From Bacteroidaceae bacterium (GTDB lineage Bacteria; Bacteroidota; Bacteroidia; Bacteroidales; Bacteroidaceae): 64,000 bases of DNA. This document shows positions 1 through 64,000 of the stretch, one piece after another. Each line of letters starts with the position of its first letter. Position 1 is the stretch's first letter. Under the pieces are notes generated by a model, which worked only from the letters and a program-made list of their open reading frames with translations, had not been told where the DNA came from and did not search any database. The stretch is taken from positions 1-64,000 of the forward strand of contig JAFROT010000003.1 in the NCBI GenBank assembly GCA_017429525.1, given 5' to 3'. A program made the position numbers and the translations under genes.

Positions 1-117
1 GCGACGGAATAATCTCAATCACTCCGTCGTACCTACGGCACTCTGGTTAACCGTCAACGGAGAGCAGGGGTTTCGCTTCGCTTCACCCCTGCCTAAATTC
101 CGACACCCCTACGGGGT
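1..117. repeat. Cluster of REP-like hairpins
   Basis: Three inverted repeats follow each other: CGACGGA (2-8) with TCCGTCG (23-29), GCAGGGGT (64-71) with ACCCCTGC (85-92), and ACCCC (105-109) with GGGGT (113-117). The arrangement looks like an intergenic repeat element rather than a gene. The rest of the space to 386 holds no gene that I can see. The family is not identified. Confidence 0.45.
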
Positions 118-386
118 TTGAGCTTCCGAAACTTCAATTATCTTACCTTTTAAGGACATCTGAAAGCATAGAATTAAGCGAATTTGTGCGAATTAGGAGC
201 CGTTTTCCCCATCATTAAGCCGAATAAGTATTGGCGAGCACCTCCCGTCGCGGGGTTAAAGACAAGGTTAGGACCAGTGAAAAAGGACAGCAGACGGCGA
301 ATAAAGGGTAATTTTACACTAATTAAAAAATCTTAACGAGTGAACATTTTTTTGCATTTATTGGTCTCAGTTGCAAAAAAAGTTTG

Positions 387-394
387 TATGTTTG
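387..394 (+). promoter_or_regulatory. Bacteroidetes -7 promoter box
   Basis: TATGTTTG followed by C matches the Bacteroidetes sigma consensus TAnnTTTG. It lies 53 nt before the chosen start at 448 and excludes the upstream in-frame ATG at 340 as the real start. The best upstream TTG (361-363) is 23 nt away, slightly longer than usual. Confidence 0.65.
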
Positions 395-447
395 CAGCCG
401 AAAGCGTTTACTTTAATCATTTATTAACTAATCTAATCTTATCAACA

Positions 448-3400
448 ATGAAGAAAATCTACTTCTTTCTTGCTACGTTGTTAGGTATGTTCGGACTCAT
501 GAACGCGTCCGCACAGACCTATGTAGATTGGGAGCCGGACTACGACAACCCGCTCATTGAAGAGGTTTGGCAGTTCAGCAGCCCGATGTCTGACAGTGAT
601 GAAGGCAACTTCTATGCACTGCTCGACCGCCTGAGCGAATGCCCTGAGGACCAGCACCCTGGCAATGACTTCTGGCATTCATCATGGCATGGTGTCAGCC
701 CCGAATTGGGTTCTCACTACTTCCAGGTAGAGATGCTCGACCCCGAGAACCTGCCTGAAGAGATCGTGTTCGTGTTCACCCGTCGTCCGGCATCCTACGA
801 CCACACCACTGAGTGGAGTGTTCGTGGTACGAATGATCCCGATGCCACTAAGGACGCTTGCACGGAGCTCGCTTACATCATCACTCCGTATTCGAGCAAC
901 ACCGAAACGCTGACTTCTGATCGTTTCAACCCAGGTAACTTCAAGTACCTGCGTTTCTACTCCGAGCATCAGGGCGGTCCCGATCCCGCTTACTACGACC
1001 GTACATACTTCCACCTTGCACGCTTCCAGCTCTATCCTGTGAAGGCTATCGACGAGTGGGAAGCTGCCTACAACATGCTCTCCGAGGCTTTCAACAAGTA
1101 CGTTGTCTATGCAGAGCCCGACTACTTCCCCATTGGCCATCAACCCGGCCAGTATGGCGAAGCTGAGGTCCTGAAGCTGCAAGAGGCCGTTGAGACGCTG
1201 AACGTCTACCTCGAGGAGATGCCTCAGGAAGAACTGGAGAAGCTGACCAAGGCTAAGGCTGACGAGCTGATCAACGCTTGCGAAGAGGCTTACCAGGCCG
1301 TGCTCGCCTCGAAGGTCACCTTCTCGCTTGCCAGTGGCTACTACCGCATTAAGGCTGGTATGGAGTACACCAACTCCGTCGTCATTGGTCAGGACGAAGA
1401 AGGCAACGACATCACCGAGGATCAGGTACGCCAGAAGTACATGATGGGCCACAAGCAAAATGGCAAGCTCTATGGCATCTGGTGGGATCTCGAGACATTC
1501 AATGAGAGCGAAGATCAGCCCGAAGACGGCATTGCCGGTCAGGCTCGCGTGCTCTGGAAGATCGAGAACAAGGGCGATGGCACTTACGACTTCGTCAGCA
1601 TGTACCACGATGGTCGCTTCAAGAATGTAGCTCGTAGCACCGAGGTTGAGATGGATCCTGCATCCGAGAACCTGATGGCTATCGAGCCCGTCTATACGAC
1701 TGACGAGGGCATCACCTATGTCAATATCCGCGTCGCCACTCAGAATGGTGCTGATGGCCTCTTCCTCCATCAGAATGGCCATAGCGACGGTACAGGTAAA
1801 AACGGCTTCCTCGTAGGTTGGTACAACACTTGGAGTGACACCGCTGGACCTCAAGCTTCTGAATGGTACTTCGAGAAGGTCGACGACGCCGAGGCCGAGA
1901 AGATCATCGAAGACTGGGCTCCTTACAAGGATCAGCAAGCCCTCATCGGCCGCATCGCAGATATGATCACCGAGGCTAAGGAGAAGCTGAAGATTGCCAA
2001 GGATGTCTCGCAAATTAAACTCATCACAAGCGCTGATCAACTCAGCAGCCCCTGTTCTGATGTAGACGAAGGTCAGCATATCGAGTACCTGATTGACGGC
2101 GACACCGGCAACTTCTGGCACACCGACTGGCATGGCAACTTCACTACCGAGGAACACCACTACCTGCAAGTTGAACTCGCAGATCCCATCCCCGCCGAAG
2201 TCTACTTCCAGTTCACTCGTCGTAAGACAGACAACAACCATATCACCAAGTGGAGTGTCTACGGCACCAACGAAGACAACTTTGACCTCACACAGGCCGA
2301 TATCGAGAAGTTGGCTGAGTTTGACACACCTTATGGCAGCAACACCGAGACCATCGCTTCAGCTCCTTTCGAATCGAAGGGCTATAAGTACCTCCGCTTC
2401 TACTGCGAAGCAACCAGCAATAGCGGCAACAGTTCATTCTGGCACGCTTCTGAGTTCATGGTATGCTATGACGAGGATAACCCGCAGTCGCAGTACGTAG
2501 CTCTCGGCACTACCGCCAAGAACCTCGAGAACATCGTCAGCGCTATCGAAGCTAAGGAAACAGCTGACCGTACGATTGAGGACTACAACACCCTCAAGTC
2601 CATCCTCGATGCCTTCAACGAGAAGTTCGTTGATCCCGCAGCTCTGCGCGAGCAGATTGCCAAGGTCGACGGCCACTCCAGTCAGATTGCCGTCGGTACG
2701 CAACCTGGCTTCTGGCCCGACAACAGCACGGGCGAGACCCTCGACAACACCGTCCTCGCCGCTAAGGCTTACGACGAGTCGGGTAACTACACGCCCGAGC
2801 AGAGCGAAGACTTCATCGCCCAGCTGAAGGCTGCCGACGAGGCCATCACCGCTGCTGCCATCAAGGTTCAGGAAGGCAAGTGGTATCGCATCCGCTTCGG
2901 TACCGAAGAGGAATACGAAGCCAACAACTGGCCCACCGGTGGCAACGAAGAGTACGTCGACGACGCTGGCAACCTCGTCTACGAGTCTCTCTATGGCAAG
3001 TATGTTGTCGTAGCTGACTGGGAAGAGGGCATCATTCAGGTCGATCCCGATGCAGTTGCTCTCGGCTACAACGCCTTCTTGGACAGCGAAGAGGATATCG
3101 TCGACAAGGACATGTCGCTCTGGCGCTTCATCAACGTAGGTGACACCGCTTACGTCATCCAGAACAAGGCTACCGGCCTGTTCATCCACGGTGGTGGCAA
3201 CATCACGATGAGCGCATCGCCCTCACTCTTCACTCAGCTCATCGCTGGTCAGGGCCAGAACGCATTCATCGCTCAGAAAGTCAACGGCGAGACCATCAGC
3301 CCGCTGCACGCCGCTCGCAACTACAACATCCTCTGCACTTGGGGTTCGCTCCAGGATGACGGCATCTGGCAGGGTACTGGCAACAAGGACGCTCGTCGCG

Positions 3401-4044
3401 CTTGCTTCTTCGTTGAAGAGGTCGAGGACGTCGAGAGCAGCTACGATGGCACCGAATTCAACATCGCTGCTACGCCCGGCACCGTGCGCACCTACTGCTT
3501 CCCCACCGCCATCAAGGGCGAGACGGGCATGTATGAGCTCATGAAGGCCGAGACCACCGACGAGGGCATCAGCCTGACCATCTGCCCCGTGAAGGAAGTG
3601 GCCGCTGGCGCACCCTTCATCTTCATCACCGAAGGCGAAGCTTCTGAGGACGCTGAGGCCGACCTCCTGCCCTTCACCCACGGCTACGACATCGTCACCG
3701 AGCCTCTGGCCAAGAACGGCCTCACCGGTGCTCTCTATCAGACCACCGTCGGCAAGGGCGTGATCACACTCAGCAACGGCAAGTTCGCTGTCACGAAGAG
3801 CCCGTCGGCTACTACTCCCGACTGCAGCGCCTACATCGTCAACGGCGAGGAAGGCTTCGCAGACGTGCCCGTCACCATCACCATCGACATGGAGGGCGAC
3901 AACATCCAGGCTGCCCTGGAGAACGTAGCTCGCACGAGTGACATCTACACCATCGACGGCCGCCTCGTAGGCAAGGGCAACATCAACAGCCTGCGCAACA
4001 AGGGCATCTACATCGTAGGTGGCACGAAGGTCATCGTGAAGTAA
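448..4044 (+). CDS. Large secreted protein with two discoidin-like (F5/8 type C) domains
   Basis: A secreted protein of about 1198 residues. ATG 448 is chosen because it begins a clean signal peptide (MKKIYFFLATLLGMFG, cleaved near NASAQ) and lies after the promoter box at 387; the frame stays open upstream to 340. Two copies of a galactose-binding/discoidin-like module are visible, at about residues 35-200 and 525-680, each with the pattern SSP.SD..EG...L.D...FWH..WHG followed by HY.QVE and FTRR. Between and after them are modules with GYYRIKAG and KWYRIRFG that recur in the genes at 4301 and 11160. The C-terminus (IYTIDGRLVGKGN then GIYIVGGTKVIVK) is the short sorting-like tail common on exported Bacteroidales proteins. 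It probably binds glycans or glycoproteins outside the cell. No catalytic motif was recognised. Paralogue of the next gene. Confidence 0.85.
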   Translation: MKKIYFFLATLLGMFGLMNASAQTYVDWEPDYDNPLIEEVWQFSSPMSDSDEGNFYALLDRLSECPEDQHPGNDFWHSSWHGVSPELGSHYFQVEMLDPENLPEEIVFVFTRRPASYDHTTEWSVRGTNDPDATKDACTELAYIITPYSSNTETLTSDRFNPGNFKYLRFYSEHQGGPDPAYYDRTYFHLARFQLYPVKAIDEWEAAYNMLSEAFNKYVVYAEPDYFPIGHQPGQYGEAEVLKLQEAVETLNVYLEEMPQEELEKLTKAKADELINACEEAYQAVLASKVTFSLASGYYRIKAGMEYTNSVVIGQDEEGNDITEDQVRQKYMMGHKQNGKLYGIWWDLETFNESEDQPEDGIAGQARVLWKIENKGDGTYDFVSMYHDGRFKNVARSTEVEMDPASENLMAIEPVYTTDEGITYVNIRVATQNGADGLFLHQNGHSDGTGKNGFLVGWYNTWSDTAGPQASEWYFEKVDDAEAEKIIEDWAPYKDQQALIGRIADMITEAKEKLKIAKDVSQIKLITSADQLSSPCSDVDEGQHIEYLIDGDTGNFWHTDWHGNFTTEEHHYLQVELADPIPAEVYFQFTRRKTDNNHITKWSVYGTNEDNFDLTQADIEKLAEFDTPYGSNTETIASAPFESKGYKYLRFYCEATSNSGNSSFWHASEFMVCYDEDNPQSQYVALGTTAKNLENIVSAIEAKETADRTIEDYNTLKSILDAFNEKFVDPAALREQIAKVDGHSSQIAVGTQPGFWPDNSTGETLDNTVLAAKAYDESGNYTPEQSEDFIAQLKAADEAITAAAIKVQEGKWYRIRFGTEEEYEANNWPTGGNEEYVDDAGNLVYESLYGKYVVVADWEEGIIQVDPDAVALGYNAFLDSEEDIVDKDMSLWRFINVGDTAYVIQNKATGLFIHGGGNITMSASPSLFTQLIAGQGQNAFIAQKVNGETISPLHAARNYNILCTWGSLQDDGIWQGTGNKDARRACFFVEEVEDVESSYDGTEFNIAATPGTVRTYCFPTAIKGETGMYELMKAETTDEGISLTICPVKEVAAGAPFIFITEGEASEDAEADLLPFTHGYDIVTEPLAKNGLTGALYQTTVGKGVITLSNGKFAVTKSPSATTPDCSAYIVNGEEGFADVPVTITIDMEGDNIQAALENVARTSDIYTIDGRLVGKGNINSLRNKGIYIVGGTKVIVK

Positions 4045-4082
4045 GTTGACAACAACACCGACCTAACGGTCATTCCCCTTAC

Positions 4083-4120
4083 GAAGGAGGGCGCTCACCT
4101 GACGGGCGCCCTCCTTCTTT
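4083..4120 (+). terminator. Rho-independent terminator
   Basis: A perfect 12-bp stem, GAAGGAGGGCGC (4083-4094) pairing with GCGCCCTCCTTC (4106-4117), has an 11-nt loop and is followed by a short T-rich run. It lies 38 nt after the stop of the first secreted-protein gene. Confidence 0.85.
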
Positions 4121-4212
4121 CTTTCGTACCGATACATTGTCAAACGGACACGCTTTTTTCGTTAAAAATCAATAAAAGCACGCCTTCTACGTGTTTTTTC
4201 AACGGCCTGACA

Positions 4213-4243
4213 CTTGCCTTTTCAATCTATCTGACTATTTTTG
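4213..4243 (+). promoter_or_regulatory. Promoter of second secreted-protein gene
   Basis: CTTG (4213-4216) and TATTTTTG (4236-4243) are separated by 19 nt, fitting the Bacteroidetes -33/-7 promoter. The box overlaps the first in-frame ATG of the open frame, so translation must begin later, at 4301. Confidence 0.75.
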
Positions 4244-4300
4244 TACCCGCTAACGAGACAATCACTATCAACTTTTATTCATCACCTAAACAACTATCGT

Positions 4301-7300
4301 ATGAAGAAATTCTACTTCTTGTGCGCACTTCTGCTCTCCCTCGTCGGAGTCACGAAAGTGCAAGCTCAGGACGACGAAGTCGTCATTGAGATCAACCACA
4401 ACGGAGGCACATGGACGGGCGCCAGCAGCACCGCCTATGCCAAAGAGTGGACGTCCAACAACAAGGACACGGAGATCAAGATCAATTGCAACCACAACAA
4501 CATGAGCTTCTACGACGGCACGAACATCCAGTTCTACAGTTCTATCCTTCCCAGCCAGTCGTACAACTACACGTTCTCGCTCACCAACCCCGACTACTAC
4601 TTCGCCGAGGTGAACTTCGACTTCATCCCCACGAAGCACCCCAACTTCAGAATCGGCCCCGTGTCGGTGAACATCGACGACGTCGTGGCCCGCAGCGAGA
4701 GCGCCAGTGACCCTCAGCACTTCCAGTGGACCAACGAGGACAACACGCTGACCTCGTTCGTGCTCACCGTGAGCACCGACGATGCCGACTACCACTGCTT
4801 TGCCGGAACGACCAACTTCTTCATCACCCTGAAAAAGCGTCCCGACATCGATGCCGCCTGGGACCGCTTCCGCAAGCTGATGGACCAGTACACCTTCGAG
4901 GAGGATGCTTTCCTCGCTGACGGCACCCCCGGTTCCTACGACGCCGAAGCCAAGACCACCTTCTTCCAGACCTACAACGAGGGCCAGAACCTCGAGAACC
5001 TGCCAGCCGATGAGGTGACCGTAGAGATGCTCGATGCCATGGGCGAGAAAGTGGCTGCTGCCTACGAGGCTCTCGTCGCTTCGAAGAACATGAACTTCGA
5101 GCTGGCCGACGGCTACTACCGCGTTCGCACAGCTCTGGAGTACTCCACAGGTGTGAAATACCTCTACGCCAATGTGAGCAACAACCTGTACTACAGCATT
5201 TGGTACACGCCTGAGGAAGGCAATCCCACCGACGCCATCTCCGTCATCTGGAAGATCACGCGCAGCGACGATGGCTTCGACCTCGAGAGCCCCATCTACC
5301 CCAATGTCCGCTACCAGCCCACTTCCAAGGGCGTCGTCACCTCGGGCAGCACACGCATCTTCCGCCTCGTGGAGAATGCTGAGGACAAGCTGGCCTTCGA
5401 CCCCGCCATCACCATCGACGGCACCACCTACTTCAACATCCGCAGCACCGCCGAGAAAGGCACCGACGGCACCTACTTCCACCAGAACGGCCATGGCAGC
5501 GGCAGCGGCACCTCCGGATACATCATTCCCTGGTACGCCACCTATTCTTATAGCAACGGCGTCGGCGCCTCGGAGTGGGTCTTCGAGCCCGTGAGCGACG
5601 AGGAAGCTCAGCAAATCATCACCGACTACGAGCCCATCCGCATCCAGAAGGAGCGCACCGCAGCCTACACAGCCCTGAAGAAGGAAGCCACCAACATCCT
5701 CGAGAGCAGCAAAGAACTCATCCAGGGCGAAGCCCTCATCACCAGCGCTGACCAGCTCAGCTCGCCGTGGTCCGACACGTCCGAAGGCCTGGATCTTGGC
5801 GCCATCCTCGACGGCAACGCCTCCACCTACTGGCACTCCGACTGGCACAGCGGTAACGTCGATAACCACACTCACTACCTGCAGGTAGAGCTTACCGAGG
5901 CCCTCGACTGCCCCGTACGCCTGACCCTCACACGCCGCCAGGCTGCCAACGACCACATTACCAAGTGGGGCGTCTACGGCAGTAACGATTCCGAGGCAGC
6001 TGACGACGACTGGGTGAAGCTGGCCACGCTCGAAAGCCCCTTCGGCAACAACACCGAGACCATCAACGCCAGCCCGTCGTTTGACACAAAGGGCTACAAG
6101 TACCTCCGCTTCTACATCGACGGCACCACCACGGGACGCGGCTACGGCCACATGAGCGAATTCCAACTCTACGCCATGTCGATTCCTGCGACCTCGCAGT
6201 ACATCCTCATCGGCGAAGCCGGCAAGAACCTCGACAACGTCCTCTTCGAGCAAGGTGATGTCGACGATGCCACCGTCACCCAAGAGGCCCTCGACGAGCT
6301 GCAGGCTGCCTACGACGCCTTCATGGCGCTCTATGTAGATCCCGCTGAACTCCGCGAACTCATCGCTAAGGCCGAGGCTATTGCCGAAGGTATCGTCGTC
6401 GGCACCAACCCGGGTAGCTGGAACGATGCCTACGTAGGTGCCGACCTGAAGAAGGCCGTTGACGAAGCTAAGGCTTACGATGAAGCTAAGGTCTACGTTC
6501 AGGCAACAAGCCAGGCACACATCAATAAGATCAACACACTCTACGACGCTGTCCTTGCTGCTGCCAACCAGGTGCAGGAGAACAAGTGGTACCGCTTCCG
6601 CTTCGGCACCGAAGAGGAGTTCGAGAAGTACGGATGGGACATGGAGGCTGGTGCAGCTGTCATGACCGAAGATGGCGGTGAAGCCGACGAAGCCCTCTGG
6701 GGAAAATATGTCGTAGCCGCCTTCTGGGAGGCTAACGATGGTGTCCGCAGCGTCATCACAGCCTTTGCCGACGATATCCGTCTGGGCAACGGCATGTTCG
6801 TGGATGCCGACGGCGACATCGCCGAAAAGGAGCTCTCGCAATTCCGCTTCATCAACGTAGGCGACAGCGCTTACATGATCCAGAACCGTGCCACGGGCAT
6901 GTTCCTGAAGGCTGCCGGAACCACAGGCAGCGTCACACTCGACGCTCATCCCACCCTCTTCAATGCCAACACCATCGGCTACGGCCTCACCGTATTTGCT
7001 GCCCGCGACCTCTCCGGCACGAAGCAGAACTACCTGCACGCCGCCCGCAACTACAACCAGATCGTGACTTGGGACGCCAACACCCCCGGCAGCCGCAGCG
7101 GCTTCTTCGTAGAGGAGGTAGGCGATGCCACGGGCTACGCCGAGCCTGGCTTCAAGATGGATGTCCAGCCCGGTGCACTCTATTCGATGTGCTACCCTGT
7201 CGACCTCACCCTCGAGCCCGACAATGGTCAACTCTACACCGTCAGCAAGGTCGAAGGAACACACGTCACCTTCGCTCCCATCGAGAAAGTGGAAGCCGGA

Positions 7301-7789
7301 CGTCCGTTCCTCTTCATCAATGGCAATCCTGAGGAGTATAACCCCGAGAACCCCGTTGAGACCGTCACCTTCCACCATGGCTATGACCTCGCTCCCGAGG
7401 CACAGGAAGGCGAACTCTTCGCCGGTACCTATACTCAGAAGGAGCTGGGTGCTGGCTACATCGTCACAGGCGGTGCCTTAATCGAGACGCTCGGTGCACA
7501 TGCCGGCGACTACGCCCTCAACAAGTTCTTCACGACCGAGAAGTTTATCACTAACTCTGTGAATGCCCACGGTGCTTACATCATCCTCGAGGAAGGAGCA
7601 GCAGGTGCAGTGACCTTCTCGCTCGACGGCACTCTGGACGGCATCGCTGATGCTATCGCCAACGTCAGCCGCACAGGTAAGATCTACACCATCGACGGCC
7701 GTCTCGTAGGCACGGGCAACCTCAACAGCCTCCGTGGCCTCGGCAAGGGCATCTACATCGTAGGTGGCACAAAGGTTATCGTGAAGTAA
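4301..7789 (+). CDS. Large secreted protein with discoidin-like domain, paralogue of preceding gene
   Basis: About 1162 residues. The ATG at 4301 starts a typical signal peptide (MKKFYFLCALLLSLVGV, cleaved near VQAQ); an in-frame upstream ATG at 4241 overlaps the promoter and is rejected. The N-terminal 170 residues differ from the paralogue. Then come the GYYRVRTA module, one discoidin-like domain at about residues 480-626 (SSPWSD.SEG, YWHSDWHSG, LQVELTEA, LTRRQAANDH), the KWYRFRFG module and the tail IYTIDGRLVGTGN...GKGIYIVGG. Similarity along most of the length to the gene at 448 points to tandem duplication. Its own promoter and terminator make it a separate transcription unit. Likely extracellular or surface-attached and ligand binding. 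No enzyme motif seen. Confidence 0.85.
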   Translation: MKKFYFLCALLLSLVGVTKVQAQDDEVVIEINHNGGTWTGASSTAYAKEWTSNNKDTEIKINCNHNNMSFYDGTNIQFYSSILPSQSYNYTFSLTNPDYYFAEVNFDFIPTKHPNFRIGPVSVNIDDVVARSESASDPQHFQWTNEDNTLTSFVLTVSTDDADYHCFAGTTNFFITLKKRPDIDAAWDRFRKLMDQYTFEEDAFLADGTPGSYDAEAKTTFFQTYNEGQNLENLPADEVTVEMLDAMGEKVAAAYEALVASKNMNFELADGYYRVRTALEYSTGVKYLYANVSNNLYYSIWYTPEEGNPTDAISVIWKITRSDDGFDLESPIYPNVRYQPTSKGVVTSGSTRIFRLVENAEDKLAFDPAITIDGTTYFNIRSTAEKGTDGTYFHQNGHGSGSGTSGYIIPWYATYSYSNGVGASEWVFEPVSDEEAQQIITDYEPIRIQKERTAAYTALKKEATNILESSKELIQGEALITSADQLSSPWSDTSEGLDLGAILDGNASTYWHSDWHSGNVDNHTHYLQVELTEALDCPVRLTLTRRQAANDHITKWGVYGSNDSEAADDDWVKLATLESPFGNNTETINASPSFDTKGYKYLRFYIDGTTTGRGYGHMSEFQLYAMSIPATSQYILIGEAGKNLDNVLFEQGDVDDATVTQEALDELQAAYDAFMALYVDPAELRELIAKAEAIAEGIVVGTNPGSWNDAYVGADLKKAVDEAKAYDEAKVYVQATSQAHINKINTLYDAVLAAANQVQENKWYRFRFGTEEEFEKYGWDMEAGAAVMTEDGGEADEALWGKYVVAAFWEANDGVRSVITAFADDIRLGNGMFVDADGDIAEKELSQFRFINVGDSAYMIQNRATGMFLKAAGTTGSVTLDAHPTLFNANTIGYGLTVFAARDLSGTKQNYLHAARNYNQIVTWDANTPGSRSGFFVEEVGDATGYAEPGFKMDVQPGALYSMCYPVDLTLEPDNGQLYTVSKVEGTHVTFAPIEKVEAGRPFLFINGNPEEYNPENPVETVTFHHGYDLAPEAQEGELFAGTYTQKELGAGYIVTGGALIETLGAHAGDYALNKFFTTEKFITNSVNAHGAYIILEEGAAGAVTFSLDGTLDGIADAIANVSRTGKIYTIDGRLVGTGNLNSLRGLGKGIYIVGGTKVIVK

Positions 7790-7825
7790 GCATCTAGACC
7801 ATTCATTCCTTCATAACCTATAACT

Positions 7826-7866
7826 CATCAGAGGGAGACCTTTTCGGGTTTCCCTCTGATGTTTTT
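7826..7866 (+). terminator. Rho-independent terminator
   Basis: CATCAGAGGGA (7826-7836) pairs with TCCCTCTGATG (7851-7861), followed by TTTTTC. It ends the transcript of the gene stopping at 7789. Confidence 0.9.
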
Positions 7867-7921
7867 CTACACTTATTCCGCCACGGAAAAACACTTTCTG
7901 ACGTTTTTTTCACACGGAATG

Positions 7922-7952
7922 CTTGCTATATGAGATTTTAAGCGTATCTTTG
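7922..7952 (+). promoter_or_regulatory. Promoter of the M60-type peptidase gene
   Basis: CTTG (7922-7925), a 19-nt spacer and TATCTTTG (7945-7952) followed by C form a full Bacteroidetes promoter, 30 nt before the start codon at 7983. Confidence 0.8.
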
Positions 7953-7982
7953 CTCGCTGAATCTAACAAAAGACTAACTAAT

Positions 7983-10900
7983 ATGAAGAAACTCTATCTC
8001 TTTCTGCTCGCTTTCCTCGGCATTGTGGGAAGCATGACGTTGCGTGCTGAGGATTTCGGTGAAGGCCTCATCCGCCTGCGCAACAAACGAACTTCCAACG
8101 CTTGTCTCACCACAACCCAAAGCGGCAAGGCCGTAGGCGCCACGCGCAATACCACCCAGATCGGGCAAGTGTGGGTGCTGCTGAAGGACGGCAACGGCTA
8201 CACCGTCCGCAGTGCCAATACGGGCGAGTACCTGCAAGCTGAATTTGCTACACCTGGTAAGTCCAAGACGCGCCTTTACATCCAGAGCAGCCCCAACAAT
8301 AAGAGCACGGAGAAGTACGTGAACATCTCGTCGAAGAGCGACTTCAGCGGACAATCCTGCCTCAACCTGAACGGCGATGGCAAAGGCATCTACAAATGGT
8401 CGTACGCGGGCGATTCCGGCAGCGACTGGCTCATCGAGAAAGTCGACAACTTTGACTACGACGAAATCCACGACAAGCTGATGGCTCAGAACCCCTACGC
8501 TGGCGAGCTGAAGGACGGTGCCTACTATCGCATCGTCAGTTACTACGACCTCGTCGTCACGGGCGGCGACAACATCTCGACGAAACAACCCGACGCCAGC
8601 AACTTCTCCCAGTACTGGCAGTTGCACAAGAGCGGCACGGGATGGACGATTCAGAACGTTGTATCGGAGCGATATATACAGCGTCAGAACACGATGAGTG
8701 CCATCTTCCGTGAAGGCGCAAGCAAAGTGATCTTCAACATCAAGCCAGTGGCCGACGACTGGGACTACAGATGGACCATCTACTACGGTTCGGAGAACGC
8801 AGGTCTGCATGATGCCAGCTCACAGAGCCACAACGTCGTGCGTTGGTACACCGATGCAGCCGCCAGCGAATGGCGCTTTGAGGAGGTTGAACTCTCCGAG
8901 GCCGACATCGAGAAAGCTCGCGGTGGACAACAAGCCTACGAGGAACTGGTGAAGAGTAAGACCGTCATACAGCAACATCTCGACAACCTGTTCGACAACA
9001 AGGCCTGCACAGAGCTGAAAGCCGACATCCAAGCCCTCAGCGACGAGCAACTGGCTGCCAACGAACATTTCGCAGCCCTTAATGACGACATGAAGGCTAT
9101 GGTGCTGAAGGTGAAGAACAATACGTGGCAGCAGTTCACCAACAAGACGACAGGCTACACGGCAGGCTACGAGCAATTCTTCCGCGTGGCCAACTACGGC
9201 CCCTACAGCAACTGCGACGATATGGCCAATGGCTCCAACTTCACGATGAGCAATGCCTTCGGCCGTCTCTCCGGCCCCACAGGCATCGTGGCTAATCCCG
9301 GTGATATCGTATACATCTACGTGAACAACAACCCCAAGAGTGGTTCTACCCTGCAGCTCGAAGCCGTCAGCACCGATGGCGTAGCGGGCAATCATCCCAC
9401 AGGTGACCTGACTACGCTGCGCGCTGGCCTCAACCTGTTCCGCTTCACCGAGCAGAAGATGCTCTACATCCTGCATCAAGTCACCAACACCAGCAGCAAG
9501 CTGGCCAACTTCCCCGACATTCAGATTCACATCGAAGGCGGTCAGCTCAACGGCTACTGGGATGCCACGCGCGGCATGACCAATGCCGACTGGAAACTCC
9601 TGCAGCAAGACCTGCTCAAGGCCAGCCCCTTCCTCAACCTGAAGAACAAGCACCTCGTCTTCCAGATGGACACGCCGCTCGTGCTGGAAGCTGAACCCAA
9701 TGAGATGGAAGGCCTGATGCACGTCTGGGACCAGATTTGTGCCAATGAGGACCGTTACATGGGTGTCGAAGACTTCGAGGGTCGCTACAACAATATCTGG
9801 AACGCCTTCAGCGGCGCCAGCTCCTACATGCACTCCACGACACGCGGTACGTGGTACACCGAGTCGACCATCTCGACCGTCATGAACTACAAGAAGATGA
9901 CGACGGGCGGCGGCAACCTGTGGGGTCCGAGCCATGAGATTGGACACAACCATCAGGGCAGCATCAAGGTCATCGGCTCCACCGAAAGTTCCAACAACTT
10001 GTTCTCAAACATCAACACGTTCGAGTCAGGTATCCTTAACTCACGCCGCTACTATCCTCATCAGAACTTCGACTACATGGCCAACGGCACTCCTTGGCTG
10101 CAGCGAAACATCTGGATGACAACTTCTATGTTCTTCCAGCTCTATCTCTACTTCCACGTTCAGCACCATGATGACAACTTCCTGCCCAACCTGTTCCGCA
10201 TGATGCGCAAACGCCCGCTCAACCGTGGCACATGGGACGGCAACGCCACCTGGACATCCACGAGCGGCGAGACGGGAACAGGCGCTTACATAGCCTCAGG
10301 TGCTAATGACTACCTGCACTTAGCCAAGATGATCTGCGACGTAGCACAGGCTGACCTCTCAGAGTTCTTCGAGGCTTATGGTATGTTCATCCCTGTGAAC
10401 AAGATGCATGTCGGCGACTACTCCAACCATATCGTCACGACCGCTCAGGTGCAAATCAATTCGGCTAAGGCCTATATGCAAAAGTACGAGAAGAAGCTCG
10501 GCAACATCATGTTCATCGACGACCGCGTCATCAAGAAGAAGGCCGATGCCGACAACATCTTCGGTTGTGTTCCTGCTTCTGATGGCTACAAGCGTGCCAA
10601 CGACGAATATCCCTACCTGATGGCCTCTGCAACAGCTGCCTACGTGGGTGGCGACTACGAATCATTCACCGCCGATGCAAAGCCCATCAACGACGACTAC
10701 TACACGCTCTCGACCAATGGCAAGAACATCGTCTTCCAGGGCACACGCAACTACGCTGGCCACAAGTTCTACGATGCCGATGGCAATCTCATCTGGGCGA
10801 CCAATAAGCGTTCCGACGCCCTCCCGAAGGTCGTACTTGACCTCGGCATCGAGAATGTGCGCATCATGACTGCTATGTACGACATGACGGATGTCCCCTG

Positions 10901-11057
10901 CACCGACAAGAAACCCGATATCGACGCTATCCGCGACGTCCGTACAGGCGAGGACCTCACGGGCAAGACTATCTTCGACCTCTCGGGACGCCGCATCCAG
11001 CACGTCACGCAGCCCGGCATCTATGTCGTTGGCGGTCGTAAGGTCGTTGTGCGATAA
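7983..11057 (+). CDS. Secreted M60-type (enhancin-like) zinc metallopeptidase
   Basis: A 1024-residue exported protein; the ATG at 7983 begins the signal peptide MKKLYLFLLAFLGIVG. Residues about 25-330 look like ricin-type/beta-trefoil repeats (LRNKRTSNACL, GQVWVL, SEWRFEEVE). Residues about 400-800 resemble the M60/enhancin peptidase unit. The zinc motif HEIGH is at 651-655, and a glutamate at 668, 12 residues after the second histidine, fits HEXXHX(8,28)E. M60 peptidases are known to cut mucin-type glycoproteins. The tail (IFDLSGRRIQ then GIYVVGGRKVVVR) matches the sorting-like end of its neighbours. It probably acts with the discoidin-domain proteins on host or dietary glycoproteins. The family is well supported; the substrate is inference. 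Confidence 0.88.
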   Translation: MKKLYLFLLAFLGIVGSMTLRAEDFGEGLIRLRNKRTSNACLTTTQSGKAVGATRNTTQIGQVWVLLKDGNGYTVRSANTGEYLQAEFATPGKSKTRLYIQSSPNNKSTEKYVNISSKSDFSGQSCLNLNGDGKGIYKWSYAGDSGSDWLIEKVDNFDYDEIHDKLMAQNPYAGELKDGAYYRIVSYYDLVVTGGDNISTKQPDASNFSQYWQLHKSGTGWTIQNVVSERYIQRQNTMSAIFREGASKVIFNIKPVADDWDYRWTIYYGSENAGLHDASSQSHNVVRWYTDAAASEWRFEEVELSEADIEKARGGQQAYEELVKSKTVIQQHLDNLFDNKACTELKADIQALSDEQLAANEHFAALNDDMKAMVLKVKNNTWQQFTNKTTGYTAGYEQFFRVANYGPYSNCDDMANGSNFTMSNAFGRLSGPTGIVANPGDIVYIYVNNNPKSGSTLQLEAVSTDGVAGNHPTGDLTTLRAGLNLFRFTEQKMLYILHQVTNTSSKLANFPDIQIHIEGGQLNGYWDATRGMTNADWKLLQQDLLKASPFLNLKNKHLVFQMDTPLVLEAEPNEMEGLMHVWDQICANEDRYMGVEDFEGRYNNIWNAFSGASSYMHSTTRGTWYTESTISTVMNYKKMTTGGGNLWGPSHEIGHNHQGSIKVIGSTESSNNLFSNINTFESGILNSRRYYPHQNFDYMANGTPWLQRNIWMTTSMFFQLYLYFHVQHHDDNFLPNLFRMMRKRPLNRGTWDGNATWTSTSGETGTGAYIASGANDYLHLAKMICDVAQADLSEFFEAYGMFIPVNKMHVGDYSNHIVTTAQVQINSAKAYMQKYEKKLGNIMFIDDRVIKKKADADNIFGCVPASDGYKRANDEYPYLMASATAAYVGGDYESFTADAKPINDDYYTLSTNGKNIVFQGTRNYAGHKFYDADGNLIWATNKRSDALPKVVLDLGIENVRIMTAMYDMTDVPCTDKKPDIDAIRDVRTGEDLTGKTIFDLSGRRIQHVTQPGIYVVGGRKVVVR

Positions 11058-11070
11058 CCCTTACCCTCAT

Positions 11071-11104
11071 GTGCCGCATCTTTCCTTGACGAAGGATGCG
11101 GCAC
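11071..11104 (+). terminator. Hairpin after the M60 gene, possible terminator
   Basis: GTGCCGCA (11071-11078) pairs with TGCGGCAC (11097-11104), with an inner TCCTT/AAGGA stem. No T-run follows, so termination may be weak. The next gene (11160) has no clear promoter box and may depend on read-through. Confidence 0.5.
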
Positions 11105-11159
11105 TCATTAATACCTCACGCACACACACAACTGTCCATCCTTTAAAACCATCATAGCT

Positions 11160-14099
11160 ATGAAAAAACGTTACCTATTTCTCTTACAGCTGTGCATGAT
11201 CAGCATGACAGCAGCCTTTGCCCGCCACATACCAGGCAACGTGAAGACCTCTTTCGCCGCCGGCGACCAAGTATTCATCAGTGCACAGTATGACTTGTCC
11301 GGACGTCAGCAGACAGCACTCTACATGAACCTCGTCCCAATCGTCAACACAAGCGACCAGCAGACCTACGACCGCATCAGCTGGGTAGACATGAAAGGTT
11401 TGACCCCCGAGGACGACTATATCATCACCCTTGAAGATGCTGAACAGGAAATCCTCGGCTACCCGGCCTACTACCTGAAGTTGGGCGACAACAGCAACTA
11501 CCTCTACGTCGGAAGCATCACCTCAACTGCTTGGGGTTCCTACACCTATTGGGTAGGGAAGAAATATGCAGTGCCCTTTGCCATCGTCCCCATCACTGAC
11601 ACGAAGACCGTCAAATACACCGCAGGCGTCCAGCATCCCGACGATGCTTTCTATCTCGTAGCCCTCACATCCGACAAGAAACCTATGTGCGTCAGCAGTT
11701 ATTATTCCGGCGAGTACTCGCTGGCTGCACCCGTCATCAGCACCTATTTCAACTGCTGCACCTGGCTCACCTTCGAAGAAGTCATCAACGCTGACGAACA
11801 ATCCTATTTGGAAAAGCTGGTAGACCTGTTCAATGTTCATAGCACTGACTACTACCATGCTGGCAGCAGTCCTGGCTGCTATGAAGACACCGCTGCCGTC
11901 GAAGAATTCTATGCTGCCATGGAGGCCATCCATCCCCTCGTGGAGGAAGAGGAGGGTCACACCGAGGCTGAGTACGAAGCGGGCTACAATCGCCTCGCCG
12001 AGGCTGTGAAGACACTGGAAAACCTCAAGCCCGTACCCCTTACCGCTGGCTATTACATTATCCGTCCTGGCCTCTCAGACTACGGAGGCCGTGATGGCGG
12101 CAAATGCCTGCTCGGCTCTGTCAACAGAAATATTTATATAGTCAACGAGTCTGATTACAATTCTGCTAAAGCCAGTAAGGCATCCATCCTCTGGCAGCTC
12201 ATCGTTGACGAAGAGACAGGCTACGCCCAACTGCGGAACGTAGCCAACGACACCTATATATGTAATGGTACAAGCTACAACTTCCAATGGAAAATTCTCG
12301 GCCAGGAAAATATCGCGTGGATGTGGATGTATCCGATGAGCAATGGTTCTTTCCTCCCCGACCTTTACTATGGCAGCGATTACTATACCTACTATCTGAT
12401 CCCCTATGTTCCCTATGGTTTGCTCTACTACCACTATACAGGCAATGAGGTCGGTGGAGGAGCTACCTACTTCTTCGAGGCTGTTTCAGCCGAAGAGGCC
12501 GAGGCCATCGAGGCAGCTGCCCGCGACAAACGTCTGAAAACCCTTATCACTACTGTCGAGACGACCCTGGCTGAAGCCAACGAAGGTTTCATAGCCGCTA
12601 TGGACCAGACCGTGGTCAACAACCTGAAGAATGCCCTTGCAGCCTCAAAGGCCATAGAGACTGACCAAACCACGCAGGCCGACATCGATGCCCTGCAGGT
12701 AGCCTACGACGCCTTCCTCAAGGCTTATCAGATCGGAGACGTCCTTGCAGCACTTGTCGAGAAGGCTGATCTGATTAACAACGGCTTTGCCGTGGGCGAA
12801 GGCCTGGGCTATTATCCATTTGGAACCAACAATGTTCTCGACCCCGTCATTCGAGAGGCCAACACGCTGCTGAGTGACGACACTTATACGCCCGACCAGA
12901 TTATTGAGGTCACCAAACGCCTGAACGAGGCGATGGACGAAATGAAGAATGCCGTCAATTCTACCCCCGACACAGATAAATGGTATACCATCAACTTCGC
13001 ATCAGAGGCGGAATACGACGAATTCGGATGGGATAAAGCCAACGCCGAAGGTCTTTTCGGCAAGACAGCTACGATAGCCACCGACGCCACTACCATCCTC
13101 AAGGGCGACGATGCCCGCAGCGGTGCAGGCCTTTTCTGCATGATACCACTGCCCAATAACAAGCTGATGAGCGAGTTCCGCTTCATTCAAGTAGGCAATA
13201 AATATGCCATTCAGAACCATGCTACAGGTCTGTTCCTCCACCTTTCAGGTGCGACAGTCACCGCCGACATCGTGCCGTCGCTCTTTACCGTAACGGGTAA
13301 GGGTGCAGGCAAAGTTATCCTGACAGCATACGACCTCGCCACAGACGAGCAGGGCTATGTCCTACACGTGCAGAAGAATGGTGCTAAGGTTGTTGGCTGG
13401 ACCTCCACGGATCTCGGCACCAACTCAGCGTTGAGTGTCGTCGAGGTAGGTGATATGCAGGACGAAGAACTCGGCATCAATATAGATGTGCCATTAGGCA
13501 TCGCTCAAGTAATGACCTTCCCCTATGACATCAAGCACGTAAGCCTCGGACAGATCTACAGGGTAGCCGGCAAATATACGCAGGACGAAAAGATTTATAT
13601 CGGTCTGAAGGAAGCGTTAGACGGCATTAAAGGTGGCGAACCTTTTGTCTACATAGCCAACGGATCTTTCGACCCCGTCAGTGATGAAACGGCTATGGAA
13701 ACCTTCTTCGCCGGTACCGAAGTTGCTTCAGCAGCAATGACTTCTGAATGTTATCTCACTGGTACTTTCCTCGAGCGTATTTACGTCAACGACAACTGCA
13801 TCACGCTTTCCATGGGTGATGACGGCGAAGCAGTATGGGAGGCCACTGACGGTCAAGTTGTTGAAGCCCTATCAGGCTATATAGCTATTGATGACCACCA
13901 GCTACCCGACGTCAGTACGTCCGACATTGACTTCGGTATCCTGCTTAATGATCCCGAAGGCATTGTCGACGGTATCCGTGCCATCACCCTTGCCGACAGA
14001 GATAAGAACGTCTACGACCTCAGCGGACGACGTCTGAATCCCAAGACATTGAAACCAGGCTTCTACATCATCAATAACTCTAAAGTTTTGATTCGTTAA
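11160..14099 (+). CDS. Secreted multi-module protein, family unknown, related to the discoidin-domain proteins
   Basis: A 979-residue protein with signal peptide (MKKRYLFLLQLCMISMTAAF, cleaved near FA-R). Modules GYYIIRPGLSDYG (about residue 300) and KWYTINFASEAEYDEFGW (about 605-620) match those in the proteins at 448 and 4301, but I see no discoidin-like domain and no enzyme motif. Alpha-helical stretches with repeated A-Y-D-A-F patterns separate the modules. The C-terminal tail VYDLSGRRLNPK...GFYIINNSKVLIR is again the short sorting-like end. It lies 102 nt after the M60 gene, with a hairpin between, and may be co-expressed. Function unknown; probably an extracellular binding partner in the same glycoprotein-use set. 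Confidence 0.8.
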   Translation: MKKRYLFLLQLCMISMTAAFARHIPGNVKTSFAAGDQVFISAQYDLSGRQQTALYMNLVPIVNTSDQQTYDRISWVDMKGLTPEDDYIITLEDAEQEILGYPAYYLKLGDNSNYLYVGSITSTAWGSYTYWVGKKYAVPFAIVPITDTKTVKYTAGVQHPDDAFYLVALTSDKKPMCVSSYYSGEYSLAAPVISTYFNCCTWLTFEEVINADEQSYLEKLVDLFNVHSTDYYHAGSSPGCYEDTAAVEEFYAAMEAIHPLVEEEEGHTEAEYEAGYNRLAEAVKTLENLKPVPLTAGYYIIRPGLSDYGGRDGGKCLLGSVNRNIYIVNESDYNSAKASKASILWQLIVDEETGYAQLRNVANDTYICNGTSYNFQWKILGQENIAWMWMYPMSNGSFLPDLYYGSDYYTYYLIPYVPYGLLYYHYTGNEVGGGATYFFEAVSAEEAEAIEAAARDKRLKTLITTVETTLAEANEGFIAAMDQTVVNNLKNALAASKAIETDQTTQADIDALQVAYDAFLKAYQIGDVLAALVEKADLINNGFAVGEGLGYYPFGTNNVLDPVIREANTLLSDDTYTPDQIIEVTKRLNEAMDEMKNAVNSTPDTDKWYTINFASEAEYDEFGWDKANAEGLFGKTATIATDATTILKGDDARSGAGLFCMIPLPNNKLMSEFRFIQVGNKYAIQNHATGLFLHLSGATVTADIVPSLFTVTGKGAGKVILTAYDLATDEQGYVLHVQKNGAKVVGWTSTDLGTNSALSVVEVGDMQDEELGINIDVPLGIAQVMTFPYDIKHVSLGQIYRVAGKYTQDEKIYIGLKEALDGIKGGEPFVYIANGSFDPVSDETAMETFFAGTEVASAAMTSECYLTGTFLERIYVNDNCITLSMGDDGEAVWEATDGQVVEALSGYIAIDDHQLPDVSTSDIDFGILLNDPEGIVDGIRAITLADRDKNVYDLSGRRLNPKTLKPGFYIINNSKVLIR

Positions 14100-14121
14100 A
14101 CAGCTCTTTATCCTATCATTT

Positions 14122-14154
14122 GCCGCATTCAAATTATCTGAGTGCGGCTTTTTT
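14122..14154 (+). terminator. Rho-independent terminator
   Basis: GCCGCATTCA (14122-14131) pairs with TGAGTGCGGC (14139-14148), one G-T pair, followed by TTTTTT. It closes the secreted-protein cluster. Confidence 0.9.
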
Positions 14155-14175
14155 ATGCTTTTTTCGCCACTTTTC

Positions 14176-14206
14176 TTGGCTCATATCATAAGATATGCTA
14201 ATTTTG
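14176..14206 (+). promoter_or_regulatory. Promoter of the DUF6057-like gene
   Basis: TTG (14176-14178), 20-nt spacer, TAATTTTG (14199-14206) followed by C. It overlaps the upstream in-frame ATG at 14195, so the next ATG at 14228 is the start. Confidence 0.75.
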
Positions 14207-14227
14207 CAGAACAAAATACTTACGAAC

Positions 14228-15769
14228 ATGAAGTTCAAAGCTTTTCTTCAATCCCACGGTGCACGCTTGTCCCATGCGCTTTTCTTTGCGTTGGCATGGT
14301 GGTGGGCATCGTGGTGGATGGGCGATTTCTTTCGCATCGCCTATGAGAACTCATTTTTTGCCACCGACGCCACGCTCATGCACAGTCTGTGGCAGAAACC
14401 ATACGGCTCACTATGGATTCTGGGCCGTGCCGCACTCACGCTCTACCATTGGCCACTCGTGGGCGGACTGATGGTAGCCTTACTGCTGACGGTTGGCTCA
14501 TGGCTCGTCGGCTATTGCCTGCGCTTGCGTCCACGGTGGCGCTGGCTGCAATGGTTGCCAGCTGGCTTATGGATGGCTTGGAATGCCTGGCTGGGCTTCA
14601 ATGTCTACTTCCAGTATGAGCCAGGGCGCACGCTGGGCGTGCTGTTGTTGGTTGTTGCCATCTGCGCCATTGATGCCTTCATTATCTGGACGTTCAAGAA
14701 CAAGCATCATCATGCCGTGCAACCTGCTCCAGTACAGATTCATCTCCTGGCGGTTCTGGTCATCGCGGCAGCCGTGGCTGTTCCCTCGCTCATCACCCAC
14801 CTACGCCATCCCTACGTGCGACCCGTCACACGGATGCAAGTGCAGATGCTCCACGATGACTGGCAGGGAATGGTAGAGACTGCACACAAACATGCAGCGC
14901 TCAGCTATCGTCCGTTGGCTGCCTACTACGCCATAGCCCTCGTCCATACAGGTCGTCTCGCTGAAGATCTTTTCGATATCCGTATGGACTATGATTCTCT
15001 CTATCTCGTAGGGCGTAATAAGGAAGCCAACATCGGCACCGACCTCTATCTGATTGACTGCGACTACACAGCCGGGCTCTTCCGCACGGCAGAGCACAAA
15101 GCCGTCGAGCACTTGACGATGGAAGGCCCTACCCTCTTCTCGCTCAAGCATCTGACGCGGCTGGCATTGCTTGACTACAATTGGCCTCTCGCCCGCAAGT
15201 ATCTGAACATCATCAGCGCAGCTCCCTTCGAGTCAGCTTTCGTCGATCGCTATACGCCTATGCTTGGCAGCAAGGAAGCCGTCGAAGCCGACCCTGAGTT
15301 TGCCCTTTTGCGTAAGGGTGAACCTGTAGTCGACGCTATCGAGACTTTCTTTGAGCCCCCTACATTCCTTGGCTACCATGCCGTCAACGTCAAAGGCCGT
15401 TCGCAGGAGGCACTCATCTACAGCGTGATGACCAACCTCTACTCCAAGCGTATGCCCGCCTTCCTTGAGCGCTGCAGCCCATTCGTAGGGACGACGCCTC
15501 CACGCCTCATCGCCGAAGGACTGGTCACGCAGAGCGTCAAGAATCCAGCTATTTTGCAAGCCTTCCCGCAGTTGCAGATGATGCAGCAAGCCTACAAAGG
15601 CTTCCTTCAGAACGTTTCTTATGCCGTCAAGGATCGCCCAACCTACGCCCGTCAACTCTTCGATCAGTACAAGGGCTACTATCCCTACTACTATTTCTTC
15701 GGCAACCTCAAGTCTACCCGCAAGAGAGACAATAAGGAAACTGGAACTTCCAACGCAGGCGTGAATTAG
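14228..15769 (+). CDS. DUF6057-like multi-spanning membrane protein (copy 1)
   Basis: 513 residues from the ATG at 14228. The N-terminal third has about five hydrophobic segments (FFALAWWWASWWMGDFFR, a VALLLTVG segment, LLLVVAICAIDAFIIW, LAVLVIAAAVAVP). The C-terminal two thirds are soluble with TPR-like helical repeats (RPLAAYYAIALVHTGRLAEDLF, LARKYLNII) and end with a conserved YKGYYPYYYFFGNLKSTR motif. I assign it to the DUF6057 family of Bacteroidales membrane proteins from memory of its layout; function is unknown. It is followed at 15917 by a CxxCH propeller lipoprotein, and the same pair repeats at 17556 and 19206, which suggests that the two products work together at the envelope. Confidence 0.75.
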   Translation: MKFKAFLQSHGARLSHALFFALAWWWASWWMGDFFRIAYENSFFATDATLMHSLWQKPYGSLWILGRAALTLYHWPLVGGLMVALLLTVGSWLVGYCLRLRPRWRWLQWLPAGLWMAWNAWLGFNVYFQYEPGRTLGVLLLVVAICAIDAFIIWTFKNKHHHAVQPAPVQIHLLAVLVIAAAVAVPSLITHLRHPYVRPVTRMQVQMLHDDWQGMVETAHKHAALSYRPLAAYYAIALVHTGRLAEDLFDIRMDYDSLYLVGRNKEANIGTDLYLIDCDYTAGLFRTAEHKAVEHLTMEGPTLFSLKHLTRLALLDYNWPLARKYLNIISAAPFESAFVDRYTPMLGSKEAVEADPEFALLRKGEPVVDAIETFFEPPTFLGYHAVNVKGRSQEALIYSVMTNLYSKRMPAFLERCSPFVGTTPPRLIAEGLVTQSVKNPAILQAFPQLQMMQQAYKGFLQNVSYAVKDRPTYARQLFDQYKGYYPYYYFFGNLKSTRKRDNKETGTSNAGVN

Positions 15770-15916
15770 TTTATCAGATGATAAGTTCTGACGCTGAAAG
15801 TATATGCCGAATAAATGCAGGGTAAATCATTTCAGTAAATAAACATAAGGTCAATTTCTCTGATGAAATTTGCTCTTCATTTGCTTACAAAGTCAAAGAT
15901 TAAAGATACTTTTCTT

Positions 15917-17518
15917 ATGCATAAGTCTTCTATCATACGCTACACATTCATCATCCTCTCGGCCTTGAGCCTGGCTTGCTGCAACAGCCGTCCCACGACC
16001 GTGCCTACGACTTTTGCCGAGTCAAACGATTCTGTAGTCATCTATCCCGACTATCGCGACATCACCATACCGCCTAATATAGCGCCGCTCAACTTCATGG
16101 TCGTTGATGAGTCAGCCAGCGAGTTCGTTGTCAAGATGGGTGATCTCGTCTGCGGTGCCACAGCAGATGGCAAATTGGATATCGACACTACCGCTTGGCG
16201 CTCACTACTCACGCAGTACACCGGAAAGGACCTCGAGGTGCACATCTACGCCCATCGCCCGTCGGGGTGGATTCATCCGCAGCCCCTGCGCTGGCATGTG
16301 GCCGAAGAACCTATCGACAGTTTCCTCAGCTATCGACTCATCGAACCTGGCTACGAACTCTATCGCCAACTCGGACTCTATCAGCGCAACCTAACCAATT
16401 TCACCGAGAACGTCATCTACGAGAACAACCGTGAGTATGACGAAGAAAACAATCATTGCGTCAACTGCCACAACTATCAGAACTACTCGACCGATCACAT
16501 GCTCTTCCACGTGCGTGCCTCTCACGGCGGAACAATCATTATCGACGGCAACGAAGCGCATAAGATTGCCATTAAGCACGACAGCATTATCTCTGCTGGC
16601 GTCTATCCCTCATGGCATCCTACGCAGCCACTCATCGCCTTCTCTACCAATTTCACGGGGCAGGTCTTTCACATGTTCCACCCCGAGAAGATTGAAGTTC
16701 TCGATATGTCGTCTGATCTACTGCTCTACGACGTCGAGCACAACAGCGTCCGCCATATCGTTCGTTCGTCCGATGCCCTTGAGACCTTCCCCTGCTGGTC
16801 GCCCGACGGACGCCGCCTTTACTACTGCAGCGCCCGTTGCCAGCAGTCGATGGCCGACAGCACCAACATCAATATAGTGATGCGCTATGACAGTCTCTAC
16901 TACGACATCTATTCCATGTCCTTCGACCCCGTCACGCGTGAGTTCGGCGAACCGCGCCTGGAGGTCAATGCCAGCGCTATGCACAAGAGCACCAGTGTGC
17001 CTCGCATCAGCCCCGACGGACGCTACCTCCTCTTCGCTCTTGGCAACTACGGACAATTCCATATCTGGCATAAGAGCGCTGACCTATGGGTCAAGTCACT
17101 CAGCCCCACCCCCGACCTCTCCCAGCAGGGAGGGGAGAAGGCTGACGCATTGTCAGCAAACGAAAAAGAGGCTCAATCCCTCCATGCAGAGACGGACAAA
17201 GCGCTCTATCCGCTCACCGAAGCCAACAGCCCCGAAGCCGACAGCTATCATACGTGGTCGTCCAATGGACGATGGATTGTCTTCGCAAGCAGACGTGAAG
17301 ATGCAGCCTATTCGCGAGCTTTCATCGCTTACTTCGACCGCGAGGGTCATGCACACCGAGCTTTCATGCTCCCACAGCGTGACCCAGAACACAACATCCG
17401 TTTGCTGAAGAGTTACAACGTACCTGAACTCACTCGCAATGCAGTGAAAATCAGCACCTCATCGCTCAATCATACCGTCTATCACACAGATGCCGAAATG
17501 GCAAAGTATGAAGAATAA
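15917..17518 (+). CDS. Beta-propeller (PD40/TolB-like) lipoprotein with CxxCH motif (copy 1)
   Basis: 533 residues from ATG 15917, chosen because it starts a lipoprotein signal (IILSALSLACCN); the frame is open upstream to 15863. An N-terminal domain (IYPDYRDITIPPNIAPLNF) precedes CVNCH at residues 181-185, a c-type-heme-like CxxCH. Then come PD40/WD40-like blades (HPTQPLIAFSTNF, FPCWSPDGRRLYY, PRISPDGRYLLF, WSSNGRWIVFASRR). A low-complexity insert at about 395-430 is absent from the paralogue. It is probably anchored at the outer side of a membrane. Whether heme is bound is unproven; a structural or metal role is possible. Confidence 0.75.
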   Translation: MHKSSIIRYTFIILSALSLACCNSRPTTVPTTFAESNDSVVIYPDYRDITIPPNIAPLNFMVVDESASEFVVKMGDLVCGATADGKLDIDTTAWRSLLTQYTGKDLEVHIYAHRPSGWIHPQPLRWHVAEEPIDSFLSYRLIEPGYELYRQLGLYQRNLTNFTENVIYENNREYDEENNHCVNCHNYQNYSTDHMLFHVRASHGGTIIIDGNEAHKIAIKHDSIISAGVYPSWHPTQPLIAFSTNFTGQVFHMFHPEKIEVLDMSSDLLLYDVEHNSVRHIVRSSDALETFPCWSPDGRRLYYCSARCQQSMADSTNINIVMRYDSLYYDIYSMSFDPVTREFGEPRLEVNASAMHKSTSVPRISPDGRYLLFALGNYGQFHIWHKSADLWVKSLSPTPDLSQQGGEKADALSANEKEAQSLHAETDKALYPLTEANSPEADSYHTWSSNGRWIVFASRREDAAYSRAFIAYFDREGHAHRAFMLPQRDPEHNIRLLKSYNVPELTRNAVKISTSSLNHTVYHTDAEMAKYEE

Positions 17519-17555
17519 GAGTGGCTCCACTCTTTACCAATAATTCATCATCGTT

Positions 17556-19157
17556 ATGAAAAGTAAACAACAATATCGTTCGCTGGCGAAAATCATTGAG
17601 AGCATCATCTTCTTCATCCTCGCTTGGTTGTGGGCCTCGTGGTGGATGGGTGATGCTATGCGAATCGCCTACGAATACTCATTCTTTGCACCTAATGCGA
17701 CGCTTATGCTCTGGCTGCAGCAGAAATCATTGGGATGGTTGTGGATTGTCGGTCGTGTGTTGCTCACCCTCTATCGCTGGACATTCGTTGGCGGAGCTTT
17801 CGTTGCCTTGCTGCTGACCCTTGGTTCTTGTCTCTTCGGCTACTGCTTGCGCTTGCGTCCCTTATGGCGATGGCTGCAATGGCTGCCTGCTGCCGCTTGG
17901 ATGCTGTGGACCGCGCACGTCGGGCTCAACCTCTATTATATGGATGAACCAGGGCAGATTATTGTCTTTCCATTCGTGTTCATGCTGGCATGTGCCCTCG
18001 TTGCAGCCATCCGCTTCTTCACGACAAAGTCCTCAACAAACTACTATCAAGGCCTCGACTCCATCGCAGACAGCGATCCGAAATCCAATAAAAAGAAATC
18101 GCTTCACGCGCGTGCACCTTGGCTTGCTTCCGTAGTTTCACTCGTCGTCATGGTGGCGTGCTTTGCCCTGCCCATGTACTATCTCAATCATCGTCACCCG
18201 TATATGCGCCCCCTGACGCACATGCAGGTACAGCTGATGAACGACGACTTCGCAGGCATCTCGCGCACAGCCCACGAACATCCCGACATGAGCTATCGCC
18301 AAATGGCCGGCTACTATGCCATCGCCCTAGCTCGTACCGGACAACTGGCCGAGAAACTCTTCGACATCAAATTCGAGTTCGATACCATTCGCGCTGTTGG
18401 CTACAACAAAAAGCCCAATCAGTGCATGAATTATCATATCATCGACTGCAACTATCATGCCGGCCTCATCCGTGCTGCCCGTCATTATGCTATGGAATAT
18501 CAAACGATGAATGGTCCGTCGCTCTTCACGCTGAAAGCACTCACGAAGATGGCGCTCATCGATAGCGACTGGATGCTGGCACGCAAATACTTCCGTATAC
18601 TCAAGAAAGTGCCCTTCGAGGGCAATTTCATCAGTAAATACGAGCCTATGGTCGAACATACGGAACTCATTCAGGCCGACCCTGAGTTTGCGTTCATCAG
18701 CAAATACGAGCCAGCCTTCCATACGCTCGAGCAACTCTATCCCAAGCCCTGCTTCGCAGGTTTCTTCGTCAACCTTAGCAGATTTCCCAATGCCGAGGTA
18801 CAGGAGTGGAGCGCCGTAGCTTGTCTCTACAGCAAGCGCATGCCCGACTTTCTGAAACGCTGTCAACAATACGTAGGACAGACGCCACCACGCGCCATAG
18901 CAGAGGGACTCGCCCTGCAAGCCTATAAGAATCCCGATATACTGAAAGTATTCCCTCAACTGGAGATGCAGGTCGAGCAATTATCCTATTTCCTCCAAGT
19001 GGCACAGCCTTATATGAACGACCGAGAGCGGGGCAGCCGAGAGCTCTTCAACCAGTTCAAGGGTTACTATCCCTACTATTATTTCTTCGGCAATATGCGC
19101 TCCACGCGCAAACCCGGAGAAGGCGAGGTCGAACACAATAAGGCGGGCGTGAACTAA
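17556..19157 (+). CDS. DUF6057-like multi-spanning membrane protein (copy 2)
   Basis: 533 residues, a close paralogue of the protein at 14228: the same LAWLWASWWMGDAMRIAYEYS start, the same hydrophobic segments, the same YRQMAGYYAIALARTGQLAE repeat region and the same YKG/FKGYYPYYYFFGN ending. It follows the copy-1 lipoprotein by 37 nt and precedes the copy-2 lipoprotein by 48 nt, so the four genes are probably one transcript formed by tandem duplication of a two-gene unit. Function unknown. Confidence 0.75.
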   Translation: MKSKQQYRSLAKIIESIIFFILAWLWASWWMGDAMRIAYEYSFFAPNATLMLWLQQKSLGWLWIVGRVLLTLYRWTFVGGAFVALLLTLGSCLFGYCLRLRPLWRWLQWLPAAAWMLWTAHVGLNLYYMDEPGQIIVFPFVFMLACALVAAIRFFTTKSSTNYYQGLDSIADSDPKSNKKKSLHARAPWLASVVSLVVMVACFALPMYYLNHRHPYMRPLTHMQVQLMNDDFAGISRTAHEHPDMSYRQMAGYYAIALARTGQLAEKLFDIKFEFDTIRAVGYNKKPNQCMNYHIIDCNYHAGLIRAARHYAMEYQTMNGPSLFTLKALTKMALIDSDWMLARKYFRILKKVPFEGNFISKYEPMVEHTELIQADPEFAFISKYEPAFHTLEQLYPKPCFAGFFVNLSRFPNAEVQEWSAVACLYSKRMPDFLKRCQQYVGQTPPRAIAEGLALQAYKNPDILKVFPQLEMQVEQLSYFLQVAQPYMNDRERGSRELFNQFKGYYPYYYFFGNMRSTRKPGEGEVEHNKAGVN

Positions 19158-19205
19158 TCGAGCGTTTCGCAGATGAATCATAAATGATAAAAAGTTAAAC
19201 AGTAA

Positions 19206-20735
19206 ATGAGAGATTACATACTTCACCTATTCATTTTCCTGTCAGCCTTTACTTTCGTCGGCTGCTCGAGTCGGCCGTCGGCAGTGCCTACGTCTTTCGT
19301 TGAGGTGACGGACACAGCCGCCATCTATCCCGACTATCGCGACGTCACTATACCGCCGAATATTGCACCACTCAACTTCATGGTCAATGACACATTGGCT
19401 GATTCCTTCGTGGCAGACATCGGAGGCATCGTCTGCGGAGCTACCGACGACGGCAAGTTCGACATCGACTCCACCGCTTGGCGACGACTGCTCGTTGACC
19501 ATCGAGGCAAAGATTTCAAAGTCAGTATCTATGCTCATCGTCAAAAAGGATGGGTGCGCCATCCGTCGTTCACCATCTCTGTAGCCGAAGAAGATATTGA
19601 CTCTTATGTTACCTACCGACTCATCGAACCAGGCTACGAACTCTATTATCAACTCGGCATCTACCAGCGCAACCTGACCAATTTTGACGTTACCACGATC
19701 TACGAAAACAATCGCGATCACACCTCCGGCGAGAGCCATTGCATCAACTGCCATAACTTCCAGAACAACGACGCCGACCGAATGTTCCTGCACGTGCGTG
19801 AGAACCACAAAGGCACCGTCTTCACCAATGGCAAGGACGCCCATAAGATCCTCATCAAGCACGACAGCATTATCGCCTCCGGAGCCTATGGCCACTGGCA
19901 TCCTACGATGCCCCTCGTCGCTTATTCCACCAATCGGACGGCACAAGTCTTTCACATGCATTACCCCGAGAAAATAGAAGTCTACGACAGCGAATCCGAC
20001 CTCCTGCTCTACGACGTCGAGCACAACAGCGTTCGCCACATCATTCGCACGTCCGACCATTTCGAGACCTTCCCAACCTGGTCGGCCGACGGCACGCGCC
20101 TCTATTACTGCGACGCACGTCTGCCTCAAGTAGAATATGACAACTTCGAAGCCAATCTCGTCGTTCGCTACGACAGCCTGCTCTACGACCTCTATTCCCT
20201 ACCTTTCGACACCATCACTCGCACCTTTGGAGAGCCTCGTCTCGAAGTCAGCGCCAGCCCTTATCACCTCAGTTGCAGCGTACCACGCATCAGTCCCGAC
20301 GGACGATATATGCTCTATGCGCTCGCACGCTATGGTCAGTTCCATCTCTATCACCAGAGTTCAGACCTGTGGATAAAAGATTTGGAAAAGGAGAGCGACA
20401 ATCCCATCTATTCTGAAAATTCCTATCCCCTCACCGCCACCAATTCCGACAACTCAGAGAGCTACTGCTGCTGGTCGTCAAACAGCAGATGGATAGTCTT
20501 TAGCAGCAGACGCGAAGACAACGACTACACACGCACTTATATAGCCTATATCGATCGCAACGGTCAAGGTCATCGTGCCTTCCTGCTGCCACAGCGGGAT
20601 CCAGAGTACAACCTGCTGCTCATCAAGAGTTTCAACGTGCCCGAGCTTACGCGCAATGCCGTGCAGGTATCGCAATCTACGATGAAGCACGTCATCGTCA
20701 ACACCGAAGCAGAACTGGCTACCTACGAAGAGTGA
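19206..20735 (+). CDS. Beta-propeller (PD40/TolB-like) lipoprotein with CxxCH motif (copy 2)
   Basis: 509 residues. Lipoprotein signal MRDYILHLFIFLSAFTFVGC with the lipid-attachment cysteine at residue 20. CINCH at residues 179-183 corresponds to CVNCH in copy 1. Propeller blades are marked by HPTMPLVAYSTNR, FPTWSADGTRLYY, PRISPDGRYMLY and WSSNSRWIVFSSRR. The ends of the two copies are almost alike (FNVPELTRNAVQ, AELATYEE), but the copy-1 low-complexity insert is missing. Conservation of both cysteines and the histidine across the duplication argues that the motif is functional. Role unknown; probably paired with the membrane protein at 17556. Confidence 0.75.
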   Translation: MRDYILHLFIFLSAFTFVGCSSRPSAVPTSFVEVTDTAAIYPDYRDVTIPPNIAPLNFMVNDTLADSFVADIGGIVCGATDDGKFDIDSTAWRRLLVDHRGKDFKVSIYAHRQKGWVRHPSFTISVAEEDIDSYVTYRLIEPGYELYYQLGIYQRNLTNFDVTTIYENNRDHTSGESHCINCHNFQNNDADRMFLHVRENHKGTVFTNGKDAHKILIKHDSIIASGAYGHWHPTMPLVAYSTNRTAQVFHMHYPEKIEVYDSESDLLLYDVEHNSVRHIIRTSDHFETFPTWSADGTRLYYCDARLPQVEYDNFEANLVVRYDSLLYDLYSLPFDTITRTFGEPRLEVSASPYHLSCSVPRISPDGRYMLYALARYGQFHLYHQSSDLWIKDLEKESDNPIYSENSYPLTATNSDNSESYCCWSSNSRWIVFSSRREDNDYTRTYIAYIDRNGQGHRAFLLPQRDPEYNLLLIKSFNVPELTRNAVQVSQSTMKHVIVNTEAELATYEE

Positions 20736-20752
20736 TGAAGCTTAGAAACGCT

Positions 20753-20811
20753 GAAACGCTGAAAGATAGTTATTCAAGCAAACGATGACTTAACGAACCT
20801 TTCAGCGCTTC
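20753..20811 (+). repeat. Inverted repeat, possible terminator of the duplicated pair
   Basis: CGCTGAAAG (20757-20765) pairs with CTTTCAGCG (20799-20807), and GAA/TTC extend the arms with one mismatch. The loop is about 33 nt and no T-run follows. It may end the operon stopping at 20735. Confidence 0.4.
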
Positions 20812-20895
20812 AATGGTTACGTGCTCCATCAGTTACGTATTTTCAAATAAAGTTAAATGATTTGAACAGAAGAACATTATATGCGCGAATTGACG

Positions 20896-20903
20896 TACTT
20901 TTG
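20896..20903 (+). promoter_or_regulatory. -7 promoter box, start codon 7 nt downstream
   Basis: TACTTTTG followed by C fits TAnnTTTG. The ATG at 20911 lies only 7 nt later, which suggests a leaderless or nearly leaderless transcript and excludes the in-frame ATG at 20881. No good -33 element was seen. Confidence 0.55.
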
Positions 20904-20910
20904 CGGCGCA

Positions 20911-21582
20911 ATGCAAAAGCGAAGATTCGATAAGGTCGTTCTCGGGTGGTGGATAGCGCTCATTGCGCTGTTGCCTGCACATACCGTTGCTCAAGATGAA
21001 TGGCTCACCGAGGAGGAAGAGATTGCCACCATGGAAGCCCAACTGCCTTCGTGCATTGATCTCGTCTTCTATCGCTATACAAAGCCTGCCATCGAGAATG
21101 GCGAAAAAGTCTGGACCTATTTGATGCCCGAGCTGCCCGTCTATCCGCCCATGAAGTTCAAGAGCGAGCGACAGCGGAAACAGTTCAATCGGATGGTCAA
21201 CAACGTCAAGCGCGTGCTGCCACTGGCCAAGAAGGCTAATATGATGCTCACCGAGACCTACGAAGTGCTGGAATCGCTGCCCACGAAGGCTGAAAAGGAC
21301 GCTCACATCAAAGCCGTGGAGCGCGACCTGAAGAAGCAATATACGCCCGAGATGAAGAAACTCACCTATTCACAGGGCAAGTTGCTCATCAAACTCGTCG
21401 ATCGCGAGTGCAATCAGTCCAGCTACGAAATCGTACAAGCCTTCCTCGGACCTGCTCGAGCCACTTTCTATCAGATCTTCGCCTGGACCTTCAAGGCCAG
21501 CCTGAAGAAAGAGTATGATCCCGATGGCGACGACCGCCTCGTAGAGCGCATCGTGCGTCAAGTAGAAACCGGACAACTGTAA
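20911..21582 (+). CDS. DUF4294 family exported protein
   Basis: 223 residues from ATG 20911. A signal peptide (VVLGWWIALIALLPAHTVAQ) precedes the family pattern: DLVFYRYTKPAIENGEKVW, MKFKSERQRKQFNRMVNNVK, then LTYSQGKLLIKLVDRECNQ, FYQIFAWTFKASLKKEYDPD and a final ERIVRQVETG. These fit DUF4294, a Bacteroidetes-restricted family of unknown function. The first in-frame ATG (20881) overlaps the promoter box. Mostly helical and strongly charged after the signal; likely periplasmic. It is monocistronic, between the duplicated lipoprotein pair and a convergent intergenic repeat region. Confidence 0.8.
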   Translation: MQKRRFDKVVLGWWIALIALLPAHTVAQDEWLTEEEEIATMEAQLPSCIDLVFYRYTKPAIENGEKVWTYLMPELPVYPPMKFKSERQRKQFNRMVNNVKRVLPLAKKANMMLTETYEVLESLPTKAEKDAHIKAVERDLKKQYTPEMKKLTYSQGKLLIKLVDRECNQSSYEIVQAFLGPARATFYQIFAWTFKASLKKEYDPDGDDRLVERIVRQVETGQL

Positions 21583-21601
21583 ATAGCCCTCTCAACCATT
21601 T

Positions 21602-21609
21602 TACTTTTG
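21602..21609 (+). promoter_or_regulatory. Orphan -7 promoter box facing a hairpin, possible small RNA
   Basis: TACTTTTG followed by C lies 20 nt after the DUF4294 stop with no ORF behind it. The next element on the + strand is the hairpin at 21722-21751, so a transcript of roughly 140 nt is possible. No convincing -33 was found, and the box may be chance. Confidence 0.3.
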
Positions 21610-21721
21610 CCTCTCATCACACGAATAATCGCTTTCGACTACGCCTGTATTCATAAAAGCTCAAGCGAATAATCGAGAAAAAAGCTACCTATAGCATTAG
21701 CCTTTTACACATATATATATT

Positions 21722-21751
21722 AGAGGTGGATCACCATGGTGGTCCACCTCT
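21722..21751. terminator. Hairpin between convergent genes
   Basis: AGAGGTGGA (21722-21730) pairs with TCCACCTCT (21743-21751), and the inside (CACC/GGTG) continues to pair. It can fold on either strand between convergent genes ending at 21582 and 21943, so it may be a two-way terminator, though T-runs are weak. Confidence 0.5.
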
Positions 21752-21761
21752 TACCTGTATT

Positions 21762-21915
21762 CGCGTAAGACGATACGTATAGACGTGTAAGCTGATACGT
21801 ATAGACGTGTAAGCCTATACATATAGACGCGTAAGCCTATACATATAGACGCACAAGCCTATACATATAGACGCGTAAGCTGATACATATAGACGCGTAA
21901 GCTGGTACGTATAGA
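21762..21915. repeat. Tandem array: seven 22-bp repeats
   Basis: Seven consecutive 22-bp units start at 21762, 21784, 21806, 21828, 21850, 21872 and 21894. The consensus begins CGYGTAAGCYKATACRTA and ends TAGA. Units differ at a few fixed positions. The array fills the space between the hairpin at 21722 and the 3' end of the convergent methyltransferase gene. A second array with the same period, phase and partial sequence is at 37084-37193. Confidence 0.95.
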
Positions 21916-21942
21916 CGTTAATGAATTTAGGTTTATCCTTTA

Positions 21943-22491
21943 TTATACTAAGCTTGAGTTCATCAGCCTGTTCTGAGCAAAATGCCAGATGATGATGCCT
22001 GCTGTCACGCTGACGTTCATAGAATGTTTCGTGCCGAACTGGGGAATCTCGAGACAACCGTCGCAAGCATCGACGACTTGCTGCTGAACGCCTTTCACTT
22101 CATTTCCGAGGATAACGGCGTACTTCTGTTGAAAATCAGGAGTGAAGTCCGTCAGCATTGTAGATCCTTCGCATTGCTCGACAGCCAAAATCGTGTAGCC
22201 TTCATCGCGCAACCACGCTACGGCTTCCATCGTGTCGCCAAAGTGACGCCAGGCCACGCTGTCCTCTGCTCCGAGCGCTGTCTTATGAATCTCAACATTC
22301 GGAGGTGTCGCCGTGATGCCACAGAGGACGACAGCAGCAACCCGAAACGCATCGCCCGTGCGAAAGACGCTGCCAACGTTATAGAGCGAGCGAACACCGT
22401 CGAGCACCACCACAAGCGGCATCTTCTCAGCCTCGTGAAACTGCTCAACGGTCATTCGACCCATTTCTGTTATCTTCAGCTTACGCAGCAT
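21943..22491 (-). CDS. SpoU/TrmH-family RNA 2'-O-methyltransferase
   Basis: 182 residues. The SPOUT signature is clear: an N-terminal VVVLDGVRSLYNVGSVFRTGD (asparagine and arginine of motif 1), AVILGNEVKGV (motif 2) and IPQFGTKHSMNVSVTAGI (motif 3, knotted SAM site). The family methylates a ribose 2'-OH in tRNA or rRNA using SAM; the exact site cannot be told. It is short, close to the catalytic domain alone, without the N-terminal RNA-binding domain of RlmB. It lies 55 nt after nadA in the same direction and may share its transcript. Its 3' end faces the 22-bp repeat array. Confidence 0.88.
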   Translation of the reverse strand: MLRKLKITEMGRMTVEQFHEAEKMPLVVVLDGVRSLYNVGSVFRTGDAFRVAAVVLCGITATPPNVEIHKTALGAEDSVAWRHFGDTMEAVAWLRDEGYTILAVEQCEGSTMLTDFTPDFQQKYAVILGNEVKGVQQQVVDACDGCLEIPQFGTKHSMNVSVTAGIIIWHFAQNRLMNSSLV

Positions 22492-22546
22492 TGAATTTAC
22501 GATTTATTACCAAACTTGCAATCTGACTTTCTTGCATCATCATTCA

Positions 22547-23572
22547 CTACAATCCAAGCTGCTTGCTGATGCTAAGCATGCGTTCGATGGGCTTAATGGC
22601 TTTGGCAGCTATGTCTGCGGGTACAGTGACGATAGGCTGCTCGTCGCGCAGGCAGCGGTAGAGCTTCTCGAGCGTCACCATTTTCATATACTCACATTCA
22701 TTACAAGCACAAGTGGAGTCGTCAGGAGGAGCTGGAATGAAAGTCTTCTCAGGTGCCGACTTCTGCATCTCGTGAAGGATGCCGCTCTCGGTAGCGACGA
22801 TAAACTCCTTGGCTTCGTCGGCAATAGCGAACTTCAACAGAGCTGCCGTAGAACCTACTTTGTCAGCAAGCTTCACGACGGGTCCCTTACACTCGGGATG
22901 AACGAGAATCTTGGCATCGGGATGCTCAGCCTTGAGCGCCAGAATCTTTTCGACGCTGAAGCGGGCATGCACGTGGCAAGCGCCGTTCCACAGGATCATG
23001 TTGCGTCCCGTAAGCGAATTAATGTAAGCGCCAAGGTTCTGGTCGGGACCGAAAATAATAGGCGCGTCCTCAGGCAGTGACTCTACAATCTGGCGTGCAT
23101 TGGAACTGGTGACGACGACATCCGTCACAGCCTTCGTGGCGGCTGTCGTATTGACATAGCTCACGACGGTATGCCCTGGATGAGCAGCCACGAAAGCGGC
23201 AAACTCGTCAGCTGGGCAACTCTCGGCCAGCGAACAGGTGGCAGCGGGATCAGGCACCAGCACCTTCTTGTCGGGACAAAGGATAGCTGCCGTCTCGCCC
23301 ATGAAATGTACGCCACAGAGCACGATGATGTCAGCATCGGTCTTGGCGGCTTGCTGCGCCAGAGCGAGGCTGTCGCCGATGAAGTCTGCAATATCCTGGA
23401 CTTCGCCATTAACGTAATAGTGAGCCATGATGACGGCATTCTTCTCTTTGGCCAGACGGCGGATTTCGGCTTTCAGTTCGGCATGGCTGAGCGCAGAGGC
23501 AGCTTTCTTCTCGGCTTCAGCTTTCGATGTATTGCAGCTGTAGACTGCACAAGTGGTTTGAGTTTTCGACAT
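22547..23572 (-). CDS. nadA: Quinolinate synthase A
   Basis: 341 residues from the ATG at 23572; the frame is open to 23641, but the -7 box at 23659-23666 and family length favour 23572. NadA condenses iminoaspartate with dihydroxyacetone phosphate to quinolinate in NAD synthesis using a 4Fe-4S cluster. The motif HYYVNGEVQDIADFIGDS is at 51-68. The three cluster cysteines are C113 (CSLAESCP), C199 (NGACH) and C293 (CEYMKM); two further cysteines (288, 290) precede the last. nadB and nadC are not in the window. It is the first gene of a minus-strand pair with the SpoU methyltransferase. Confidence 0.95.
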   Translation of the reverse strand: MSKTQTTCAVYSCNTSKAEAEKKAASALSHAELKAEIRRLAKEKNAVIMAHYYVNGEVQDIADFIGDSLALAQQAAKTDADIIVLCGVHFMGETAAILCPDKKVLVPDPAATCSLAESCPADEFAAFVAAHPGHTVVSYVNTTAATKAVTDVVVTSSNARQIVESLPEDAPIIFGPDQNLGAYINSLTGRNMILWNGACHVHARFSVEKILALKAEHPDAKILVHPECKGPVVKLADKVGSTAALLKFAIADEAKEFIVATESGILHEMQKSAPEKTFIPAPPDDSTCACNECEYMKMVTLEKLYRCLRDEQPIVTVPADIAAKAIKPIERMLSISKQLGL

Positions 23573-23658
23573 AGTATTATATAGATTGTTTATTTCTTTT
23601 TTCGGAAAAAAGAGTTTATGATAATGTATATTGGCTGTCAATTCTGTTAATAACTCTG

Positions 23659-23666
23659 CAAAGGTA
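23659..23666 (-). promoter_or_regulatory. -7 promoter box of nadA
   Basis: On the minus strand this reads TACCTTTG followed by C, a good -7 box, 86 nt before the chosen nadA start. Around it the DNA is rich in A/T and in repeats of AACTT and AAGTT. The whole nadA-porZ space (23573-24151) holds no gene that I can see. Confidence 0.65.
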
Positions 23667-23860
23667 CATATTTTCAGCCAAATAAGTTGTCGATAACTTG
23701 AAAAAAGTGGTTAAAAACTTTTTTATAACTTATCATTAACTTTTTTTGCAGTATGAAAGAAAAAACAGGTAAGCGTTTTCAACAGTTTTGAAAACTTGTT
23801 TCGACAGCTGTTGACAAAGAATAGACAGGATTATTGACAAGAATAGGATAGGAAATAGGG

Positions 23861-23907
23861 ATGACGAATAATGGACGACGTAAGGATTTTCATCGATTAT
23901 TCGTCAT
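23861..23907. repeat. Inverted repeat with ATGACGAAT arms
   Basis: ATGACGAATAAT (23861-23872) pairs perfectly with ATTATTCGTCAT (23896-23907) around a 23-nt loop. The arm core ATGACGAAT is the same as in the large inverted repeat at 42071-42185, so the two may be members of one repeat family. Confidence 0.7.
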
Positions 23908-23946
23908 AAGTAGTCGAACAATAATATTTGAATAGATTCTTGAAGG

Positions 23947-24011
23947 GTCCGCTCGGCATTCCGAAGTGTGACGCTTGATACCTCAGGAAGCTTCGCAAGC
24001 GCCGAGCGGAC
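23947..24011. repeat. Inverted repeat with GTCCGCTCGGC arms
   Basis: GTCCGCTCGGC (23947-23957) pairs with GCCGAGCGGAC (24001-24011); inside, CGAAG and CTTCG can form a second stem. GC-rich arms stand out from the AT-rich surroundings. It may end the porZ transcript, which stops at 24152, or be an inserted palindromic element. Confidence 0.65.
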
Positions 24012-24151
24012 GATTAGATTTATGAAGATTGGCATCAAATATAAACTATTGTTGGAGTTTGATTTAGACGTCAATCGACATCAATTCAAACATCAATCTT
24101 CATTAATTTATTGTATAAAATATTTTTGTGCATTTACTTAAGAGAATGGTA

Positions 24152-26632
24152 TTATATGATAAATGCTATCTTTCGGATGACGGCTTTCTTACCGTCGGGT
24201 GTGCTGGCAATGAGGTTGTAGATGCCTGAAGCGACGCGCTTGCCGTGGGTGTTGCAGCCATTCCAGGTGAAGGTGCCTCCGTTGCTGGTGCCACTGAAGA
24301 TGAGTTGACCTGTAGACGAAGTAATTTTTACTTCGCAGTCTTCTACCAAACCGCGCACGATGATGGGACCGTTATAGTCGGGCTCAACAGGATTAGGGAA
24401 TATCTCGATGCTATCTTTGTCGAGTTCTTCCTCAGGAGCTGTAGCATCAGAGACAAAGCTGCAGAGACCCTTGTCGGTGGCGAACATGACTTGTCCGTTT
24501 GAGGGATGAATGACGATGTCGAAGATATCATCGGAGGGAATAGGCGAGTTCTCTGTCGTAAAGTGATAGATTTCTTCCTGGCAGTCGGCACTGATAAAGA
24601 AGATTCCATTCTCCTGCGTGCCAAACCATTTTCGACCGCCACCATCGATGGCGATGGCAGTTATGGGAATTCCGTTGAGCAGGTAGTCAGCTAAACCGCT
24701 TCCATCGTTGCGCGACACCTTTACTTGTTCGAAATTGAAGTTGGTATTGCGGAAAGTAGTTGGATCTGCAATAAGGAAGGGACCCAGGTTGGTGCCCACC
24801 CAAACGCTTCCGTCGACGTCCTCGGCTGCGCAGAAGAATCCATCGGGCGTGTAGCTGGTGCCGTCCTGATTGATGAGCGTTTCTCGTAGTTGGCGGTGGT
24901 CGTCGGCACTATTGTCGATGGTATTCTTATAATCAAGCATGAAGATACCGCGTGCATCCATTCGGCGACTGGTAATCCAAGCCCATCCACGACTGTCGAA
25001 ATAGATATTGTCAAGCGTAGATGCCGCCTGTACTTCGGGGCAAGGGATACCTGTCCACGTGCCATCGGGACGCATCACGCGAATTGTCGTATCTTGTCGG
25101 CCCTGCGTACAGTTGAGCACCCACAAGTTACCCTCTCGGTCGTATTGCAGTCCGTCGCCAACGACGAAATATTGGGGCGTAGCCACTGCGGGCAGAATGG
25201 ATTGCATAGGGCTGTTCTCCAATCCGACGTGACCAATGCATTGGTCATCCTTGAATTCGAATATACCGCTGCGAGTAGTGCCTACATAGAAGTGACTGGC
25301 ATCCTTGGGATCGTTGACGATATTGGTGACGTCTTGATAGATTTCGTTCGGTAAGAGCGTAGCCACGGACTGCGGGTCGAAGTTGACCCAAGTGCCGTCG
25401 CTCTCGAGAATCATGGCTGTACCTGGACGCGACGATGCTGTATAGTGGCGATTGCCACCGGCTATCATCAATCGGTCGCCGCTGTAGCGCAAGTGATAGG
25501 TATAGTTGTGTAGCGGGCTGTTGGGATGAATCTTTTGCGTAGTCAATTGGAAAGTATTGCCGTCGAGCGTATAACCTTGCAAGCCCTGGTATCCATCGCT
25601 TGCCCAGAATGTATTTCCTTGCACAGTCAACTGATTCCAAGTGAAATTACCCGTGATGGTCTGATAATCATTTTTATTATTGAAGAGGCAGGTGGTCTGA
25701 GCGTTACCGACGATGAGTTGGTTGGCGCTATTCGTCCAGAAAGTAGCTTTATTCAGCTGAATAAGTTTGCTGAATGAAGTGACTTCGGGATTCGAAATCA
25801 TGACGTTATTGCCCACTTGAGCCCATAAGCAACCATCGAAGAACTCCATGAAAGTGGCCGAAAAGCTGTTGTTGAGTTTCTTCCAGTTGTTCTTGTCCTG
25901 CAGGTTGTCGTTGAGTGAGCCTTGCCATAGGCCTGAGGATGAAGCGGCAAAGATGTGCGTGTCTGTGGCCGTACAAGCGGTGATGCTCGTCTCGAGATTA
26001 TAGGTCTTACTGATGATGGCCTCATTCATATCAATCACGACAATGCCGAAGCCGGTGCAGACGTAGGCCAGCGAGCCTACGATGTGAACGTTATTGACCT
26101 TCTTGTTCTGCATCGAGCTGTTCTTGAGTTGTGCCAGATTAATGACGTCGTCGTCGTTTTCGGTAGAGAGTAGGTCAATATTGCCATTGTCATAGATAAT
26201 GATCAATCGGTGAGCTTGCTCGCTATAACGGATGAACTCGATGGTGACATCGTTAAGCTGCCGCATCCAGTCGAAGGTGGTGATACTCTGATCGTCGATA
26301 TCGTAGGCCATGAGATTGCTCTCCATGAGCGCATAGATACGATTGCCGACAGGAATGTTATACGTACAGACGGTGTAAGCGGGATAAATCTGCCATGAGC
26401 CTATGCTCTGTGCAAAGGAACTGAGCGGTCGAAAGAACGAAAAGCTGAGAAAATGAAAAGTGAAGAACAGAAGTATAAGTCGTGCCCATCTGAACGACTT
26501 CAAAGATTGACTCCCCTGCCCTATCTCTTTTGAAGAGACGGAGAGTTGTTTTGATGTTTTATTATTGTTCATGTTCATTTCTATATATCTTTTATTTTCA
26601 CTTTTTCGCTCGTTCTTTAGGGAAGAATCCAT
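24152..26632 (-). CDS. porZ: PorZ-type beta-propeller protein of the type IX secretion system
   Basis: Up to 826 residues. Starts at 26632, 26578 or 26572 are all possible; the hydrophobic signal segment (LILLFFTFHFLSFSFF, then SSFAQS) sits at about 50-75 of the longest form. After the cleavage site comes SIGSWQIYPAY..., the start typical of the PorZ N-terminal propeller, followed by many blade-like repeats (AYVCTGFGIVVIDM, LWVLNCTQGRQD, WVGTNLGPFLI, KWFGTQENGIFFI, VMFATDKGLCSF). The C-terminus (EIFPNPVEPDYNG, VKITSSTGQLI, ASGIYNLI) is a type A T9SS sorting-like domain. PorZ helps deliver A-LPS to the T9SS attachment complex. It is the last gene of the leuS-yitT-rdgB-porZ run. Confidence 0.85.
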   Translation of the reverse strand: MDSSLKNERKSENKRYIEMNMNNNKTSKQLSVSSKEIGQGSQSLKSFRWARLILLFFTFHFLSFSFFRPLSSFAQSIGSWQIYPAYTVCTYNIPVGNRIYALMESNLMAYDIDDQSITTFDWMRQLNDVTIEFIRYSEQAHRLIIIYDNGNIDLLSTENDDDVINLAQLKNSSMQNKKVNNVHIVGSLAYVCTGFGIVVIDMNEAIISKTYNLETSITACTATDTHIFAASSSGLWQGSLNDNLQDKNNWKKLNNSFSATFMEFFDGCLWAQVGNNVMISNPEVTSFSKLIQLNKATFWTNSANQLIVGNAQTTCLFNNKNDYQTITGNFTWNQLTVQGNTFWASDGYQGLQGYTLDGNTFQLTTQKIHPNSPLHNYTYHLRYSGDRLMIAGGNRHYTASSRPGTAMILESDGTWVNFDPQSVATLLPNEIYQDVTNIVNDPKDASHFYVGTTRSGIFEFKDDQCIGHVGLENSPMQSILPAVATPQYFVVGDGLQYDREGNLWVLNCTQGRQDTTIRVMRPDGTWTGIPCPEVQAASTLDNIYFDSRGWAWITSRRMDARGIFMLDYKNTIDNSADDHRQLRETLINQDGTSYTPDGFFCAAEDVDGSVWVGTNLGPFLIADPTTFRNTNFNFEQVKVSRNDGSGLADYLLNGIPITAIAIDGGGRKWFGTQENGIFFISADCQEEIYHFTTENSPIPSDDIFDIVIHPSNGQVMFATDKGLCSFVSDATAPEEELDKDSIEIFPNPVEPDYNGPIIVRGLVEDCEVKITSSTGQLIFSGTSNGGTFTWNGCNTHGKRVASGIYNLIASTPDGKKAVIRKIAFII

Positions 26633-26710
26633 TCGCTTATCCGTTTATCCTAAAGAATAGAATCTTTTACGTTTTCAGTGATTCGGGCGTGAACCAATTC
26701 GTAGGATGAT

Positions 26711-27301
26711 TCAACTATTCTTGAGGAATTCAGCCAGCTTTTGTGTGGCTCGTCCTCGGTGGCTGATGGCATTCTTCTCGTCGGCTGTCATCTGGGCAAA
26801 ACAGCGGTCGTAGCCTTTGGGTTGGAAGACGGGATCGTAGCCAAATCCCTCGGTGCCGTGGCGTTCAGTGAGGATAGTTCCTTCGCAGATGCCTTCGAAC
26901 AGATATTCTTCTCCCTGATATAATAACGCAATGACGGTTCGAAATCTTGCGTTGCGGTTGTTATATTTTTCTAATTTCCGCAAAAGGAGTCGCATATTGG
27001 CATCGCTACTATGGGAATCTCCTTCGCCTGCGAGCTCAGCATATCGGGCAGTATGCACGCCCGGAGCACCGCCGAGGGCTTCGACTTCAAGACCCGTATC
27101 GTCGGCAAAGCAGTCGAGTCCGTAGTGTTCTTTGACGTAGCGCGCTTTCTGCAGGGCATTCCCTTCGAGTGTGTCGGCTGTCTCGGGAATATCCTCTGTA
27201 CAACCGATGTCTGCTAATCCCACAACTTGGAACTGCTGACCCAAGATTTGGCGCACTTCAGCGAGCTTGTGGGCATTGTTGGTGGCAAAGACAATTTTCA
27301 T
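26711..27301 (-). CDS. rdgB: RdgB/HAM1-family non-canonical purine NTP pyrophosphatase
   Basis: 196 residues from the ATG at 27301 (an in-frame ATG at 27325 is rejected because family members begin with MKIVFATNN). It hydrolyses ITP, dITP and XTP to monophosphates and keeps deaminated purines out of nucleic acids. Family motifs: [10 protein letters not shown] near the start, [34 protein letters not shown], and near the C-terminus [10 protein letters not shown] and [10 protein letters not shown]. It lies 27 nt after yitT and 78 nt before porZ, in the same direction. Length is normal for the family. Confidence 0.95.
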
Positions 27302-27328
27302 AGTTTCCAACTTTCTATTAACCAACGA

Positions 27329-28219
27329 CTATGTCTTAATATGATCAAATCCTTCGCCATAGACACCGACGACCTTGGTCATCGTGACGAATGCATTATT
27401 GTCTATTCGTTTGATAAGACGGAAAATTTCTTGACTCTCCCTGCGCCGAGCCATGACAATGAGTACGCGGCGCTCCTGCTTGGAGTACCATCCTTCGCCA
27501 TAGAGCACAGTCACGCCGCGGCGCACGACTTCGCCTATTTTCTGAGCTATCTCCTCGTGTCTGTCGGAGATGATGGTGAACTGCACGCTCTGCGTGGCTG
27601 AGGTCATCGTGTAGTCGAGCAGGACCATCGAGATGATGAGGATGACATAACCCGTCACGACTTTGTTCCAATCATGGAAGACCAGGAAGCTGGTGCTGAC
27701 GATGATGAAGTCCAGCCACATCAGCACGCGTCCCATCGAGAAGTTGCGGTACTTGTTGACGATGGCGGCAATGATGTCGGTACCGCCTGTCGAACCATTG
27801 TTGAGGAAGACGAGCGCCAGGGCAGCACCCTCTATGCAAGCGCCGATGACAGCTGCCATGAACGATTGGTCGCCGACGACCTTTGGAAGGGTTCCGTCAG
27901 GCTGGGCAATCACTTGTTGAACTAAGCCTAAGAACAGCGTTATGCACATGGTAGCATAGATGGTCTTGGCAAAGAACTTGAAGCCTAAAATCTTTAGTCC
28001 GATGGCCAGAAGGATAGCATTGATGATGAAATAGCTGTACTGCGTAGGGAATCCCGTAGCATAGAAGATGATGGCTGAGACACCGGTCATACCGCCCGGC
28101 GTGAACTCGTAGGGGAGCATGAAGGTGCAGAAGCCAATACAGTAGAAGAGGCATCCCAAGGCAATGAAAACGTAGTCCTTGACCTCGTCGATAATCCAGC
28201 CTAATTTAATGTTTTTCAT
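27329..28219 (-). CDS. YitT family membrane protein
   Basis: 296 residues. Five to six hydrophobic segments occupy the first 210 residues (VFIALGCLFYCIGFCTFML, FIINAILLAIGLKIL, GACIEGAALALVFL, VVTGYVILIISMVLL). The glycine-rich signatures PGGMTGVSAI and NNGSTGGTDIIA are characteristic of YitT proteins. A C-terminal cytosolic DUF2179 domain follows (VQFTIISDRHEEIAQKI, GVTVLYGEGWYS, VLIVMARRRE). The transported or sensed molecule is unknown. It lies between leuS and rdgB; a terminator-like hairpin separates it from leuS. Confidence 0.9.
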   Translation of the reverse strand: MKNIKLGWIIDEVKDYVFIALGCLFYCIGFCTFMLPYEFTPGGMTGVSAIIFYATGFPTQYSYFIINAILLAIGLKILGFKFFAKTIYATMCITLFLGLVQQVIAQPDGTLPKVVGDQSFMAAVIGACIEGAALALVFLNNGSTGGTDIIAAIVNKYRNFSMGRVLMWLDFIIVSTSFLVFHDWNKVVTGYVILIISMVLLDYTMTSATQSVQFTIISDRHEEIAQKIGEVVRRGVTVLYGEGWYSKQERRVLIVMARRRESQEIFRLIKRIDNNAFVTMTKVVGVYGEGFDHIKT

Positions 28220-28238
28220 AAGTTTGTTCTAATGAAAA

Positions 28239-28286
28239 GCTCTCTCGCCGTCCTCCCAAAATAAGGATGGAAGAACGGGAGAGAGC
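28239..28286 (-). terminator. Terminator-like hairpin between leuS and yitT
   Basis: GCTCTCTC (28239-28246) pairs with GAGAGAGC (28279-28286), with further pairing inside; on the minus strand it is followed by TTTTC. It follows leuS by 10 nt, so yitT, rdgB and porZ probably receive only read-through or use an unseen promoter. Confidence 0.65.
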
Positions 28287-28295
28287 CTATTATTA

Positions 28296-31130
28296 TTATT
28301 TGATGACGATGTTGATCATTCGTTTAGGAACGATGATGACCTTCATGATTTGCTTGTCTTCGACATATTTGGGCGTGAGTTCATGGCCTCGAGCTGCAGC
28401 CTCGATGGTAGCATTGTCAGCGTCGGCAGGGAAATCAATGCTGAAGCGAGTCTTTCCGTTGAAGGCTACCATCATCTTGACCGTGTCTTCGACGAGGTAT
28501 TTCTCGTTGAATGTAGGCCATTGGGCATCGCAGACGGAAGTCGTGTGACCCATCTTCTCCCATAGTTCTTCGGCAATATGCGGAGCGAAGGGAGCTATCA
28601 GCACGACCATAGGCTCCAGGATAGCACGCTTCTGGCACTTGAGCTGAGTCAGTTCGTTGGTAGCAATCATGAAGGCAGGAATGGAGGTGTTGTACGAGAA
28701 AACCTCAATGTCCTCGGTAACCTTCTTGATCAGCTTGTGCAACGATTTCAACTCAGCGGGCGTAGGAGCGTCATCGGTGACAACGAAGTCATCCTTCTGC
28801 CAGAACATATTCCAGAATTTCTTCAAGAAGCGGTGCGAGCCGTCGATGCCATTGGTGTCCCAAGGCTTGGCTTGCTCCACAGGACCCAGGAACATCTCGT
28901 AAAGGCGAAGGGTATCGGCGCCGAACTTCTCGACAATCATGTCGGGATTGACGACGTTGAACATCGACTTCGACATCTTCTCCACGGCCCATCCGCAGAT
29001 ATATTTTCCGTCTTCAAGGATGAACTCGGCTGTAGCGTACTCAGGTCGCCAGGCTTTGAAGGCTTCGATGTCGAGCACGTCGCCACTGACGATGTTCACG
29101 TCGACGTGCAAAGGCGTCACGTCATATTGGTCTTTCAGACCGAGGCTGACGAAGGTATTGGTATCCTTGATGCGATAGACGAAGTTGCTACGACCTTGGA
29201 TCATACCTTGGTTGACGAGTTTCTGGAAAGGCTCTTCCTTGCAGCTTACGCCGAGGTCGAAGAGGAATTTATTCCAGAAACGTGAATAAATAAGGTGACC
29301 TGTAGCATGCTCCGACCCACCTACGTAGAGGTCTACGTTCTGCCAGTACTCATCGGCTTTCTTCGAGATGAGCGCTTGGTCATTATGGGGATCCATATAC
29401 CTGAGGTAGTAGGCTGATGAACCTGCGAAGCCAGGCATCGTGTTCAGTTCGAGGGGGAAGACAGTATCGTTGTCGATGAGTGAATTATCAACGATAGTAT
29501 TCGTCTTCGTGTCCCAAGCCCACTTCTTGGCGTTGCCGAGTGGCGGCTCGCCTGTCTCTGTAGGCAGGAACTTATCTACCTCAGGTAGTTCCAGTGGCAA
29601 ACACTCCTGGGGCACCATCTGTGGCATTCCATCCTTGTAATAGACGGGGAAAGGCTCGCCCCAATAGCGCTGGCGCGAGAAAATGGCATCGCGCAGACGG
29701 TAGTTGACCTTCACACGTCCGAGCTTATGCTCGGTTACGAACTGTTTGGTGGCAGCAATAGCCTCCTTGACCGTCAAGCCGTTGAGGCTGAAGCCATCGA
29801 GGGCCGTCTTGCCAGTGGCGGGTGAGTTCATCACTATGCCTTCCTTGGCATCGAAGCTCTCTTCGCTGATGTCAGCACCCTCGATGAGTGGTATGATCGG
29901 GAGGTTGAAGTGGCGGGCGAAAGCGTAGTCGCGCGAGTCGTGAGCCGGCACAGCCATGATGGCGCCCGTGCCATAGCCAGCCAATACGTATTCGGAAATC
30001 CAAACGGGAATCTTGTCGCCCGTGAAGGGATTGATGGCATACGAGCCCGAGAAGACGCCCGTCACCTTGCGGTCGCTGATGCGGTCGCGCTCGGTGCGCT
30101 TTTTCACGTAGGCCAGATATTCATCGACGGCTGCCTTCTGTTCGGGCGTTGTCAGCTGTGCCACCAGTTCGCTCTCAGGAGCGAGGACCATGAAGGTGAC
30201 GCCGAAGATGGTGTCGGCGCGCGTCGTGAAGATGGTGAACTCAATATCGGAGTCGGCTACCTTGAACTGCATCTCTGTACCTTCAGAGCGACCAATCCAG
30301 TTACGCTGCGTTTCTTTCAGTGATTCGGTCCAGTCAATGGTCTCCAGTCCGTCCAGCAGGCGCTGAGCGTAGGCCGAGACACGCAGGCACCACTGCTTCA
30401 TGCGCTTCTGCTCTACGGGATAGCCGCCACGCTCGCTCACGCCGTTCACTACCTCGTCGTTGGCCAGTACCGTTCCCAATGCGGGACACCAGTTGACCAT
30501 CGTTTCGGCCAGATAGGCGATGCGGTAGTTCATCAGCACTTGCTGCTTCTCGTTATCGCTCTTGGCTCGCCACTCGTCGGCTGTGAAGGAGAGTTCTTCG
30601 TTCTGAACAGCGTCAAGGTCGGCTGTTCCCTGCTTCTCGAAATGCTCAATCAACTTCTCAATGGGCTGAGCACTTTGGCACTTATTGCAGTAGAACGATC
30701 CAAACATCTGTTGGAAAGCCCATTGGGTCCAATGGTAATACTTGGGATCGCAGGTGCGTACCTCGCGGCTCCAGTCGAATGAGAAGCCTATCTTGTCCAG
30801 CTGTTCGCGATAGCGGGCGATGTTCTGGTCGGTGGTGATGGCAGGATGCTGACCCGTCTGGATGGCATACTGCTCAGCAGGCAGTCCATAGGCATCATAA
30901 CCCATTGGGTTGAGTACGTTGAAGCCCTGCAGGCGCTTGTAGCGAGCGTAGATATCTGAGGCGATATAACCCAGGGGATGACCTACGTGCAGACCTGCTC
31001 CGCTGGGATAAGGGAACATGTTGAGGACATAGAACTTCTTGCGCTCTGGGTTCTCGGTTGTGCGATAGGTCTGCTGCGCTACCCACCGCTGCTGCCATTT
31101 CTTCTCAATTTCTCTGAAATTGTATTCCAT
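28296..31130 (-). CDS. leuS: Leucyl-tRNA synthetase
   Basis: 944 residues. A class I synthetase that charges tRNA-Leu. HVGH at 48-51 is the HIGH motif ([12 protein letters not shown]), and KMSKS is at 718-722 ([15 protein letters not shown]). The editing domain is present ([17 protein letters not shown]). Also visible are [16 protein letters not shown] and [10 protein letters not shown] near the C-terminus. Somewhat longer than E. coli LeuS (860), as is usual in Bacteroidetes. It starts a minus-strand run with yitT, rdgB and porZ and has a promoter box at 31168-31175. Confidence 0.97.
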
Positions 31131-31167
31131 TGTTGCTTGCTTTTATGTTATCTGTAATTTGCGGCTG

Positions 31168-31175
31168 CAAAGGTA
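31168..31175 (-). promoter_or_regulatory. -7 promoter box of leuS
   Basis: On the minus strand TACCTTTG followed by C, 37 nt before the leuS start. No leader RNA structure such as a T-box was recognised. Confidence 0.7.
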
Positions 31176-31281
31176 CTACTTTTTCTTCCATTTCCCTCAT
31201 TTTTACGGCAGAAAAAAATGTTTTCGTCTTATTCTCATCCCTGACGACCTCTTGCGTATTCTTTCGTTTCACGAAAAGGAT

Positions 31282-31316
31282 AAAAAAGCCCGCCCCATCA
31301 TCGTGATGGGACGGGT
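31282..31316 (-). terminator. Terminator of ECF sigma operon 1
   Basis: On the minus strand CCCGTCCCATCA pairs with TGATGGGGCGGG (one G-T), followed by CTTTTTTA. Next to it lies GAGAGTATTTATG (31328-31340). A near copy of both the hairpin and this 13-mer ends the second sigma operon at 34118-34173. Confidence 0.9.
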
Positions 31317-31352
31317 AATGTTTTAGGGAGAGTATTTATGTTTTGAAAAGCG

Positions 31353-31751
31353 TCAAAGCGTTTCCTCTTTTTGCTTTTGCTCTTTCCGCGAAAGCTTGTA
31401 CTCGATGGTGAATGCGATGAGCAATCCTACGCCTACACCACCGACGATAGTCATCCAGAAGTAGATATCGTCTGCACTCACACCGCATAGGGCATTGCAG
31501 ACAGCGCCAAGACCAGCACCTGCGAAGAAACTGCCTGTGCGCAGGGTGCCGTATTTGTTGTCCTTTCTCTCCTGATCTTCAATCAGGATTTTGGCGGTAT
31601 CAGCGTCCGTGCCTGCCTGAATGAGGGCCAGTCGAAGGTCGGTTTCGTGTTTTTTCTTTTTCATTGAGGAGATGAAGACCATCAGGATGGCGACGATGGG
31701 GATAGAGAGGGATAAGCCGATAGCGAGAATGCCTTCAAGATTAAATTCCAT
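31353..31751 (-). CDS. Small membrane protein in ECF sigma operon 1, possibly DUF6249-like
   Basis: 132 residues. A first hydrophobic segment (ILAIGLSLSIPIVAILMVFI) is followed by a charged stretch with KKKKHE, a short alpha-helical cytosolic part (LRLALIQAGTDADTAKILI), a small-residue segment (SFFAGAGLGAVCNALCG) and a second clear membrane segment (FWMTIVGGVGVGLLIAFTI). It resembles the small DUF6249-type proteins found beside ECF sigma factors in Bacteroidetes; this assignment is tentative. It has its own copy of the bipartite motif upstream (31801-31833), so it is probably both read through from the sigma gene and transcribed directly by that sigma factor. Confidence 0.7.
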   Translation of the reverse strand: MEFNLEGILAIGLSLSIPIVAILMVFISSMKKKKHETDLRLALIQAGTDADTAKILIEDQERKDNKYGTLRTGSFFAGAGLGAVCNALCGVSADDIYFWMTIVGGVGVGLLIAFTIEYKLSRKEQKQKEETL

Positions 31752-31800
31752 GTTGTTTTGTTTTTATTAAGTTTAGTATTCCTTTTTGAAAGGCCTTACA

Positions 31801-31833
31801 CCTATAAGACCTTCGATAGTCTGTTTTATTACA
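31801..31833 (-). promoter_or_regulatory. Candidate ECF sigma promoter, copy 2
   Basis: On the minus strand TGTAATAA (31833-31826), a 13-nt spacer, then AGGTCTTATAGG (31812-31801). The same two blocks with the same spacing precede the sigma gene at 32704-32736, while the spacers differ. The -35-like block overlaps the stop codon of the 107-aa gene. It lies 49 nt before the ATG at 31751. Confidence 0.75.
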
Positions 31834-32152
31834 ACGCCTCAGGTGAAAAAGTTTTGAGGGCGTAGACGGTAGATGCGACTAAGGCCAGCGTAGGCCATAT
31901 CATTAAGGAGAGCGTGAAGCCTGTGGTGCCGTGCTCCTTGATAAAAAGGAACGCGAAAGAGAACCACAACAGCAGCAACAGTGGCAGCCCGAAGCTGAAA
32001 GCTACTGTGCGAGCCCAACGTTGTATTCTGGCACGACGAGCGCGACGGCGAACCTCGGTGATGATGAGGTGGTCGAGGTCTTTGACGAGTTCCTGACGAT
32101 GAAGGGTGTCAGCGATGAGGCTGTCAATGGTGGTGTCAGTCAATTCTTTCAT
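31829..32152 (-). CDS. Small membrane protein, possible anti-sigma partner
   Basis: 107 residues. The N-terminal 45 residues are charged and helical (DTLHRQELVKDLDHLIITEVRRRARRARIQ), followed by two membrane segments (VAFSFGLPLLLLLWFSFAFL and GFTLSLMIWPTLALVASTVYAL). Its start overlaps the end of the sigma gene by 17 nt, the usual sign of translational coupling. A cytosolic helical region plus membrane anchor coupled to an ECF sigma gene suggests an anti-sigma role, but no known anti-sigma domain is recognised; this is inference from position. Confidence 0.65.
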   Translation of the reverse strand: MKELTDTTIDSLIADTLHRQELVKDLDHLIITEVRRRARRARIQRWARTVAFSFGLPLLLLLWFSFAFLFIKEHGTTGFTLSLMIWPTLALVASTVYALKTFSPEAL

Positions 32153-32690
32153 GGGTCATTGCTTTTTTTAGTCGTTCACGGATGCGATGCAGTTTCACGA
32201 GGACATTGCTTTGCGAGAGTCCCATTTGTCGGGCGATGTCGGCAGTGCGACATTGGTCGTAATAGTGAAGGCGCAGGAGCTGCTGATCTTGCTCGGACAG
32301 CTGGGCGATGGCGGCTTCCATCTGCTGCAGCTGGGCTTCGCGCTCTTCGGAGTAGGGAGGTGAGTCGGCTGCGGAATCGCCGAGCGCTGTGGCAGGAAGG
32401 GTGTCGAGGGGCGTGGTGCGCCGTCGTCGTTCCTTATCCAAGAGCTTCAGTGCGGTGTGGGTAGCGATGGCGGTGAGCCAGGGTGCGAGATTCGTGCCGC
32501 GCCAGGCATCGAGGCTCTCGTAGGCACGGACGAAGGTCTGCTGCGTCACTTCCGCTGCTCCTTCCTCGGTGTGCATCACGCCCAGGGCTTTCGAGAAGAC
32601 CATCCCTGAATAGCGATGGACAATCTCGGCGAAGGCCTTGTGGCTGCCATGCACCACCACCTCTTGTGCAAGTTCCTTGTCTGTCATCAT
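32136..32690 (-). CDS. ECF-type RNA polymerase sigma factor 1
   Basis: 184 residues. Sigma region 2 is seen at about 8-75 (FAEIVHRYSGMVFSKAL, AEVTQQTFVRAYESLDAWRG, APWLTAIATHTALKLLDKER). Region 4 is at about 120-178 (QLSEQDQQLLRLHYYDQCRTADIARQMGLS, SNVLVKLHRIRERLKK), a helix-turn-helix reading the -35 box. The linker (RRRRTTPLDTLPATALGD) is variable. First of three minus-strand genes. The motif TGTAATAA-N13-AGGTCTTATAGG both upstream of this gene and within the operon suggests autoregulation. The signal it answers to is unknown. Confidence 0.92.
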   Translation of the reverse strand: MMTDKELAQEVVVHGSHKAFAEIVHRYSGMVFSKALGVMHTEEGAAEVTQQTFVRAYESLDAWRGTNLAPWLTAIATHTALKLLDKERRRRTTPLDTLPATALGDSAADSPPYSEEREAQLQQMEAAIAQLSEQDQQLLRLHYYDQCRTADIARQMGLSQSNVLVKLHRIRERLKKAMTHERID

Positions 32691-32703
32691 TGAATTGTTT
32701 CTG

Positions 32704-32736
32704 CCTATAAGACCTACCGCCTGCTGAATTATTACA
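32704..32736 (-). promoter_or_regulatory. Candidate autoregulated ECF sigma promoter, copy 1
   Basis: On the minus strand TGTAATAA (32736-32729), 13-nt spacer, AGGTCTTATAGG (32715-32704), just 13 nt before the sigma start codon. A -35 of TGTAA type and a -10 containing GTCTTA fit ECF promoters in general. The identical pair of blocks recurs at 31801-31833. Confidence 0.75.
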
Positions 32737-32752
32737 CTTCGCTCGTCAGTTT

Positions 32753-34024
32753 TTATTTTTTGAGGGCAGCCAGTTCAAGTGCCATGAGGTTCATGGCCTT
32801 GCATTGCTGGGCGGTGAGCTTACGGCGGTCGTTGTGATGAGGCCAGGGAGAGAGCATGAGCAGGCGGCCTTCAGCACAGGCGTAGAATTGCTCGCCATGG
32901 GGCTTTGAGAGTGATGTGAAACCGTTTTCCATGATGACGATGGTGGGAAGCTTGGCGTCGAAGGCAGCACGCATGACGCGCTTCTCGCCAGGAGAAATGG
33001 CAGGAGAAATAAGGACGGTACCCGATTGTGCGGCAGCAATATAACGGCGCAGTTCTTCTTGAAGCTGGGTCTCGTTGTTACGGCGTGAAATGCGAACGGC
33101 GAGGCGATGAGGCGTGCTGAGAAGGGAGAGGTTACCGATTCCGCTGTAGACATAGGAGCCGAGGCGGAGGTTGAAGAAAGGGCGAAGATAGTCGGGGTGC
33201 ATTCGCTTCATGAGCAGGCGGCGGGGGTTGTCTTTGACGTAGTTGATAAGCGTGGGGAGCATGTCGTAGCTCTTGCAAATCAAGTCGTTGTAGTTGGGCT
33301 CGAAGAGGAGACCGTGGTGGCGGTCCTCACGGCGCTCGCGCTTCGCTTGTTGCTGACTTTGCTGCATTAGCTGCGGCACTGCCGCAGCATACGCTGAGCA
33401 AGAGCAACCTTCCTTGCCATCTTCCTTGCCATCTTCCTTGCAACCTTCCTTGCCATCTCCCTTGCAACCTTTCTTGCCATCTTCCTTGCAACTATCCTTG
33501 CCATCTTCTCTGCAACCTGCTTTGCATTGCTCACTGCTGTTTGCTTGGCTTTGCTTGTTGCCTGGTTGCTCGTTAGGAGTGTGTTCCTTGCTGGGCGTAG
33601 ACTGCGGCATTGCCGCAGTGAAAGCCCTGTAAGCCTTGTTGCACCCCGTTTTGAAGCCACCAATGACGTGGCCGAGGTGCTGCTGCATCTCCTCCTTCAC
33701 CCATAGGATGCCATGCAGGTGGTCGGGCATGATCTGGAGGGCAAGAATCTCCACCTCTGGGTATCGCTTGGGAATCTGCTGCCAGCAATCGAAGACAGCC
33801 CCTCCCAGCGCAGAGAGCTCAATCCTCGGTGCGTCAGCGCTGCCATCAGCTGCCATCGGATTATCTACAACCTTTCCCAACAACGGCCGTCGACCTTCCA
33901 CCGCCAGCGTCAGCAAGTAGATGTGGCGCCCATGGTAGTCGTTGACGTCGCTGCGCCGTTTCATGGACGGTTGCTTCTCGCCAGCAAATGCCTCTATGTC
34001 CTTCTTTCGTTCTTCGGTCATCAT
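32753..34024 (-). CDS. RAYT-type (IS200-like, HUH/Y1) transposase with Cys-repeat linker and DprA-like C-terminal domain
   Basis: 423 residues. The Y1 transposase part has MPDHLHG with the HUH motif at 102-104 and the catalytic-type tyrosine at 262 in LINYVKDNPRR, as in REP-associated tyrosine transposases, which nick single-stranded hairpin repeats. Between them, residues 171-207 are a Cys-containing octapeptide repeat (KEDGKEGC-like). The last 120 residues (VLISPAISPGEKRVMRAAFD, LPTIVIMENGF, LLMLSPWPHHNDRRKLTAQQ) resemble a DprA/SLOG Rossmann fold. No inverted ends of its own were found, so it looks domesticated rather than an insertion sequence. It sits between the two ECF operons. Possible substrates in the window are the palindromes at 23861 and 42071. 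Confidence 0.8.
   Translation of the reverse strand: MMTEERKKDIEAFAGEKQPSMKRRSDVNDYHGRHIYLLTLAVEGRRPLLGKVVDNPMAADGSADAPRIELSALGGAVFDCWQQIPKRYPEVEILALQIMPDHLHGILWVKEEMQQHLGHVIGGFKTGCNKAYRAFTAAMPQSTPSKEHTPNEQPGNKQSQANSSEQCKAGCREDGKDSCKEDGKKGCKGDGKEGCKEDGKEDGKEGCSCSAYAAAVPQLMQQSQQQAKRERREDRHHGLLFEPNYNDLICKSYDMLPTLINYVKDNPRRLLMKRMHPDYLRPFFNLRLGSYVYSGIGNLSLLSTPHRLAVRISRRNNETQLQEELRRYIAAAQSGTVLISPAISPGEKRVMRAAFDAKLPTIVIMENGFTSLSKPHGEQFYACAEGRLLMLSPWPHHNDRRKLTAQQCKAMNLMALELAALKK
33404..33514 (-). repeat. In-frame repeat coding for Cys-containing octapeptides
   Basis: Inside the transposase gene, degenerate 24-bp units (plus-strand look CCTTGCCATCTTCCTTGCAA) encode DGKDSCKE, DGKKGCKG, DGKEGCKE and a shortened last unit, residues 171-207. 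Copy number is likely variable between strains. The stretch separates the HUH and tyrosine halves of the Y1 domain. Confidence 0.85.
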
Positions 34025-34117
34025 GCTCTTTTTCTACTGCAAAGGCGCTCATTTCTCAGGACACCACCAAGCAAAAGCAGAATTATTTTCTTTCCAGCCA
34101 AGCTTAGATACTTAAAC

Positions 34118-34150
34118 AGCCCCGCCTCATCATCACGATGCGGCGGGGCT
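34118..34150 (-). terminator. Terminator-like hairpin of ECF sigma operon 2
   Basis: AGCCCCGCC (34118-34126) pairs with GGCGGGGCT (34142-34150), with CATC/GATG inside; the minus-strand tail is GTTTAAG. It closely resembles the hairpin at 31282-31316, and the 13-mer GAGAGTATTTATG follows it (34161-34173) just as it does there. Confidence 0.7.
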
Positions 34151-34175
34151 ATCATATATAGAGAGTATTTATGGT

Positions 34176-34784
34176 TCAGTTCGCTGAGAGCTCGTCAATC
34201 TCACGGATGGAGCGGTTCACACGGTGTATCTCCCAGGCGAAAAAGCCGCCACCGATGAGCAGGCCAAGGAAGATGCCAATGAAAGAGCAGAAAAATCCCG
34301 CTGCACTTGTACCCGCCAGTTCGTGTGAGAAAAGTCCCACCTTCCAGTAAAAGGCAAGTAGCCATAGAAATACAAATGGCACGGCAATGAGCATCCACAT
34401 ACGTTCCTTACGCTTGAAGCTGAGCAGCCCACGGCGAACTGTCAGCAAGTCATTGCCGTCGTTGAATAGACGCTGCACCTGGCGATGGACAGTGATGTTG
34501 TATATGAGTTCGATGAAAGTCATTAACACGACTATTGCTCCGAAGTACCATGGGAAACCTGCTTTGTTGAGTGCTACAAAGATAATGGGTGAAATGAGCA
34601 AAACAATGAAGTCTGAAATGACTGATACCTTTGTGAAAGGGCTGAATCGTGCATGCATGGAGCGGCGTATCATTCTGTCTTTGATGATTTCCTGCTGGTC
34701 AAGGCGCTGCTTGAAGAGCGCGAGTTGCTGACGGAGGTCGTCGATCTCGCTGAGGGGAGTGTTATGATTAGCTTGAGTTTCCAT
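34176..34784 (-). CDS. Four-helix membrane protein in ECF sigma operon 2
   Basis: 202 residues. The N-terminal helical segment (LRQQLALFKQRLDQQEIIKDRMIRR) is probably a coiled coil; four membrane segments follow (VISDFIVLLISPIIFVAL, WYFGAIVVLMTFIELIY, WMLIAVPFVFLWLLAFYW, FCSFIGIFLGLLIGGGFFAW). The C-terminus is charged. It follows the second sigma gene by 62 nt, the space containing the imperfect palindrome CGTAG..TTCCGGAA..CTACG (34821-34839). An anti-sigma or sensor role is plausible from position only. No family recognised. Confidence 0.65.
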   Translation of the reverse strand: METQANHNTPLSEIDDLRQQLALFKQRLDQQEIIKDRMIRRSMHARFSPFTKVSVISDFIVLLISPIIFVALNKAGFPWYFGAIVVLMTFIELIYNITVHRQVQRLFNDGNDLLTVRRGLLSFKRKERMWMLIAVPFVFLWLLAFYWKVGLFSHELAGTSAAGFFCSFIGIFLGLLIGGGFFAWEIHRVNRSIREIDELSAN

Positions 34785-34846
34785 TGTTGTACTTTATTTA
34801 ATGAGGGTTTAAGATGTGTGCGTAGTTCCGGAACCTACGCGTTGCT

Positions 34847-35320
34847 TTATTTCATTCGTTTCAGTTGCTCTTTGATGCGCACGAGCCGCACGCCTACGTT
34901 CTTGGCCGAGATGCCCACGATGGCACCTATCTCGTCGTAAGTCATGTTCTCGAGCCAGAGCAGTACGATGGCTCGGTCGAAGGGCGGCAGTTGGTTGATA
35001 CGCTGGCGCAGTAGCTCCATCTGGCGCGAGTTGGGGTTGTCTTCCTCGTAGGGGTTGATGTCCATCGAGAGCGGGATGGTCTGATGGCGTCGCCGCTTGC
35101 GGTCGAGGCTGATGCAGACGTTGAGGCTCACGCGATAGACCCATGTCCGCACGTCCGAACGCCCTTCGTAGTTGGGCCAGCTGCGCCAGAGGTTGATGAG
35201 GCACTCCTGGAAGAGGTCGGCCACCTCATCTTGGTCTTGGCTGAAGAGGTAGCAGACGGTGTAGATGGTTGCTTTATGCCTGCGCACCAGCTCTTCAAAT
35301 TCTTGTTCGCTGTGTTCCAT
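34847..35320 (-). CDS. ECF-type RNA polymerase sigma factor 2
   Basis: 157 residues from the ATG at 35320; an in-frame start at 35362 overlaps the promoter box and is rejected. Region 2: FEELVRRHKATIYTVCYLFS, EVADLFQECLINLWRSWPNYEG, VRTWVYRVSLNVCISLDRKRR. Region 4: INQLPPFDRAIVLLWLENMTYDEIGAIVG then ISAKNVGVRLVRIKEQLK. It is only distantly similar to sigma factor 1 but its operon ends in nearly the same terminator. It is transcribed from a housekeeping-type promoter at 35360. The bipartite motif found in operon 1 is not seen here. Confidence 0.92.
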   Translation of the reverse strand: MEHSEQEFEELVRRHKATIYTVCYLFSQDQDEVADLFQECLINLWRSWPNYEGRSDVRTWVYRVSLNVCISLDRKRRRHQTIPLSMDINPYEEDNPNSRQMELLRQRINQLPPFDRAIVLLWLENMTYDEIGAIVGISAKNVGVRLVRIKEQLKRMK

Positions 35321-35359
35321 TAGTTCAATTTTGGTTTTGCTTACATCCTTTAGTCGCAG

Positions 35360-35367
35360 CAAAGATA
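35360..35367 (-). promoter_or_regulatory. -7 promoter box of ECF sigma operon 2
   Basis: On the minus strand TATCTTTG followed by C, 39 nt before the ATG at 35320. It fixes the start codon choice for the sigma gene. Confidence 0.7.
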
Positions 35368-35522
35368 CGATTTGCTACACGAAAGTGGAATAAAAAGCAA
35401 AAAAACTTTATAACTAAAACAATCATCAGCCCTCTATATGCACGATTTAACAAAGGACAGACAATAAAAATGCGATGCCGACGTTTTACTAAAAGAAAGA
35501 ACCTAAACAAATCCTCTCTATT

Positions 35523-36230
35523 ATGCAGCAAAAACGTTTTTCATTCCTCCGCTTTCCGCTATTCGTGTTATCACTTCTCGTTCTCGTGACTTCCTGCCAT
35601 CATGGTGTCACGATTCATCCTTCGAAGGTGACGCCTGAGATGAAGCGGGCGTATGCCAACGATCTTGCGGGGCTCTATGATGTGAATGTGCGCGTGCTCT
35701 CGTCGATTTCCGGAGCTGAACGCATCGTGAAGATTGTCGACGGCAAGCGTATCGAACAGTTCGAGAGCCAGGATTCTACGCTCCAGTTGAAGGCAACCCT
35801 CCTCAACTATGATAATGGCATGAAGATGATCATTCACAACTTCCCAGTCTCAACGATAGCTACAGTCCTTCCCGACTCGATTGGCGACTTGAAGGCAGCT
35901 ATCGCTGCGCTGCCCGATCAAGAGCTGACCATCTGCTACGACTTCGTCTATTGGGACAATCTGATCATGAGTTTCACGCCTCAGGAGTTGCCTTTCACCT
36001 GTCAGATGGCCGACGGCCGGCAGCGTAACCTGCGTCTGCGTTTCGGCGATGCGACGAGCTTCACTATTGGCAATGAGGACCTGACAGAGGTCAATCTGAT
36101 TCTCGACGGAATGAGGATTCAGTTCGGCGCTGACGGACTCTACGAGGGCAACCAGCAGTTCTTCGGCTTCGACGAGATAGTTCATGACGATTTCTTCTAT
36201 GTCCTCGTCCGTTTCAACGGCCGCAGCTGA
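35523..36230 (+). CDS. Lipoprotein of unknown function, possibly DUF4840-like
   Basis: 235 residues. Lipoprotein signal FPLFVLSLLVLVTSC with the lipid cysteine at about residue 25. The mature part is beta-rich (LYDVNVRVLSSI, LQLKATLLNYDNGMKMII, ELTICYDFVYWDNLIMSF, LRLRFGDATSFTIG, TEVNLILDGMRIQF) and fits a small Bacteroidales family of secreted lipoproteins; DUF4840 is suggested from memory only. Divergent from the second sigma operon, with 160 nt between. No enzyme motif. Confidence 0.65.
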   Translation: MQQKRFSFLRFPLFVLSLLVLVTSCHHGVTIHPSKVTPEMKRAYANDLAGLYDVNVRVLSSISGAERIVKIVDGKRIEQFESQDSTLQLKATLLNYDNGMKMIIHNFPVSTIATVLPDSIGDLKAAIAALPDQELTICYDFVYWDNLIMSFTPQELPFTCQMADGRQRNLRLRFGDATSFTIGNEDLTEVNLILDGMRIQFGADGLYEGNQQFFGFDEIVHDDFFYVLVRFNGRS

Positions 36231-36451
36231 ACAGCTTTTTCGCTTTTTCTCGCTCCGACTTGTAGTTTTTTTGCCTTGTGCTTCGACTAATAGGTAGACG
36301 AACCTTCAGTTGGAGCACATTTTTTTGTGCATCCGTGCAACTTTTGCAAGGGAATCATCGTCTAACCAACAGAAAGATGTAATCATTCAGTCCTGCGCAG
36401 GTCTATTTGATGAACGGAAATCCATAACCCTCTAACAACAAATAGACGACA

Positions 36452-36862
36452 ATGAAAAAGTTAGCTATCATCGCCGCTCTCATGCTGACCAGCATGACCA
36501 GCTCGGCCTTCACACATGCCCGCCTCCAGCATCGCTATGAGCGCGATGCCGAGGGACGCCTCGCCACCCGAACGGCCTACGCCTGGAATGGCCAGGAGTG
36601 GCAACCTGCCTTGCGCTGGACCTATGTCTATACCCCTACGGGCTACACCTGTGAATTCGCGTGCTACGATCTCAGTCGCAGCCGTTTCAGCGAGACCTTG
36701 GAAAAGACCATCTACACCTTCACGCCCGATGGGACGGCAGCTTACGTCACCACCTACATGCGTCGCGATGACTCAGCTCCCTACGAACTCACCGACTCGA
36801 TGCTGGCTGTTTATCCCGATAAGAGCCTGCTGGACTTCATGGCTAAGAATAACAAACGATAA
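36452..36862 (+). CDS. DUF3836-like small exported protein
   Basis: 136 residues with signal peptide (MKKLAIIAALMLTSMTSSAF). The mature part has RHS-like strands: YERDAEGRLATRTAYAWNG, EWQPALRWTYVYTPTGYTCE, TLEKTIYTFTPDGTAAYVT, an arrangement typical of DUF3836 proteins from Bacteroides relatives, whose function is unknown. A strong terminator follows at 36939. It is 222 nt from the upstream lipoprotein gene, so it is probably its own unit, although I did not find a clear -7 box. Confidence 0.7.
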   Translation: MKKLAIIAALMLTSMTSSAFTHARLQHRYERDAEGRLATRTAYAWNGQEWQPALRWTYVYTPTGYTCEFACYDLSRSRFSETLEKTIYTFTPDGTAAYVTTYMRRDDSAPYELTDSMLAVYPDKSLLDFMAKNNKR

Positions 36863-36938
36863 TAATGGCTGAGAATCACATTCCATAAATACTTTGCAAA
36901 ATACGATTATCAGCTTCGTCATACCAAGTGGCAGAAGC

Positions 36939-36981
36939 ATCCGGACGACCATCTGCGAGGACAGTCGTCCGGATTATTTTT
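36939..36981 (+). terminator. Rho-independent terminator
   Basis: ATCCGGACGAC (36939-36949) pairs perfectly with GTCGTCCGGAT (36964-36974), followed by TATTTTTGT. It serves the DUF3836-like gene. Between it and 37083 I see nothing else. Confidence 0.9.
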
Positions 36982-37083
36982 GTCTTTTTAGCCTAAGAAT
37001 GAGAGAAACTATATTCAATTTCAGGTTGGCCTTCATGGACTCAACTCACTCATCATCATCATAACGATTGACGAGGCCGCCTT

Positions 37084-37193
37084 GCCTCTACGTTAAGCGA
37101 ACGGTCGCATAGGCTCACGCGAATATACGTGAAGGCTTATGCGACCGTTCGTGAAGGGCTATGCGTCTATACGTGTAAGTTTGTGCGAATAGA
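37084..37193. repeat. Tandem array: about five degenerate 22-bp repeats
   Basis: 22-bp units can be laid at 37084, 37106, 37128, 37150 and 37172, the last three starting CGTGAAG, CGTGAAG and CGTGTAAG. Sequence, period and orientation match the array at 21762-21915 (CGTGTAAG...ATAGA). Inside, CGAACGGTCGCATA (37098-37111) pairs perfectly with TATGCGACCGTTCG (37138-37151). It fills the space between convergent genes, directly before the 3' end of the DUF6055 gene. Confidence 0.85.
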
Positions 37194-37206
37194 CGTGCAG
37201 AGGGTC

Positions 37207-39657
37207 TTATTTCATGACTTTGCGACCACCTACGACATAGATGCCTCGGGGCAGTCCGTCGAGAGAGGTGGAGCCACGACGGACGAGGCGACCGTCGAGG
37301 GTGTAGACGTTTTTAGCGTTTTCGTCAACGTTAGCGTTCTTCGAAGTGTCAGCCGAACGGTCGTCAGCGAGGTCGTTAATGGCTGTGGGATAAGTGTTGT
37401 TGTTGGTATTGCCGTAGACGTTTGTCTGATGGAATTTGAAGCGGTAGGGCCACTGCTCGACATCGCCTTCCACGCTCCAGCTGAGCCAATCGCGCGTCCA
37501 GTAGGATGTAGGTGCTCCGCTGACGACGAGCCAGACGTAGCTGCAGCCTGCCGGACAGTCGAAGGCAATGGTCTGAACGGGATCGTCGTAGGTGGCCGTG
37601 GTGACATCGCCATAGACGCGCGTACCGTCTTTCTGGAGGGCGACGAATCCGATTCGCCATCCCGCTTTCGTCTTGTTGTATTCCTTGTAGCCGGCGGCAC
37701 CAGCCTCGCCCTCGAACTCAGCGTAGATGGTCTTGGATGTGGCGGGCACGTTGACGCGAATGGCATTGTTGCCGAAGTTCTCGATGCAGTTGGAGGGTTG
37801 TGGCCACCAGTAGCCTTCCTTGTCCTTGGTGAGGGCCGTCTGTGCGCGCTTGCCGATGAGCTTGTTGCCACGCGAGCGGATGGGGTCAAGGTCGAAAGTA
37901 GTCATACGTGCGCCATACTCCCACATTTCGTCGCAGAATTGTGCCAGGCGGCGCGAGTTGGTGCCGCTCATGGTCATGCGCATATAGGCCTGGAAGGGGT
38001 CCTCGGGGTTGTGCGATCCGTTCCAGAGGCGTGCGATGATGTCCATGCCGTGCTCATGGCAGAAGTAGTCCTGAATGAAGTAGTTATTATAGCGCAGGTC
38101 AACGCAGAGCGGGTGCCGATGGAGGCCGTTGATGGTATTGTTGTACCATTCGTTGTTGAACTGCATGTCGGGATAGAACTTGTAGGCCTGCCATTGGGCA
38201 CACATCTCCCAAAAGACGTTGAGCGTCGACTTGCCCCAGTTGTACATCCATCCGTTCCAGTCGCCGTTGTCGCAGTGGGTCTGGTACTGGAAGCAATGGC
38301 CTATCTCGTGGGCCACAGTCTGTCCGCTACGTGAGGTGTGCGCGCCGTTGGAGAGGGTGAGCAGCCCAATCTGGTTGTCGATGCCGCTGCCGCTGGCTTC
38401 CCACTCTGTAGTGTAGCGCAGGCGTATGATCATCTTGTAGGTGTCGGTCTTGGACTTTCCTTGGTTGATGGTGATGAATTTGAGGCTGTCGGCATAGAAC
38501 TCGAAGATTTTGTCGGCAGTAGCCAGGATGCCTGGTACGGCTGCCGGTACATTCGTGCCATAGCCTTTCTCCCAGAAGAGGATCCAATGCTTTGACTGGT
38601 AGGAACGGTCGTAGCACCACTGGCTGTTGGCGTTCTTCAGCTGTGCATCTGTGCCGCAGGCGTTTCCGCTGCAGTAGATTTTCTTGTCGACAGCCTTGAT
38701 GCGATTGTTGAGCGTGCTGGCGGCCAGCTTGAGTTTGGCGTTGGTGAGCGTATAGTCGTGTAGCTGTTCCTTGGCGTTCGCGATGGCAGTCTGCAGGGCG
38801 TTCCATGCGACTGCTTTGCGCTGGACGTCTTTCCACCATTCGAGAACGAGCTCGGCATAGCTGATGCGTTCGGCCAGGGCGTCGTAGAGTTCGCGCGAAC
38901 TGACGGCAGCATCCATGGCGGCGAGTAGCGCCTTGCGCGCAGCGGCCAGAGCCTCTTGGTCGTAGAGGGTTTGTCCTTGGTCGTCGGTACCCGTGCCTTC
39001 GAGGGCACTCTTAGCCGTGTTCAGGGCTTCGGTCAGCGGCCCAGCAGCAGTCTCTTGAACGCCGAGGTCGAGGTATTCCTGCGCCTGGTCTGCCAGTTTC
39101 TGCAGTTCGCTGACGTAGTCGTCGATGGTCACTTCGCCCAAGTATTGCAGCTTGAAGTTGTCCACGCAGAGCCAGTTGCCCGTGGCGCCTTTGGTCTGGA
39201 GGCCGATCTCCACATCCTCGCTCTCGTCGATGACAGCGAAGTCGAGGGTGTAGTTCTTCATCATCGTGACGGCCACCTTCGTCAGTCCGGCATAGAGGTA
39301 AGCTCCCTTCTGGGCAGAGCCTCGATTGATGGTGCTGCCGCTGCTGTTCTGCTGGATGTGGAGAGCGCTGGCTGTGAGGCGATAGCTGCCTTGCGGCAGT
39401 TCCGTCAGCACCTGCGAGACGCCTACGTTGCCGAGCTGTTGGCCGATGGCGACCCACGATTCGAGATAATAGGTACCCGACTTACGCGAGAAGACGGAAT
39501 TATTCTGGGTCTGCATGCCATGGACGGTCCAGCCCGCCGTGCCATTCGATTCGAAGGAAGGGTTCTGTATGCGGCTGGTGAAGTTGGCGGGTGACTGTGC
39601 CGTGGCAACGAGAGTCGTCAGGCAGAAGGAAAGAAGAAAGGGTAGAATCTTATGCAT
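37207..39657 (-). CDS. Secreted DUF6055-type zinc metallopeptidase
   Basis: 816 residues with signal peptide (KILPFLLSFCLTTLVATAQ). A jelly-roll-like binding module (about 25-170, IQNPSFESNGTAGWTVHG) precedes a helical region (175-330). The metallopeptidase-like domain has AHEIGHCFQYQ, with HEIGH at 450-454 and a candidate third ligand glutamate at 484 in NVFWEMCAQW; this matches DUF6055. A second beta-rich module (about 650-770) and the tail VYTLDGRLVRRG...RGIYVVGGRKVMK follow. It probably cuts extracellular glycoproteins and is related in style, not closely in sequence, to the M60 peptidase at 7983. It stands alone; the 3' end abuts a 22-bp repeat array. Confidence 0.82.
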   Translation of the reverse strand: MHKILPFLLSFCLTTLVATAQSPANFTSRIQNPSFESNGTAGWTVHGMQTQNNSVFSRKSGTYYLESWVAIGQQLGNVGVSQVLTELPQGSYRLTASALHIQQNSSGSTINRGSAQKGAYLYAGLTKVAVTMMKNYTLDFAVIDESEDVEIGLQTKGATGNWLCVDNFKLQYLGEVTIDDYVSELQKLADQAQEYLDLGVQETAAGPLTEALNTAKSALEGTGTDDQGQTLYDQEALAAARKALLAAMDAAVSSRELYDALAERISYAELVLEWWKDVQRKAVAWNALQTAIANAKEQLHDYTLTNAKLKLAASTLNNRIKAVDKKIYCSGNACGTDAQLKNANSQWCYDRSYQSKHWILFWEKGYGTNVPAAVPGILATADKIFEFYADSLKFITINQGKSKTDTYKMIIRLRYTTEWEASGSGIDNQIGLLTLSNGAHTSRSGQTVAHEIGHCFQYQTHCDNGDWNGWMYNWGKSTLNVFWEMCAQWQAYKFYPDMQFNNEWYNNTINGLHRHPLCVDLRYNNYFIQDYFCHEHGMDIIARLWNGSHNPEDPFQAYMRMTMSGTNSRRLAQFCDEMWEYGARMTTFDLDPIRSRGNKLIGKRAQTALTKDKEGYWWPQPSNCIENFGNNAIRVNVPATSKTIYAEFEGEAGAAGYKEYNKTKAGWRIGFVALQKDGTRVYGDVTTATYDDPVQTIAFDCPAGCSYVWLVVSGAPTSYWTRDWLSWSVEGDVEQWPYRFKFHQTNVYGNTNNNTYPTAINDLADDRSADTSKNANVDENAKNVYTLDGRLVRRGSTSLDGLPRGIYVVGGRKVMK

Positions 39658-39741
39658 GTCAGATAGATGATTTTGGCTTGTATGGGTGAGTGGGACTTGA
39701 CGACTGGATGGTCGAGCGCTATCGGAGTAGGGTATTAACGG

Positions 39742-40719
39742 CTATAGTTCGTGCAAGAGGATACGGGTGTGCTCGATGATTTCGAAGAGCTCGTCGACGC
39801 TCTCAGCACGGAGCATACGGATGCGCGTCTGGCGGAAATCGGGAATGCCCTTGAACAAGGGCGAGGCTGCCAAGTGGCGGCGGACGTGGTGGATGCCGCT
39901 CTGCTCGCCCAGGCGTGCCACGGAGGTGACTACCTGCTCCTTGAGAGTGTCCAGCTTCCAATCTAAAGAGAGATCCGCGTTCTTCTCTACGATCTCCTTG
40001 AAGATCCATGGCCGCCCGAAAGTGGCGCGACCGACCATGATGGCGTCGACTCCATAGCGCTCGAAAGCTTCTTCGGCACGCTCGGCGCTGGTGATGTCGC
40101 CATTGCCGATGATAGGGATGGTCATGCGTGGGTTGCGCTTCACTTCACCAATGAGCGTCCAGTCGGCCTCGTCGGAGTAGAGCTGCGAGCGCGTACGCCC
40201 GTGAATGGTCAGGGCTGAGATGCCGCAGTCCTGCAACTGCTCGGCCAGTTCGACGATGATCTTGTGCTCGTGGTCCCACCCGAGGCGCGTCTTGACGGTC
40301 ACGGGGACCTCATGGCCTACGGCATCGACCACGGCGCGGGTGATCTCCAGGAGTTTGGGAACATCCCTTAGCATACCTGCCCCAGCGCCCTTGCTGGCAA
40401 TCTTCTTGACGGGACAGCCGAAGTTGAGGTCCAGCACGTCGGGGTGTGCTTGCTCGACGACGATGCGCGCAGCGTCGGCCATCGGTCCGGGCTCCTTGCC
40501 ATAGATCTGAATGGCCACGGGGCGCTCTTCGTCGCACACTTCCAGCTTCTTCAGGCTCTTGCCAACCATGCGCACGAGTGCGTCGCATGAGACAAATTCG
40601 GAGTAGACCATAGCAGCGCCCATGCGGCGGCACAGCAGGCGAAAGCCGATGTCCGTCACGTCCTCCATGGGAGCCAGCAAGACTGGCCGATAACCAAGGT
40701 CTATGTTTCCTATTTTCAT
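39742..40719 (-). CDS. dusB: tRNA-dihydrouridine synthase, DusB type
   Basis: 325 residues from the ATG at 40719. The frame is open much further upstream, but the promoter box at 40753 and the family start (MKIGNIDLGYRPVLLAPMEDVTD) settle it. The enzyme reduces uridines in tRNA using FMN and NADPH. Motifs: LAPMEDVTD, VAIQIYGKEP, LDLNFGCPVKKI with the active-site cysteine, KTRLGWD, LTIHGRTRSQ, PIIGNGDIT and MVGRATFGRPWIF. Normal length. Divergent from the U32 peptidase gene with both promoters in a 96-nt space. Confidence 0.93.
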   Translation of the reverse strand: MKIGNIDLGYRPVLLAPMEDVTDIGFRLLCRRMGAAMVYSEFVSCDALVRMVGKSLKKLEVCDEERPVAIQIYGKEPGPMADAARIVVEQAHPDVLDLNFGCPVKKIASKGAGAGMLRDVPKLLEITRAVVDAVGHEVPVTVKTRLGWDHEHKIIVELAEQLQDCGISALTIHGRTRSQLYSDEADWTLIGEVKRNPRMTIPIIGNGDITSAERAEEAFERYGVDAIMVGRATFGRPWIFKEIVEKNADLSLDWKLDTLKEQVVTSVARLGEQSGIHHVRRHLAASPLFKGIPDFRQTRIRMLRAESVDELFEIIEHTRILLHEL

Positions 40720-40752
40720 TGCGGATAAGTACTTCTTGTCTGTTAGCGGTCG

Positions 40753-40760
40753 CAAAGGTA
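40753..40760 (-). promoter_or_regulatory. -7 promoter box of dusB
   Basis: On the minus strand TACCTTTG followed by C, 33 nt before the dusB start. It lies back to back with the U32 gene promoter at 40804. Confidence 0.7.
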
Positions 40761-40803
40761 GGAAAAAAAGTTGATGGTTGAGTTTTTTTTGTAAAATATT
40801 TCC

Positions 40804-40811
40804 TACCTTTG
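40804..40811 (+). promoter_or_regulatory. -7 promoter box of the U32 gene, start codon 4 nt downstream
   Basis: TACCTTTG followed by C; the ATG at 40816 is only 4 nt after the box, so the mRNA is probably leaderless. Confidence 0.7.
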
Positions 40812-40815
40812 CAGC

Positions 40816-42072
40816 ATGAAACGTGAAGAGTTCGAGATTATGGCTCCCGTAGGTTCGCGGGAGAGTCTGGCAGCTGCCCTGCAGGCAGGGGCAGATAGTA
40901 TCTATTTCGGTATTGAACGCTTGAACATGCGTGCCCACTCGGCATCGGCTTTCACGATGGACGATCTGCGAGAGATTGCAGCCGTCTGTCGCGAGCATGG
41001 CGTGAAAAGCTATTTGACCGTCAATACAATTATCTACGGTGAGGACTTGCCACTAATGCGCGAGATTTTGGATGCTGCAGGGCAGGCAGGGATTAGCGCC
41101 GTAATCGCTTCAGACGTGGCGGTGATGACCTATGCACGGCAGATCGGGCTGGAGGTCCATCTCTCCACGCAATTGAATATCTCCAATTTGGAAGCGCTGC
41201 GCTTCTACGCTCAGTTCGCGGATGTCGTTGTGCTGGCGCGCGAGCTGAATATCAAGCAGGTAAAGGAAATATACGACGGCATCGTACGCGAACATATCTG
41301 TGGGCCAGGCGGACAGCTCATCCGCATCGAGATGTTTTGCCACGGAGCGCTGTGCATGGCCGTATCAGGTAAATGCTACCTGAGTCTGATGAACACGGGG
41401 CGCTCCGCCAATCGAGGAGAGTGCATGCAGATTTGTCGACGCAGTTATCTCGTCAAGGATAAGGAGACGGAAACAGAGCTGGAGGTGGATGGTCCCTACA
41501 TCATGTCGCCTAAGGACTTGAAGACGATTCGTTTCATGGACAAACTGGTCGACGCGGGCGTGCGCGTGTTTAAAATAGAAGGTCGCGCGCGCGGGCCAGA
41601 GTATGTGCGAACGGTGGTCGAGTGCTATCGCGAGGCGATAGACAGGATTATCGATGGGACCTTAAAGGATGAAGACCTTGAACGTTGGGACGCTCGCCTT
41701 GCAACGGTCTTCAACCGAGGCTTCTGGGATGGCTACTATCAGGGTCAGCGGCTTGGCGAGTGGGCGCAGACGTATGGCTCGCAGGCTACGGAGCGCAAGG
41801 TCTACGTGGGCCGTGGGACGAAGTACTATTCGCGCCTCGGGCTGGGCGAATTCCATATCGAGGCTACCGAGTTGCACGTGGGTGATAAATTCCTTGTCAC
41901 GGGTCCCACAACAGGTGCACTCTACGGTGTCATCGAGGAGATGCACGACGACTCGAATGCAGCCGTGGCTGTGGCGCGACAGGGTTCTAATGTCTCTTTC
42001 AAAGTGGATGCCAAGGTGCGCCCAAGCGATAAGCTGTTCAGAATTGACGCGGTGAAGGAGGAATCACTTTAA
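40816..42072 (+). CDS. U32 family peptidase (TrhP/RlhA-like)
   Basis: 418 residues. U32 proteins act in tRNA or rRNA hydroxylation (TrhP, RlhA) despite the peptidase name. Motifs: EIMAPVGSRESLAAALQAGA, YFGIERLNMRA, YLTVNTIIYGEDL, and the signature EMFCHGALCMAVSGKCYLS with further cysteines in RGECMQICRRSY, a set fitting an Fe-S site. FKIEGRARGPEYVRTVVECY follows. The C-terminus contains a small beta-barrel-like domain (LHVGDKFLVTGPTTG). The stop codon lies in the arm of a 42-bp inverted repeat. Confidence 0.88.
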   Translation: MKREEFEIMAPVGSRESLAAALQAGADSIYFGIERLNMRAHSASAFTMDDLREIAAVCREHGVKSYLTVNTIIYGEDLPLMREILDAAGQAGISAVIASDVAVMTYARQIGLEVHLSTQLNISNLEALRFYAQFADVVVLARELNIKQVKEIYDGIVREHICGPGGQLIRIEMFCHGALCMAVSGKCYLSLMNTGRSANRGECMQICRRSYLVKDKETETELEVDGPYIMSPKDLKTIRFMDKLVDAGVRVFKIEGRARGPEYVRTVVECYREAIDRIIDGTLKDEDLERWDARLATVFNRGFWDGYYQGQRLGEWAQTYGSQATERKVYVGRGTKYYSRLGLGEFHIEATELHVGDKFLVTGPTTGALYGVIEEMHDDSNAAVAVARQGSNVSFKVDAKVRPSDKLFRIDAVKEESL

Positions 42073-42185
42073 TGACGAATGACGAATCTCGCTTCGCTCG
42101 GAATGACGAATACAAGTAACCTGCAAGTTCTGAAGGTAAATCTTATTCGTCATTCCGAGCGAAGCGAGATTCGTCATTCGTCATT
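42071..42185. repeat. Perfect 42-bp inverted repeat, REP/MITE-like
   Basis: The arm at 42071-42112 (begins AATGACGAATGACGAATC, contains TCGCTTCGCTCGG) is the exact reverse complement of 42144-42185; the loop is 31 nt. Within each arm ATGACGAAT recurs as a direct repeat. It begins in the stop codon of the U32 gene and ends 2 nt before the stop of the convergent CYTH gene, so it fills the whole intergenic space and may also act as a two-way terminator. Confidence 0.95.
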
Positions 42186-42187
42186 CG

Positions 42188-42682
42188 TCATTCACTTTCA
42201 ATCTGGTTGCGCCAGAGGCGGTAAGGGTAGCGACGCATGTGGGAGTTGTAGAAGCGGCGGTCTCCAGTCACTTCGCGACCGATGAAATCAGGCTTCATGA
42301 TGGGTTCATCTTCAGATTTCAGTTCTACTTCGGCCATGACGAGACCTTCGTTGTCGCCTGCAAACTCATCGACCTCAAAGGTATGTCCGTCGTCGGCGCG
42401 TACGAGCCAGCGCGTTTTCAAGATGAGGCCCGGCTCGCAGAGGCGCAGTAGGTCACGGGCATCGGTGACGGGAATCTCGGTCTCGAACTCATAGCGCGAG
42501 AGTCCTGCGGCGTTGGAGGGACCTTTGATGGTCAAGTATCCACGGTCGTCGCGGATGCGCACGCGAATGCTCTTGCCGCCACCCGAGACGAGGTAACCTT
42601 GTGCTATCTCAGAATGATGAAAGGCGAGCGCCTTGTAGGCGTCGCCTTTGACGAGGAACTTGCGTTCAATTTCTTGTGCCAT
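42188..42682 (-). CDS. CYTH domain protein (inorganic triphosphatase-like)
   Basis: 164 residues. It begins with EIERKFLV, the EXEXK signature of CYTH phosphatases. The tunnel-domain pattern continues with SIRVRIRDDRGYLTIKGP, RYEFETEIPV, LILKTRWLV, FEVDEFAGDNEGLVMAEVEL and FIGREVTGDRRFYN. Single-domain bacterial CYTH proteins of this length usually hydrolyse inorganic triphosphate. It is the last of prfB, a 46-aa membrane peptide and this gene in the same direction. Confidence 0.9.
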   Translation of the reverse strand: MAQEIERKFLVKGDAYKALAFHHSEIAQGYLVSGGGKSIRVRIRDDRGYLTIKGPSNAAGLSRYEFETEIPVTDARDLLRLCEPGLILKTRWLVRADDGHTFEVDEFAGDNEGLVMAEVELKSEDEPIMKPDFIGREVTGDRRFYNSHMRRYPYRLWRNQIESE

Positions 42683-42695
42683 AAGCGTCTTGCTC

Positions 42696-42836
42696 TTAGA
42701 CGAGGAGTGCGTAGACGGCGATGAGGATGAACAGTACGATCAGACCGCCAACAATCCAGTTGATGACGCGCTTGGCTTCGCGTTCTTCGCGTGCTGCCTT
42801 CTTAGCGGCGCGCAACTCTTTCTTTGCTTTGCTCAT
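42696..42836 (-). CDS. 46-residue single-pass membrane peptide
   Basis: A complete small ORF, ATG at 42836 and TAA at 42696-42698. The first 23 residues are strongly charged and helical (MSKAKKELRAAKKAAREERE); one membrane segment follows (VINWIVGGLIVLFILIAVYA), ending in LLV. It lies 56 nt after prfB and 13 nt before the CYTH gene, all same strand, so it is probably co-transcribed. The charged-helix plus membrane-anchor layout and tight packing argue that it is translated. Function unknown. Confidence 0.75.
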   Translation of the reverse strand: MSKAKKELRAAKKAAREEREAKRVINWIVGGLIVLFILIAVYALLV

Positions 42837-42892
42837 TGTTTTAAGGGTTTTATAAGGTTCATTATTCTTTGCTGCTTAAAGCGCGAGTGGGA

Positions 42893-44011
42893 TTATTGCC
42901 CGTCCTCGCCGCCGAACTCCATCAGGTAAGCCTTGATGAAGCCGTCAATCTTACCGTCCATGACGGCGCCGACATCTGAAGTCTGGAAACCCGTCCGATG
43001 GTCCTTGACGCGGCGGTCGTCGAAGACGTAGGAGCGAATCTGTGAGCCCCATTCAATCTTCTTCTTGCCCGCTTCGATCTTGGCTTGCGCCTCGCGACGC
43101 TTCTGCATGGCGCGGTCGTAGAGTTGTGATTTCAGCAGTCGCATGGCGTTCTCGCGGTTCTCGAGTTGCTTGCGGCTCTCGGTGTTCTCGATGAGGATTT
43201 CTTCTTCCTCGCCTGTGTCGGGGTCCTTGTACATATAGCGCAGGCGCACGCCTGTTTCCACTTTGTTGACGTTCTGTCCGCCGGCACCGCTGCTGCGGAA
43301 GGTGTCCCAGGAGACGCGTGCGGGGTCGACGTAGACCTCGATGGTGTCGTCGACGAGTGGCGTGACGAAGACGCTGGCAAACGATGTCATACGCTTGCCT
43401 TGAGCATTATAGGGCGACACGCGCACGAGGCGGTGGACGCCGCTCTCGCTCTTGAGGTAGCCGTAGGCATATTCGCCCTCGATCTGCATCGTCACGGTCT
43501 TGATGCCTGCCTCGTCGCCGTCCTGCAGGTTGGCAACGGTCAGTCGGTAGCCATTGGCCTCAGCCCAGCGCATATACATGCGCATGAGCATCTGTGCCCA
43601 GTCCTGAGCCTCGGTGCCGCCTGCGCCCGAGTTGATTTTCAGCACGGCATCCATCGGGTCTTCCTCCTGCTGCAGCATATTGCGCAGTTCAAGCGTCTCG
43701 ATGGCATCGACGGTGCGGGCATAGAGGTCGTCGACCTCCTGCTCGGTGACCAGTTCTTCACGATAGAAGTCGAAAGCAGTAGCGAGCTCGTCGGTGAGGG
43801 TGCGCACTTCGGCATAGCCCTTGATCCATTTCTCGAGGCTCTTGACTTTCTTCATCTGTTCTTCGGCACGCTTGGCATCGTCCCAAAAGTCGGGGGCCTG
43901 TGTGCGAATCTGCTCCTCCTCGAATTCCATCTGCTTGCGGGGGATGTCGAGGTATTTGTAGAGCGCATCCGTACGCTCCTGTATGGCTTTCAGTTGTTCT
44001 TGAGTGATCAA
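42893..44011 (-). CDS. prfB: Peptide chain release factor 2, without programmed frameshift
   Basis: 372 residues, reading from a TTG start at 44011 (gives MITQEQLKAIQERTDALYKYLDIP); no ATG is available in frame near the expected start, and longer readings run into fadD. RF2 ends translation at UGA and UAA. GAGGTEAQDWAQMLMRMY holds the peptidyl-transferase region; the conserved GGQ is in RSSGAGGQNVNKVETGVRL. At the position where many prfB genes have CTT TGA C, here L21-D22 is plain CTC GAC, so the autoregulatory +1 frameshift site is absent. It lies 46 nt after fadD. Confidence 0.95.
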   Translation of the reverse strand: MITQEQLKAIQERTDALYKYLDIPRKQMEFEEEQIRTQAPDFWDDAKRAEEQMKKVKSLEKWIKGYAEVRTLTDELATAFDFYREELVTEQEVDDLYARTVDAIETLELRNMLQQEEDPMDAVLKINSGAGGTEAQDWAQMLMRMYMRWAEANGYRLTVANLQDGDEAGIKTVTMQIEGEYAYGYLKSESGVHRLVRVSPYNAQGKRMTSFASVFVTPLVDDTIEVYVDPARVSWDTFRSSGAGGQNVNKVETGVRLRYMYKDPDTGEEEEILIENTESRKQLENRENAMRLLKSQLYDRAMQKRREAQAKIEAGKKKIEWGSQIRSYVFDDRRVKDHRTGFQTSDVGAVMDGKIDGFIKAYLMEFGGEDGQ

Positions 44012-44057
44012 TGTTGTCTTAAGCTTGAAGATTAATCCTTGGTTGTAGGGTTCACGT

Positions 44058-45872
44058 TCAGTCGGCGTACATGGCTTCAATCTGCGCTTTGTAGTTCTGT
44101 GCGATGACGGGACGCTTGATCTTGAGTGTGTTAGTGAGTTCACCGCGTTCCATGCTGAAGGGCTCAGGGAGCAATGTGATGCGCTTGACTTGCTCGTAGT
44201 GGGCAAACTCCTGTTGGAGTGTCTCAATACGTTCCATGACCATCTTGTTGACAATCGGATTGCTGCAGAGTTGCTGGCGGTCGTCGAAAGCGATAGCGTT
44301 GTCGCGAGCCCACTGTTCCAACAGTCCGTAGTCGGGAATGATGAGTGCCGAGACGAACTTATGCTCGTCGGCGATGATGGCGACTTCGTCGATGTAGCGG
44401 TCGACCACGAACTTAGATTCCAGGGCCTGCGGCGAGATGTATTTGCCGTTGGAGGTCTTGAAGAGGTCCTTGATGCGGTCGGTGAGAAAGAGCTCGCCGT
44501 TCTTGAGGTAGCCGCAGTCGCCCGTGTGGAACCAGCCTTCTTCGTCGTAGGCCTGAGCCGTAATCTCGGCCTTGCGATAGTAGCCCTTCGTGATGGTGTC
44601 GCCTCGCAGGAGGATTTCGTTCTGCTCGCCGAAGCTGATCTCGATGCCGTCCAGCACGCGCCCGACGGAGCCGATGGTCTTGGTGGCGTGATGCCAGTCG
44701 CAGGAGACGGTGGCGGTGGTCTCGGTCATGCCGTAGCCAGCAGTCATGAGGATGCCACACGAGTGTACGAACTCCTCGATGGCAGGTGGGATGAAGGAGC
44801 CCGCAGTTGGGAAGAAGTTAGCGTTCTCGAGTCCGAGCGTCTTCTTCAGCAGGGCGATGACGGTCTTCTCGTAGAACTTGTAGCGCAGTTTCAGGGGCAG
44901 TGGGGGCACGAGTCCGCGCAGCTTGTAGTCGATGTTGTACTTCTTGCCGATGGCCAGCGCGTCGAGTATCAGCTTGCGCTGTACGGCGCTGCTCGAGGCA
45001 ATCTTCTCTTGTACGCCGGCGTAGACCTTCTCCCAGAAACGGGGCACGGCGGCCATGCAGGTGGGATGCACCTCGCGCAGCGTCATCTGAATGTCCTGCG
45101 GGCGCAGATTGATGGCCAGCTGACAGCCACGGCTGAGGCACCAGTAGCTCCAAGCCCTTTCGAAGACGTGGGTGAAGGGCAGGAAGCACATGATAACATC
45201 GTTGCTGCCGAGGTCCATCACTTTATCGTTGGCCGGAATGGCGGCGGCGTACATGCGATAGGTGAGCATGACACCCTTTGAGACGCCCGTAGTGCCGCTT
45301 GTATAGAGGATATTGACCAGGTCGTCGGGCTCGATGGCGGCCGAGCGGCGTACCACCTCGTCGGCGTGAGGCATTCCTTCGCCCAACTTGAGGAACTCGT
45401 CGAAGTACATCGACATCTGGTCGCGCTCGTTCTTCTCTACCGAGCGGTCAAAGATGATGAGCCGTTCCAGCGTGGGGCACAGCTTCAAGACGCGGAAGGC
45501 GGTGTCGTACTGGTACTGCTCGCCCACGAAGACGAAGCGCACTGAAGCGTCGTTGACCATGTACTGCACCTGGGCCTCGCTGCTGGTGGCGTAAAAGGGA
45601 ATCGAGACGGCACGGATGCCGTAGGCACCGAAGTCTACGCAGACGCCCTCGGGCTTGTTCTGTGTGAAGACGGCGATGTTCTCCTGTTCCTTGACGCCCA
45701 GCTGAATCAGGGCATTCGAGACGAGAGCGACTGTATGTGAGAACTCGCGCCATGAAATCGGCTTCCACGTCGATGTGGTGTAGTCGCGATAGCTCAGCGC
45801 GGTCTTGTCGCCATAGACCTTGGCCTGCTCATGGATGAGCACCGAGAGGTTGGAGGAGTTCAGCTGTTCCAT
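44058..45872 (-). CDS. Long-chain fatty acid-CoA ligase (AMP-binding)
   Basis: 604 residues. The enzyme activates fatty acids through an acyl-AMP to acyl-CoA. Adenylation motifs: LVNILYTSGTTGVSKGVMLT (P-loop-like A3), LPFTHVFERAWSYW, TAGYGMTETTATVS (A5), GWFHTGDCGYL (A7), LTDRIKDLFKTSNGKYISPQ (A8 and A10 lysine region). The length fits Bacteroidetes FadD-like long-chain ligases. First gene of a minus-strand run with prfB, the 46-aa peptide and the CYTH gene; promoter at 45895. Confidence 0.92.
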   Translation of the reverse strand: MEQLNSSNLSVLIHEQAKVYGDKTALSYRDYTTSTWKPISWREFSHTVALVSNALIQLGVKEQENIAVFTQNKPEGVCVDFGAYGIRAVSIPFYATSSEAQVQYMVNDASVRFVFVGEQYQYDTAFRVLKLCPTLERLIIFDRSVEKNERDQMSMYFDEFLKLGEGMPHADEVVRRSAAIEPDDLVNILYTSGTTGVSKGVMLTYRMYAAAIPANDKVMDLGSNDVIMCFLPFTHVFERAWSYWCLSRGCQLAINLRPQDIQMTLREVHPTCMAAVPRFWEKVYAGVQEKIASSSAVQRKLILDALAIGKKYNIDYKLRGLVPPLPLKLRYKFYEKTVIALLKKTLGLENANFFPTAGSFIPPAIEEFVHSCGILMTAGYGMTETTATVSCDWHHATKTIGSVGRVLDGIEISFGEQNEILLRGDTITKGYYRKAEITAQAYDEEGWFHTGDCGYLKNGELFLTDRIKDLFKTSNGKYISPQALESKFVVDRYIDEVAIIADEHKFVSALIIPDYGLLEQWARDNAIAFDDRQQLCSNPIVNKMVMERIETLQQEFAHYEQVKRITLLPEPFSMERGELTNTLKIKRPVIAQNYKAQIEAMYAD

Positions 45873-45894
45873 TGTAGATTCGTTTTTGACGTCG

Positions 45895-45902
45895 CAAAGA
45901 TA
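45895..45902 (-). promoter_or_regulatory. -7 promoter box of the fatty acid-CoA ligase gene
   Basis: On the minus strand TATCTTTG followed by C, 22 nt before the start codon at 45872. Confidence 0.7.
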
Positions 45903-46029
45903 CGGAAAAGTTTAAAGATTAGGGCTTAAAGTTTAAAGTTTTTGCTGCTAAAGCAATAAATAAGGTGAAAAATGGGCCTCTCTGTCGGAATTATTTTGTG
46001 TTTGCAGTCGGTTTTTTGGACTTTCTGAT

Positions 46030-46037
46030 TACTTTTG
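46030..46037 (+). promoter_or_regulatory. -7 promoter box of the M20 deacetylase gene
   Basis: TACTTTTG followed by C, 28 nt before the ATG at 46066. The 127 nt between this and the divergent ligase promoter are AT-rich and hold no gene. Confidence 0.65.
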
Positions 46038-46065
46038 CAGACACAAACCGATTCACGCCATCGAC

Positions 46066-47160
46066 ATGACTGACATCAACCTACTCACCACTGAGGCGCT
46101 CGACCTCTTGATGCAACTCATCGCCACACCACGCACCAGTCGCTACGAAGGCGCTGCTGCCGATCTGCTCCTGCAATTCATGCAGAAGCGTGGACTGACT
46201 GTTCAGCGCGAAGCCAACAACCTCTGGACGCTTGTCCCAGGCTACGACAGCACTCGGCCTACACTCTTGTTGAACGCGCACATCGACACCGTAAAGCCCG
46301 TGTCGGCTTGGACGCGCGACCCCTTCATGCCCACGCTCGAGGGCGACCGCCTCTATGGTCTTGGTGCCAACGACGACGGCGCGTCGCTCACGGCGCTCTT
46401 GCAGACTTTTCGTGCGTTGATGCATCGTCCGCTGCCTTTCAATCTCGCCTTCCTGGCGTCGGCTGAGGAAGAGGTGTCGGGGCGTGATGGCGTCGAGCGT
46501 GCACTACGGCAGCTGCCGCCCATAAGCGTAGCGCTTGTCGGCGAGCCCACGGGCATGCAGCCAGCGGTAGCCGAGAAGGGGTTGATGGTGCTCGACTGCA
46601 CGGCCCACGGCAAGGCCGGTCATGCCGCTCGCAACGAGGGCGTGAACGCCATCTACGTGGCGATGAAGGATGTGGAATGGCTGCGTACGCATCGCTTCGA
46701 GCGTGAGTCGTCGCTCTTGGGCCCTGTCAAGATGACCACCACCATCATCCAAGCCGGCACGCAGCACAACGTCGTGCCCGATCAATGCACGTTCACCGTC
46801 GATGTGCGGTCCAACGAGTGTTATACCAACGAAGAAATCTTTGCTGAGGTTTCGGCGTCGCTCGCAAGCGAGGTCAAGGCACGTTCGTTCCGTCTGAATT
46901 CATCACGCATCGCGCTTAGCCATCCCTTGGTACGCAGTGCTGTGGCGCTCGGTCCAACGTTCGCGGGACAGCCTCGCACCCCCTTCGGCTCCCCTGCCCT
47001 CTCAGATCAGGCGTTGATGCCGTGGCCGTCGCTGAAGATGGGTCCCGGCGACAGCGCACGCAGCCACACCGCCGACGAATATATCTGCGTCAGCGAGCTT
47101 CGTGGAGCGATAAGCGATTACGTGGAGATGATTACCTCCCTATCCACACTTCAGGATTGA
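46066..47160 (+). CDS. M20-family metallohydrolase, acetylornithine deacetylase-like
   Basis: 364 residues. Di-zinc M20 motifs: NAHIDTVKPV (first histidine and catalytic aspartate), GLGANDDGASL (bridging aspartate), LASAEEEVSGRDG (catalytic EE), VGEPTGM, and the last histidine in RSHTADEYICV. The dimerisation domain lies at about 185-295 (HGKAGHAARNEGVNAIYV). Closest in style to the ArgE/DapE-like deacetylases of Bacteroidetes, which cleave N-acetyl- or N-succinyl-ornithine or citrulline; the substrate is not certain and no other arginine gene is in the window. Its last 29 nt overlap the convergent EnvC-like gene. Confidence 0.85.
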   Translation: MTDINLLTTEALDLLMQLIATPRTSRYEGAAADLLLQFMQKRGLTVQREANNLWTLVPGYDSTRPTLLLNAHIDTVKPVSAWTRDPFMPTLEGDRLYGLGANDDGASLTALLQTFRALMHRPLPFNLAFLASAEEEVSGRDGVERALRQLPPISVALVGEPTGMQPAVAEKGLMVLDCTAHGKAGHAARNEGVNAIYVAMKDVEWLRTHRFERESSLLGPVKMTTTIIQAGTQHNVVPDQCTFTVDVRSNECYTNEEIFAEVSASLASEVKARSFRLNSSRIALSHPLVRSAVALGPTFAGQPRTPFGSPALSDQALMPWPSLKMGPGDSARSHTADEYICVSELRGAISDYVEMITSLSTLQD

Positions 47161-48493
47161 GCTTGGCAGTCTCCTTGCGCAACTGGAAGTGGAGGATGTA
47201 GTTGCCGCGATCGTCGGCAGCCACGGTGCCGAGAATGTCGCGCGCCTTCACCTTCTGTCCGCGGGCAACGATGGTCGACGAGAGGTTGCAATAAACCGAG
47301 ATATACGAGCCGTGGCGCACGAGCACGTTCTTGAGTGCGCCCAACTGGAAGACAGCCGTCACCTCGCCGTCGAAGATGCTGCGTGCGTGAGCGCCCGCCT
47401 GTCCTTGATAGTTGACGCCCTTGTTGTCGAGTACGACAGACGACGTCACGTGCGTCAGCCCGAAGCGCCGTTCGATGCGATAAGGTCCAGTGATAGGCAC
47501 GGGCAGTCGTCCCTTGTTGTGCTCCAGGTTGCCGTTGAGTTGTTTGTCCTCAGCGGTCAGCCAGCGTGAGGGCGATGATGACGATGTCGTTGAAGGTGTC
47601 GAGGGTGAGGTCGTTGAGCCTTTGCCGCCTCTGTCTTTCTTGGAGCCTCTACTGCCCTTTCCTTTCTTCTGCTGAGCCGCTTTCTGTTGTTCGGCTTTGG
47701 CTCGTGCGGCAGCTTCGGCCTCCCGTTTGCGTTTCGCCTCGGCTTCGGCACGCTTGCGGGCCTGCTCAATCTCGTAGGCTATGAGTTCGTCAATCTTCTT
47801 GTTCAGGGCGTTGAGCTGTTTCTGTTGCTGGGCCACCTGCTGCTCGATCTCTTTCTGCTTCTTCTTCAGCTGCACCACGTTGGCCTGCACCACCGAGTGT
47901 TGTGCTGCCAGCTGGCGGCGCTCCTTGATGATCTCTTGGATGGAGCTGCTCACTTGCTGCTTGACGCCAAGGAGTTCGTTGCGCTTGTCGCGGGCTTCGT
48001 TCTCCTTTTCCATCAGTTGCAGACCTAAATTCTTCTGCCAGGCGGCGAACTCGCGGGCGTAGCGCATGCGGCGATAGATCTGTGGGAACGAGTTGGCTGA
48101 GAACACGAACAGCAGCGGGTTGCGCAGGTTCTGCGAATTGCGGGCGCTGCGCAGGCTCTGCACGTATTTCTGTTTCTTGACCTTCACCTGCGCCTTCAGC
48201 TCGTCCAGTTCCTCCTTGAGGCGGTTGGCGTGGTGACTGAGCGAGTCCACCTCCACTTCCAGCTTGTGGATGTACTGCAGGCGGCTCTCCAGTTGGTCCT
48301 CGAGGAAGTCGGCCGTCTGCTCCTTCTTCACCGTCTCGTGCTTCGTCTGATTCAGCTGCGATTTGGCTTTCTGGATGCCTTTCTCGATTTGTGTCTTCTG
48401 GCTTTTGAGCTGGTTGATCTTCTTGGTCTGTGCCATTGAGGGCACGACCGCCAGCGAGAGCAAGGCTATGAGGAGGGCGAGTGGCTTTTTCAT
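47132..48493 (-). CDS. EnvC-like murein hydrolase activator with degenerate M23 domain
   Basis: 453 residues. Signal peptide (LALLIALLSLAVVPSMAQ); long coiled coils at about 25-260 (LKSQKTQIEKGIQKAKSQLN, EIEQQVAQQQKQLNALNKKI); a Lys/Ser/Thr-rich linker (270-320); a C-terminal LytM/M23 fold (RRFGLTHVTSSVVLDNKGVN, SIFDGEVTAVF, YILHFQLRKE). Where active M23 enzymes have HxGID and HLHF, this has NKGVN and ILHF, so most zinc ligands are missing. That is the pattern of EnvC, which activates amidases rather than cutting peptidoglycan. Last gene of dut-TPR-DUF4292-EnvC; the 3' end overlaps the M20 gene. Confidence 0.88.
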   Translation of the reverse strand: MKKPLALLIALLSLAVVPSMAQTKKINQLKSQKTQIEKGIQKAKSQLNQTKHETVKKEQTADFLEDQLESRLQYIHKLEVEVDSLSHHANRLKEELDELKAQVKVKKQKYVQSLRSARNSQNLRNPLLFVFSANSFPQIYRRMRYAREFAAWQKNLGLQLMEKENEARDKRNELLGVKQQVSSSIQEIIKERRQLAAQHSVVQANVVQLKKKQKEIEQQVAQQQKQLNALNKKIDELIAYEIEQARKRAEAEAKRKREAEAAARAKAEQQKAAQQKKGKGSRGSKKDRGGKGSTTSPSTPSTTSSSSPSRWLTAEDKQLNGNLEHNKGRLPVPITGPYRIERRFGLTHVTSSVVLDNKGVNYQGQAGAHARSIFDGEVTAVFQLGALKNVLVRHGSYISVYCNLSSTIVARGQKVKARDILGTVAADDRGNYILHFQLRKETAKLNPEVWIGR

Positions 48494-48585
48494 TTTCTAT
48501 TCTCTTGCGTTATCGTTCTTAGGGGCGCCTTTGGCGAGAACTCGGACCGTTTCTTGGGAATCAAACAAAGCGCATCCCATTCCCG

Positions 48586-49497
48586 TTACTTGATCAGCTG
48601 TTTGATGATGTCGTCGAAGCTGACCTGGCGGTAGCCGCTCGAAGGCTTGGTGACCAGGTTCTTCATGTCGTTGTCCACTTGCGGGTTCGAAAGCACGAAG
48701 TCAGCCGTATAGCGCTTTGTGCCGGCGTTGATGGCCATCGTCAGTTGATGCGGGAAGTTCTTTTTGTCCAGTTTCTCGAACTCGGCGTAGTCGCAGCTCA
48801 CGCTGAAGCCCGTCTGCTTCGTTGCTTTCAGGGCGGCCTGCTCGGTGAGGTGCTTGCTGGTGTTGACGAGGAACTGCAGGGCAACCTCTTCCGTCGCCAC
48901 GTGAGCGTCGGCAGGCATGAGCAGCGTCTGTCGGCCCTGTTCGGTAGCGCGGAGGTCCTTGTCGGTGGGCAACTCCTTCTGTCCCAGCAGGAAGAGCTCG
49001 TTCCAGAACAGCGACTGGAAGGTGTAGAAGTCGGCTCCTACGCGCTTGAGTGCATCGATGTCGGCCCATTTGACCTGCACGTACTGCTTGTTCATGCGGT
49101 CCTGCACGAACAGGTATTCGGGTGTAAGCTCCATGCGTCCTACCTCAAACAGGCCGAGAGCAGTCAGCGAGAGCTGGATGATCTCGTCGCGCTTCATCTT
49201 GAGAGTGCCGCTGGCCGAGGCGCCCTTCGTGCCGGCAGCGAGGCGGACGCTCATCTTCGAGCGTATGCCTTTGGCCGTCTGTCGGTTGTCGTTCACCAGG
49301 CTGACCACCTTCTGCCGATGGCCCTTGTCCGTCTCGGCGGTGGCGCTGCTGCTGGCGTCGGCGCCAGCCTGCAAGGCCTTTCGCTTCGTGCCGCATGAGA
49401 CCATGAGGGCCACGACGGCTATCAGCCAGGAATATTTGGCCAAGCGCTTGAACGTAGAGCGCTCAACCTTTACCGATGAATATCTATTGCTTTTCAT
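48586..49497 (-). CDS. DUF4292 family lipoprotein
   Basis: 303 residues. A basic 20-residue start, then the lipoprotein signal WLIAVVALMVSCG (cysteine 35). The mature domain has SGTLKMKRDEIIQLSLTALGLFEVGRMELTPEYLFVQDRMNKQYV, here the typical DUF4292 pattern reminiscent of LolA/LolB-type half-barrels, and GFSVSCDYAEFEKLDKKNFP. The function is unknown; a role in outer-membrane lipid or lipoprotein handling is only a fold-based guess. It lies 92 nt upstream of the EnvC-like gene and 94 nt after the TPR gene, in one operon-like run. Confidence 0.85.
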   Translation of the reverse strand: MKSNRYSSVKVERSTFKRLAKYSWLIAVVALMVSCGTKRKALQAGADASSSATAETDKGHRQKVVSLVNDNRQTAKGIRSKMSVRLAAGTKGASASGTLKMKRDEIIQLSLTALGLFEVGRMELTPEYLFVQDRMNKQYVQVKWADIDALKRVGADFYTFQSLFWNELFLLGQKELPTDKDLRATEQGRQTLLMPADAHVATEEVALQFLVNTSKHLTEQAALKATKQTGFSVSCDYAEFEKLDKKNFPHQLTMAINAGTKRYTADFVLSNPQVDNDMKNLVTKPSSGYRQVSFDDIIKQLIK

Positions 49498-49591
49498 ATC
49501 TTCTGTTTGTTACTAACTCTGTTTTTATGCTCTCGTCCGCTCGCTTTGTTTGGCAAGGAGCTTGTCCGCTCTCGTTTGCTAAAAACTCTGC

Positions 49592-51505
49592 TCACTTCTT
49601 CACGTACCTCTTCATCCGTATTTTCTTGGGCAGTACGGCTGTGAGTCCGTCGCCGCCTGCCTTCTGAGCCAGTTGCCAGAAGCGCATGGCCTGTTCCGTG
49701 TTGCCGTTCATGGCTGCGATGTCGCCGGCATGTTCGAGCACGACACCCGAGACGCCCTCGTCGGCCAGCAGCACCGAGTCCGTTGAGTCGGGCGGACAGA
49801 CGCGGTCGATGTAATGTTGTGCCTCGGCATAGCGCTCCTTCATAAAGAGGATCCACGCGTAGGTGTCGAGGTAAGTCTTGTTGTCGGGTTCCAGTCGTAT
49901 GGTGCGGTAGCTCATCTCCTCGGCCTTGTCGAGGTTGCGCTCCTGCAGCGAGAGGTAGTAGGCGTAGTTGTTGAGGCACCCTACGTTGTCGTCCTGATAG
50001 GTCAGGCACGAGTCGTAGGCCTCGTAGGCCTCACGTTCGCGTCCCACTTCGTGGTAGAGGTCGCCCAGTATGCTGTAGAGGTCGGCCACCATCGTCGGCC
50101 GGCTCTCGTCGGTCTTCTGTACGATGCCGTCCTCGAAGGCCTTCATTGCCTCCGTTTTCTTGTCCTGTTGGTAGAGCGCCACGCCGAGGTAGAAGTGGCA
50201 CACCAGCTCCTCGGGGTGCGTCAGCACGGCCCGTCGGCAGAGGTCCTCCAGCCGCACGAAGTCCTTATGCTCGCCGTAGTACTGGATGAGGTAGAACAGC
50301 GCCTGCGTGTTGGCGGGCTCGAGTTCGATCACGCGGTCCATCACGGCCACGAAGTCGCTGTCGTTCTGCTTGTCGTAGGTTGCCAGATAGGCAGCGCGCA
50401 GCTGCAGCAGGTCCAGGTTGCCCTCGAAGCGGTGGTCGAGGCTGTCGAAGGTGGCGGTGATGCGTTGTGGTCCCAGGCTGTCGGCCTTCACCTCTTGGGC
50501 AATCAGGTCGCGCATGAGAGCCACGCGCACGTCCGTCTCGGTGCGTTCAGCAAAGAGCATCGAGTCGCGCAGCGTCGTGAACAGCGAGTCGTTGCCCACG
50601 TGGCGGTAGTACTCCAGCATCGACAGCGCCAGCGACGGGTTGTCGGGTTCCGTGCGTCTGACCTCGTCGAAGACGCGCAGCGCCTCGCTCACGCGGTCGG
50701 CCTCCAGCAGCTGGTTGCCGATAGCCAGGCGGTAGCTCATCTCATGGGGATATTCGCGGCAGAGGCTCTCCAGTTCCTTGAAGCCCTGCTCCTCCTGGTC
50801 CATCTGTTTGTAGAGGGCGAATTTCTGGTAGCTGACGCTCGCCATCTTGCCCTCGAGCACCTCGATGCGGTCCAGTGCGCGTATGGCGTCGGCGGCGCGG
50901 TCGGTGGTCGAGTAGATGCGCACCAGCTGGGCCAGCACGTCGCTGCGTCGTGGCTGCAGGGTGGCCAGCGCCTCCATGTACGGCAGCGCCTTCTCCCCCT
51001 CCTGTCGGTTCAGGTAGTAGTTGGCCAGCGCTTCCTTGTAGAACGTGTTGCGGGGATCCAGCTCTGCGGCGCGTCCCAGCAGGTGCAGTGCCACCGAGTC
51101 CTCGCGGAAGAGCAGGTGGTAGAGCGACAGCTCGTAGAGCACTTCAGGCGCATCGGCGTCAATCTCGCGGCAATGCTGCAGCAGGTCGTAGGCCTCGGTG
51201 TAACGCCCCAGCATCTTCTGCTTCATCGCCTCCTGGAAGAAATAGTCGAGGCGTGACGACTCGCTCCCCGCCACCCTCTTTCGCTGAGGGGAAAGCAAGG
51301 AGGCCGCGTCGCCGTTCCTCGAGGTGTCGAAGCTACCGAAGGCAGGGCGCCCGTTCTCCAGGTGTGGAGCGTCTCTTCGAGCCGAGCGCCTGCCCACGCC
51401 ACAGGCGCTACACAAGAGTATGGCGACCGATGCTATCAGGACTAACCGTAAATGTCTTATCACTTCTTCACTTAAATAATTGTTTCGCAAGTTCCCGCTT
51501 GCCAT
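49592..51505 (-). CDS. TPR-repeat lipoprotein
   Basis: Up to 637 residues. The ATG at 51505 gives a 20-residue head before the lipoprotein signal LVLIASVAILLCSACG (cysteine 35); a GTG at 51463 would give a more usual signal. The remainder is a long array of tetratricopeptide repeats (LGRYTEAYDLLQHCREIDAD, LLGRAAELDPRNTFYKEALA, EALRVFDEVRRTEPDNPSLA, EAYEAYDSCLTYQDDNVGCL), an outer-membrane-associated scaffold type. It lies between dut and DUF4292, an order commonly kept in Bacteroidetes. No enzyme motif. Confidence 0.88.
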   Translation of the reverse strand: MASGNLRNNYLSEEVIRHLRLVLIASVAILLCSACGVGRRSARRDAPHLENGRPAFGSFDTSRNGDAASLLSPQRKRVAGSESSRLDYFFQEAMKQKMLGRYTEAYDLLQHCREIDADAPEVLYELSLYHLLFREDSVALHLLGRAAELDPRNTFYKEALANYYLNRQEGEKALPYMEALATLQPRRSDVLAQLVRIYSTTDRAADAIRALDRIEVLEGKMASVSYQKFALYKQMDQEEQGFKELESLCREYPHEMSYRLAIGNQLLEADRVSEALRVFDEVRRTEPDNPSLALSMLEYYRHVGNDSLFTTLRDSMLFAERTETDVRVALMRDLIAQEVKADSLGPQRITATFDSLDHRFEGNLDLLQLRAAYLATYDKQNDSDFVAVMDRVIELEPANTQALFYLIQYYGEHKDFVRLEDLCRRAVLTHPEELVCHFYLGVALYQQDKKTEAMKAFEDGIVQKTDESRPTMVADLYSILGDLYHEVGREREAYEAYDSCLTYQDDNVGCLNNYAYYLSLQERNLDKAEEMSYRTIRLEPDNKTYLDTYAWILFMKERYAEAQHYIDRVCPPDSTDSVLLADEGVSGVVLEHAGDIAAMNGNTEQAMRFWQLAQKAGGDGLTAVLPKKIRMKRYVKK

Positions 51506-51600
51506 TGGTCTTCTGCTCGCTTCCTGAAGCGTCGAGCGTCACCCTTTGGGATGGCGAACGCGCTTCGCGAATAACTTGCCAATGGGTAAAGCACTCTTGC

Positions 51601-52032
51601 TCAAACTCCAGAATGTCCGAAGCCGCCAGCACCGCGCTCCGTCTCGTCTAGGACGTCTACGCCTACCCATTCAGCCCGTTCGTGGCGGGCGATGACCATC
51701 TGGGCGATGCGCTCGCCGTCGTTGATCACGAAGGGCTCCGAGGACAGGTTGATCAGGATGACGCACACCTCGCCGCGGTAGTCGGCGTCGATCGTGCCCG
51801 GTGAGTTCAGCACCGTGATGCCATGCTTGATGGCCAGTCCGCTGCGAGGGCGCACCTGCGCCTCCGTGCCCTCCGGTAAGGCCATGAACAGCCCCGTAGG
51901 CACCAGCACACGCTGCATCGGCGCCACCGTCAGCGGCTCCGACAGATTGGCGCGCAGGTCCATGCCTGCCGAGAGCGGCGTGGCGTACGACGGCAACGCA
52001 TGATGAGAGCGGTTGATGATCTTCACTTCCAT
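51601..52032 (-). CDS. dut: dUTP diphosphatase
   Basis: 143 residues from the ATG at 52032; the frame is open to 52074 but the promoter box at 52064-52071 excludes it. It hydrolyses dUTP to dUMP, which limits uracil in DNA and feeds dTMP synthesis. The five trimeric dUTPase motifs are visible: [38 protein letters not shown] and the C-terminal [10 protein letters not shown] arm. First gene of the operon with the TPR, DUF4292 and EnvC-like genes; divergent from the dGTPase gene. Confidence 0.96.
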
Positions 52033-52063
52033 GAGCTTGTTACTCCTTTCTTGAATTGCGCTG

Positions 52064-52071
52064 CAAAAGTA
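52064..52071 (-). promoter_or_regulatory. -7 promoter box of dut
   Basis: On the minus strand TACTTTTG followed by C, 31 nt before the dut start. It lies 86 nt from the divergent dgt promoter. Confidence 0.7.
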
Positions 52072-52157
52072 CACAAAATATAGTGAATAACATACGTTTC
52101 TCTTCTCTTTTTTGACTTTTTCTGGCTTTTCATTTCTCTCTTTCCACTTTTTATGCC

Positions 52158-52165
52158 TATCTTTG
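52158..52165 (+). promoter_or_regulatory. -7 promoter box of dgt, start codon 7 nt downstream
   Basis: TATCTTTG followed by C; ATG at 52173 (a second ATG directly follows at 52176). The very short leader suggests a leaderless mRNA. Confidence 0.7.
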
Positions 52166-52172
52166 CCCCGTC

Positions 52173-53534
52173 ATGATGAATTGGAAACAACTTTTAAGCA
52201 CCAAGCGCTTCGGCCTCGAGGCCGAGCAGCGCTCGCGCGACGACCGCACCGAGTTCCAGCGCGACTACGACCGCCTCATCTTCTCGGCCCCCTTCCGCCG
52301 CCTGCAGAACAAGACGCAGGTGTTCCCCCTCCCCGGCAGCATCTTCGTCCACAACCGTCTCACCCACAGCCTCGAAGTGGCCAGCGTAGGACGCTCGCTT
52401 GGCAACGACAGCGCACGCCTCCTGCTCGAGCGCCATCCCGACCTCGCCGGTAACCACCTCACCGAGCTCGGCGCCATCGTCAGCGCAGCTTGCCTCGCCC
52501 ACGACCTCGGCAACCCGCCCTTCGGCCACTCCGGCGAGCGAGCCATCGCCACCTATTTCAGCGAGGGCGAAGGGCGCTACCTCCAGACCTACACCGACAC
52601 CGAGACCGACGACCGCCTCACGCCCGCACAGTGGGACGACCTCACTCATTTCGACGGCAACGCCAACGCCTTCCGCCTGCTCACCCATCAGTTCGACGGA
52701 CGGCGGCCCGGAGGCTTCGTCATGACCTACAGCACCCTCGCCTCCATCGTCAAGTACCCCTTCGCCAGCTCACTCGCTGGCGACCACCAGAAGTTCGGCT
52801 TCTTCCAGGCCGAGCTCGACGACTACGCCCGCATCGCCGCCGAGCTCGGCATACCTCAGCTCTCCTCGGCTCCCGACACCTGTCGCTACGCCCGCTTCCC
52901 CCTCGTCTACCTCGTCGAGGCTGCCGACGACATCTGCTATGAGATCATGGACATCGAGGACGCCCACAAGCTCCGCATCCTCTCCACCGCCGACACGCGC
53001 GACCTGCTGCTGGCCTACTTCGACGCCGACCGCCGCGACGAGATTGTCCGCCACCTCAGCCGCCTCGACGTACACGATGTCAACGAGCAGATCGTCTACC
53101 TCCGCTCCTGCGCCATCAACTGCCTCGAGAGCGAGTGCGTCCGCGTCTTCGTTGAGGCCGAGCGCGACATCCTCGACGGCCGCTTCCGCGGTACCCTCAT
53201 CCAGCACATCTCCCCCACACCCCGTGCCGCCTACGACGCCTGCGTCAGCGCCAGCTACAGCCACATCTATCATTCGCGCGACGTCGTCGACATCGAGCTC
53301 GCAGGCTTCCGCGTCATGACCTTCCTCACCGGACTCTTCACCGAGGCCGTCATGCACCCCGAGCGGGCCTACTCACAGCTCCTCCTCAACCGCGTCTCGC
53401 GCCAGTATCAGATCCGCGCACCACGCCTCTACGACCGCCTCCTCGCCGTCCTCGACTACATCTCAGGCATGACCGACGTCTACGCCCTCGACCTCTACCG
53501 CAAAATCAACGGCATGAGCTTCCCCATCATCTAG
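52173..53534 (+). CDS. dgt: Deoxyguanosinetriphosphate triphosphohydrolase (HD domain)
   Basis: 453 residues. It removes tripolyphosphate from dGTP and sometimes other dNTPs. HD-domain metal motifs: RRLQNKTQVFPLP, HNRLTHSLEVASVGRSLG (first histidine), AHDLGNPPFGHSGE (HD pair), and later YLVEAADDICYEIMDIEDA (aspartate). SYSHIYHSRDVVDIELAGF lies nearer the C-terminus. The gene is much richer in G/C, especially at third positions, than the accessory region that begins right after it. Divergent from dut, so two enzymes controlling dNTP pools share one promoter region. Confidence 0.95.
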   Translation: MMNWKQLLSTKRFGLEAEQRSRDDRTEFQRDYDRLIFSAPFRRLQNKTQVFPLPGSIFVHNRLTHSLEVASVGRSLGNDSARLLLERHPDLAGNHLTELGAIVSAACLAHDLGNPPFGHSGERAIATYFSEGEGRYLQTYTDTETDDRLTPAQWDDLTHFDGNANAFRLLTHQFDGRRPGGFVMTYSTLASIVKYPFASSLAGDHQKFGFFQAELDDYARIAAELGIPQLSSAPDTCRYARFPLVYLVEAADDICYEIMDIEDAHKLRILSTADTRDLLLAYFDADRRDEIVRHLSRLDVHDVNEQIVYLRSCAINCLESECVRVFVEAERDILDGRFRGTLIQHISPTPRAAYDACVSASYSHIYHSRDVVDIELAGFRVMTFLTGLFTEAVMHPERAYSQLLLNRVSRQYQIRAPRLYDRLLAVLDYISGMTDVYALDLYRKINGMSFPII

Positions 53535-53555
53535 CGTACCTATTCTTTTGTTAGA

Positions 53556-53705
53556 TTAATAAGCCATATCTGAGCCTTTTCGAGGAATGTCTTTCAGCGC
53601 GAAGGCTCTTTCGTTGGCTTCTTTCCGCACATCTTGCAAAATTATTTTGATGAATAAACGCTTAGCTTCCACTTTAGGAGCAAAAAACACATTCAACTCA
53701 CTCAT
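53556..53705 (-). CDS. 49-residue small protein of unknown function
   Basis: A complete small ORF, ATG at 53705, TAA at 53556-53558, with an in-frame TGA just upstream. The product begins MSELNVFFAPKVEAKRLF, continues KIILQDVRKEANERAFAL and ends in a short basic tail with GSDMAY: a charged, helix-prone protein without membrane segment. It faces the 3' end of dgt and lies downstream of the hairpin at 53722. Codon choice looks protein-like, but there is no clear promoter box and no family is recognised, so it could be a remnant. Confidence 0.5.
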   Translation of the reverse strand: MSELNVFFAPKVEAKRLFIKIILQDVRKEANERAFALKDIPRKGSDMAY

Positions 53706-53721
53706 ACATCAGTAATTACAC

Positions 53722-53751
53722 GAGTGGAGGCTATCCATATAGCCTCCACTC
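53722..53751. repeat. Perfect 13-bp hairpin
   Basis: GAGTGGAGGCTAT (53722-53734) pairs perfectly with ATAGCCTCCACTC (53739-53751) around a 4-nt loop; part of the arm (AGCCTCCAC) is repeated at 53751-53760. There is no T-run. It lies at the border between the GC-rich core genes and the AT-rich region. Confidence 0.8.
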
Positions 53752-53779
53752 AGCCTCCACAGGTCCGATAGCTATAATC

Positions 53780-54362
53780 TCAGCTGTCCTTTTCAATCTC
53801 TATTATCCTCGGTTTATTGCATGCCTCGTAATAGTTATCATGCAGCGATGAACCGTTTGAGAAGGTGATACCATCTAAAGTTACCTCGCCATAGCACTCA
53901 TGGGCATGGCCGAACAAGTGATACTTGGGCTTAACTTCAAACACTCGGTTCCTCAATGGGGCATTTCCCCAATGAATGCCAACAGTCTCGTCAAGAATCA
54001 TGACTGGAGGTTCATGCGTGACCAGCACGTCAACATTGTCGGGGATGAGCGATTCTCGATGGTTATACGCTAGCCCGAAGAACCGAATCCCATCAATCTC
54101 ACAACCACGGTCTTGCAGAAAATGGATATTCTCAGGCAAGTCCTCAATATCCTCTGCATCCCAGAGGCACAAATCATGATTACCCGTCACAAATATCTTA
54201 TGGGCATAAGGCAGCATGATAAACCAAGTTGAGGAAATCGAGCACCTCCTCTTCGCGCCCCATATCGGCGAAGTCGCCACAATGAACGATGACATCACCT
54301 GCCGGCAGATCCTTCAGCCGCTGATGACGATTATGTGTGTCGGAAATCTGAATTATTCGCAT
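53780..54362 (-). pseudogene. Metallophosphoesterase gene broken by a frameshift
   Basis: A calcineurin-like phosphoesterase of about 190 residues is encoded in two frames. From the ATG at 54362 the product reads MRIIQISDTHNRHQRLKDLP, then IVHCGDFADMGREEEVLDFLN, and in this frame stops soon after as LVYHAALCP. One extra base at about 54225-54228 separates it from the frame that continues WFIMLPYAHKIFVTGNHDL, with the remaining motifs THEPP and GHAHECYG. Together the halves supply the metal-site motifs DxH, GD, GNHD and GHxH. Either a recent pseudogene or a sequencing error. It lies 84 nt after the formylglutamate-amidohydrolase-like gene. A truncated second copy of its first 20 codons is at 55168-55233. 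Confidence 0.85.
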
Positions 54363-54446
54363 TTACAAACTCTTCAACATCAAGAACTATGCCCTAAAGA
54401 ATACCTTAAGTGGTTTAGAATGAGTGATTTGCTACAACTTGTTTTT

Positions 54447-55148
54447 TCACGCAGCCAACTCCGACAGCAGCCGTTCCATCAGTTCACGTACACTCCTGCG
54501 ATAGGCTGGATTGTGCTTCAGCCGCAACGTTCCGTCTTCCATATAAGCCTTCTTATTGACTTCGAGCATCATAGATTGATAAACGAATGGGCAGTCGGGA
54601 GTTTCTGAATTGCTATACGGGTCGTTGATACCCACTTTGTACCCTGCATCTTCAAAGAGGTTCACGGCAAGTTCTATGGTCCGCTTTTCAGGTTTGGACC
54701 AGTCCTCGTTATATCCGATGCAGATATCAACGTCGCTCAGTTCGCTGGGGAATGAGTGGCAATCAAGAAGAAGAGCACCTTCACACAGGTTGCGCCTCAA
54801 TCTCTGCTGATGACTCTGCCAGAGATTCAGCAATAGCCTCTCCGAATCTTGAGGTATGACACGAGAGTATCCATCAAACTGTTTGTAAAGGATACCCTGA
54901 CCCTCAGATTCCAAGGGGTCGTCCCACAAGCGCTCAGCATCAACGATGAAACGCGAGTACGGGAATCTAACCGTCCGTATATTCTCTTTCCTGTAGCCAT
55001 GGAAGAGATAATCCGTGTGCCAGTCCGTCCACCTTAGGACAACCTCATTGATGAACCGTTCATCAATGTCCCAAAAGCTCATCCGCTCGTCATAAAGCCC
55101 CTCTATAGAAGCATGAGGCTCATTTAATACTATTCTATTGTATTGCAT
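54447..55148 (-). CDS. N-formylglutamate amidohydrolase family protein
   Basis: 233 residues. Family features: an early EPHAS, FPYSRFIVDAERLWDDP, EGALLLDCHSFPSEL with the metal-site DCHS, DICIGYNEDWSKPE and NDPYSNSETP. The enzyme family cleaves N-formyl-L-glutamate to formate and glutamate, but members next to phosphoesterases outside histidine degradation may have other amide substrates. No hut genes are nearby. A degenerate copy of its last 20 codons lies upstream at 55248-55316, evidence of a past tandem duplication of this gene with the phosphoesterase. Confidence 0.85.
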   Translation of the reverse strand: MQYNRIVLNEPHASIEGLYDERMSFWDIDERFINEVVLRWTDWHTDYLFHGYRKENIRTVRFPYSRFIVDAERLWDDPLESEGQGILYKQFDGYSRVIPQDSERLLLNLWQSHQQRLRRNLCEGALLLDCHSFPSELSDVDICIGYNEDWSKPEKRTIELAVNLFEDAGYKVGINDPYSNSETPDCPFVYQSMMLEVNKKAYMEDGTLRLKHNPAYRRSVRELMERLLSELAA

Positions 55149-55167
55149 ATCATTCTATTAATATCTT

Positions 55168-55233
55168 TCACTCCGGCAGATCCTTCAGCCGCTGATAACT
55201 ATTATGTGTATCGGAAATCTGTACTATTTTCAT
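55168..55233 (-). pseudogene. Fossil of a second metallophosphoesterase copy (first 21 codons)
   Basis: ATG at 55233 reads MKIVQISDTHNSYQRLKDLPE and stops at 55168-55170. It matches the start of the gene at 54362 (MRIIQISDTHNRHQRLKDLP) both in protein and over about 60 nt of DNA, then the similarity ends. It lies just upstream of the intact amidohydrolase-like gene. Confidence 0.8.
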
Positions 55234-55247
55234 TGTTTTGTTTGAGT

Positions 55248-55316
55248 TTACGCAGTCAACTCAGACAGCAGCCGTTCCATCAGTTCACGAATACTCCTGC
55301 GATTCCCAATGCTCAT
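55248..55316 (-). pseudogene. Fossil of a second amidohydrolase copy (last ~20 codons)
   Basis: Reads IGNRRSIRELMERLLSELTA then TAA at 55248-55250, against YRRSVRELMERLLSELAA at the end of the intact gene (54447). About 54 nt are nearly identical. Its upstream edge meets the 3' end of the AT-rich unknown gene (55313). With the next remnant it preserves the junction between the two genes of a deleted duplicate. Confidence 0.8.
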
Positions 55317-56275
55317 ATTCCATAATTATCGTGATTCTTCCTTAATATGAACATACCCATCTTTACTCCGAGTTGTATCAATCGATAACAATAATTCCTA
55401 GCAGCTTGTCCATCATATCCAAGGTGAGCATAATACAAACTTGTGGAAGTCCAATATGATTGACTATTTTGAATATAATCATATTCTCCATTTGTAATAT
55501 CTGAGATTTGAAAAACATACAACTTTCCTTCAAAATCTATTACTTTCCCTTTTGGGAACTCTTTTTGACATAAAGAGAACGCTTTCTTTTCATCAAATAA
55601 TCCATTAGTCATTACACAACTATCACCAGCGTATCTTTGATTGATGTTGATGAATAGTCTGTATTTAATTGTGTTAACATCTGCATGATATATTTTAGTC
55701 AACAATGGCGTAAGATACTCTAATTCTTCTATCAAACAAACCTCTACGAGATTAATATTCAAATCAGAAGTTAGTATTCTTTTTATACTATGTACAAAGA
55801 CCTTTCTTGAGAGACTGGTACCTTCTGTTTTTGGGGGAGGCAAATAATAATCAGTTTTTAAACCTCTTTCTACTGAATTTCGCATAATTTCAACAGCTTG
55901 TTCTTCAGAACAGAAAAAAACCCGATTAAGCTTACGTATTATTTGACCTGTTTTTGCTTCAATAACATATGGATACTCGCACAAATCTGAAATAAAAGCA
56001 GAAACAAGAATTATGTTTTCCATTTGCTCTCCAATCTTAACCTCTTCCAGCAAATAAGCATATCCTTTCTTTGGGTCATATTCATTATTGGTTTGACAAT
56101 AGGGCTTGTCTTTATACATTTTAGCGATATCAACCGTTAGCAAATAATCAACTCCATCTAACATAGTTTCATTTGAATCCGGTATATGAAGGACCTTCTG
56201 AAACACCATCACAACAGTATGAGATTCTTTTGTGCGAATTCTCCCCTCATGGATATTAACTATTTGTGCTTTCAT
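55313..56275 (-). CDS. Unknown 320-residue protein, last gene of the accessory operon
   Basis: I do not recognise a family. The gene is AT-rich, like its upstream neighbours. The product is soluble with mixed alpha/beta patterns: VVMVFQKVLHIPDSNETMLD, ENIILVSAFISDLCEYPYVI, KTGQIIRKLNRVFFCSEEQA, RLFININQRYAGDSC, GKVIDFEGKLYVFQISDI and SYWTSTSLYYAHLGYDG. No signal peptide, membrane segment or catalytic motif is evident. It starts 38 nt after the DUF1848 gene and is probably co-transcribed. The stop overlaps by a few bases the fossil amidohydrolase tail, so the island's edge lies here. Confidence 0.75.
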   Translation of the reverse strand: MKAQIVNIHEGRIRTKESHTVVMVFQKVLHIPDSNETMLDGVDYLLTVDIAKMYKDKPYCQTNNEYDPKKGYAYLLEEVKIGEQMENIILVSAFISDLCEYPYVIEAKTGQIIRKLNRVFFCSEEQAVEIMRNSVERGLKTDYYLPPPKTEGTSLSRKVFVHSIKRILTSDLNINLVEVCLIEELEYLTPLLTKIYHADVNTIKYRLFININQRYAGDSCVMTNGLFDEKKAFSLCQKEFPKGKVIDFEGKLYVFQISDITNGEYDYIQNSQSYWTSTSLYYAHLGYDGQAARNYCYRLIQLGVKMGMFILRKNHDNYGI

Positions 56276-56313
56276 CTTATTATTTCTGCAATTTAAATGT
56301 TCTTATTTTTTCT

Positions 56314-57363
56314 CTATCCTATGATGCTTTCACTCTCATCATTATGCTTGTCCTTATTTTTAAGAACAGCCTCCTTGCTTGTGTTTGCATAGCAATAAAC
56401 GCAGAAATGTCGACAAGTATTGTACATACCTATGTCTTTACTAACCATACATCCGCAAATCTTCCTCTGCCCAGCGTCTTTGACGTTTTTAGGCTTTTGT
56501 GGAATGGGGGGTATCTCGCCAAACATATCTTTCTCAGGCCATTTCAAGGTGTGAAGATAATAAACAAGTTCCTTGTCATCTGCAAAGATGCGTTTCATCA
56601 GTTCGCCATCAATGCAACGATTATGCTCAATGCCATACGCCTCCAGGTCAATGTCTTCCGCACATGTGGCCATCTCAATATTCCATCCCTCGCCATGCCA
56701 TGCTTCACGAATTTTCTTTAATCCTTCCACAATTTCTCTCCGTTGAGCATGATTTGCTTCAGCATTTTCAACATCTTCTTTCGTGAAGAACATCGTTTCT
56801 TTTACTAGATTATTCTGGACTTTTCTATATGCTTTTACATCAACGAAACTAAACACTAACTTATCAGTATATCCTTTCAGTTTATTTCCAACATTCCAAA
56901 TTCTTGTGAGCAGTTCTCTTGGCCCGATATTAGGTGTAATGATTAAAGGATCAAATCGCCAAATCACCTTCTCTTTACCAATGAGGCTTGACAGTTTCTT
57001 GAAAGTCTCTACACGTTCTTCAACAGAGGATACATTTGGCTCAAAACCTTCCTTTACATAGTCGTTCAGTGTTACTTGGAAGTAGTAGTGGATGCCTCTT
57101 TCGTCCAGTTCATGTAGATACGGCAGTATTGGCTCTGGATTCTTTGTCCAAAACACCACAACCTTGCAGTTCTTGAACGAAATATACATTTTTTGCTGGT
57201 TGAACGGATTGTACCAAGCACAATACCCTTTATCCAAGCGGTTAAAAAACCACTTGGCATAAAAGGCTGGGATGTCTGTTGAACGACTTGCTGATATTAT
57301 GACTGGTGCTGTTGCCTCAACCTCTTTACCCTGTTGATTAACTATTTTATATTTCTCATTCAT
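56314..57363 (-). CDS. DUF1848 family protein with C-terminal cysteine cluster
   Basis: 349 residues. It starts with the family pattern APVIISASRSTDIPAFYAKWFFNRL, CAWYNPFNQQKMYISF and VVFWTKNPEPILPYLHELDE, then IHYYFQVTLNDYV and KVIWRFDPLIITPNI, an apparent TIM-barrel related to radical-SAM folds. Cysteines 303, 305, 317, 321 and 324 (ICGC, then CRHFCVYCYA) probably bind an Fe-S cluster, unusually at the C-terminus. DUF1848 has no firmly known function. It lies 15 nt after the coiled-coil gene and 38 nt before the last gene of the operon. Confidence 0.85.
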   Translation of the reverse strand: MNEKYKIVNQQGKEVEATAPVIISASRSTDIPAFYAKWFFNRLDKGYCAWYNPFNQQKMYISFKNCKVVVFWTKNPEPILPYLHELDERGIHYYFQVTLNDYVKEGFEPNVSSVEERVETFKKLSSLIGKEKVIWRFDPLIITPNIGPRELLTRIWNVGNKLKGYTDKLVFSFVDVKAYRKVQNNLVKETMFFTKEDVENAEANHAQRREIVEGLKKIREAWHGEGWNIEMATCAEDIDLEAYGIEHNRCIDGELMKRIFADDKELVYYLHTLKWPEKDMFGEIPPIPQKPKNVKDAGQRKICGCMVSKDIGMYNTCRHFCVYCYANTSKEAVLKNKDKHNDESESIIG

Positions 57364-57378
57364 TGTAATAGTAGCTTG

Positions 57379-59103
57379 CTAATTTAACTTTAATGATATT
57401 TCTTCCAATTTGTTATCAATCAATGAATTTATATCATCATTTTGATATAATACCTTAGTAAATGTTTTAGGCATATCTGCAAAACCAATCCAAGCTCCCC
57501 AAAGCATAAAAGCATAAGCCTTATTTGAAAACTTCTTTATCATCATATATCTTTCAATCTGATCGAAGCCTAATGGTTTTACAAAGAAAGACATTATTGA
57601 CTGCAAGACTGGCATATCCTCTGGAATGTTAAATGAATCTGCACGCTGATTTTTATATGACCAATATTCACGTAATGTGTTCAAAATCTTTTGGCCAGAA
57701 TCTTCTTTAGATAATGGCATGGACTTAAACAATTTTGCGGACTCTTCCAAAATAAGAAGAACAGAATGCTCTGACAATAGCTTAGCGGTAGTTCTATTAA
57801 GAATACATTTCAACAAGATATTAAAATAGCATAATTCAGAATCATTCTGATTACTTGACAAATATAAAGAATCTGAGAATGCCACATGTGAAAGGTCTAC
57901 TATTCCTCCGTTTGTTAAACTTGCGGCATTTTTAATCAAATCATTAAGAATATCACTTATTCTAGTAAATATGGCTGATAAAATGTTATCATATTTATTT
58001 GAGTCATCATTCAGTTCTTGCTCAACCTGAAAGGCCCTATTTTTTAACTGAATGTATTCTGCATTTCCTTTCTCAAATTCTTCTATTATATTTTTAAGTT
58101 GTTGTTTACGTTCATATTCTTCCGTATCCTTTTTAAAATACAGCCTCGATTTCCCTACCCTTTCGCCATTTGCCTTTTCCAAGGCTTTGATACTATCAAG
58201 CTCCTTTCTAACCTCTACTATATTATATGTTTTTTCAATTCGAGAAATACAATATTCAATATCGGTCTTTTCTTGAAGCAAATCATCTTTGTTCTGGTTA
58301 TTATTATATAATTGTTTTTTCTGTTCAGAGCGCAACCTGGCCAAATTGATTACTTCTTTATATTGATCAAGAAGGACATCAAAAGAATGGCTCATCCCTA
58401 CAGTCTTGAAATATAGCTCTTTGCTGCCCCTAATTCTTTCGCTCAAATCAGAATTGTCATTGAATACATCACTCATCATTATTTGAGTATTCATGCCACC
58501 GAACGAATTCTTGAGATCTCTCAAATTGTTTTGTAAGTGAAGAATCGTATCATCTGATGACGTATATTGTCCTCTTGTATAGCCAATTATGGCACCTTTA
58601 ATTTTGTTGTATTTGTTATCAAAATCGATATAGGATTCTTCTTCAAAAGAAAGAGAATCTTCTAATTTTGAAATAGTTGGACGAACTATAATCTTTTTAC
58701 CCTTAATGTAAAAATCAGAAATATACTTCTCTAAACATTTGATTTCAAGAAGAATTTTGGATTCGGATATTAATGAATCCATAAGGTCAGCTGTACCGAA
58801 TCTAAATTTTACATATTCTTTCTGGTAATAAATTGTTTTGGGATATGTAAATGCCTTTTTCATTCCTGGGACAGGGCACAGAAGTTTCAGATCAATCAGT
58901 CTTTCATCAATAATTAGGGAAAAGTCGCCACCTAAATCTTCAAGAGAAAGGATCAGATAATTTGCTTTCTCTTTTTCACCGCTTAGGTATCGACTTAAAT
59001 AGTTTCCATATTTTCGTTTTCCATAGAAGGAGAATGGTGATATACTTTCCGTCACGAAGGATTCTAGAAGATTCCATGAACTGATTTCTATATAATAATG
59101 CAT
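57379..59103 (-). CDS. Unknown 574-residue coiled-coil protein paired with the SF1 helicase
   Basis: 574 residues from the ATG at 59103, 7 nt after the helicase stop; a TTG at 59127 would extend it and overlap the helicase. I recognise no family. N-terminal part (1-215): MHYYIEISSWNLLESFVTE, LLEIKCLEKYISDFYIKGK, KGAIIGYTRGQY. Residues about 225-375 are strongly coiled coil (ARLRSEQKKQLYNNNQNKDD, YERKQQLKNIIEEFEKGNAE, LKNRAFQVEQELNDDSNKYD). The C-terminal part is globular (LCYFNILLKCILNRTTAKLL, YAFMLWGAWIGFADMPKTF). No membrane segment or nuclease motif is obvious. Tight coupling to a helicase suggests that the two form one complex; the role is open. Confidence 0.75.
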   Translation of the reverse strand: MHYYIEISSWNLLESFVTESISPFSFYGKRKYGNYLSRYLSGEKEKANYLILSLEDLGGDFSLIIDERLIDLKLLCPVPGMKKAFTYPKTIYYQKEYVKFRFGTADLMDSLISESKILLEIKCLEKYISDFYIKGKKIIVRPTISKLEDSLSFEEESYIDFDNKYNKIKGAIIGYTRGQYTSSDDTILHLQNNLRDLKNSFGGMNTQIMMSDVFNDNSDLSERIRGSKELYFKTVGMSHSFDVLLDQYKEVINLARLRSEQKKQLYNNNQNKDDLLQEKTDIEYCISRIEKTYNIVEVRKELDSIKALEKANGERVGKSRLYFKKDTEEYERKQQLKNIIEEFEKGNAEYIQLKNRAFQVEQELNDDSNKYDNILSAIFTRISDILNDLIKNAASLTNGGIVDLSHVAFSDSLYLSSNQNDSELCYFNILLKCILNRTTAKLLSEHSVLLILEESAKLFKSMPLSKEDSGQKILNTLREYWSYKNQRADSFNIPEDMPVLQSIMSFFVKPLGFDQIERYMMIKKFSNKAYAFMLWGAWIGFADMPKTFTKVLYQNDDINSLIDNKLEEISLKLN

Positions 59104-59110
59104 AATGCTT

Positions 59111-60460
59111 TTATTTAAATTCGACAATGTCCTGATTGTTTATATTTCCCAAATATGACGTTCTAACTCCTGAATATGTAATATATAGGCTATGAGAAGC
59201 ACGGGTACATGCCACAAAAAAATCATATCGCTTACCTACATGACCTTCATTAGCAAATGGGACAAAGACATGTTCAAATTCAGAGCCTTTTGCCGCATAA
59301 TAGTCTAATATGCATGGCAAGTCATTATTTGAAAAGTCCAGCGTATTTATTGTATAATAAGGGACTTCTTTACCCGTTCTATAGTGTGTCTGAACTTCAG
59401 AGATTCCATTATCTGCCATTAGTTTTACCACCTCTTGAACATCTGAATTATTTGGAACAAGAATTGCGACATCGTCCAAAGTTTCATTCTTTATTCTATT
59501 GGCTATCCATTTTATTTCATCAAATCTTGTTTGGCACTTCTTTATAATTGGTTTAGGAAATGTTGGATAATCACTATTACCTTCATTCTTCATATTGTTA
59601 GTAAGCAAATCTATTTCGGGTTGTGCTATCTTCTGCGCAACTTTCGCTATAGCTTTTGGAAGACGATAGTTGTATCTCAAGTTGTAGAATTTGAAATCGG
59701 AAAATAATTTTTGTATTTCAGAAATGGGACTCCCGAAAGGATACATTTTTTGATTGGAATCTCCAAACAATGACAAACTCTTGCCAACTTGTGGCATATA
59801 TGCGTTTTTTATATATAAATCTTTGAAGTCCTGAACTTCATCAATAATAAGATAATCTATCGTTGATTCGCAAGGTTTGTATAAGGTTCCACCTGAAACT
59901 AAACAATATGATGGATTTGTTACAGAAAAATCATTATCCAGATCTATTTCTTTAAACCATGACGTTCTTCTCTCCCATGTTTTATAAAAATTTTCATGTA
60001 CCCAATCTGCAAAATCAATTCCAAAGTGTTCCTTTACTTTGTCTTTGGGAGAATCTTTTTCTTTAAAAACTAATTTAAATTTCCTTATGCTTTGACCATT
60101 AACAAGATATATTATAGAAGAATCATCAATTACAGGTTTATCAAGATCATAATGTCCTTTACAATAAACATCTCCAATTAAATCAAAACCTCGTTCCTTC
60201 CATGCCCAATCATATGCGATTCGCTCATTGTCTAAGCCTAACTCCTTCATTCCATATGAAATCATCCTTCTAAGTGCGATAGTCATAATGACGATAGCAT
60301 ATGTACCTTTGCCTTTTGCCTGTAAAGCTCTATGTATAGCAAGGTTGGTTTTGCCACTACCTGCAACACCTTGGACAATAATACTTTTGTCAATGCTCTC
60401 AATGATAACTTCACGTTGGATGTCATCAAGATTTCTAATAAACCAATTTTGTAATCTCAT
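59111..60460 (-). CDS. Compact SF1 (UvrD/Rep-like) helicase or ATPase
   Basis: 449 residues. SF1 motifs: Walker A GVAGSGKT at 31-38, Walker B IIDEVQDF at 205-212, motif III LFGDSNQKMYPF at 231-242, motif IV region LRYNYRLP at 261-268, motif V-like AAKGSEFEHVFVP at 389-401 and motif VI VACTRASHSLYI at 416-427. It is much shorter than UvrD (about 720), with reduced 1B and 2B insertions, so it may be a DNA-stimulated ATPase rather than a processive helicase. AT-rich. It follows the methyltransferase by 42 nt and precedes the 574-aa gene by 7 nt. Confidence 0.88.
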   Translation of the reverse strand: MRLQNWFIRNLDDIQREVIIESIDKSIIVQGVAGSGKTNLAIHRALQAKGKGTYAIVIMTIALRRMISYGMKELGLDNERIAYDWAWKERGFDLIGDVYCKGHYDLDKPVIDDSSIIYLVNGQSIRKFKLVFKEKDSPKDKVKEHFGIDFADWVHENFYKTWERRTSWFKEIDLDNDFSVTNPSYCLVSGGTLYKPCESTIDYLIIDEVQDFKDLYIKNAYMPQVGKSLSLFGDSNQKMYPFGSPISEIQKLFSDFKFYNLRYNYRLPKAIAKVAQKIAQPEIDLLTNNMKNEGNSDYPTFPKPIIKKCQTRFDEIKWIANRIKNETLDDVAILVPNNSDVQEVVKLMADNGISEVQTHYRTGKEVPYYTINTLDFSNNDLPCILDYYAAKGSEFEHVFVPFANEGHVGKRYDFFVACTRASHSLYITYSGVRTSYLGNINNQDIVEFK

Positions 60461-60502
60461 ATTCGTTTACATTTGTCAATAATAGAATCGTCATAGGTGA
60501 CT

Positions 60503-61324
60503 TTATTCGATAGTAATACGACTCTTATTCCTAATCATTCTCCATGCTACTTTACTTATATCGTTAGGAAAGCGAGAATGCGAGATGGAATAAGACTGAT
60601 TATAGCCCTTGTTTTGGTCAACTATATGACAATTAGTTGTTGCCAGACCTCTATCCAACATCTTAGGAAGCCATTCTTTTGACGTGTTATTATATGTTGT
60701 AACGTCAACAAGCAACATGATTCCACTATCTGTCAACTTATGAAGAAGGAATTTGGCTACATGTTCGTAAGCATTATGTTGTTCAAATTGTTGTTTAGTT
60801 ACAAATTCACATATAGCTTTGAATGTTATAATTACGTCAAACTTCCTTTTCAAAACTTTGTTTAGTATACTTAAGTCATAAAAATCATCAATGTGGAGCT
60901 GAGTTGAATGGTTTTCAATTTTAATCGTAAGTTTCTTTTTTAATTCAGCTAGGACAATGTCATATAGTTGTAAAGCATAGTCATTACCATCTAAAGCCAC
61001 AACTCTAACTTCTCTTACAGTTGGACAATACTCGGCCAAGACGGTTAATAATCCTATTATTTCACCGCCAGTTCCACATCCAAAATCAAATACAGACAAA
61101 TCTTCTTTATTTGCGAATTGCTCAGAATGACTTCTGAAAAAATCAGAAAATATGCAATATGATTCTGCATAACTACGAGGAAAGTAAGTGCCTAAATAAT
61201 TGAGAACATCGTTTTTGTCCCAATCGATAACAGTCATATCAGAGTTTGATCTGCAATATTTTGCCCCTAACTCATCAAAGATTAGATGGTCTAACCACTG
61301 TGGCAATGTTACTCTATCATGCAT
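60503..61324 (-). CDS. Class I SAM-dependent methyltransferase
   Basis: 273 residues. Motif I VFDFGCGTGGEIIGL at about 78-92 binds SAM; VRVVALDGNDYALQLYD is motif II and the acidic loop; FDVIITFKAICEFV is motif IV-like and GIMLLVDVTTYN is motif VI. No DNA-methylase signature (NPPY, DPPF or PCQ) is present, so it is more likely a small-molecule, RNA or protein methyltransferase. It lies 22 nt after the 250-aa gene and 42 nt before the helicase. The substrate is unknown. Confidence 0.85.
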   Translation of the reverse strand: MHDRVTLPQWLDHLIFDELGAKYCRSNSDMTVIDWDKNDVLNYLGTYFPRSYAESYCIFSDFFRSHSEQFANKEDLSVFDFGCGTGGEIIGLLTVLAEYCPTVREVRVVALDGNDYALQLYDIVLAELKKKLTIKIENHSTQLHIDDFYDLSILNKVLKRKFDVIITFKAICEFVTKQQFEQHNAYEHVAKFLLHKLTDSGIMLLVDVTTYNNTSKEWLPKMLDRGLATTNCHIVDQNKGYNQSYSISHSRFPNDISKVAWRMIRNKSRITIE

Positions 61325-61346
61325 ATAGTCGTTACAATGTTAGTGT

Positions 61347-62099
61347 TTATGCTGCAATCTTTGATTTCTCATTTTTTCCAATGTGGAATGTCTCACCTAT
61401 ATAAGTCAGTATTTTCTCCATTGTCATACATACTTGACCATCCCACATACAGTCAATCTCTGGATAGTAATACAACATCTGATATTCATTGCAATGCCAA
61501 GATAATTGTTCTCCGTTAGGCAAGTAAATGTATACAATATAGGATGCATTCTTCCCTGTGTTGGAACTGATACCGTATCTCCAATCAGTCTCTTTCAATA
61601 ATTCTGCAAGCCGCTCAAGAAGAATAGTCTTTCTTTCATAAATAACCGTCTTATGGTTATGTAGTTTTTTGGCAGAAAGATTAGCAAATTCTGTTTCCAG
61701 CAATAGCAAGACAATTTTTGCCTCAATTTTAGAGCTGTGCTTTACCTGTCTTTTCATTTGGGACAGAACCTTACGTAAGCCAATACCCAAAGCATCGGTT
61801 CTGAACTTTTCTAACTTTTCAAGGTTCTGTTTATTTTGATCACAACTCTTTTCTTGTTTTACAGTGTGGGCTTCAATAGCTTGTTGTAATTTCTTCCTAA
61901 TTATGGGATTATGAGTCGCCCTTTCAAGTCTAGTCATCTCAAAAACAGTCCACCCAAAACACGAAAAAGCATCAGCTTCTTTTAGGTTCTTTTGGTAACA
62001 TTCCATCACTTTGCTTGCAGAAACGTTCTTTGCAAGATATCCATTCCGAAGCTTCTTGCCAACTCCTTGTAGGATGTCTTCGTTAATGATTGTCTCCAT
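61347..62099 (-). CDS. Unknown 250-residue protein, first gene of the accessory operon
   Basis: 250 residues from the ATG at 62099; an in-frame upstream start at 62132 overlaps the promoter box. The middle is helical and charged (RKKLQQAIEAHTVKQEKSCD, RKVLSQMKRQVKHSSKIEAK, LLLETEFANLSAKKLHNHKT). The C-terminus is more mixed (YIVYIYLPNGEQLSWHCNEY, TMEKILTYIGETFHIGK). No membrane segment and no known family recognised. It leads the packed run of six genes ending at 55313 and follows a -7 promoter box at 62130. Confidence 0.7.
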   Translation of the reverse strand: METIINEDILQGVGKKLRNGYLAKNVSASKVMECYQKNLKEADAFSCFGWTVFEMTRLERATHNPIIRKKLQQAIEAHTVKQEKSCDQNKQNLEKLEKFRTDALGIGLRKVLSQMKRQVKHSSKIEAKIVLLLLETEFANLSAKKLHNHKTVIYERKTILLERLAELLKETDWRYGISSNTGKNASYIVYIYLPNGEQLSWHCNEYQMLYYYPEIDCMWDGQVCMTMEKILTYIGETFHIGKNEKSKIAA

Positions 62100-62129
62100 A
62101 ATGTTTTTTTCGTTTGTTGTTTCTCGCTG

Positions 62130-62137
62130 CAAAGATA
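62130..62137 (-). promoter_or_regulatory. -7 promoter box of the accessory operon
   Basis: On the minus strand TATCTTTG followed by C, 30 nt before the ATG at 62099. All following minus-strand genes down to 55313 are spaced by 7-42 nt and no other good box was noticed between them. Confidence 0.7.
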
Positions 62138-62216
62138 AAGGGAGAATTTGGAACGAGCAAGATTATTTTATTTCACTGTATCAATTATGTCTCTTAATGT
62201 ATGAATAAAGATAAAA

Positions 62217-63071
62217 CTATTCCCAGACAATATAGTTCTCTTGAACATCTTCCTGATGTTCAATTTCATTTGTTATACGGTTACCATTCTCATCAACATA
62301 AAGTGGGAGGGAAATACTACCGACAAGAGAGATAGCTTCTTGAACGCCCATATCCAAAAGGGCCTGGGTAAAATCGTGCATGGATTCCCGTTCGACAGTC
62401 TCTATAATAGAAACTCTTTCCTTGTAATAACATAAAGCTCTTCGCACGGCTTTTCCCTTAGGAAACGATTCACCCAGTTTTCCATCATGAATTAAAGAGA
62501 ACTGCCGGAAGAAATAGCCTTCTTGGTCCACAGCTCGTTCAAATAATGCAGTCTCTTGGCTCATTCCCATTGTAATCGTATCGCCAATGATGGCACAGAA
62601 TCCGTATTTCGGATGCCCCCGTGAAAGAAGTTCTCCTTTATAGACGAAAGCTCCAGCTATTTTTCCATTGTCGGCACGATAATCGGCAGCCTGAGCTGCA
62701 AGAATGATGTTGGAATCATTATCGGGCAGCTGACCTACAAGCAATTCAGCATGTCCACCAACAGGTGTGTATATTTGCAAAGCTATATCGTTAACAGAAT
62801 CACATGAAAATATGACATAAGCCTTCGTCTCTGTGGATGACTGATATGAAACACTCTGAGTAGTATCTGCTACAGATTCTACAGAGTAGATACTTGATGT
62901 GTTGTTTGGGCGATTAATTGCCCAAAACCCAAATATAGCCGCAATCAATGCAAATGCTATTATAAGCCATTGCCACTTAGGCCATTTGGAGGTTGGAGTC
63001 TCATGTTTAGACTCTGTTGCGCCCACGACACGGATCTCGTTATCTTCTATATCAAATAGTTCCTTAGCCAT
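62217..63071 (-). CDS. Membrane-anchored NAGPA (phosphodiester glycosidase)-like protein
   Basis: 284 residues. A cytosolic head of about 30 residues, one membrane segment (WQWLIIAFALIAAIFGFWAI), then an extracytoplasmic domain. IILAAQAADYRADNGKIAGAF, KGELLSRGHPKYGFCAII, FPKGKAVRRALCYYKERVSI and DFTQALLDMGVQEAISLVGS follow the order of NAGPA/phosphodiester-glycosidase domains, where the usual text is PRTALG ... GA.DA.NLDGG. Here the LDGG end reads LVGS, so activity is doubtful. Follows the LytTR gene by 17 nt and so is probably its target or partner. Confidence 0.65.
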   Translation of the reverse strand: MAKELFDIEDNEIRVVGATESKHETPTSKWPKWQWLIIAFALIAAIFGFWAINRPNNTSSIYSVESVADTTQSVSYQSSTETKAYVIFSCDSVNDIALQIYTPVGGHAELLVGQLPDNDSNIILAAQAADYRADNGKIAGAFVYKGELLSRGHPKYGFCAIIGDTITMGMSQETALFERAVDQEGYFFRQFSLIHDGKLGESFPKGKAVRRALCYYKERVSIIETVERESMHDFTQALLDMGVQEAISLVGSISLPLYVDENGNRITNEIEHQEDVQENYIVWE

Positions 63072-63088
63072 TGTTCAATAGTTCTTCT

Positions 63089-63448
63089 TTATTTACCTTC
63101 GATAAGGTCTTTAAGTTTTTTCAATGATTCGTGAGAAACCTTCAGGGTTTCATGCCGATGCCCATTCGGCTCGCGCAATAACAACACTTGACGGTTTAGA
63201 TTAATATAATAGATGTAATTGAGATTGATGATGAGGCTTCGACCGATGCGAACAAAAGTCACGGCTTCCTCACCCAGTTGCTCACCAATCATACGTTCCA
63301 ACTGACCCAACTGGAAAAGTACGACGCGTTTTTCCTCGCCTACAATGTAAAGCGTGGAATAATTGCCATCCGCTTCAATACTGATGATGTCTTCGGCATG
63401 GAGTCGAATAAGCTCTGCAGTATTGCATATGATGAGTTGTCGTTTCAT
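63089..63448 (-). CDS. Stand-alone LytTR-type DNA-binding regulator
   Basis: 119 residues, only the LytTR domain: IRLHAEDIISIEADGNYSTLYI, VVLFQLGQLERMIGEQLG, FVRIGRSLIINLNYIYYINL, LKVSHESLKKLKDLI. There is no receiver domain, so its activity is set by another protein, possibly the membrane protein encoded 17 nt downstream. LytTR domains bind paired direct repeats; none was identified with certainty. The ATG at 63448 is 5 nt after the promoter box, so the mRNA is probably leaderless. Confidence 0.9.
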   Translation of the reverse strand: MKRQLIICNTAELIRLHAEDIISIEADGNYSTLYIVGEEKRVVLFQLGQLERMIGEQLGEEAVTFVRIGRSLIINLNYIYYINLNRQVLLLREPNGHRHETLKVSHESLKKLKDLIEGK

Positions 63449-63453
63449 GGGAG

Positions 63454-63461
63454 CAAAGATA
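63454..63461 (-). promoter_or_regulatory. -7 promoter box of the LytTR gene
   Basis: On the minus strand TATCTTTG followed by C; the start codon is 5 nt downstream. Confidence 0.7.
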
Positions 63462-63904
63462 CATATTTAGATTGATAATGAAACATAAAAGCTTGAAAAA
63501 TAAATCTAATTAACAAAATAGAATTACATAATAATGAGTATTTGGTTTCTGGCCGTTTCTGTTAGGAAGTTAAGCTTCATTAATCCTTGTTTGGGGATTT
63601 CTTGATGCAAAAGTATATAAAGGATGCGAAAGCAGACAAATAATCCCTGATGAACTGTATCAACAACCCCTTTTATTGTATGAGTTGACGATACAATAAC
63701 TAAATTTAGTCTTTCAACTTCCTATAACAAAAACAAGACGCACCTTCACGACGTACATTTACGATAGGAGCGCGATAGGCTCCTTCTTTAGGGTAATCAA
63801 TAACCTTCTCTATAGTCCTATGAGTTGCTGTTAGGTGTTTATTGTTTTCGGGTGCAAAGTTAAAACTTATCTGCGAAATCTATGTTCGCACTCTCAAATA
63901 TTTT
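63462..63904 (-). other. Intergenic region with two further promoter-like boxes and palindromes
   Basis: No convincing gene. On the minus strand there is TACTTTTG (63615-63608) and TAACTTTG (63862-63855). TTATTGTAT (63673-63681) pairs with ATACAATAA (63691-63699), directly followed by the 12-bp palindrome ACTAAATTTAGT (63699-63710). A 57-codon open stretch without ATG (63706-63879, reading ...ENNKHLTATHRTIEKVIDYP...) may be a gene remnant or chance. Confidence 0.4.
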
Positions 63905-64000
63905 TTATTTATCTCGGAAATCCTGCTCGGAGTGGTTCTCAATCTCATCCAAAAGGAACTTCTCAAGGGTGGATTTGTCTGGCAGCTGGAGCATATAGGT
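63905..64000 (-). CDS. C-terminal end of a gene running off the window
   Basis: Thirty-one codons and a TAA (63905-63907) are open to the window edge. The product ends TYMLQLPDKSTLEKFLLDEI, then ENHSEQDFRDK. The pattern Y.LQLPDK..L...L resembles the tail of DUF1016/YhcG-type PDDEXK nuclease proteins, but 31 residues are too few for a firm family call. It would be the most upstream minus-strand gene of the accessory region. Confidence 0.45.
   Translation of the reverse strand, partial: TYMLQLPDKSTLEKFLLDEIENHSEQDFRDK

Follow-up and report, generated by a model that had tools for sequence, protein, structure and literature searches.

A conserved four-gene operon core with an SF1 helicase and a predicted radical-SAM enzyme (DUF1848) as a candidate immune system in Bacteroidales and their relatives

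A six-gene block and the question it raises

The first-pass annotation of contig JAFROT010000003.1 (Bacteroidaceae bacterium, assembly GCA_017429525.1) described a tight, AT-rich block of six minus-strand genes and proposed that all six work as one unit, which raises the question of which of these genes belong together, and what they might do. Our analysis concerns the window, by which we mean the whole stretch of 64,000 nucleotides at positions 1-64,000 of the forward strand of this contig, and its relevant features are as follows:

62130-62160, minus strand: putative operon promoter (-33 TTG, -7 TATCTTTG), a pattern match to a loose motif
61347-62099, minus strand: accessory gene, 250 aa from ATG 62099 (261 aa from TTG 62132), no Pfam family
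60503-61324, minus strand: core methyltransferase, class I SAM, 273 aa, with YFPRS and GxGTGG motifs and no [DNS]PP[YFW]
59111-60460, minus strand: core helicase, compact SF1 (UvrD/HelD/GajB-like), 449 aa, with Walker A and DExQDF
57379-59103, minus strand: core partner, 574 aa, with a remotely 2CompART-like N-terminal domain and a conserved C-terminal region
56314-57363, minus strand: core DUF1848 protein, 349 aa, with a C-terminal CX3CX2C (C317, C321, C324)
55313-56275, minus strand: accessory gene, 320 aa, not found with the module elsewhere
55173-55303, no strand assigned: remnant of a duplicated metallophosphatase/N-formylglutamate amidohydrolase pair, at the edge of the island

The description of the block is borne out: intergenic gaps of 22, 42, 7, 15 and 38 nt are reproduced (taking ATG 59103 as the start of the 574-aa gene), and GC content is 0.341 at 55313-62132, against 0.48-0.60 in 94 windows of equal size across 1-53500 (0.34 for the six-gene block versus 0.54 nearby). 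A promoter box had also been placed at 62130, and a putative Bacteroidales-type pair, TTG - 20 nt - TATCTTTG, is indeed present at 62160-62130 on the minus strand as a pattern match to the Bacteroidales promoter consensus, although this is a loose pattern that matches 5 times on the minus strand and 8 times on the plus strand over the whole window. Because TTG 62132, the start originally read for the first gene, sits within the -7 box, ATG 62099 is the likelier start of that gene. The remnant at 55173-55303 resembles 54302-54363 and 54446-54502 at 89-91%.

Four of the six genes form a conserved core

Conserved linkage supports an operon of four of the six genes, namely the methyltransferase, the compact SF1 helicase, the 574-aa partner and DUF1848 (hereafter, the module). 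Using the methyltransferase alone as a query we retrieved 82 loci, a set that contains duplicates or near-duplicates (L103/L102, L105/L104, L086/L059), contigs of other members (L071 and L044, of L025 and L027) and one locus in which no module was seen (L109). All four families occur in 59 of the 82 loci, and the first three only in a further 14. Median gaps along the core are 4, 3 and -8 nt over the 82 loci, and gene order is maintained although methyltransferase identity to the window drops to about 30%; the four genes thus stay together, mostly in order, across distant genomes. Adjacency of the helicase and the 574-aa gene in other genomes, on which the proposal of a unit had been staked, is found in 72 pairs among the 82 loci (median gap 3 nt). 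The claim that the six genes are one unit is consequently supported, at the level of conserved linkage, for the four core genes, and is not supported for the first (261 aa as originally read) and the last (320 aa).

Departures from this arrangement also occur. Helicase-partner pairs without a methyltransferase or DUF1848 nearby are present in L006, L007 and L024, while L113 holds DUF1848 and a methyltransferase and lacks the pair. In seven methyltransferase-helicase-partner loci with at least 2.8 kb of sequence after the partner, two of them near-duplicates, DUF1848 is absent from that position. Some gene names in this survey were assigned by eye and not by family search (the ilv genes of L006, the DUF1016 and methyltransferase part of L177, and the methyltransferase-like genes of L161 and L165); when compared to Pfam, the methyltransferase-like gene of L161 gave weak hits below the cut-off, and that of L165 gave none to a methyltransferase.

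The distribution of the module is patchy. Within the phylum, 4 of 395 genomes carry the methyltransferase; within the order, the partner was found in 9 of 393, some of these being weak partial matches (the genome of the window is counted in both figures). Judged by record titles, hosts are mostly Bacteroidales and their relatives, with single occurrences in Desulfovibrio, Helicobacteraceae (MAG) and Chloroherpeton (MAG).

We compared divergence among the four proteins across 54 loci, leaving out L086, L103, L105, L109 and loci lacking four full-length genes. Helicase and partner diverge together, and the methyltransferase covaries with both (r = 0.44 with the helicase, 0.51 with the partner). 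DUF1848 lacks clear covariation with the other three (r = 0.13, 0.04 and 0.06, values reached in 51, 219 and 118 of 999 permutations, respectively).

Outer genes, neighbours and mobility

Both outer genes look like cargo, since searches found neither of them accompanying the module in other loci. Among 150 relatives, a search with the first gene returned itself and one homologue, which lies in G063 within 18 kb that contains no module gene; the PADLOC match of the first gene is weak (2TM-TIR, E 1.3e-4). The last gene found only itself among the same 150 relatives; its PADLOC match to Csx26 is weak (E 0.0031), and L051 holds a single partial homologue, some 6 kb away from the module of that locus. 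The reverse transcriptase of L051 and its partner were identified by eye.

Among the families listed, neighbours of the module include AbiH, YhcG, BrxL, Schlafen AlbA_2 and integrases (family scan of 126 proteins, with the upstream proteins of L033-L035 and the downstream protein of L096 left out). The comparison with genes further out for enrichment in defence was not decisive, because the far set also held defence genes (JetC, PglX, PDC-M16, PDC-S05 and PDC-S01). In this comparison, 130 of the 132 nearest neighbours were aligned (without the downstream proteins of L049 and L082), as were 130 of 148 far proteins sampled from 205, for which the first 25 families were listed. The operon probably moves horizontally. 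Searches for the partner in plasmid records (window form, and L105 form of Bacteroides xylanisolvens XB1A) and phage records (window form), for three 2CompART proteins in plasmids, and for the methyltransferase in viral contigs returned no matches.

The core proteins

Earlier domain names for three of the core proteins hold: a class I methyltransferase (a weak assignment that stays under the Pfam cut-offs), an SF1/UvrD-like helicase, and DUF1848 (E 3.9e-93). For the methyltransferase, a PDB profile search gave five weak partial hits (E 0.038-0.097), and motif IV of the DNA amino-methyltransferases of R-M and BREX, [DNS]PP[YFW], was found in none of 83 methyltransferases. Nucleases are fused to some methyltransferases elsewhere (NERD in 9, PIN in 4), while no nuclease family exceeds the Pfam cut-off in the window operon. 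The helicase is about 340-450 aa long in most loci, with PDB profile matches to HelD, PcrA, UvrD and GajB.

For DUF1848 the prediction is a radical-SAM barrel enzyme with a circular permutation. Its predicted fold is that of a radical-SAM barrel, and the CX3CX2C cluster motif is present in 64 of 64 DUF1848 proteins of at least 300 aa; the Pfam Radical_SAM model matches below its cut-off (E 0.05), and a PDB profile search gave nothing up to E 1. Fold and motif liken it to spore photoproduct lyase and to radical-SAM proteins of the PA0069 type, and the segment carrying the cluster motif hits the NCBIfam model PA0069, although far short of that model's cut-off (E 3.9e-4). Unlike in those proteins, however, the motif is C-terminal, which is consistent with circular permutation. 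DUF1848 is under strong purifying selection: between the window protein and 15 picked relatives, protein identity is 0.65-0.90, while four-fold sites agree at just 0.22-0.51, which excludes recent swapping as the sole cause of the high identity.

The N-terminal domain of the partner, a protein with a coiled coil predicted by eye, may be a divergent relative of the Pfam 2CompART ADP-ribosyltransferase domain (PF22546), a weak link on which profile comparisons gave mixed results. The N-terminal part scored 25.4 against that of 2CompART, but equally high (25.2) against the reversed 2CompART C-terminal part, and pairing the non-corresponding N and C parts still gave 21.4, exceeding the shuffles of that pairing (in two tests, two of 60 shuffle controls had no score). 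At full length, hhalign gave a probability of 4.4% and, in global mode, no meaningful alignment, and the partner profile ranked 2CompART proteins 216-455 of 572. A PDB profile search returned three hits (E 0.1-0.77), and 2CompART is not among the 25 families listed of the 77 Pfam families matched by 50 partner proteins.

Gene neighbourhoods offer a further comparison. Five 2CompART loci (L164, L114 and L185-L187) resemble the module in having a compact SF1 helicase followed by a 2CompART-domain protein, and their five helicases, compared collectively, show homology to those of the module (hhalign probability 100). L164 also has DUF1848 and L114 a methyltransferase, as in the module, whereas in L185-L187 a gene of about 490 aa and an AlkB-family gene (tested for L185; named by eye in L186 and L187) replace the methyltransferase and DUF1848. 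Unlike the proteins of these loci, the module partner has no match to the Pfam 2CompART model among the 25 families listed.

What might the operon do?

On balance we favour, with modest confidence, a candidate immune operon with a four-gene core of methyltransferase, SF1 helicase, ART-fold-like partner and permuted radical-SAM DUF1848. The sequence patterns are best explained by a candidate anti-phage system in which a quickly evolving core of helicase and partner would be coupled to a modification pair. The helicase and partner would bind and scan invading or damaged nucleic acid as a sensor/effector core; the methyltransferase and radical-SAM enzyme would write a nucleic-acid mark, either distinguishing self from non-self or licensing the core; and the NERD or PIN nuclease, where present, would be the cutter. 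A more specific version, which we regard as tentative and somewhat doubtful, is a new class of modification-coupled immunity, in which a permuted enzyme resembling spore photoproduct lyase and a non-canonical methyltransferase would mark nucleic acid, the SF1 helicase and ART-fold partner would act on unmarked or mis-marked molecules, possibly by ADP-ribosylation, and NERD and PIN would serve as interchangeable cutters. The mark could lie on DNA, or on tRNA, as the ALKBH8-like enzyme of a sister locus hints.

Several observations count against the four-gene immune reading, namely the lack of clear covariation of DUF1848 with the other three proteins, the seven loci without DUF1848 after the partner, and the solitary helicase-partner pairs of L006, L007 and L024. 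The defence genes in the far set, the weakness of the ART-like assignment and the searches of plasmid, phage and viral records that returned no matches weigh on the same side. The lack of covariation and the solitary pairs, together with L113, would suit a composite, in which helicase and partner form a self-sufficient defence and the methyltransferase and DUF1848 a separable module travelling along; yet the methyltransferase covaries with helicase and partner, the genes are closely packed (median gaps of 4 and -8 nt), and the order persists in distant homologues, and we find this explanation distinctly unlikely. Rather less doubtful, though still unlikely, is a DNA/RNA repair or stress operon, in which a radical-SAM enzyme resembling spore photoproduct lyase would reverse a lesion and the helicase would open the DNA or RNA, with methyltransferase and partner in supporting roles. 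However, the patchy distribution, the quick divergence of helicase and partner, the NERD/PIN fusions and the defence and mobility neighbours suit immunity better than housekeeping repair.

The pairing of a radical-SAM protein with a SAM-methyltransferase, and the missing amino-methyltransferase motif in 83 of 83 methyltransferases, would also fit a small-molecule pathway producing a modified nucleotide or peptide, an antiviral compound by analogy with viperin, but the presence of a helicase, and of nucleases fused to some methyltransferases, suggests action on nucleic acid, and we consider such a pathway improbable. A functional unit of all six genes, despite their common strand, the 22 and 38 nt gaps and equally low GC, is very improbable given that the outer genes do not accompany the module elsewhere.

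If the four-gene immune operon is the correct reading, it would be a system outside PADLOC models, would bring permuted-type radical-SAM chemistry into defence, and would place DUF1848, which Pfam lists as a domain of unknown function, in a context where its role can be tested. The slow evolution of DUF1848 beside rapidly diverging partners makes the role of each part testable gene by gene.

Comparison with known defence systems

The set had been said to match no known defence system, and this agrees with our PADLOC scan, in which no system covers it; a literature search found no mention of DUF1848 among the papers covered and, among those listed, no description of this gene set. The operon helicase matches GajB models (best E 9e-16), yet among the eight window proteins of 55313-63448 the PADLOC scan found no GajA, the OLD ATPase-nuclease, and membership of Gabija is rejected despite the UvrD-like helicase. 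Three of the four core proteins match DRT/UG-associated models (RTasDUF1848, E 3.9e-42; RTasHel, 6.9e-17; the RT_UG35 N-terminus, 4e-9), but the operon has no reverse transcriptase, and membership is rejected since none of the six proteins has an RVT match. RT_UG35 was likewise rejected as a fused methyltransferase-reverse transcriptase form, since the matches listed cover model positions 308 onwards (the RT part) and not the methyltransferase-like N-terminus. A 2022 paper reportedly treats UG/Abi reverse transcriptases.

R-M, BREX and DISARM resemble the module in combining a methyltransferase with a helicase, and some module members add a NERD or PIN nuclease; R-M genes (identified by eye) adjoin L026 and L028, and BrxL adjoins L081. 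The module differs, however, in that its methyltransferase lacks the amino-methyltransferase motif, its helicase belongs to SF1, whereas those of R-M, BREX and DISARM are SF2, and it includes a predicted radical-SAM component.

The operon and its family assignments

The six minus-strand genes at 55313..62137, and the gaps of 22, 42, 7, 15 and 38 nt reported between them in the first-pass annotation, were recovered exactly on re-checking. GC content is 0.341 for 55313-62132, against 0.48-0.60 in 94 equal-size windows of 1-53500. On the minus strand, 62160-62130 carries what we take to be a Bacteroidales-type promoter, and given its position ATG 62099 is the most likely start of the first gene. 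At the 3' border, stretches of the adjoining metallophosphatase and N-formylglutamate amidohydrolase genes recur in 55173-55303 (89-91% identity), which reads as what is left of a duplicate of the pair after the island cut into it; this degenerate duplication (54302-55303) borders the island end. Upstream of the operon, beyond two other genes and partly past the window end, lie a PDDEXK nuclease and a regulator (a WYL regulator also precedes the helicase in locus L007):

L010:1905-4208 (contig positions 63905-66208): YhcG/DUF1016 nuclease and WYL regulator

Pfam assigns DUF1848 to the fifth protein (E 3.9e-93), and Viral_helicase1, UvrD_C and UvrD-helicase each match the helicase above cut-off. 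For the methyltransferase, all matches to class I families fall below cut-off, and the 261-aa, 574-aa and 320-aa proteins match no Pfam family above cut-off. The PADLOC scan of the operon proteins returned no complete system, with matches of DUF1848 to RTasDUF1848 (3.9e-42), of the helicase to RTasHel (6.9e-17) and GajB (9e-16), of the methyltransferase to the N-terminus of RT_UG35 (4e-9), and, weakly, of the first gene to 2TM-TIR (1.3e-4) and the last to Csx26 (0.0031).

Conservation of a four-gene module

In a search of 200 relatives, the 574-aa protein (hereafter the partner) adjoins a helicase in genomes G175 and G141. Alignment of three partners against 393 same-order genomes added more distant forms in G344, G386, G209 and G225, the last three of which group methyltransferase, helicase, partner and DUF1848 together. 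When the methyltransferase alone was used to scan 84,980 species genomes, 86 relatives turned up, from which 80 loci were kept; with L113 and L114, also found by methyltransferase, these form a set of 82 in which the methyltransferase, but not the other three families, is present by construction. All four families occur in 59 of the 82 loci and the first three in 14; the exact order methyltransferase-helicase-partner-DUF1848 is found in 53, and median gaps across the core are 4, 3 and -8 nt. The partner lacks an accompanying DUF1848 in 15 loci of L033-L112; in seven the sequence stops within 1.3 kb past the partner, and eight have at least 2.8 kb after it. Seven of these eight also have methyltransferase and helicase; in the other, L065, the partner is the only labelled module gene.

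Judged by record titles, most hosts belong to Bacteroidales and relatives, B. xylanisolvens XB1A among them; Desulfovibrio and, as MAGs, Helicobacteraceae, Chloroherpeton and Flavobacteriaceae appear once each. The module is rare: its methyltransferase occurs in 4 of 395 same-phylum genomes, own genome counted.

The first-pass annotation had proposed that all six genes work as a unit, of which the four core genes stand as a conserved unit and the outer two do not. Among 150 relatives, the first gene found itself and one homologue, in G063, whose 18-kb surroundings contain no module genes, and it has no homologue in the ORFs of 88 loci. The last gene found itself alone among 150 relatives; its single further match, a partial homologue, lies in L051, 6 kb away from that locus's module. 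Since homologues of the outer genes are near-absent from module loci, the conserved unit comprises four genes rather than six.

Some loci depart from this layout. G386 carries a second helicase-partner-DUF1848 set, without methyltransferase, after apparent type II R-M genes, recognised by eye (L028:3422-11760). At L006:112-10499, a helicase-partner island with 246-aa and 228-aa genes of no named family lies between two ilvB/ilvN-like copies (by eye).

Fusions are also seen. NERD (PF08378) is fused on the methyltransferase N-terminal side in L048, L083 and L096, and PIN_4 (PF13638) to its C-terminus in L078, all above cut-off. In the ORFs of 88 loci, a NERD-region profile matched nine proteins, all module methyltransferases, and a PIN-region profile matched four methyltransferases (two near-duplicates) and, more weakly, one other protein. 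A 708-aa partner (L026:8112-10238) has an apparent topoisomerase-type C4 zinc ribbon (by eye); Zn_ribbon_Top1 matched one of 50 other aligned partners (4.3e-10).

Evolution of the parts

Co-variation was assessed from distance matrices of 54 loci with four full-length genes, using 999 permutations. The helicase-partner correlation is 0.87, followed by methyltransferase-partner (0.51) and methyltransferase-helicase (0.44), each above 999 of 999 permutations. Correlations of DUF1848 are 0.13 with the methyltransferase, 0.06 with the partner and 0.04 with the helicase, heights reached by 51, 118 and 219 of 999 permutations, respectively. The mean distance is 0.34 for DUF1848, against 0.59 for the helicase, 0.60 for the methyltransferase and 0.75 for the partner. 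Helicase and partner thus change fast and in step with each other. Between the window and 15 hand-picked relatives, DUF1848 retains 65-90% protein identity while four-fold sites agree at 0.22-0.51, which shows that purifying selection maintains it; DUF1848 is either exchanged between operons or too constrained for visible co-variation.

The partner and 2CompART proteins

DUF1848 occurs in 22 of 149 same-order genomes, a search that yielded L164 (G184), where its companions are an SF1 helicase and a protein of 591 aa in which Pfam finds the 2CompART domain (E 3e-25). L114, which the methyltransferase had retrieved, combines methyltransferase, helicase and a 624-aa 2CompART protein (E 2.9e-6, barely above cut-off). 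2CompART was found in 3 of 149 same-class genomes, each with a conserved four-gene set that looks like a sister system (AlkB assigned by PDB match for L185, by eye for the others):

L185:5419-10873, L186:2812-7898 and L187:4806-10113: SF1 helicase, 2CompART protein, ~490-aa gene of no named family, AlkB-family dioxygenase

As a set, the five helicases of these 2CompART loci match module helicases with hhalign probability 100. For the partner, N-domains score 25.4 against the 2CompART N-domain (maximum 21.2 in 100 column shuffles, 20.3 in 23 unrelated families) and C-terminal parts 34.3 (maximum 22.1 in 58 shuffles). With the partner N-domain profile, the top two of 572 other proteins are closely related 2CompART proteins (14.3 and 13.5 bits, the third scoring 5.7), of which one aligns in order over domain positions 5-178, and a 2CompART N-profile places 86 partners above 567 other proteins with AUC 0.80 (full profile, 0.68). 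Other results speak against the link. Among the controls, the partner N-domain scores 25.2 against the reversed 2CompART C-part, and a non-matching N-C pairing 21.4, higher than its shuffles. Hhalign itself gives probabilities of 9% for the N part, 17% for the C part and 4% at full length; three further 2CompART proteins come no higher than 357th of 572 with the N-domain profile, two of them without a reported score, and all rank 216-455 with the full partner profile. The Pfam 2CompART model is not among the families listed for 50 partners. Weighing these profile comparisons, we regard it as possible to probable that the partner is a divergent 2CompART relative.

Genomic setting

Among the 126 nearest proteins, the commonest listed families are HATPase_c_4 (11) and SLFN_AlbA_2 (9), and those that follow include AAA_14 and integrase (3 each), YhcG, Mob_Pre and WYL (2 each) and BrxL (1); listed PADLOC matches include PDC-S01 (3) and PDC-S02 (2), and ordinary metabolic genes also occur. 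AbiH adjoins L108, and reverse transcriptases adjoin the L007 helicase-partner pair and the L008 partner end, the latter also near HisKin-conflict and iREC proteins:

L008:922-6044: reverse transcriptase (575 aa), HisKin-conflict and iREC/receiver proteins, immediately following the partner that the contig end truncates

Because genes further out from the module also include defence genes, we claim that defence genes are part of the setting, but no measured enrichment of them. Two genomes share a gene pair, a protein of 281-295 aa and a reverse transcriptase of retron-like type (436/480 aa; RVT_1 according to Pfam in L007, recognised by eye in L051), which lies near the helicase-partner pair at L007:10305-12495 and near the module at L051:4134-6426.

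Proposed mechanism

Helicase and partner would most likely form the recognition and effector core, given their fastest and joint divergence and occasional occurrence without other module genes. Methyltransferase and DUF1848 would make up a modification pair. This pairing recurs in L113, and is suggested in L161 and L165, where methyltransferase-like genes adjoin DUF1848 (by eye). Most of the 23 DUF1848 copies in 149 same-order genomes sit elsewhere without any module gene, so DUF1848 has other lives too. The motif [DNS]PP[YFW] occurs in 0 of 83 methyltransferases, which on sequence grounds sets the enzyme apart from DNA amino-methyltransferases. By analogy, spore photoproduct lyase (to which DUF1848 is likened) and NERD hint at DNA as the target, PIN and the ALKBH8-like enzyme of a sister locus at RNA. 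At L177:3973-8544, DUF1848 is followed by a DUF1016-like gene (by eye) and a 780-aa protein whose helicase part matches the NERD+UvrD model C3a187 (E 6e-34) and whose N-terminus is methyltransferase-like (by eye).

Comparison with known systems

A literature search, mostly of papers available without subscription, returned none naming 'DUF1848' and no description of the four-gene set, and no paper was found on the helicase-2CompART arrangement. The latter is nevertheless the nearest known kind, 2CompART being a curated Pfam domain, and we tentatively suggest, with low certainty, that the module is a variant of it.
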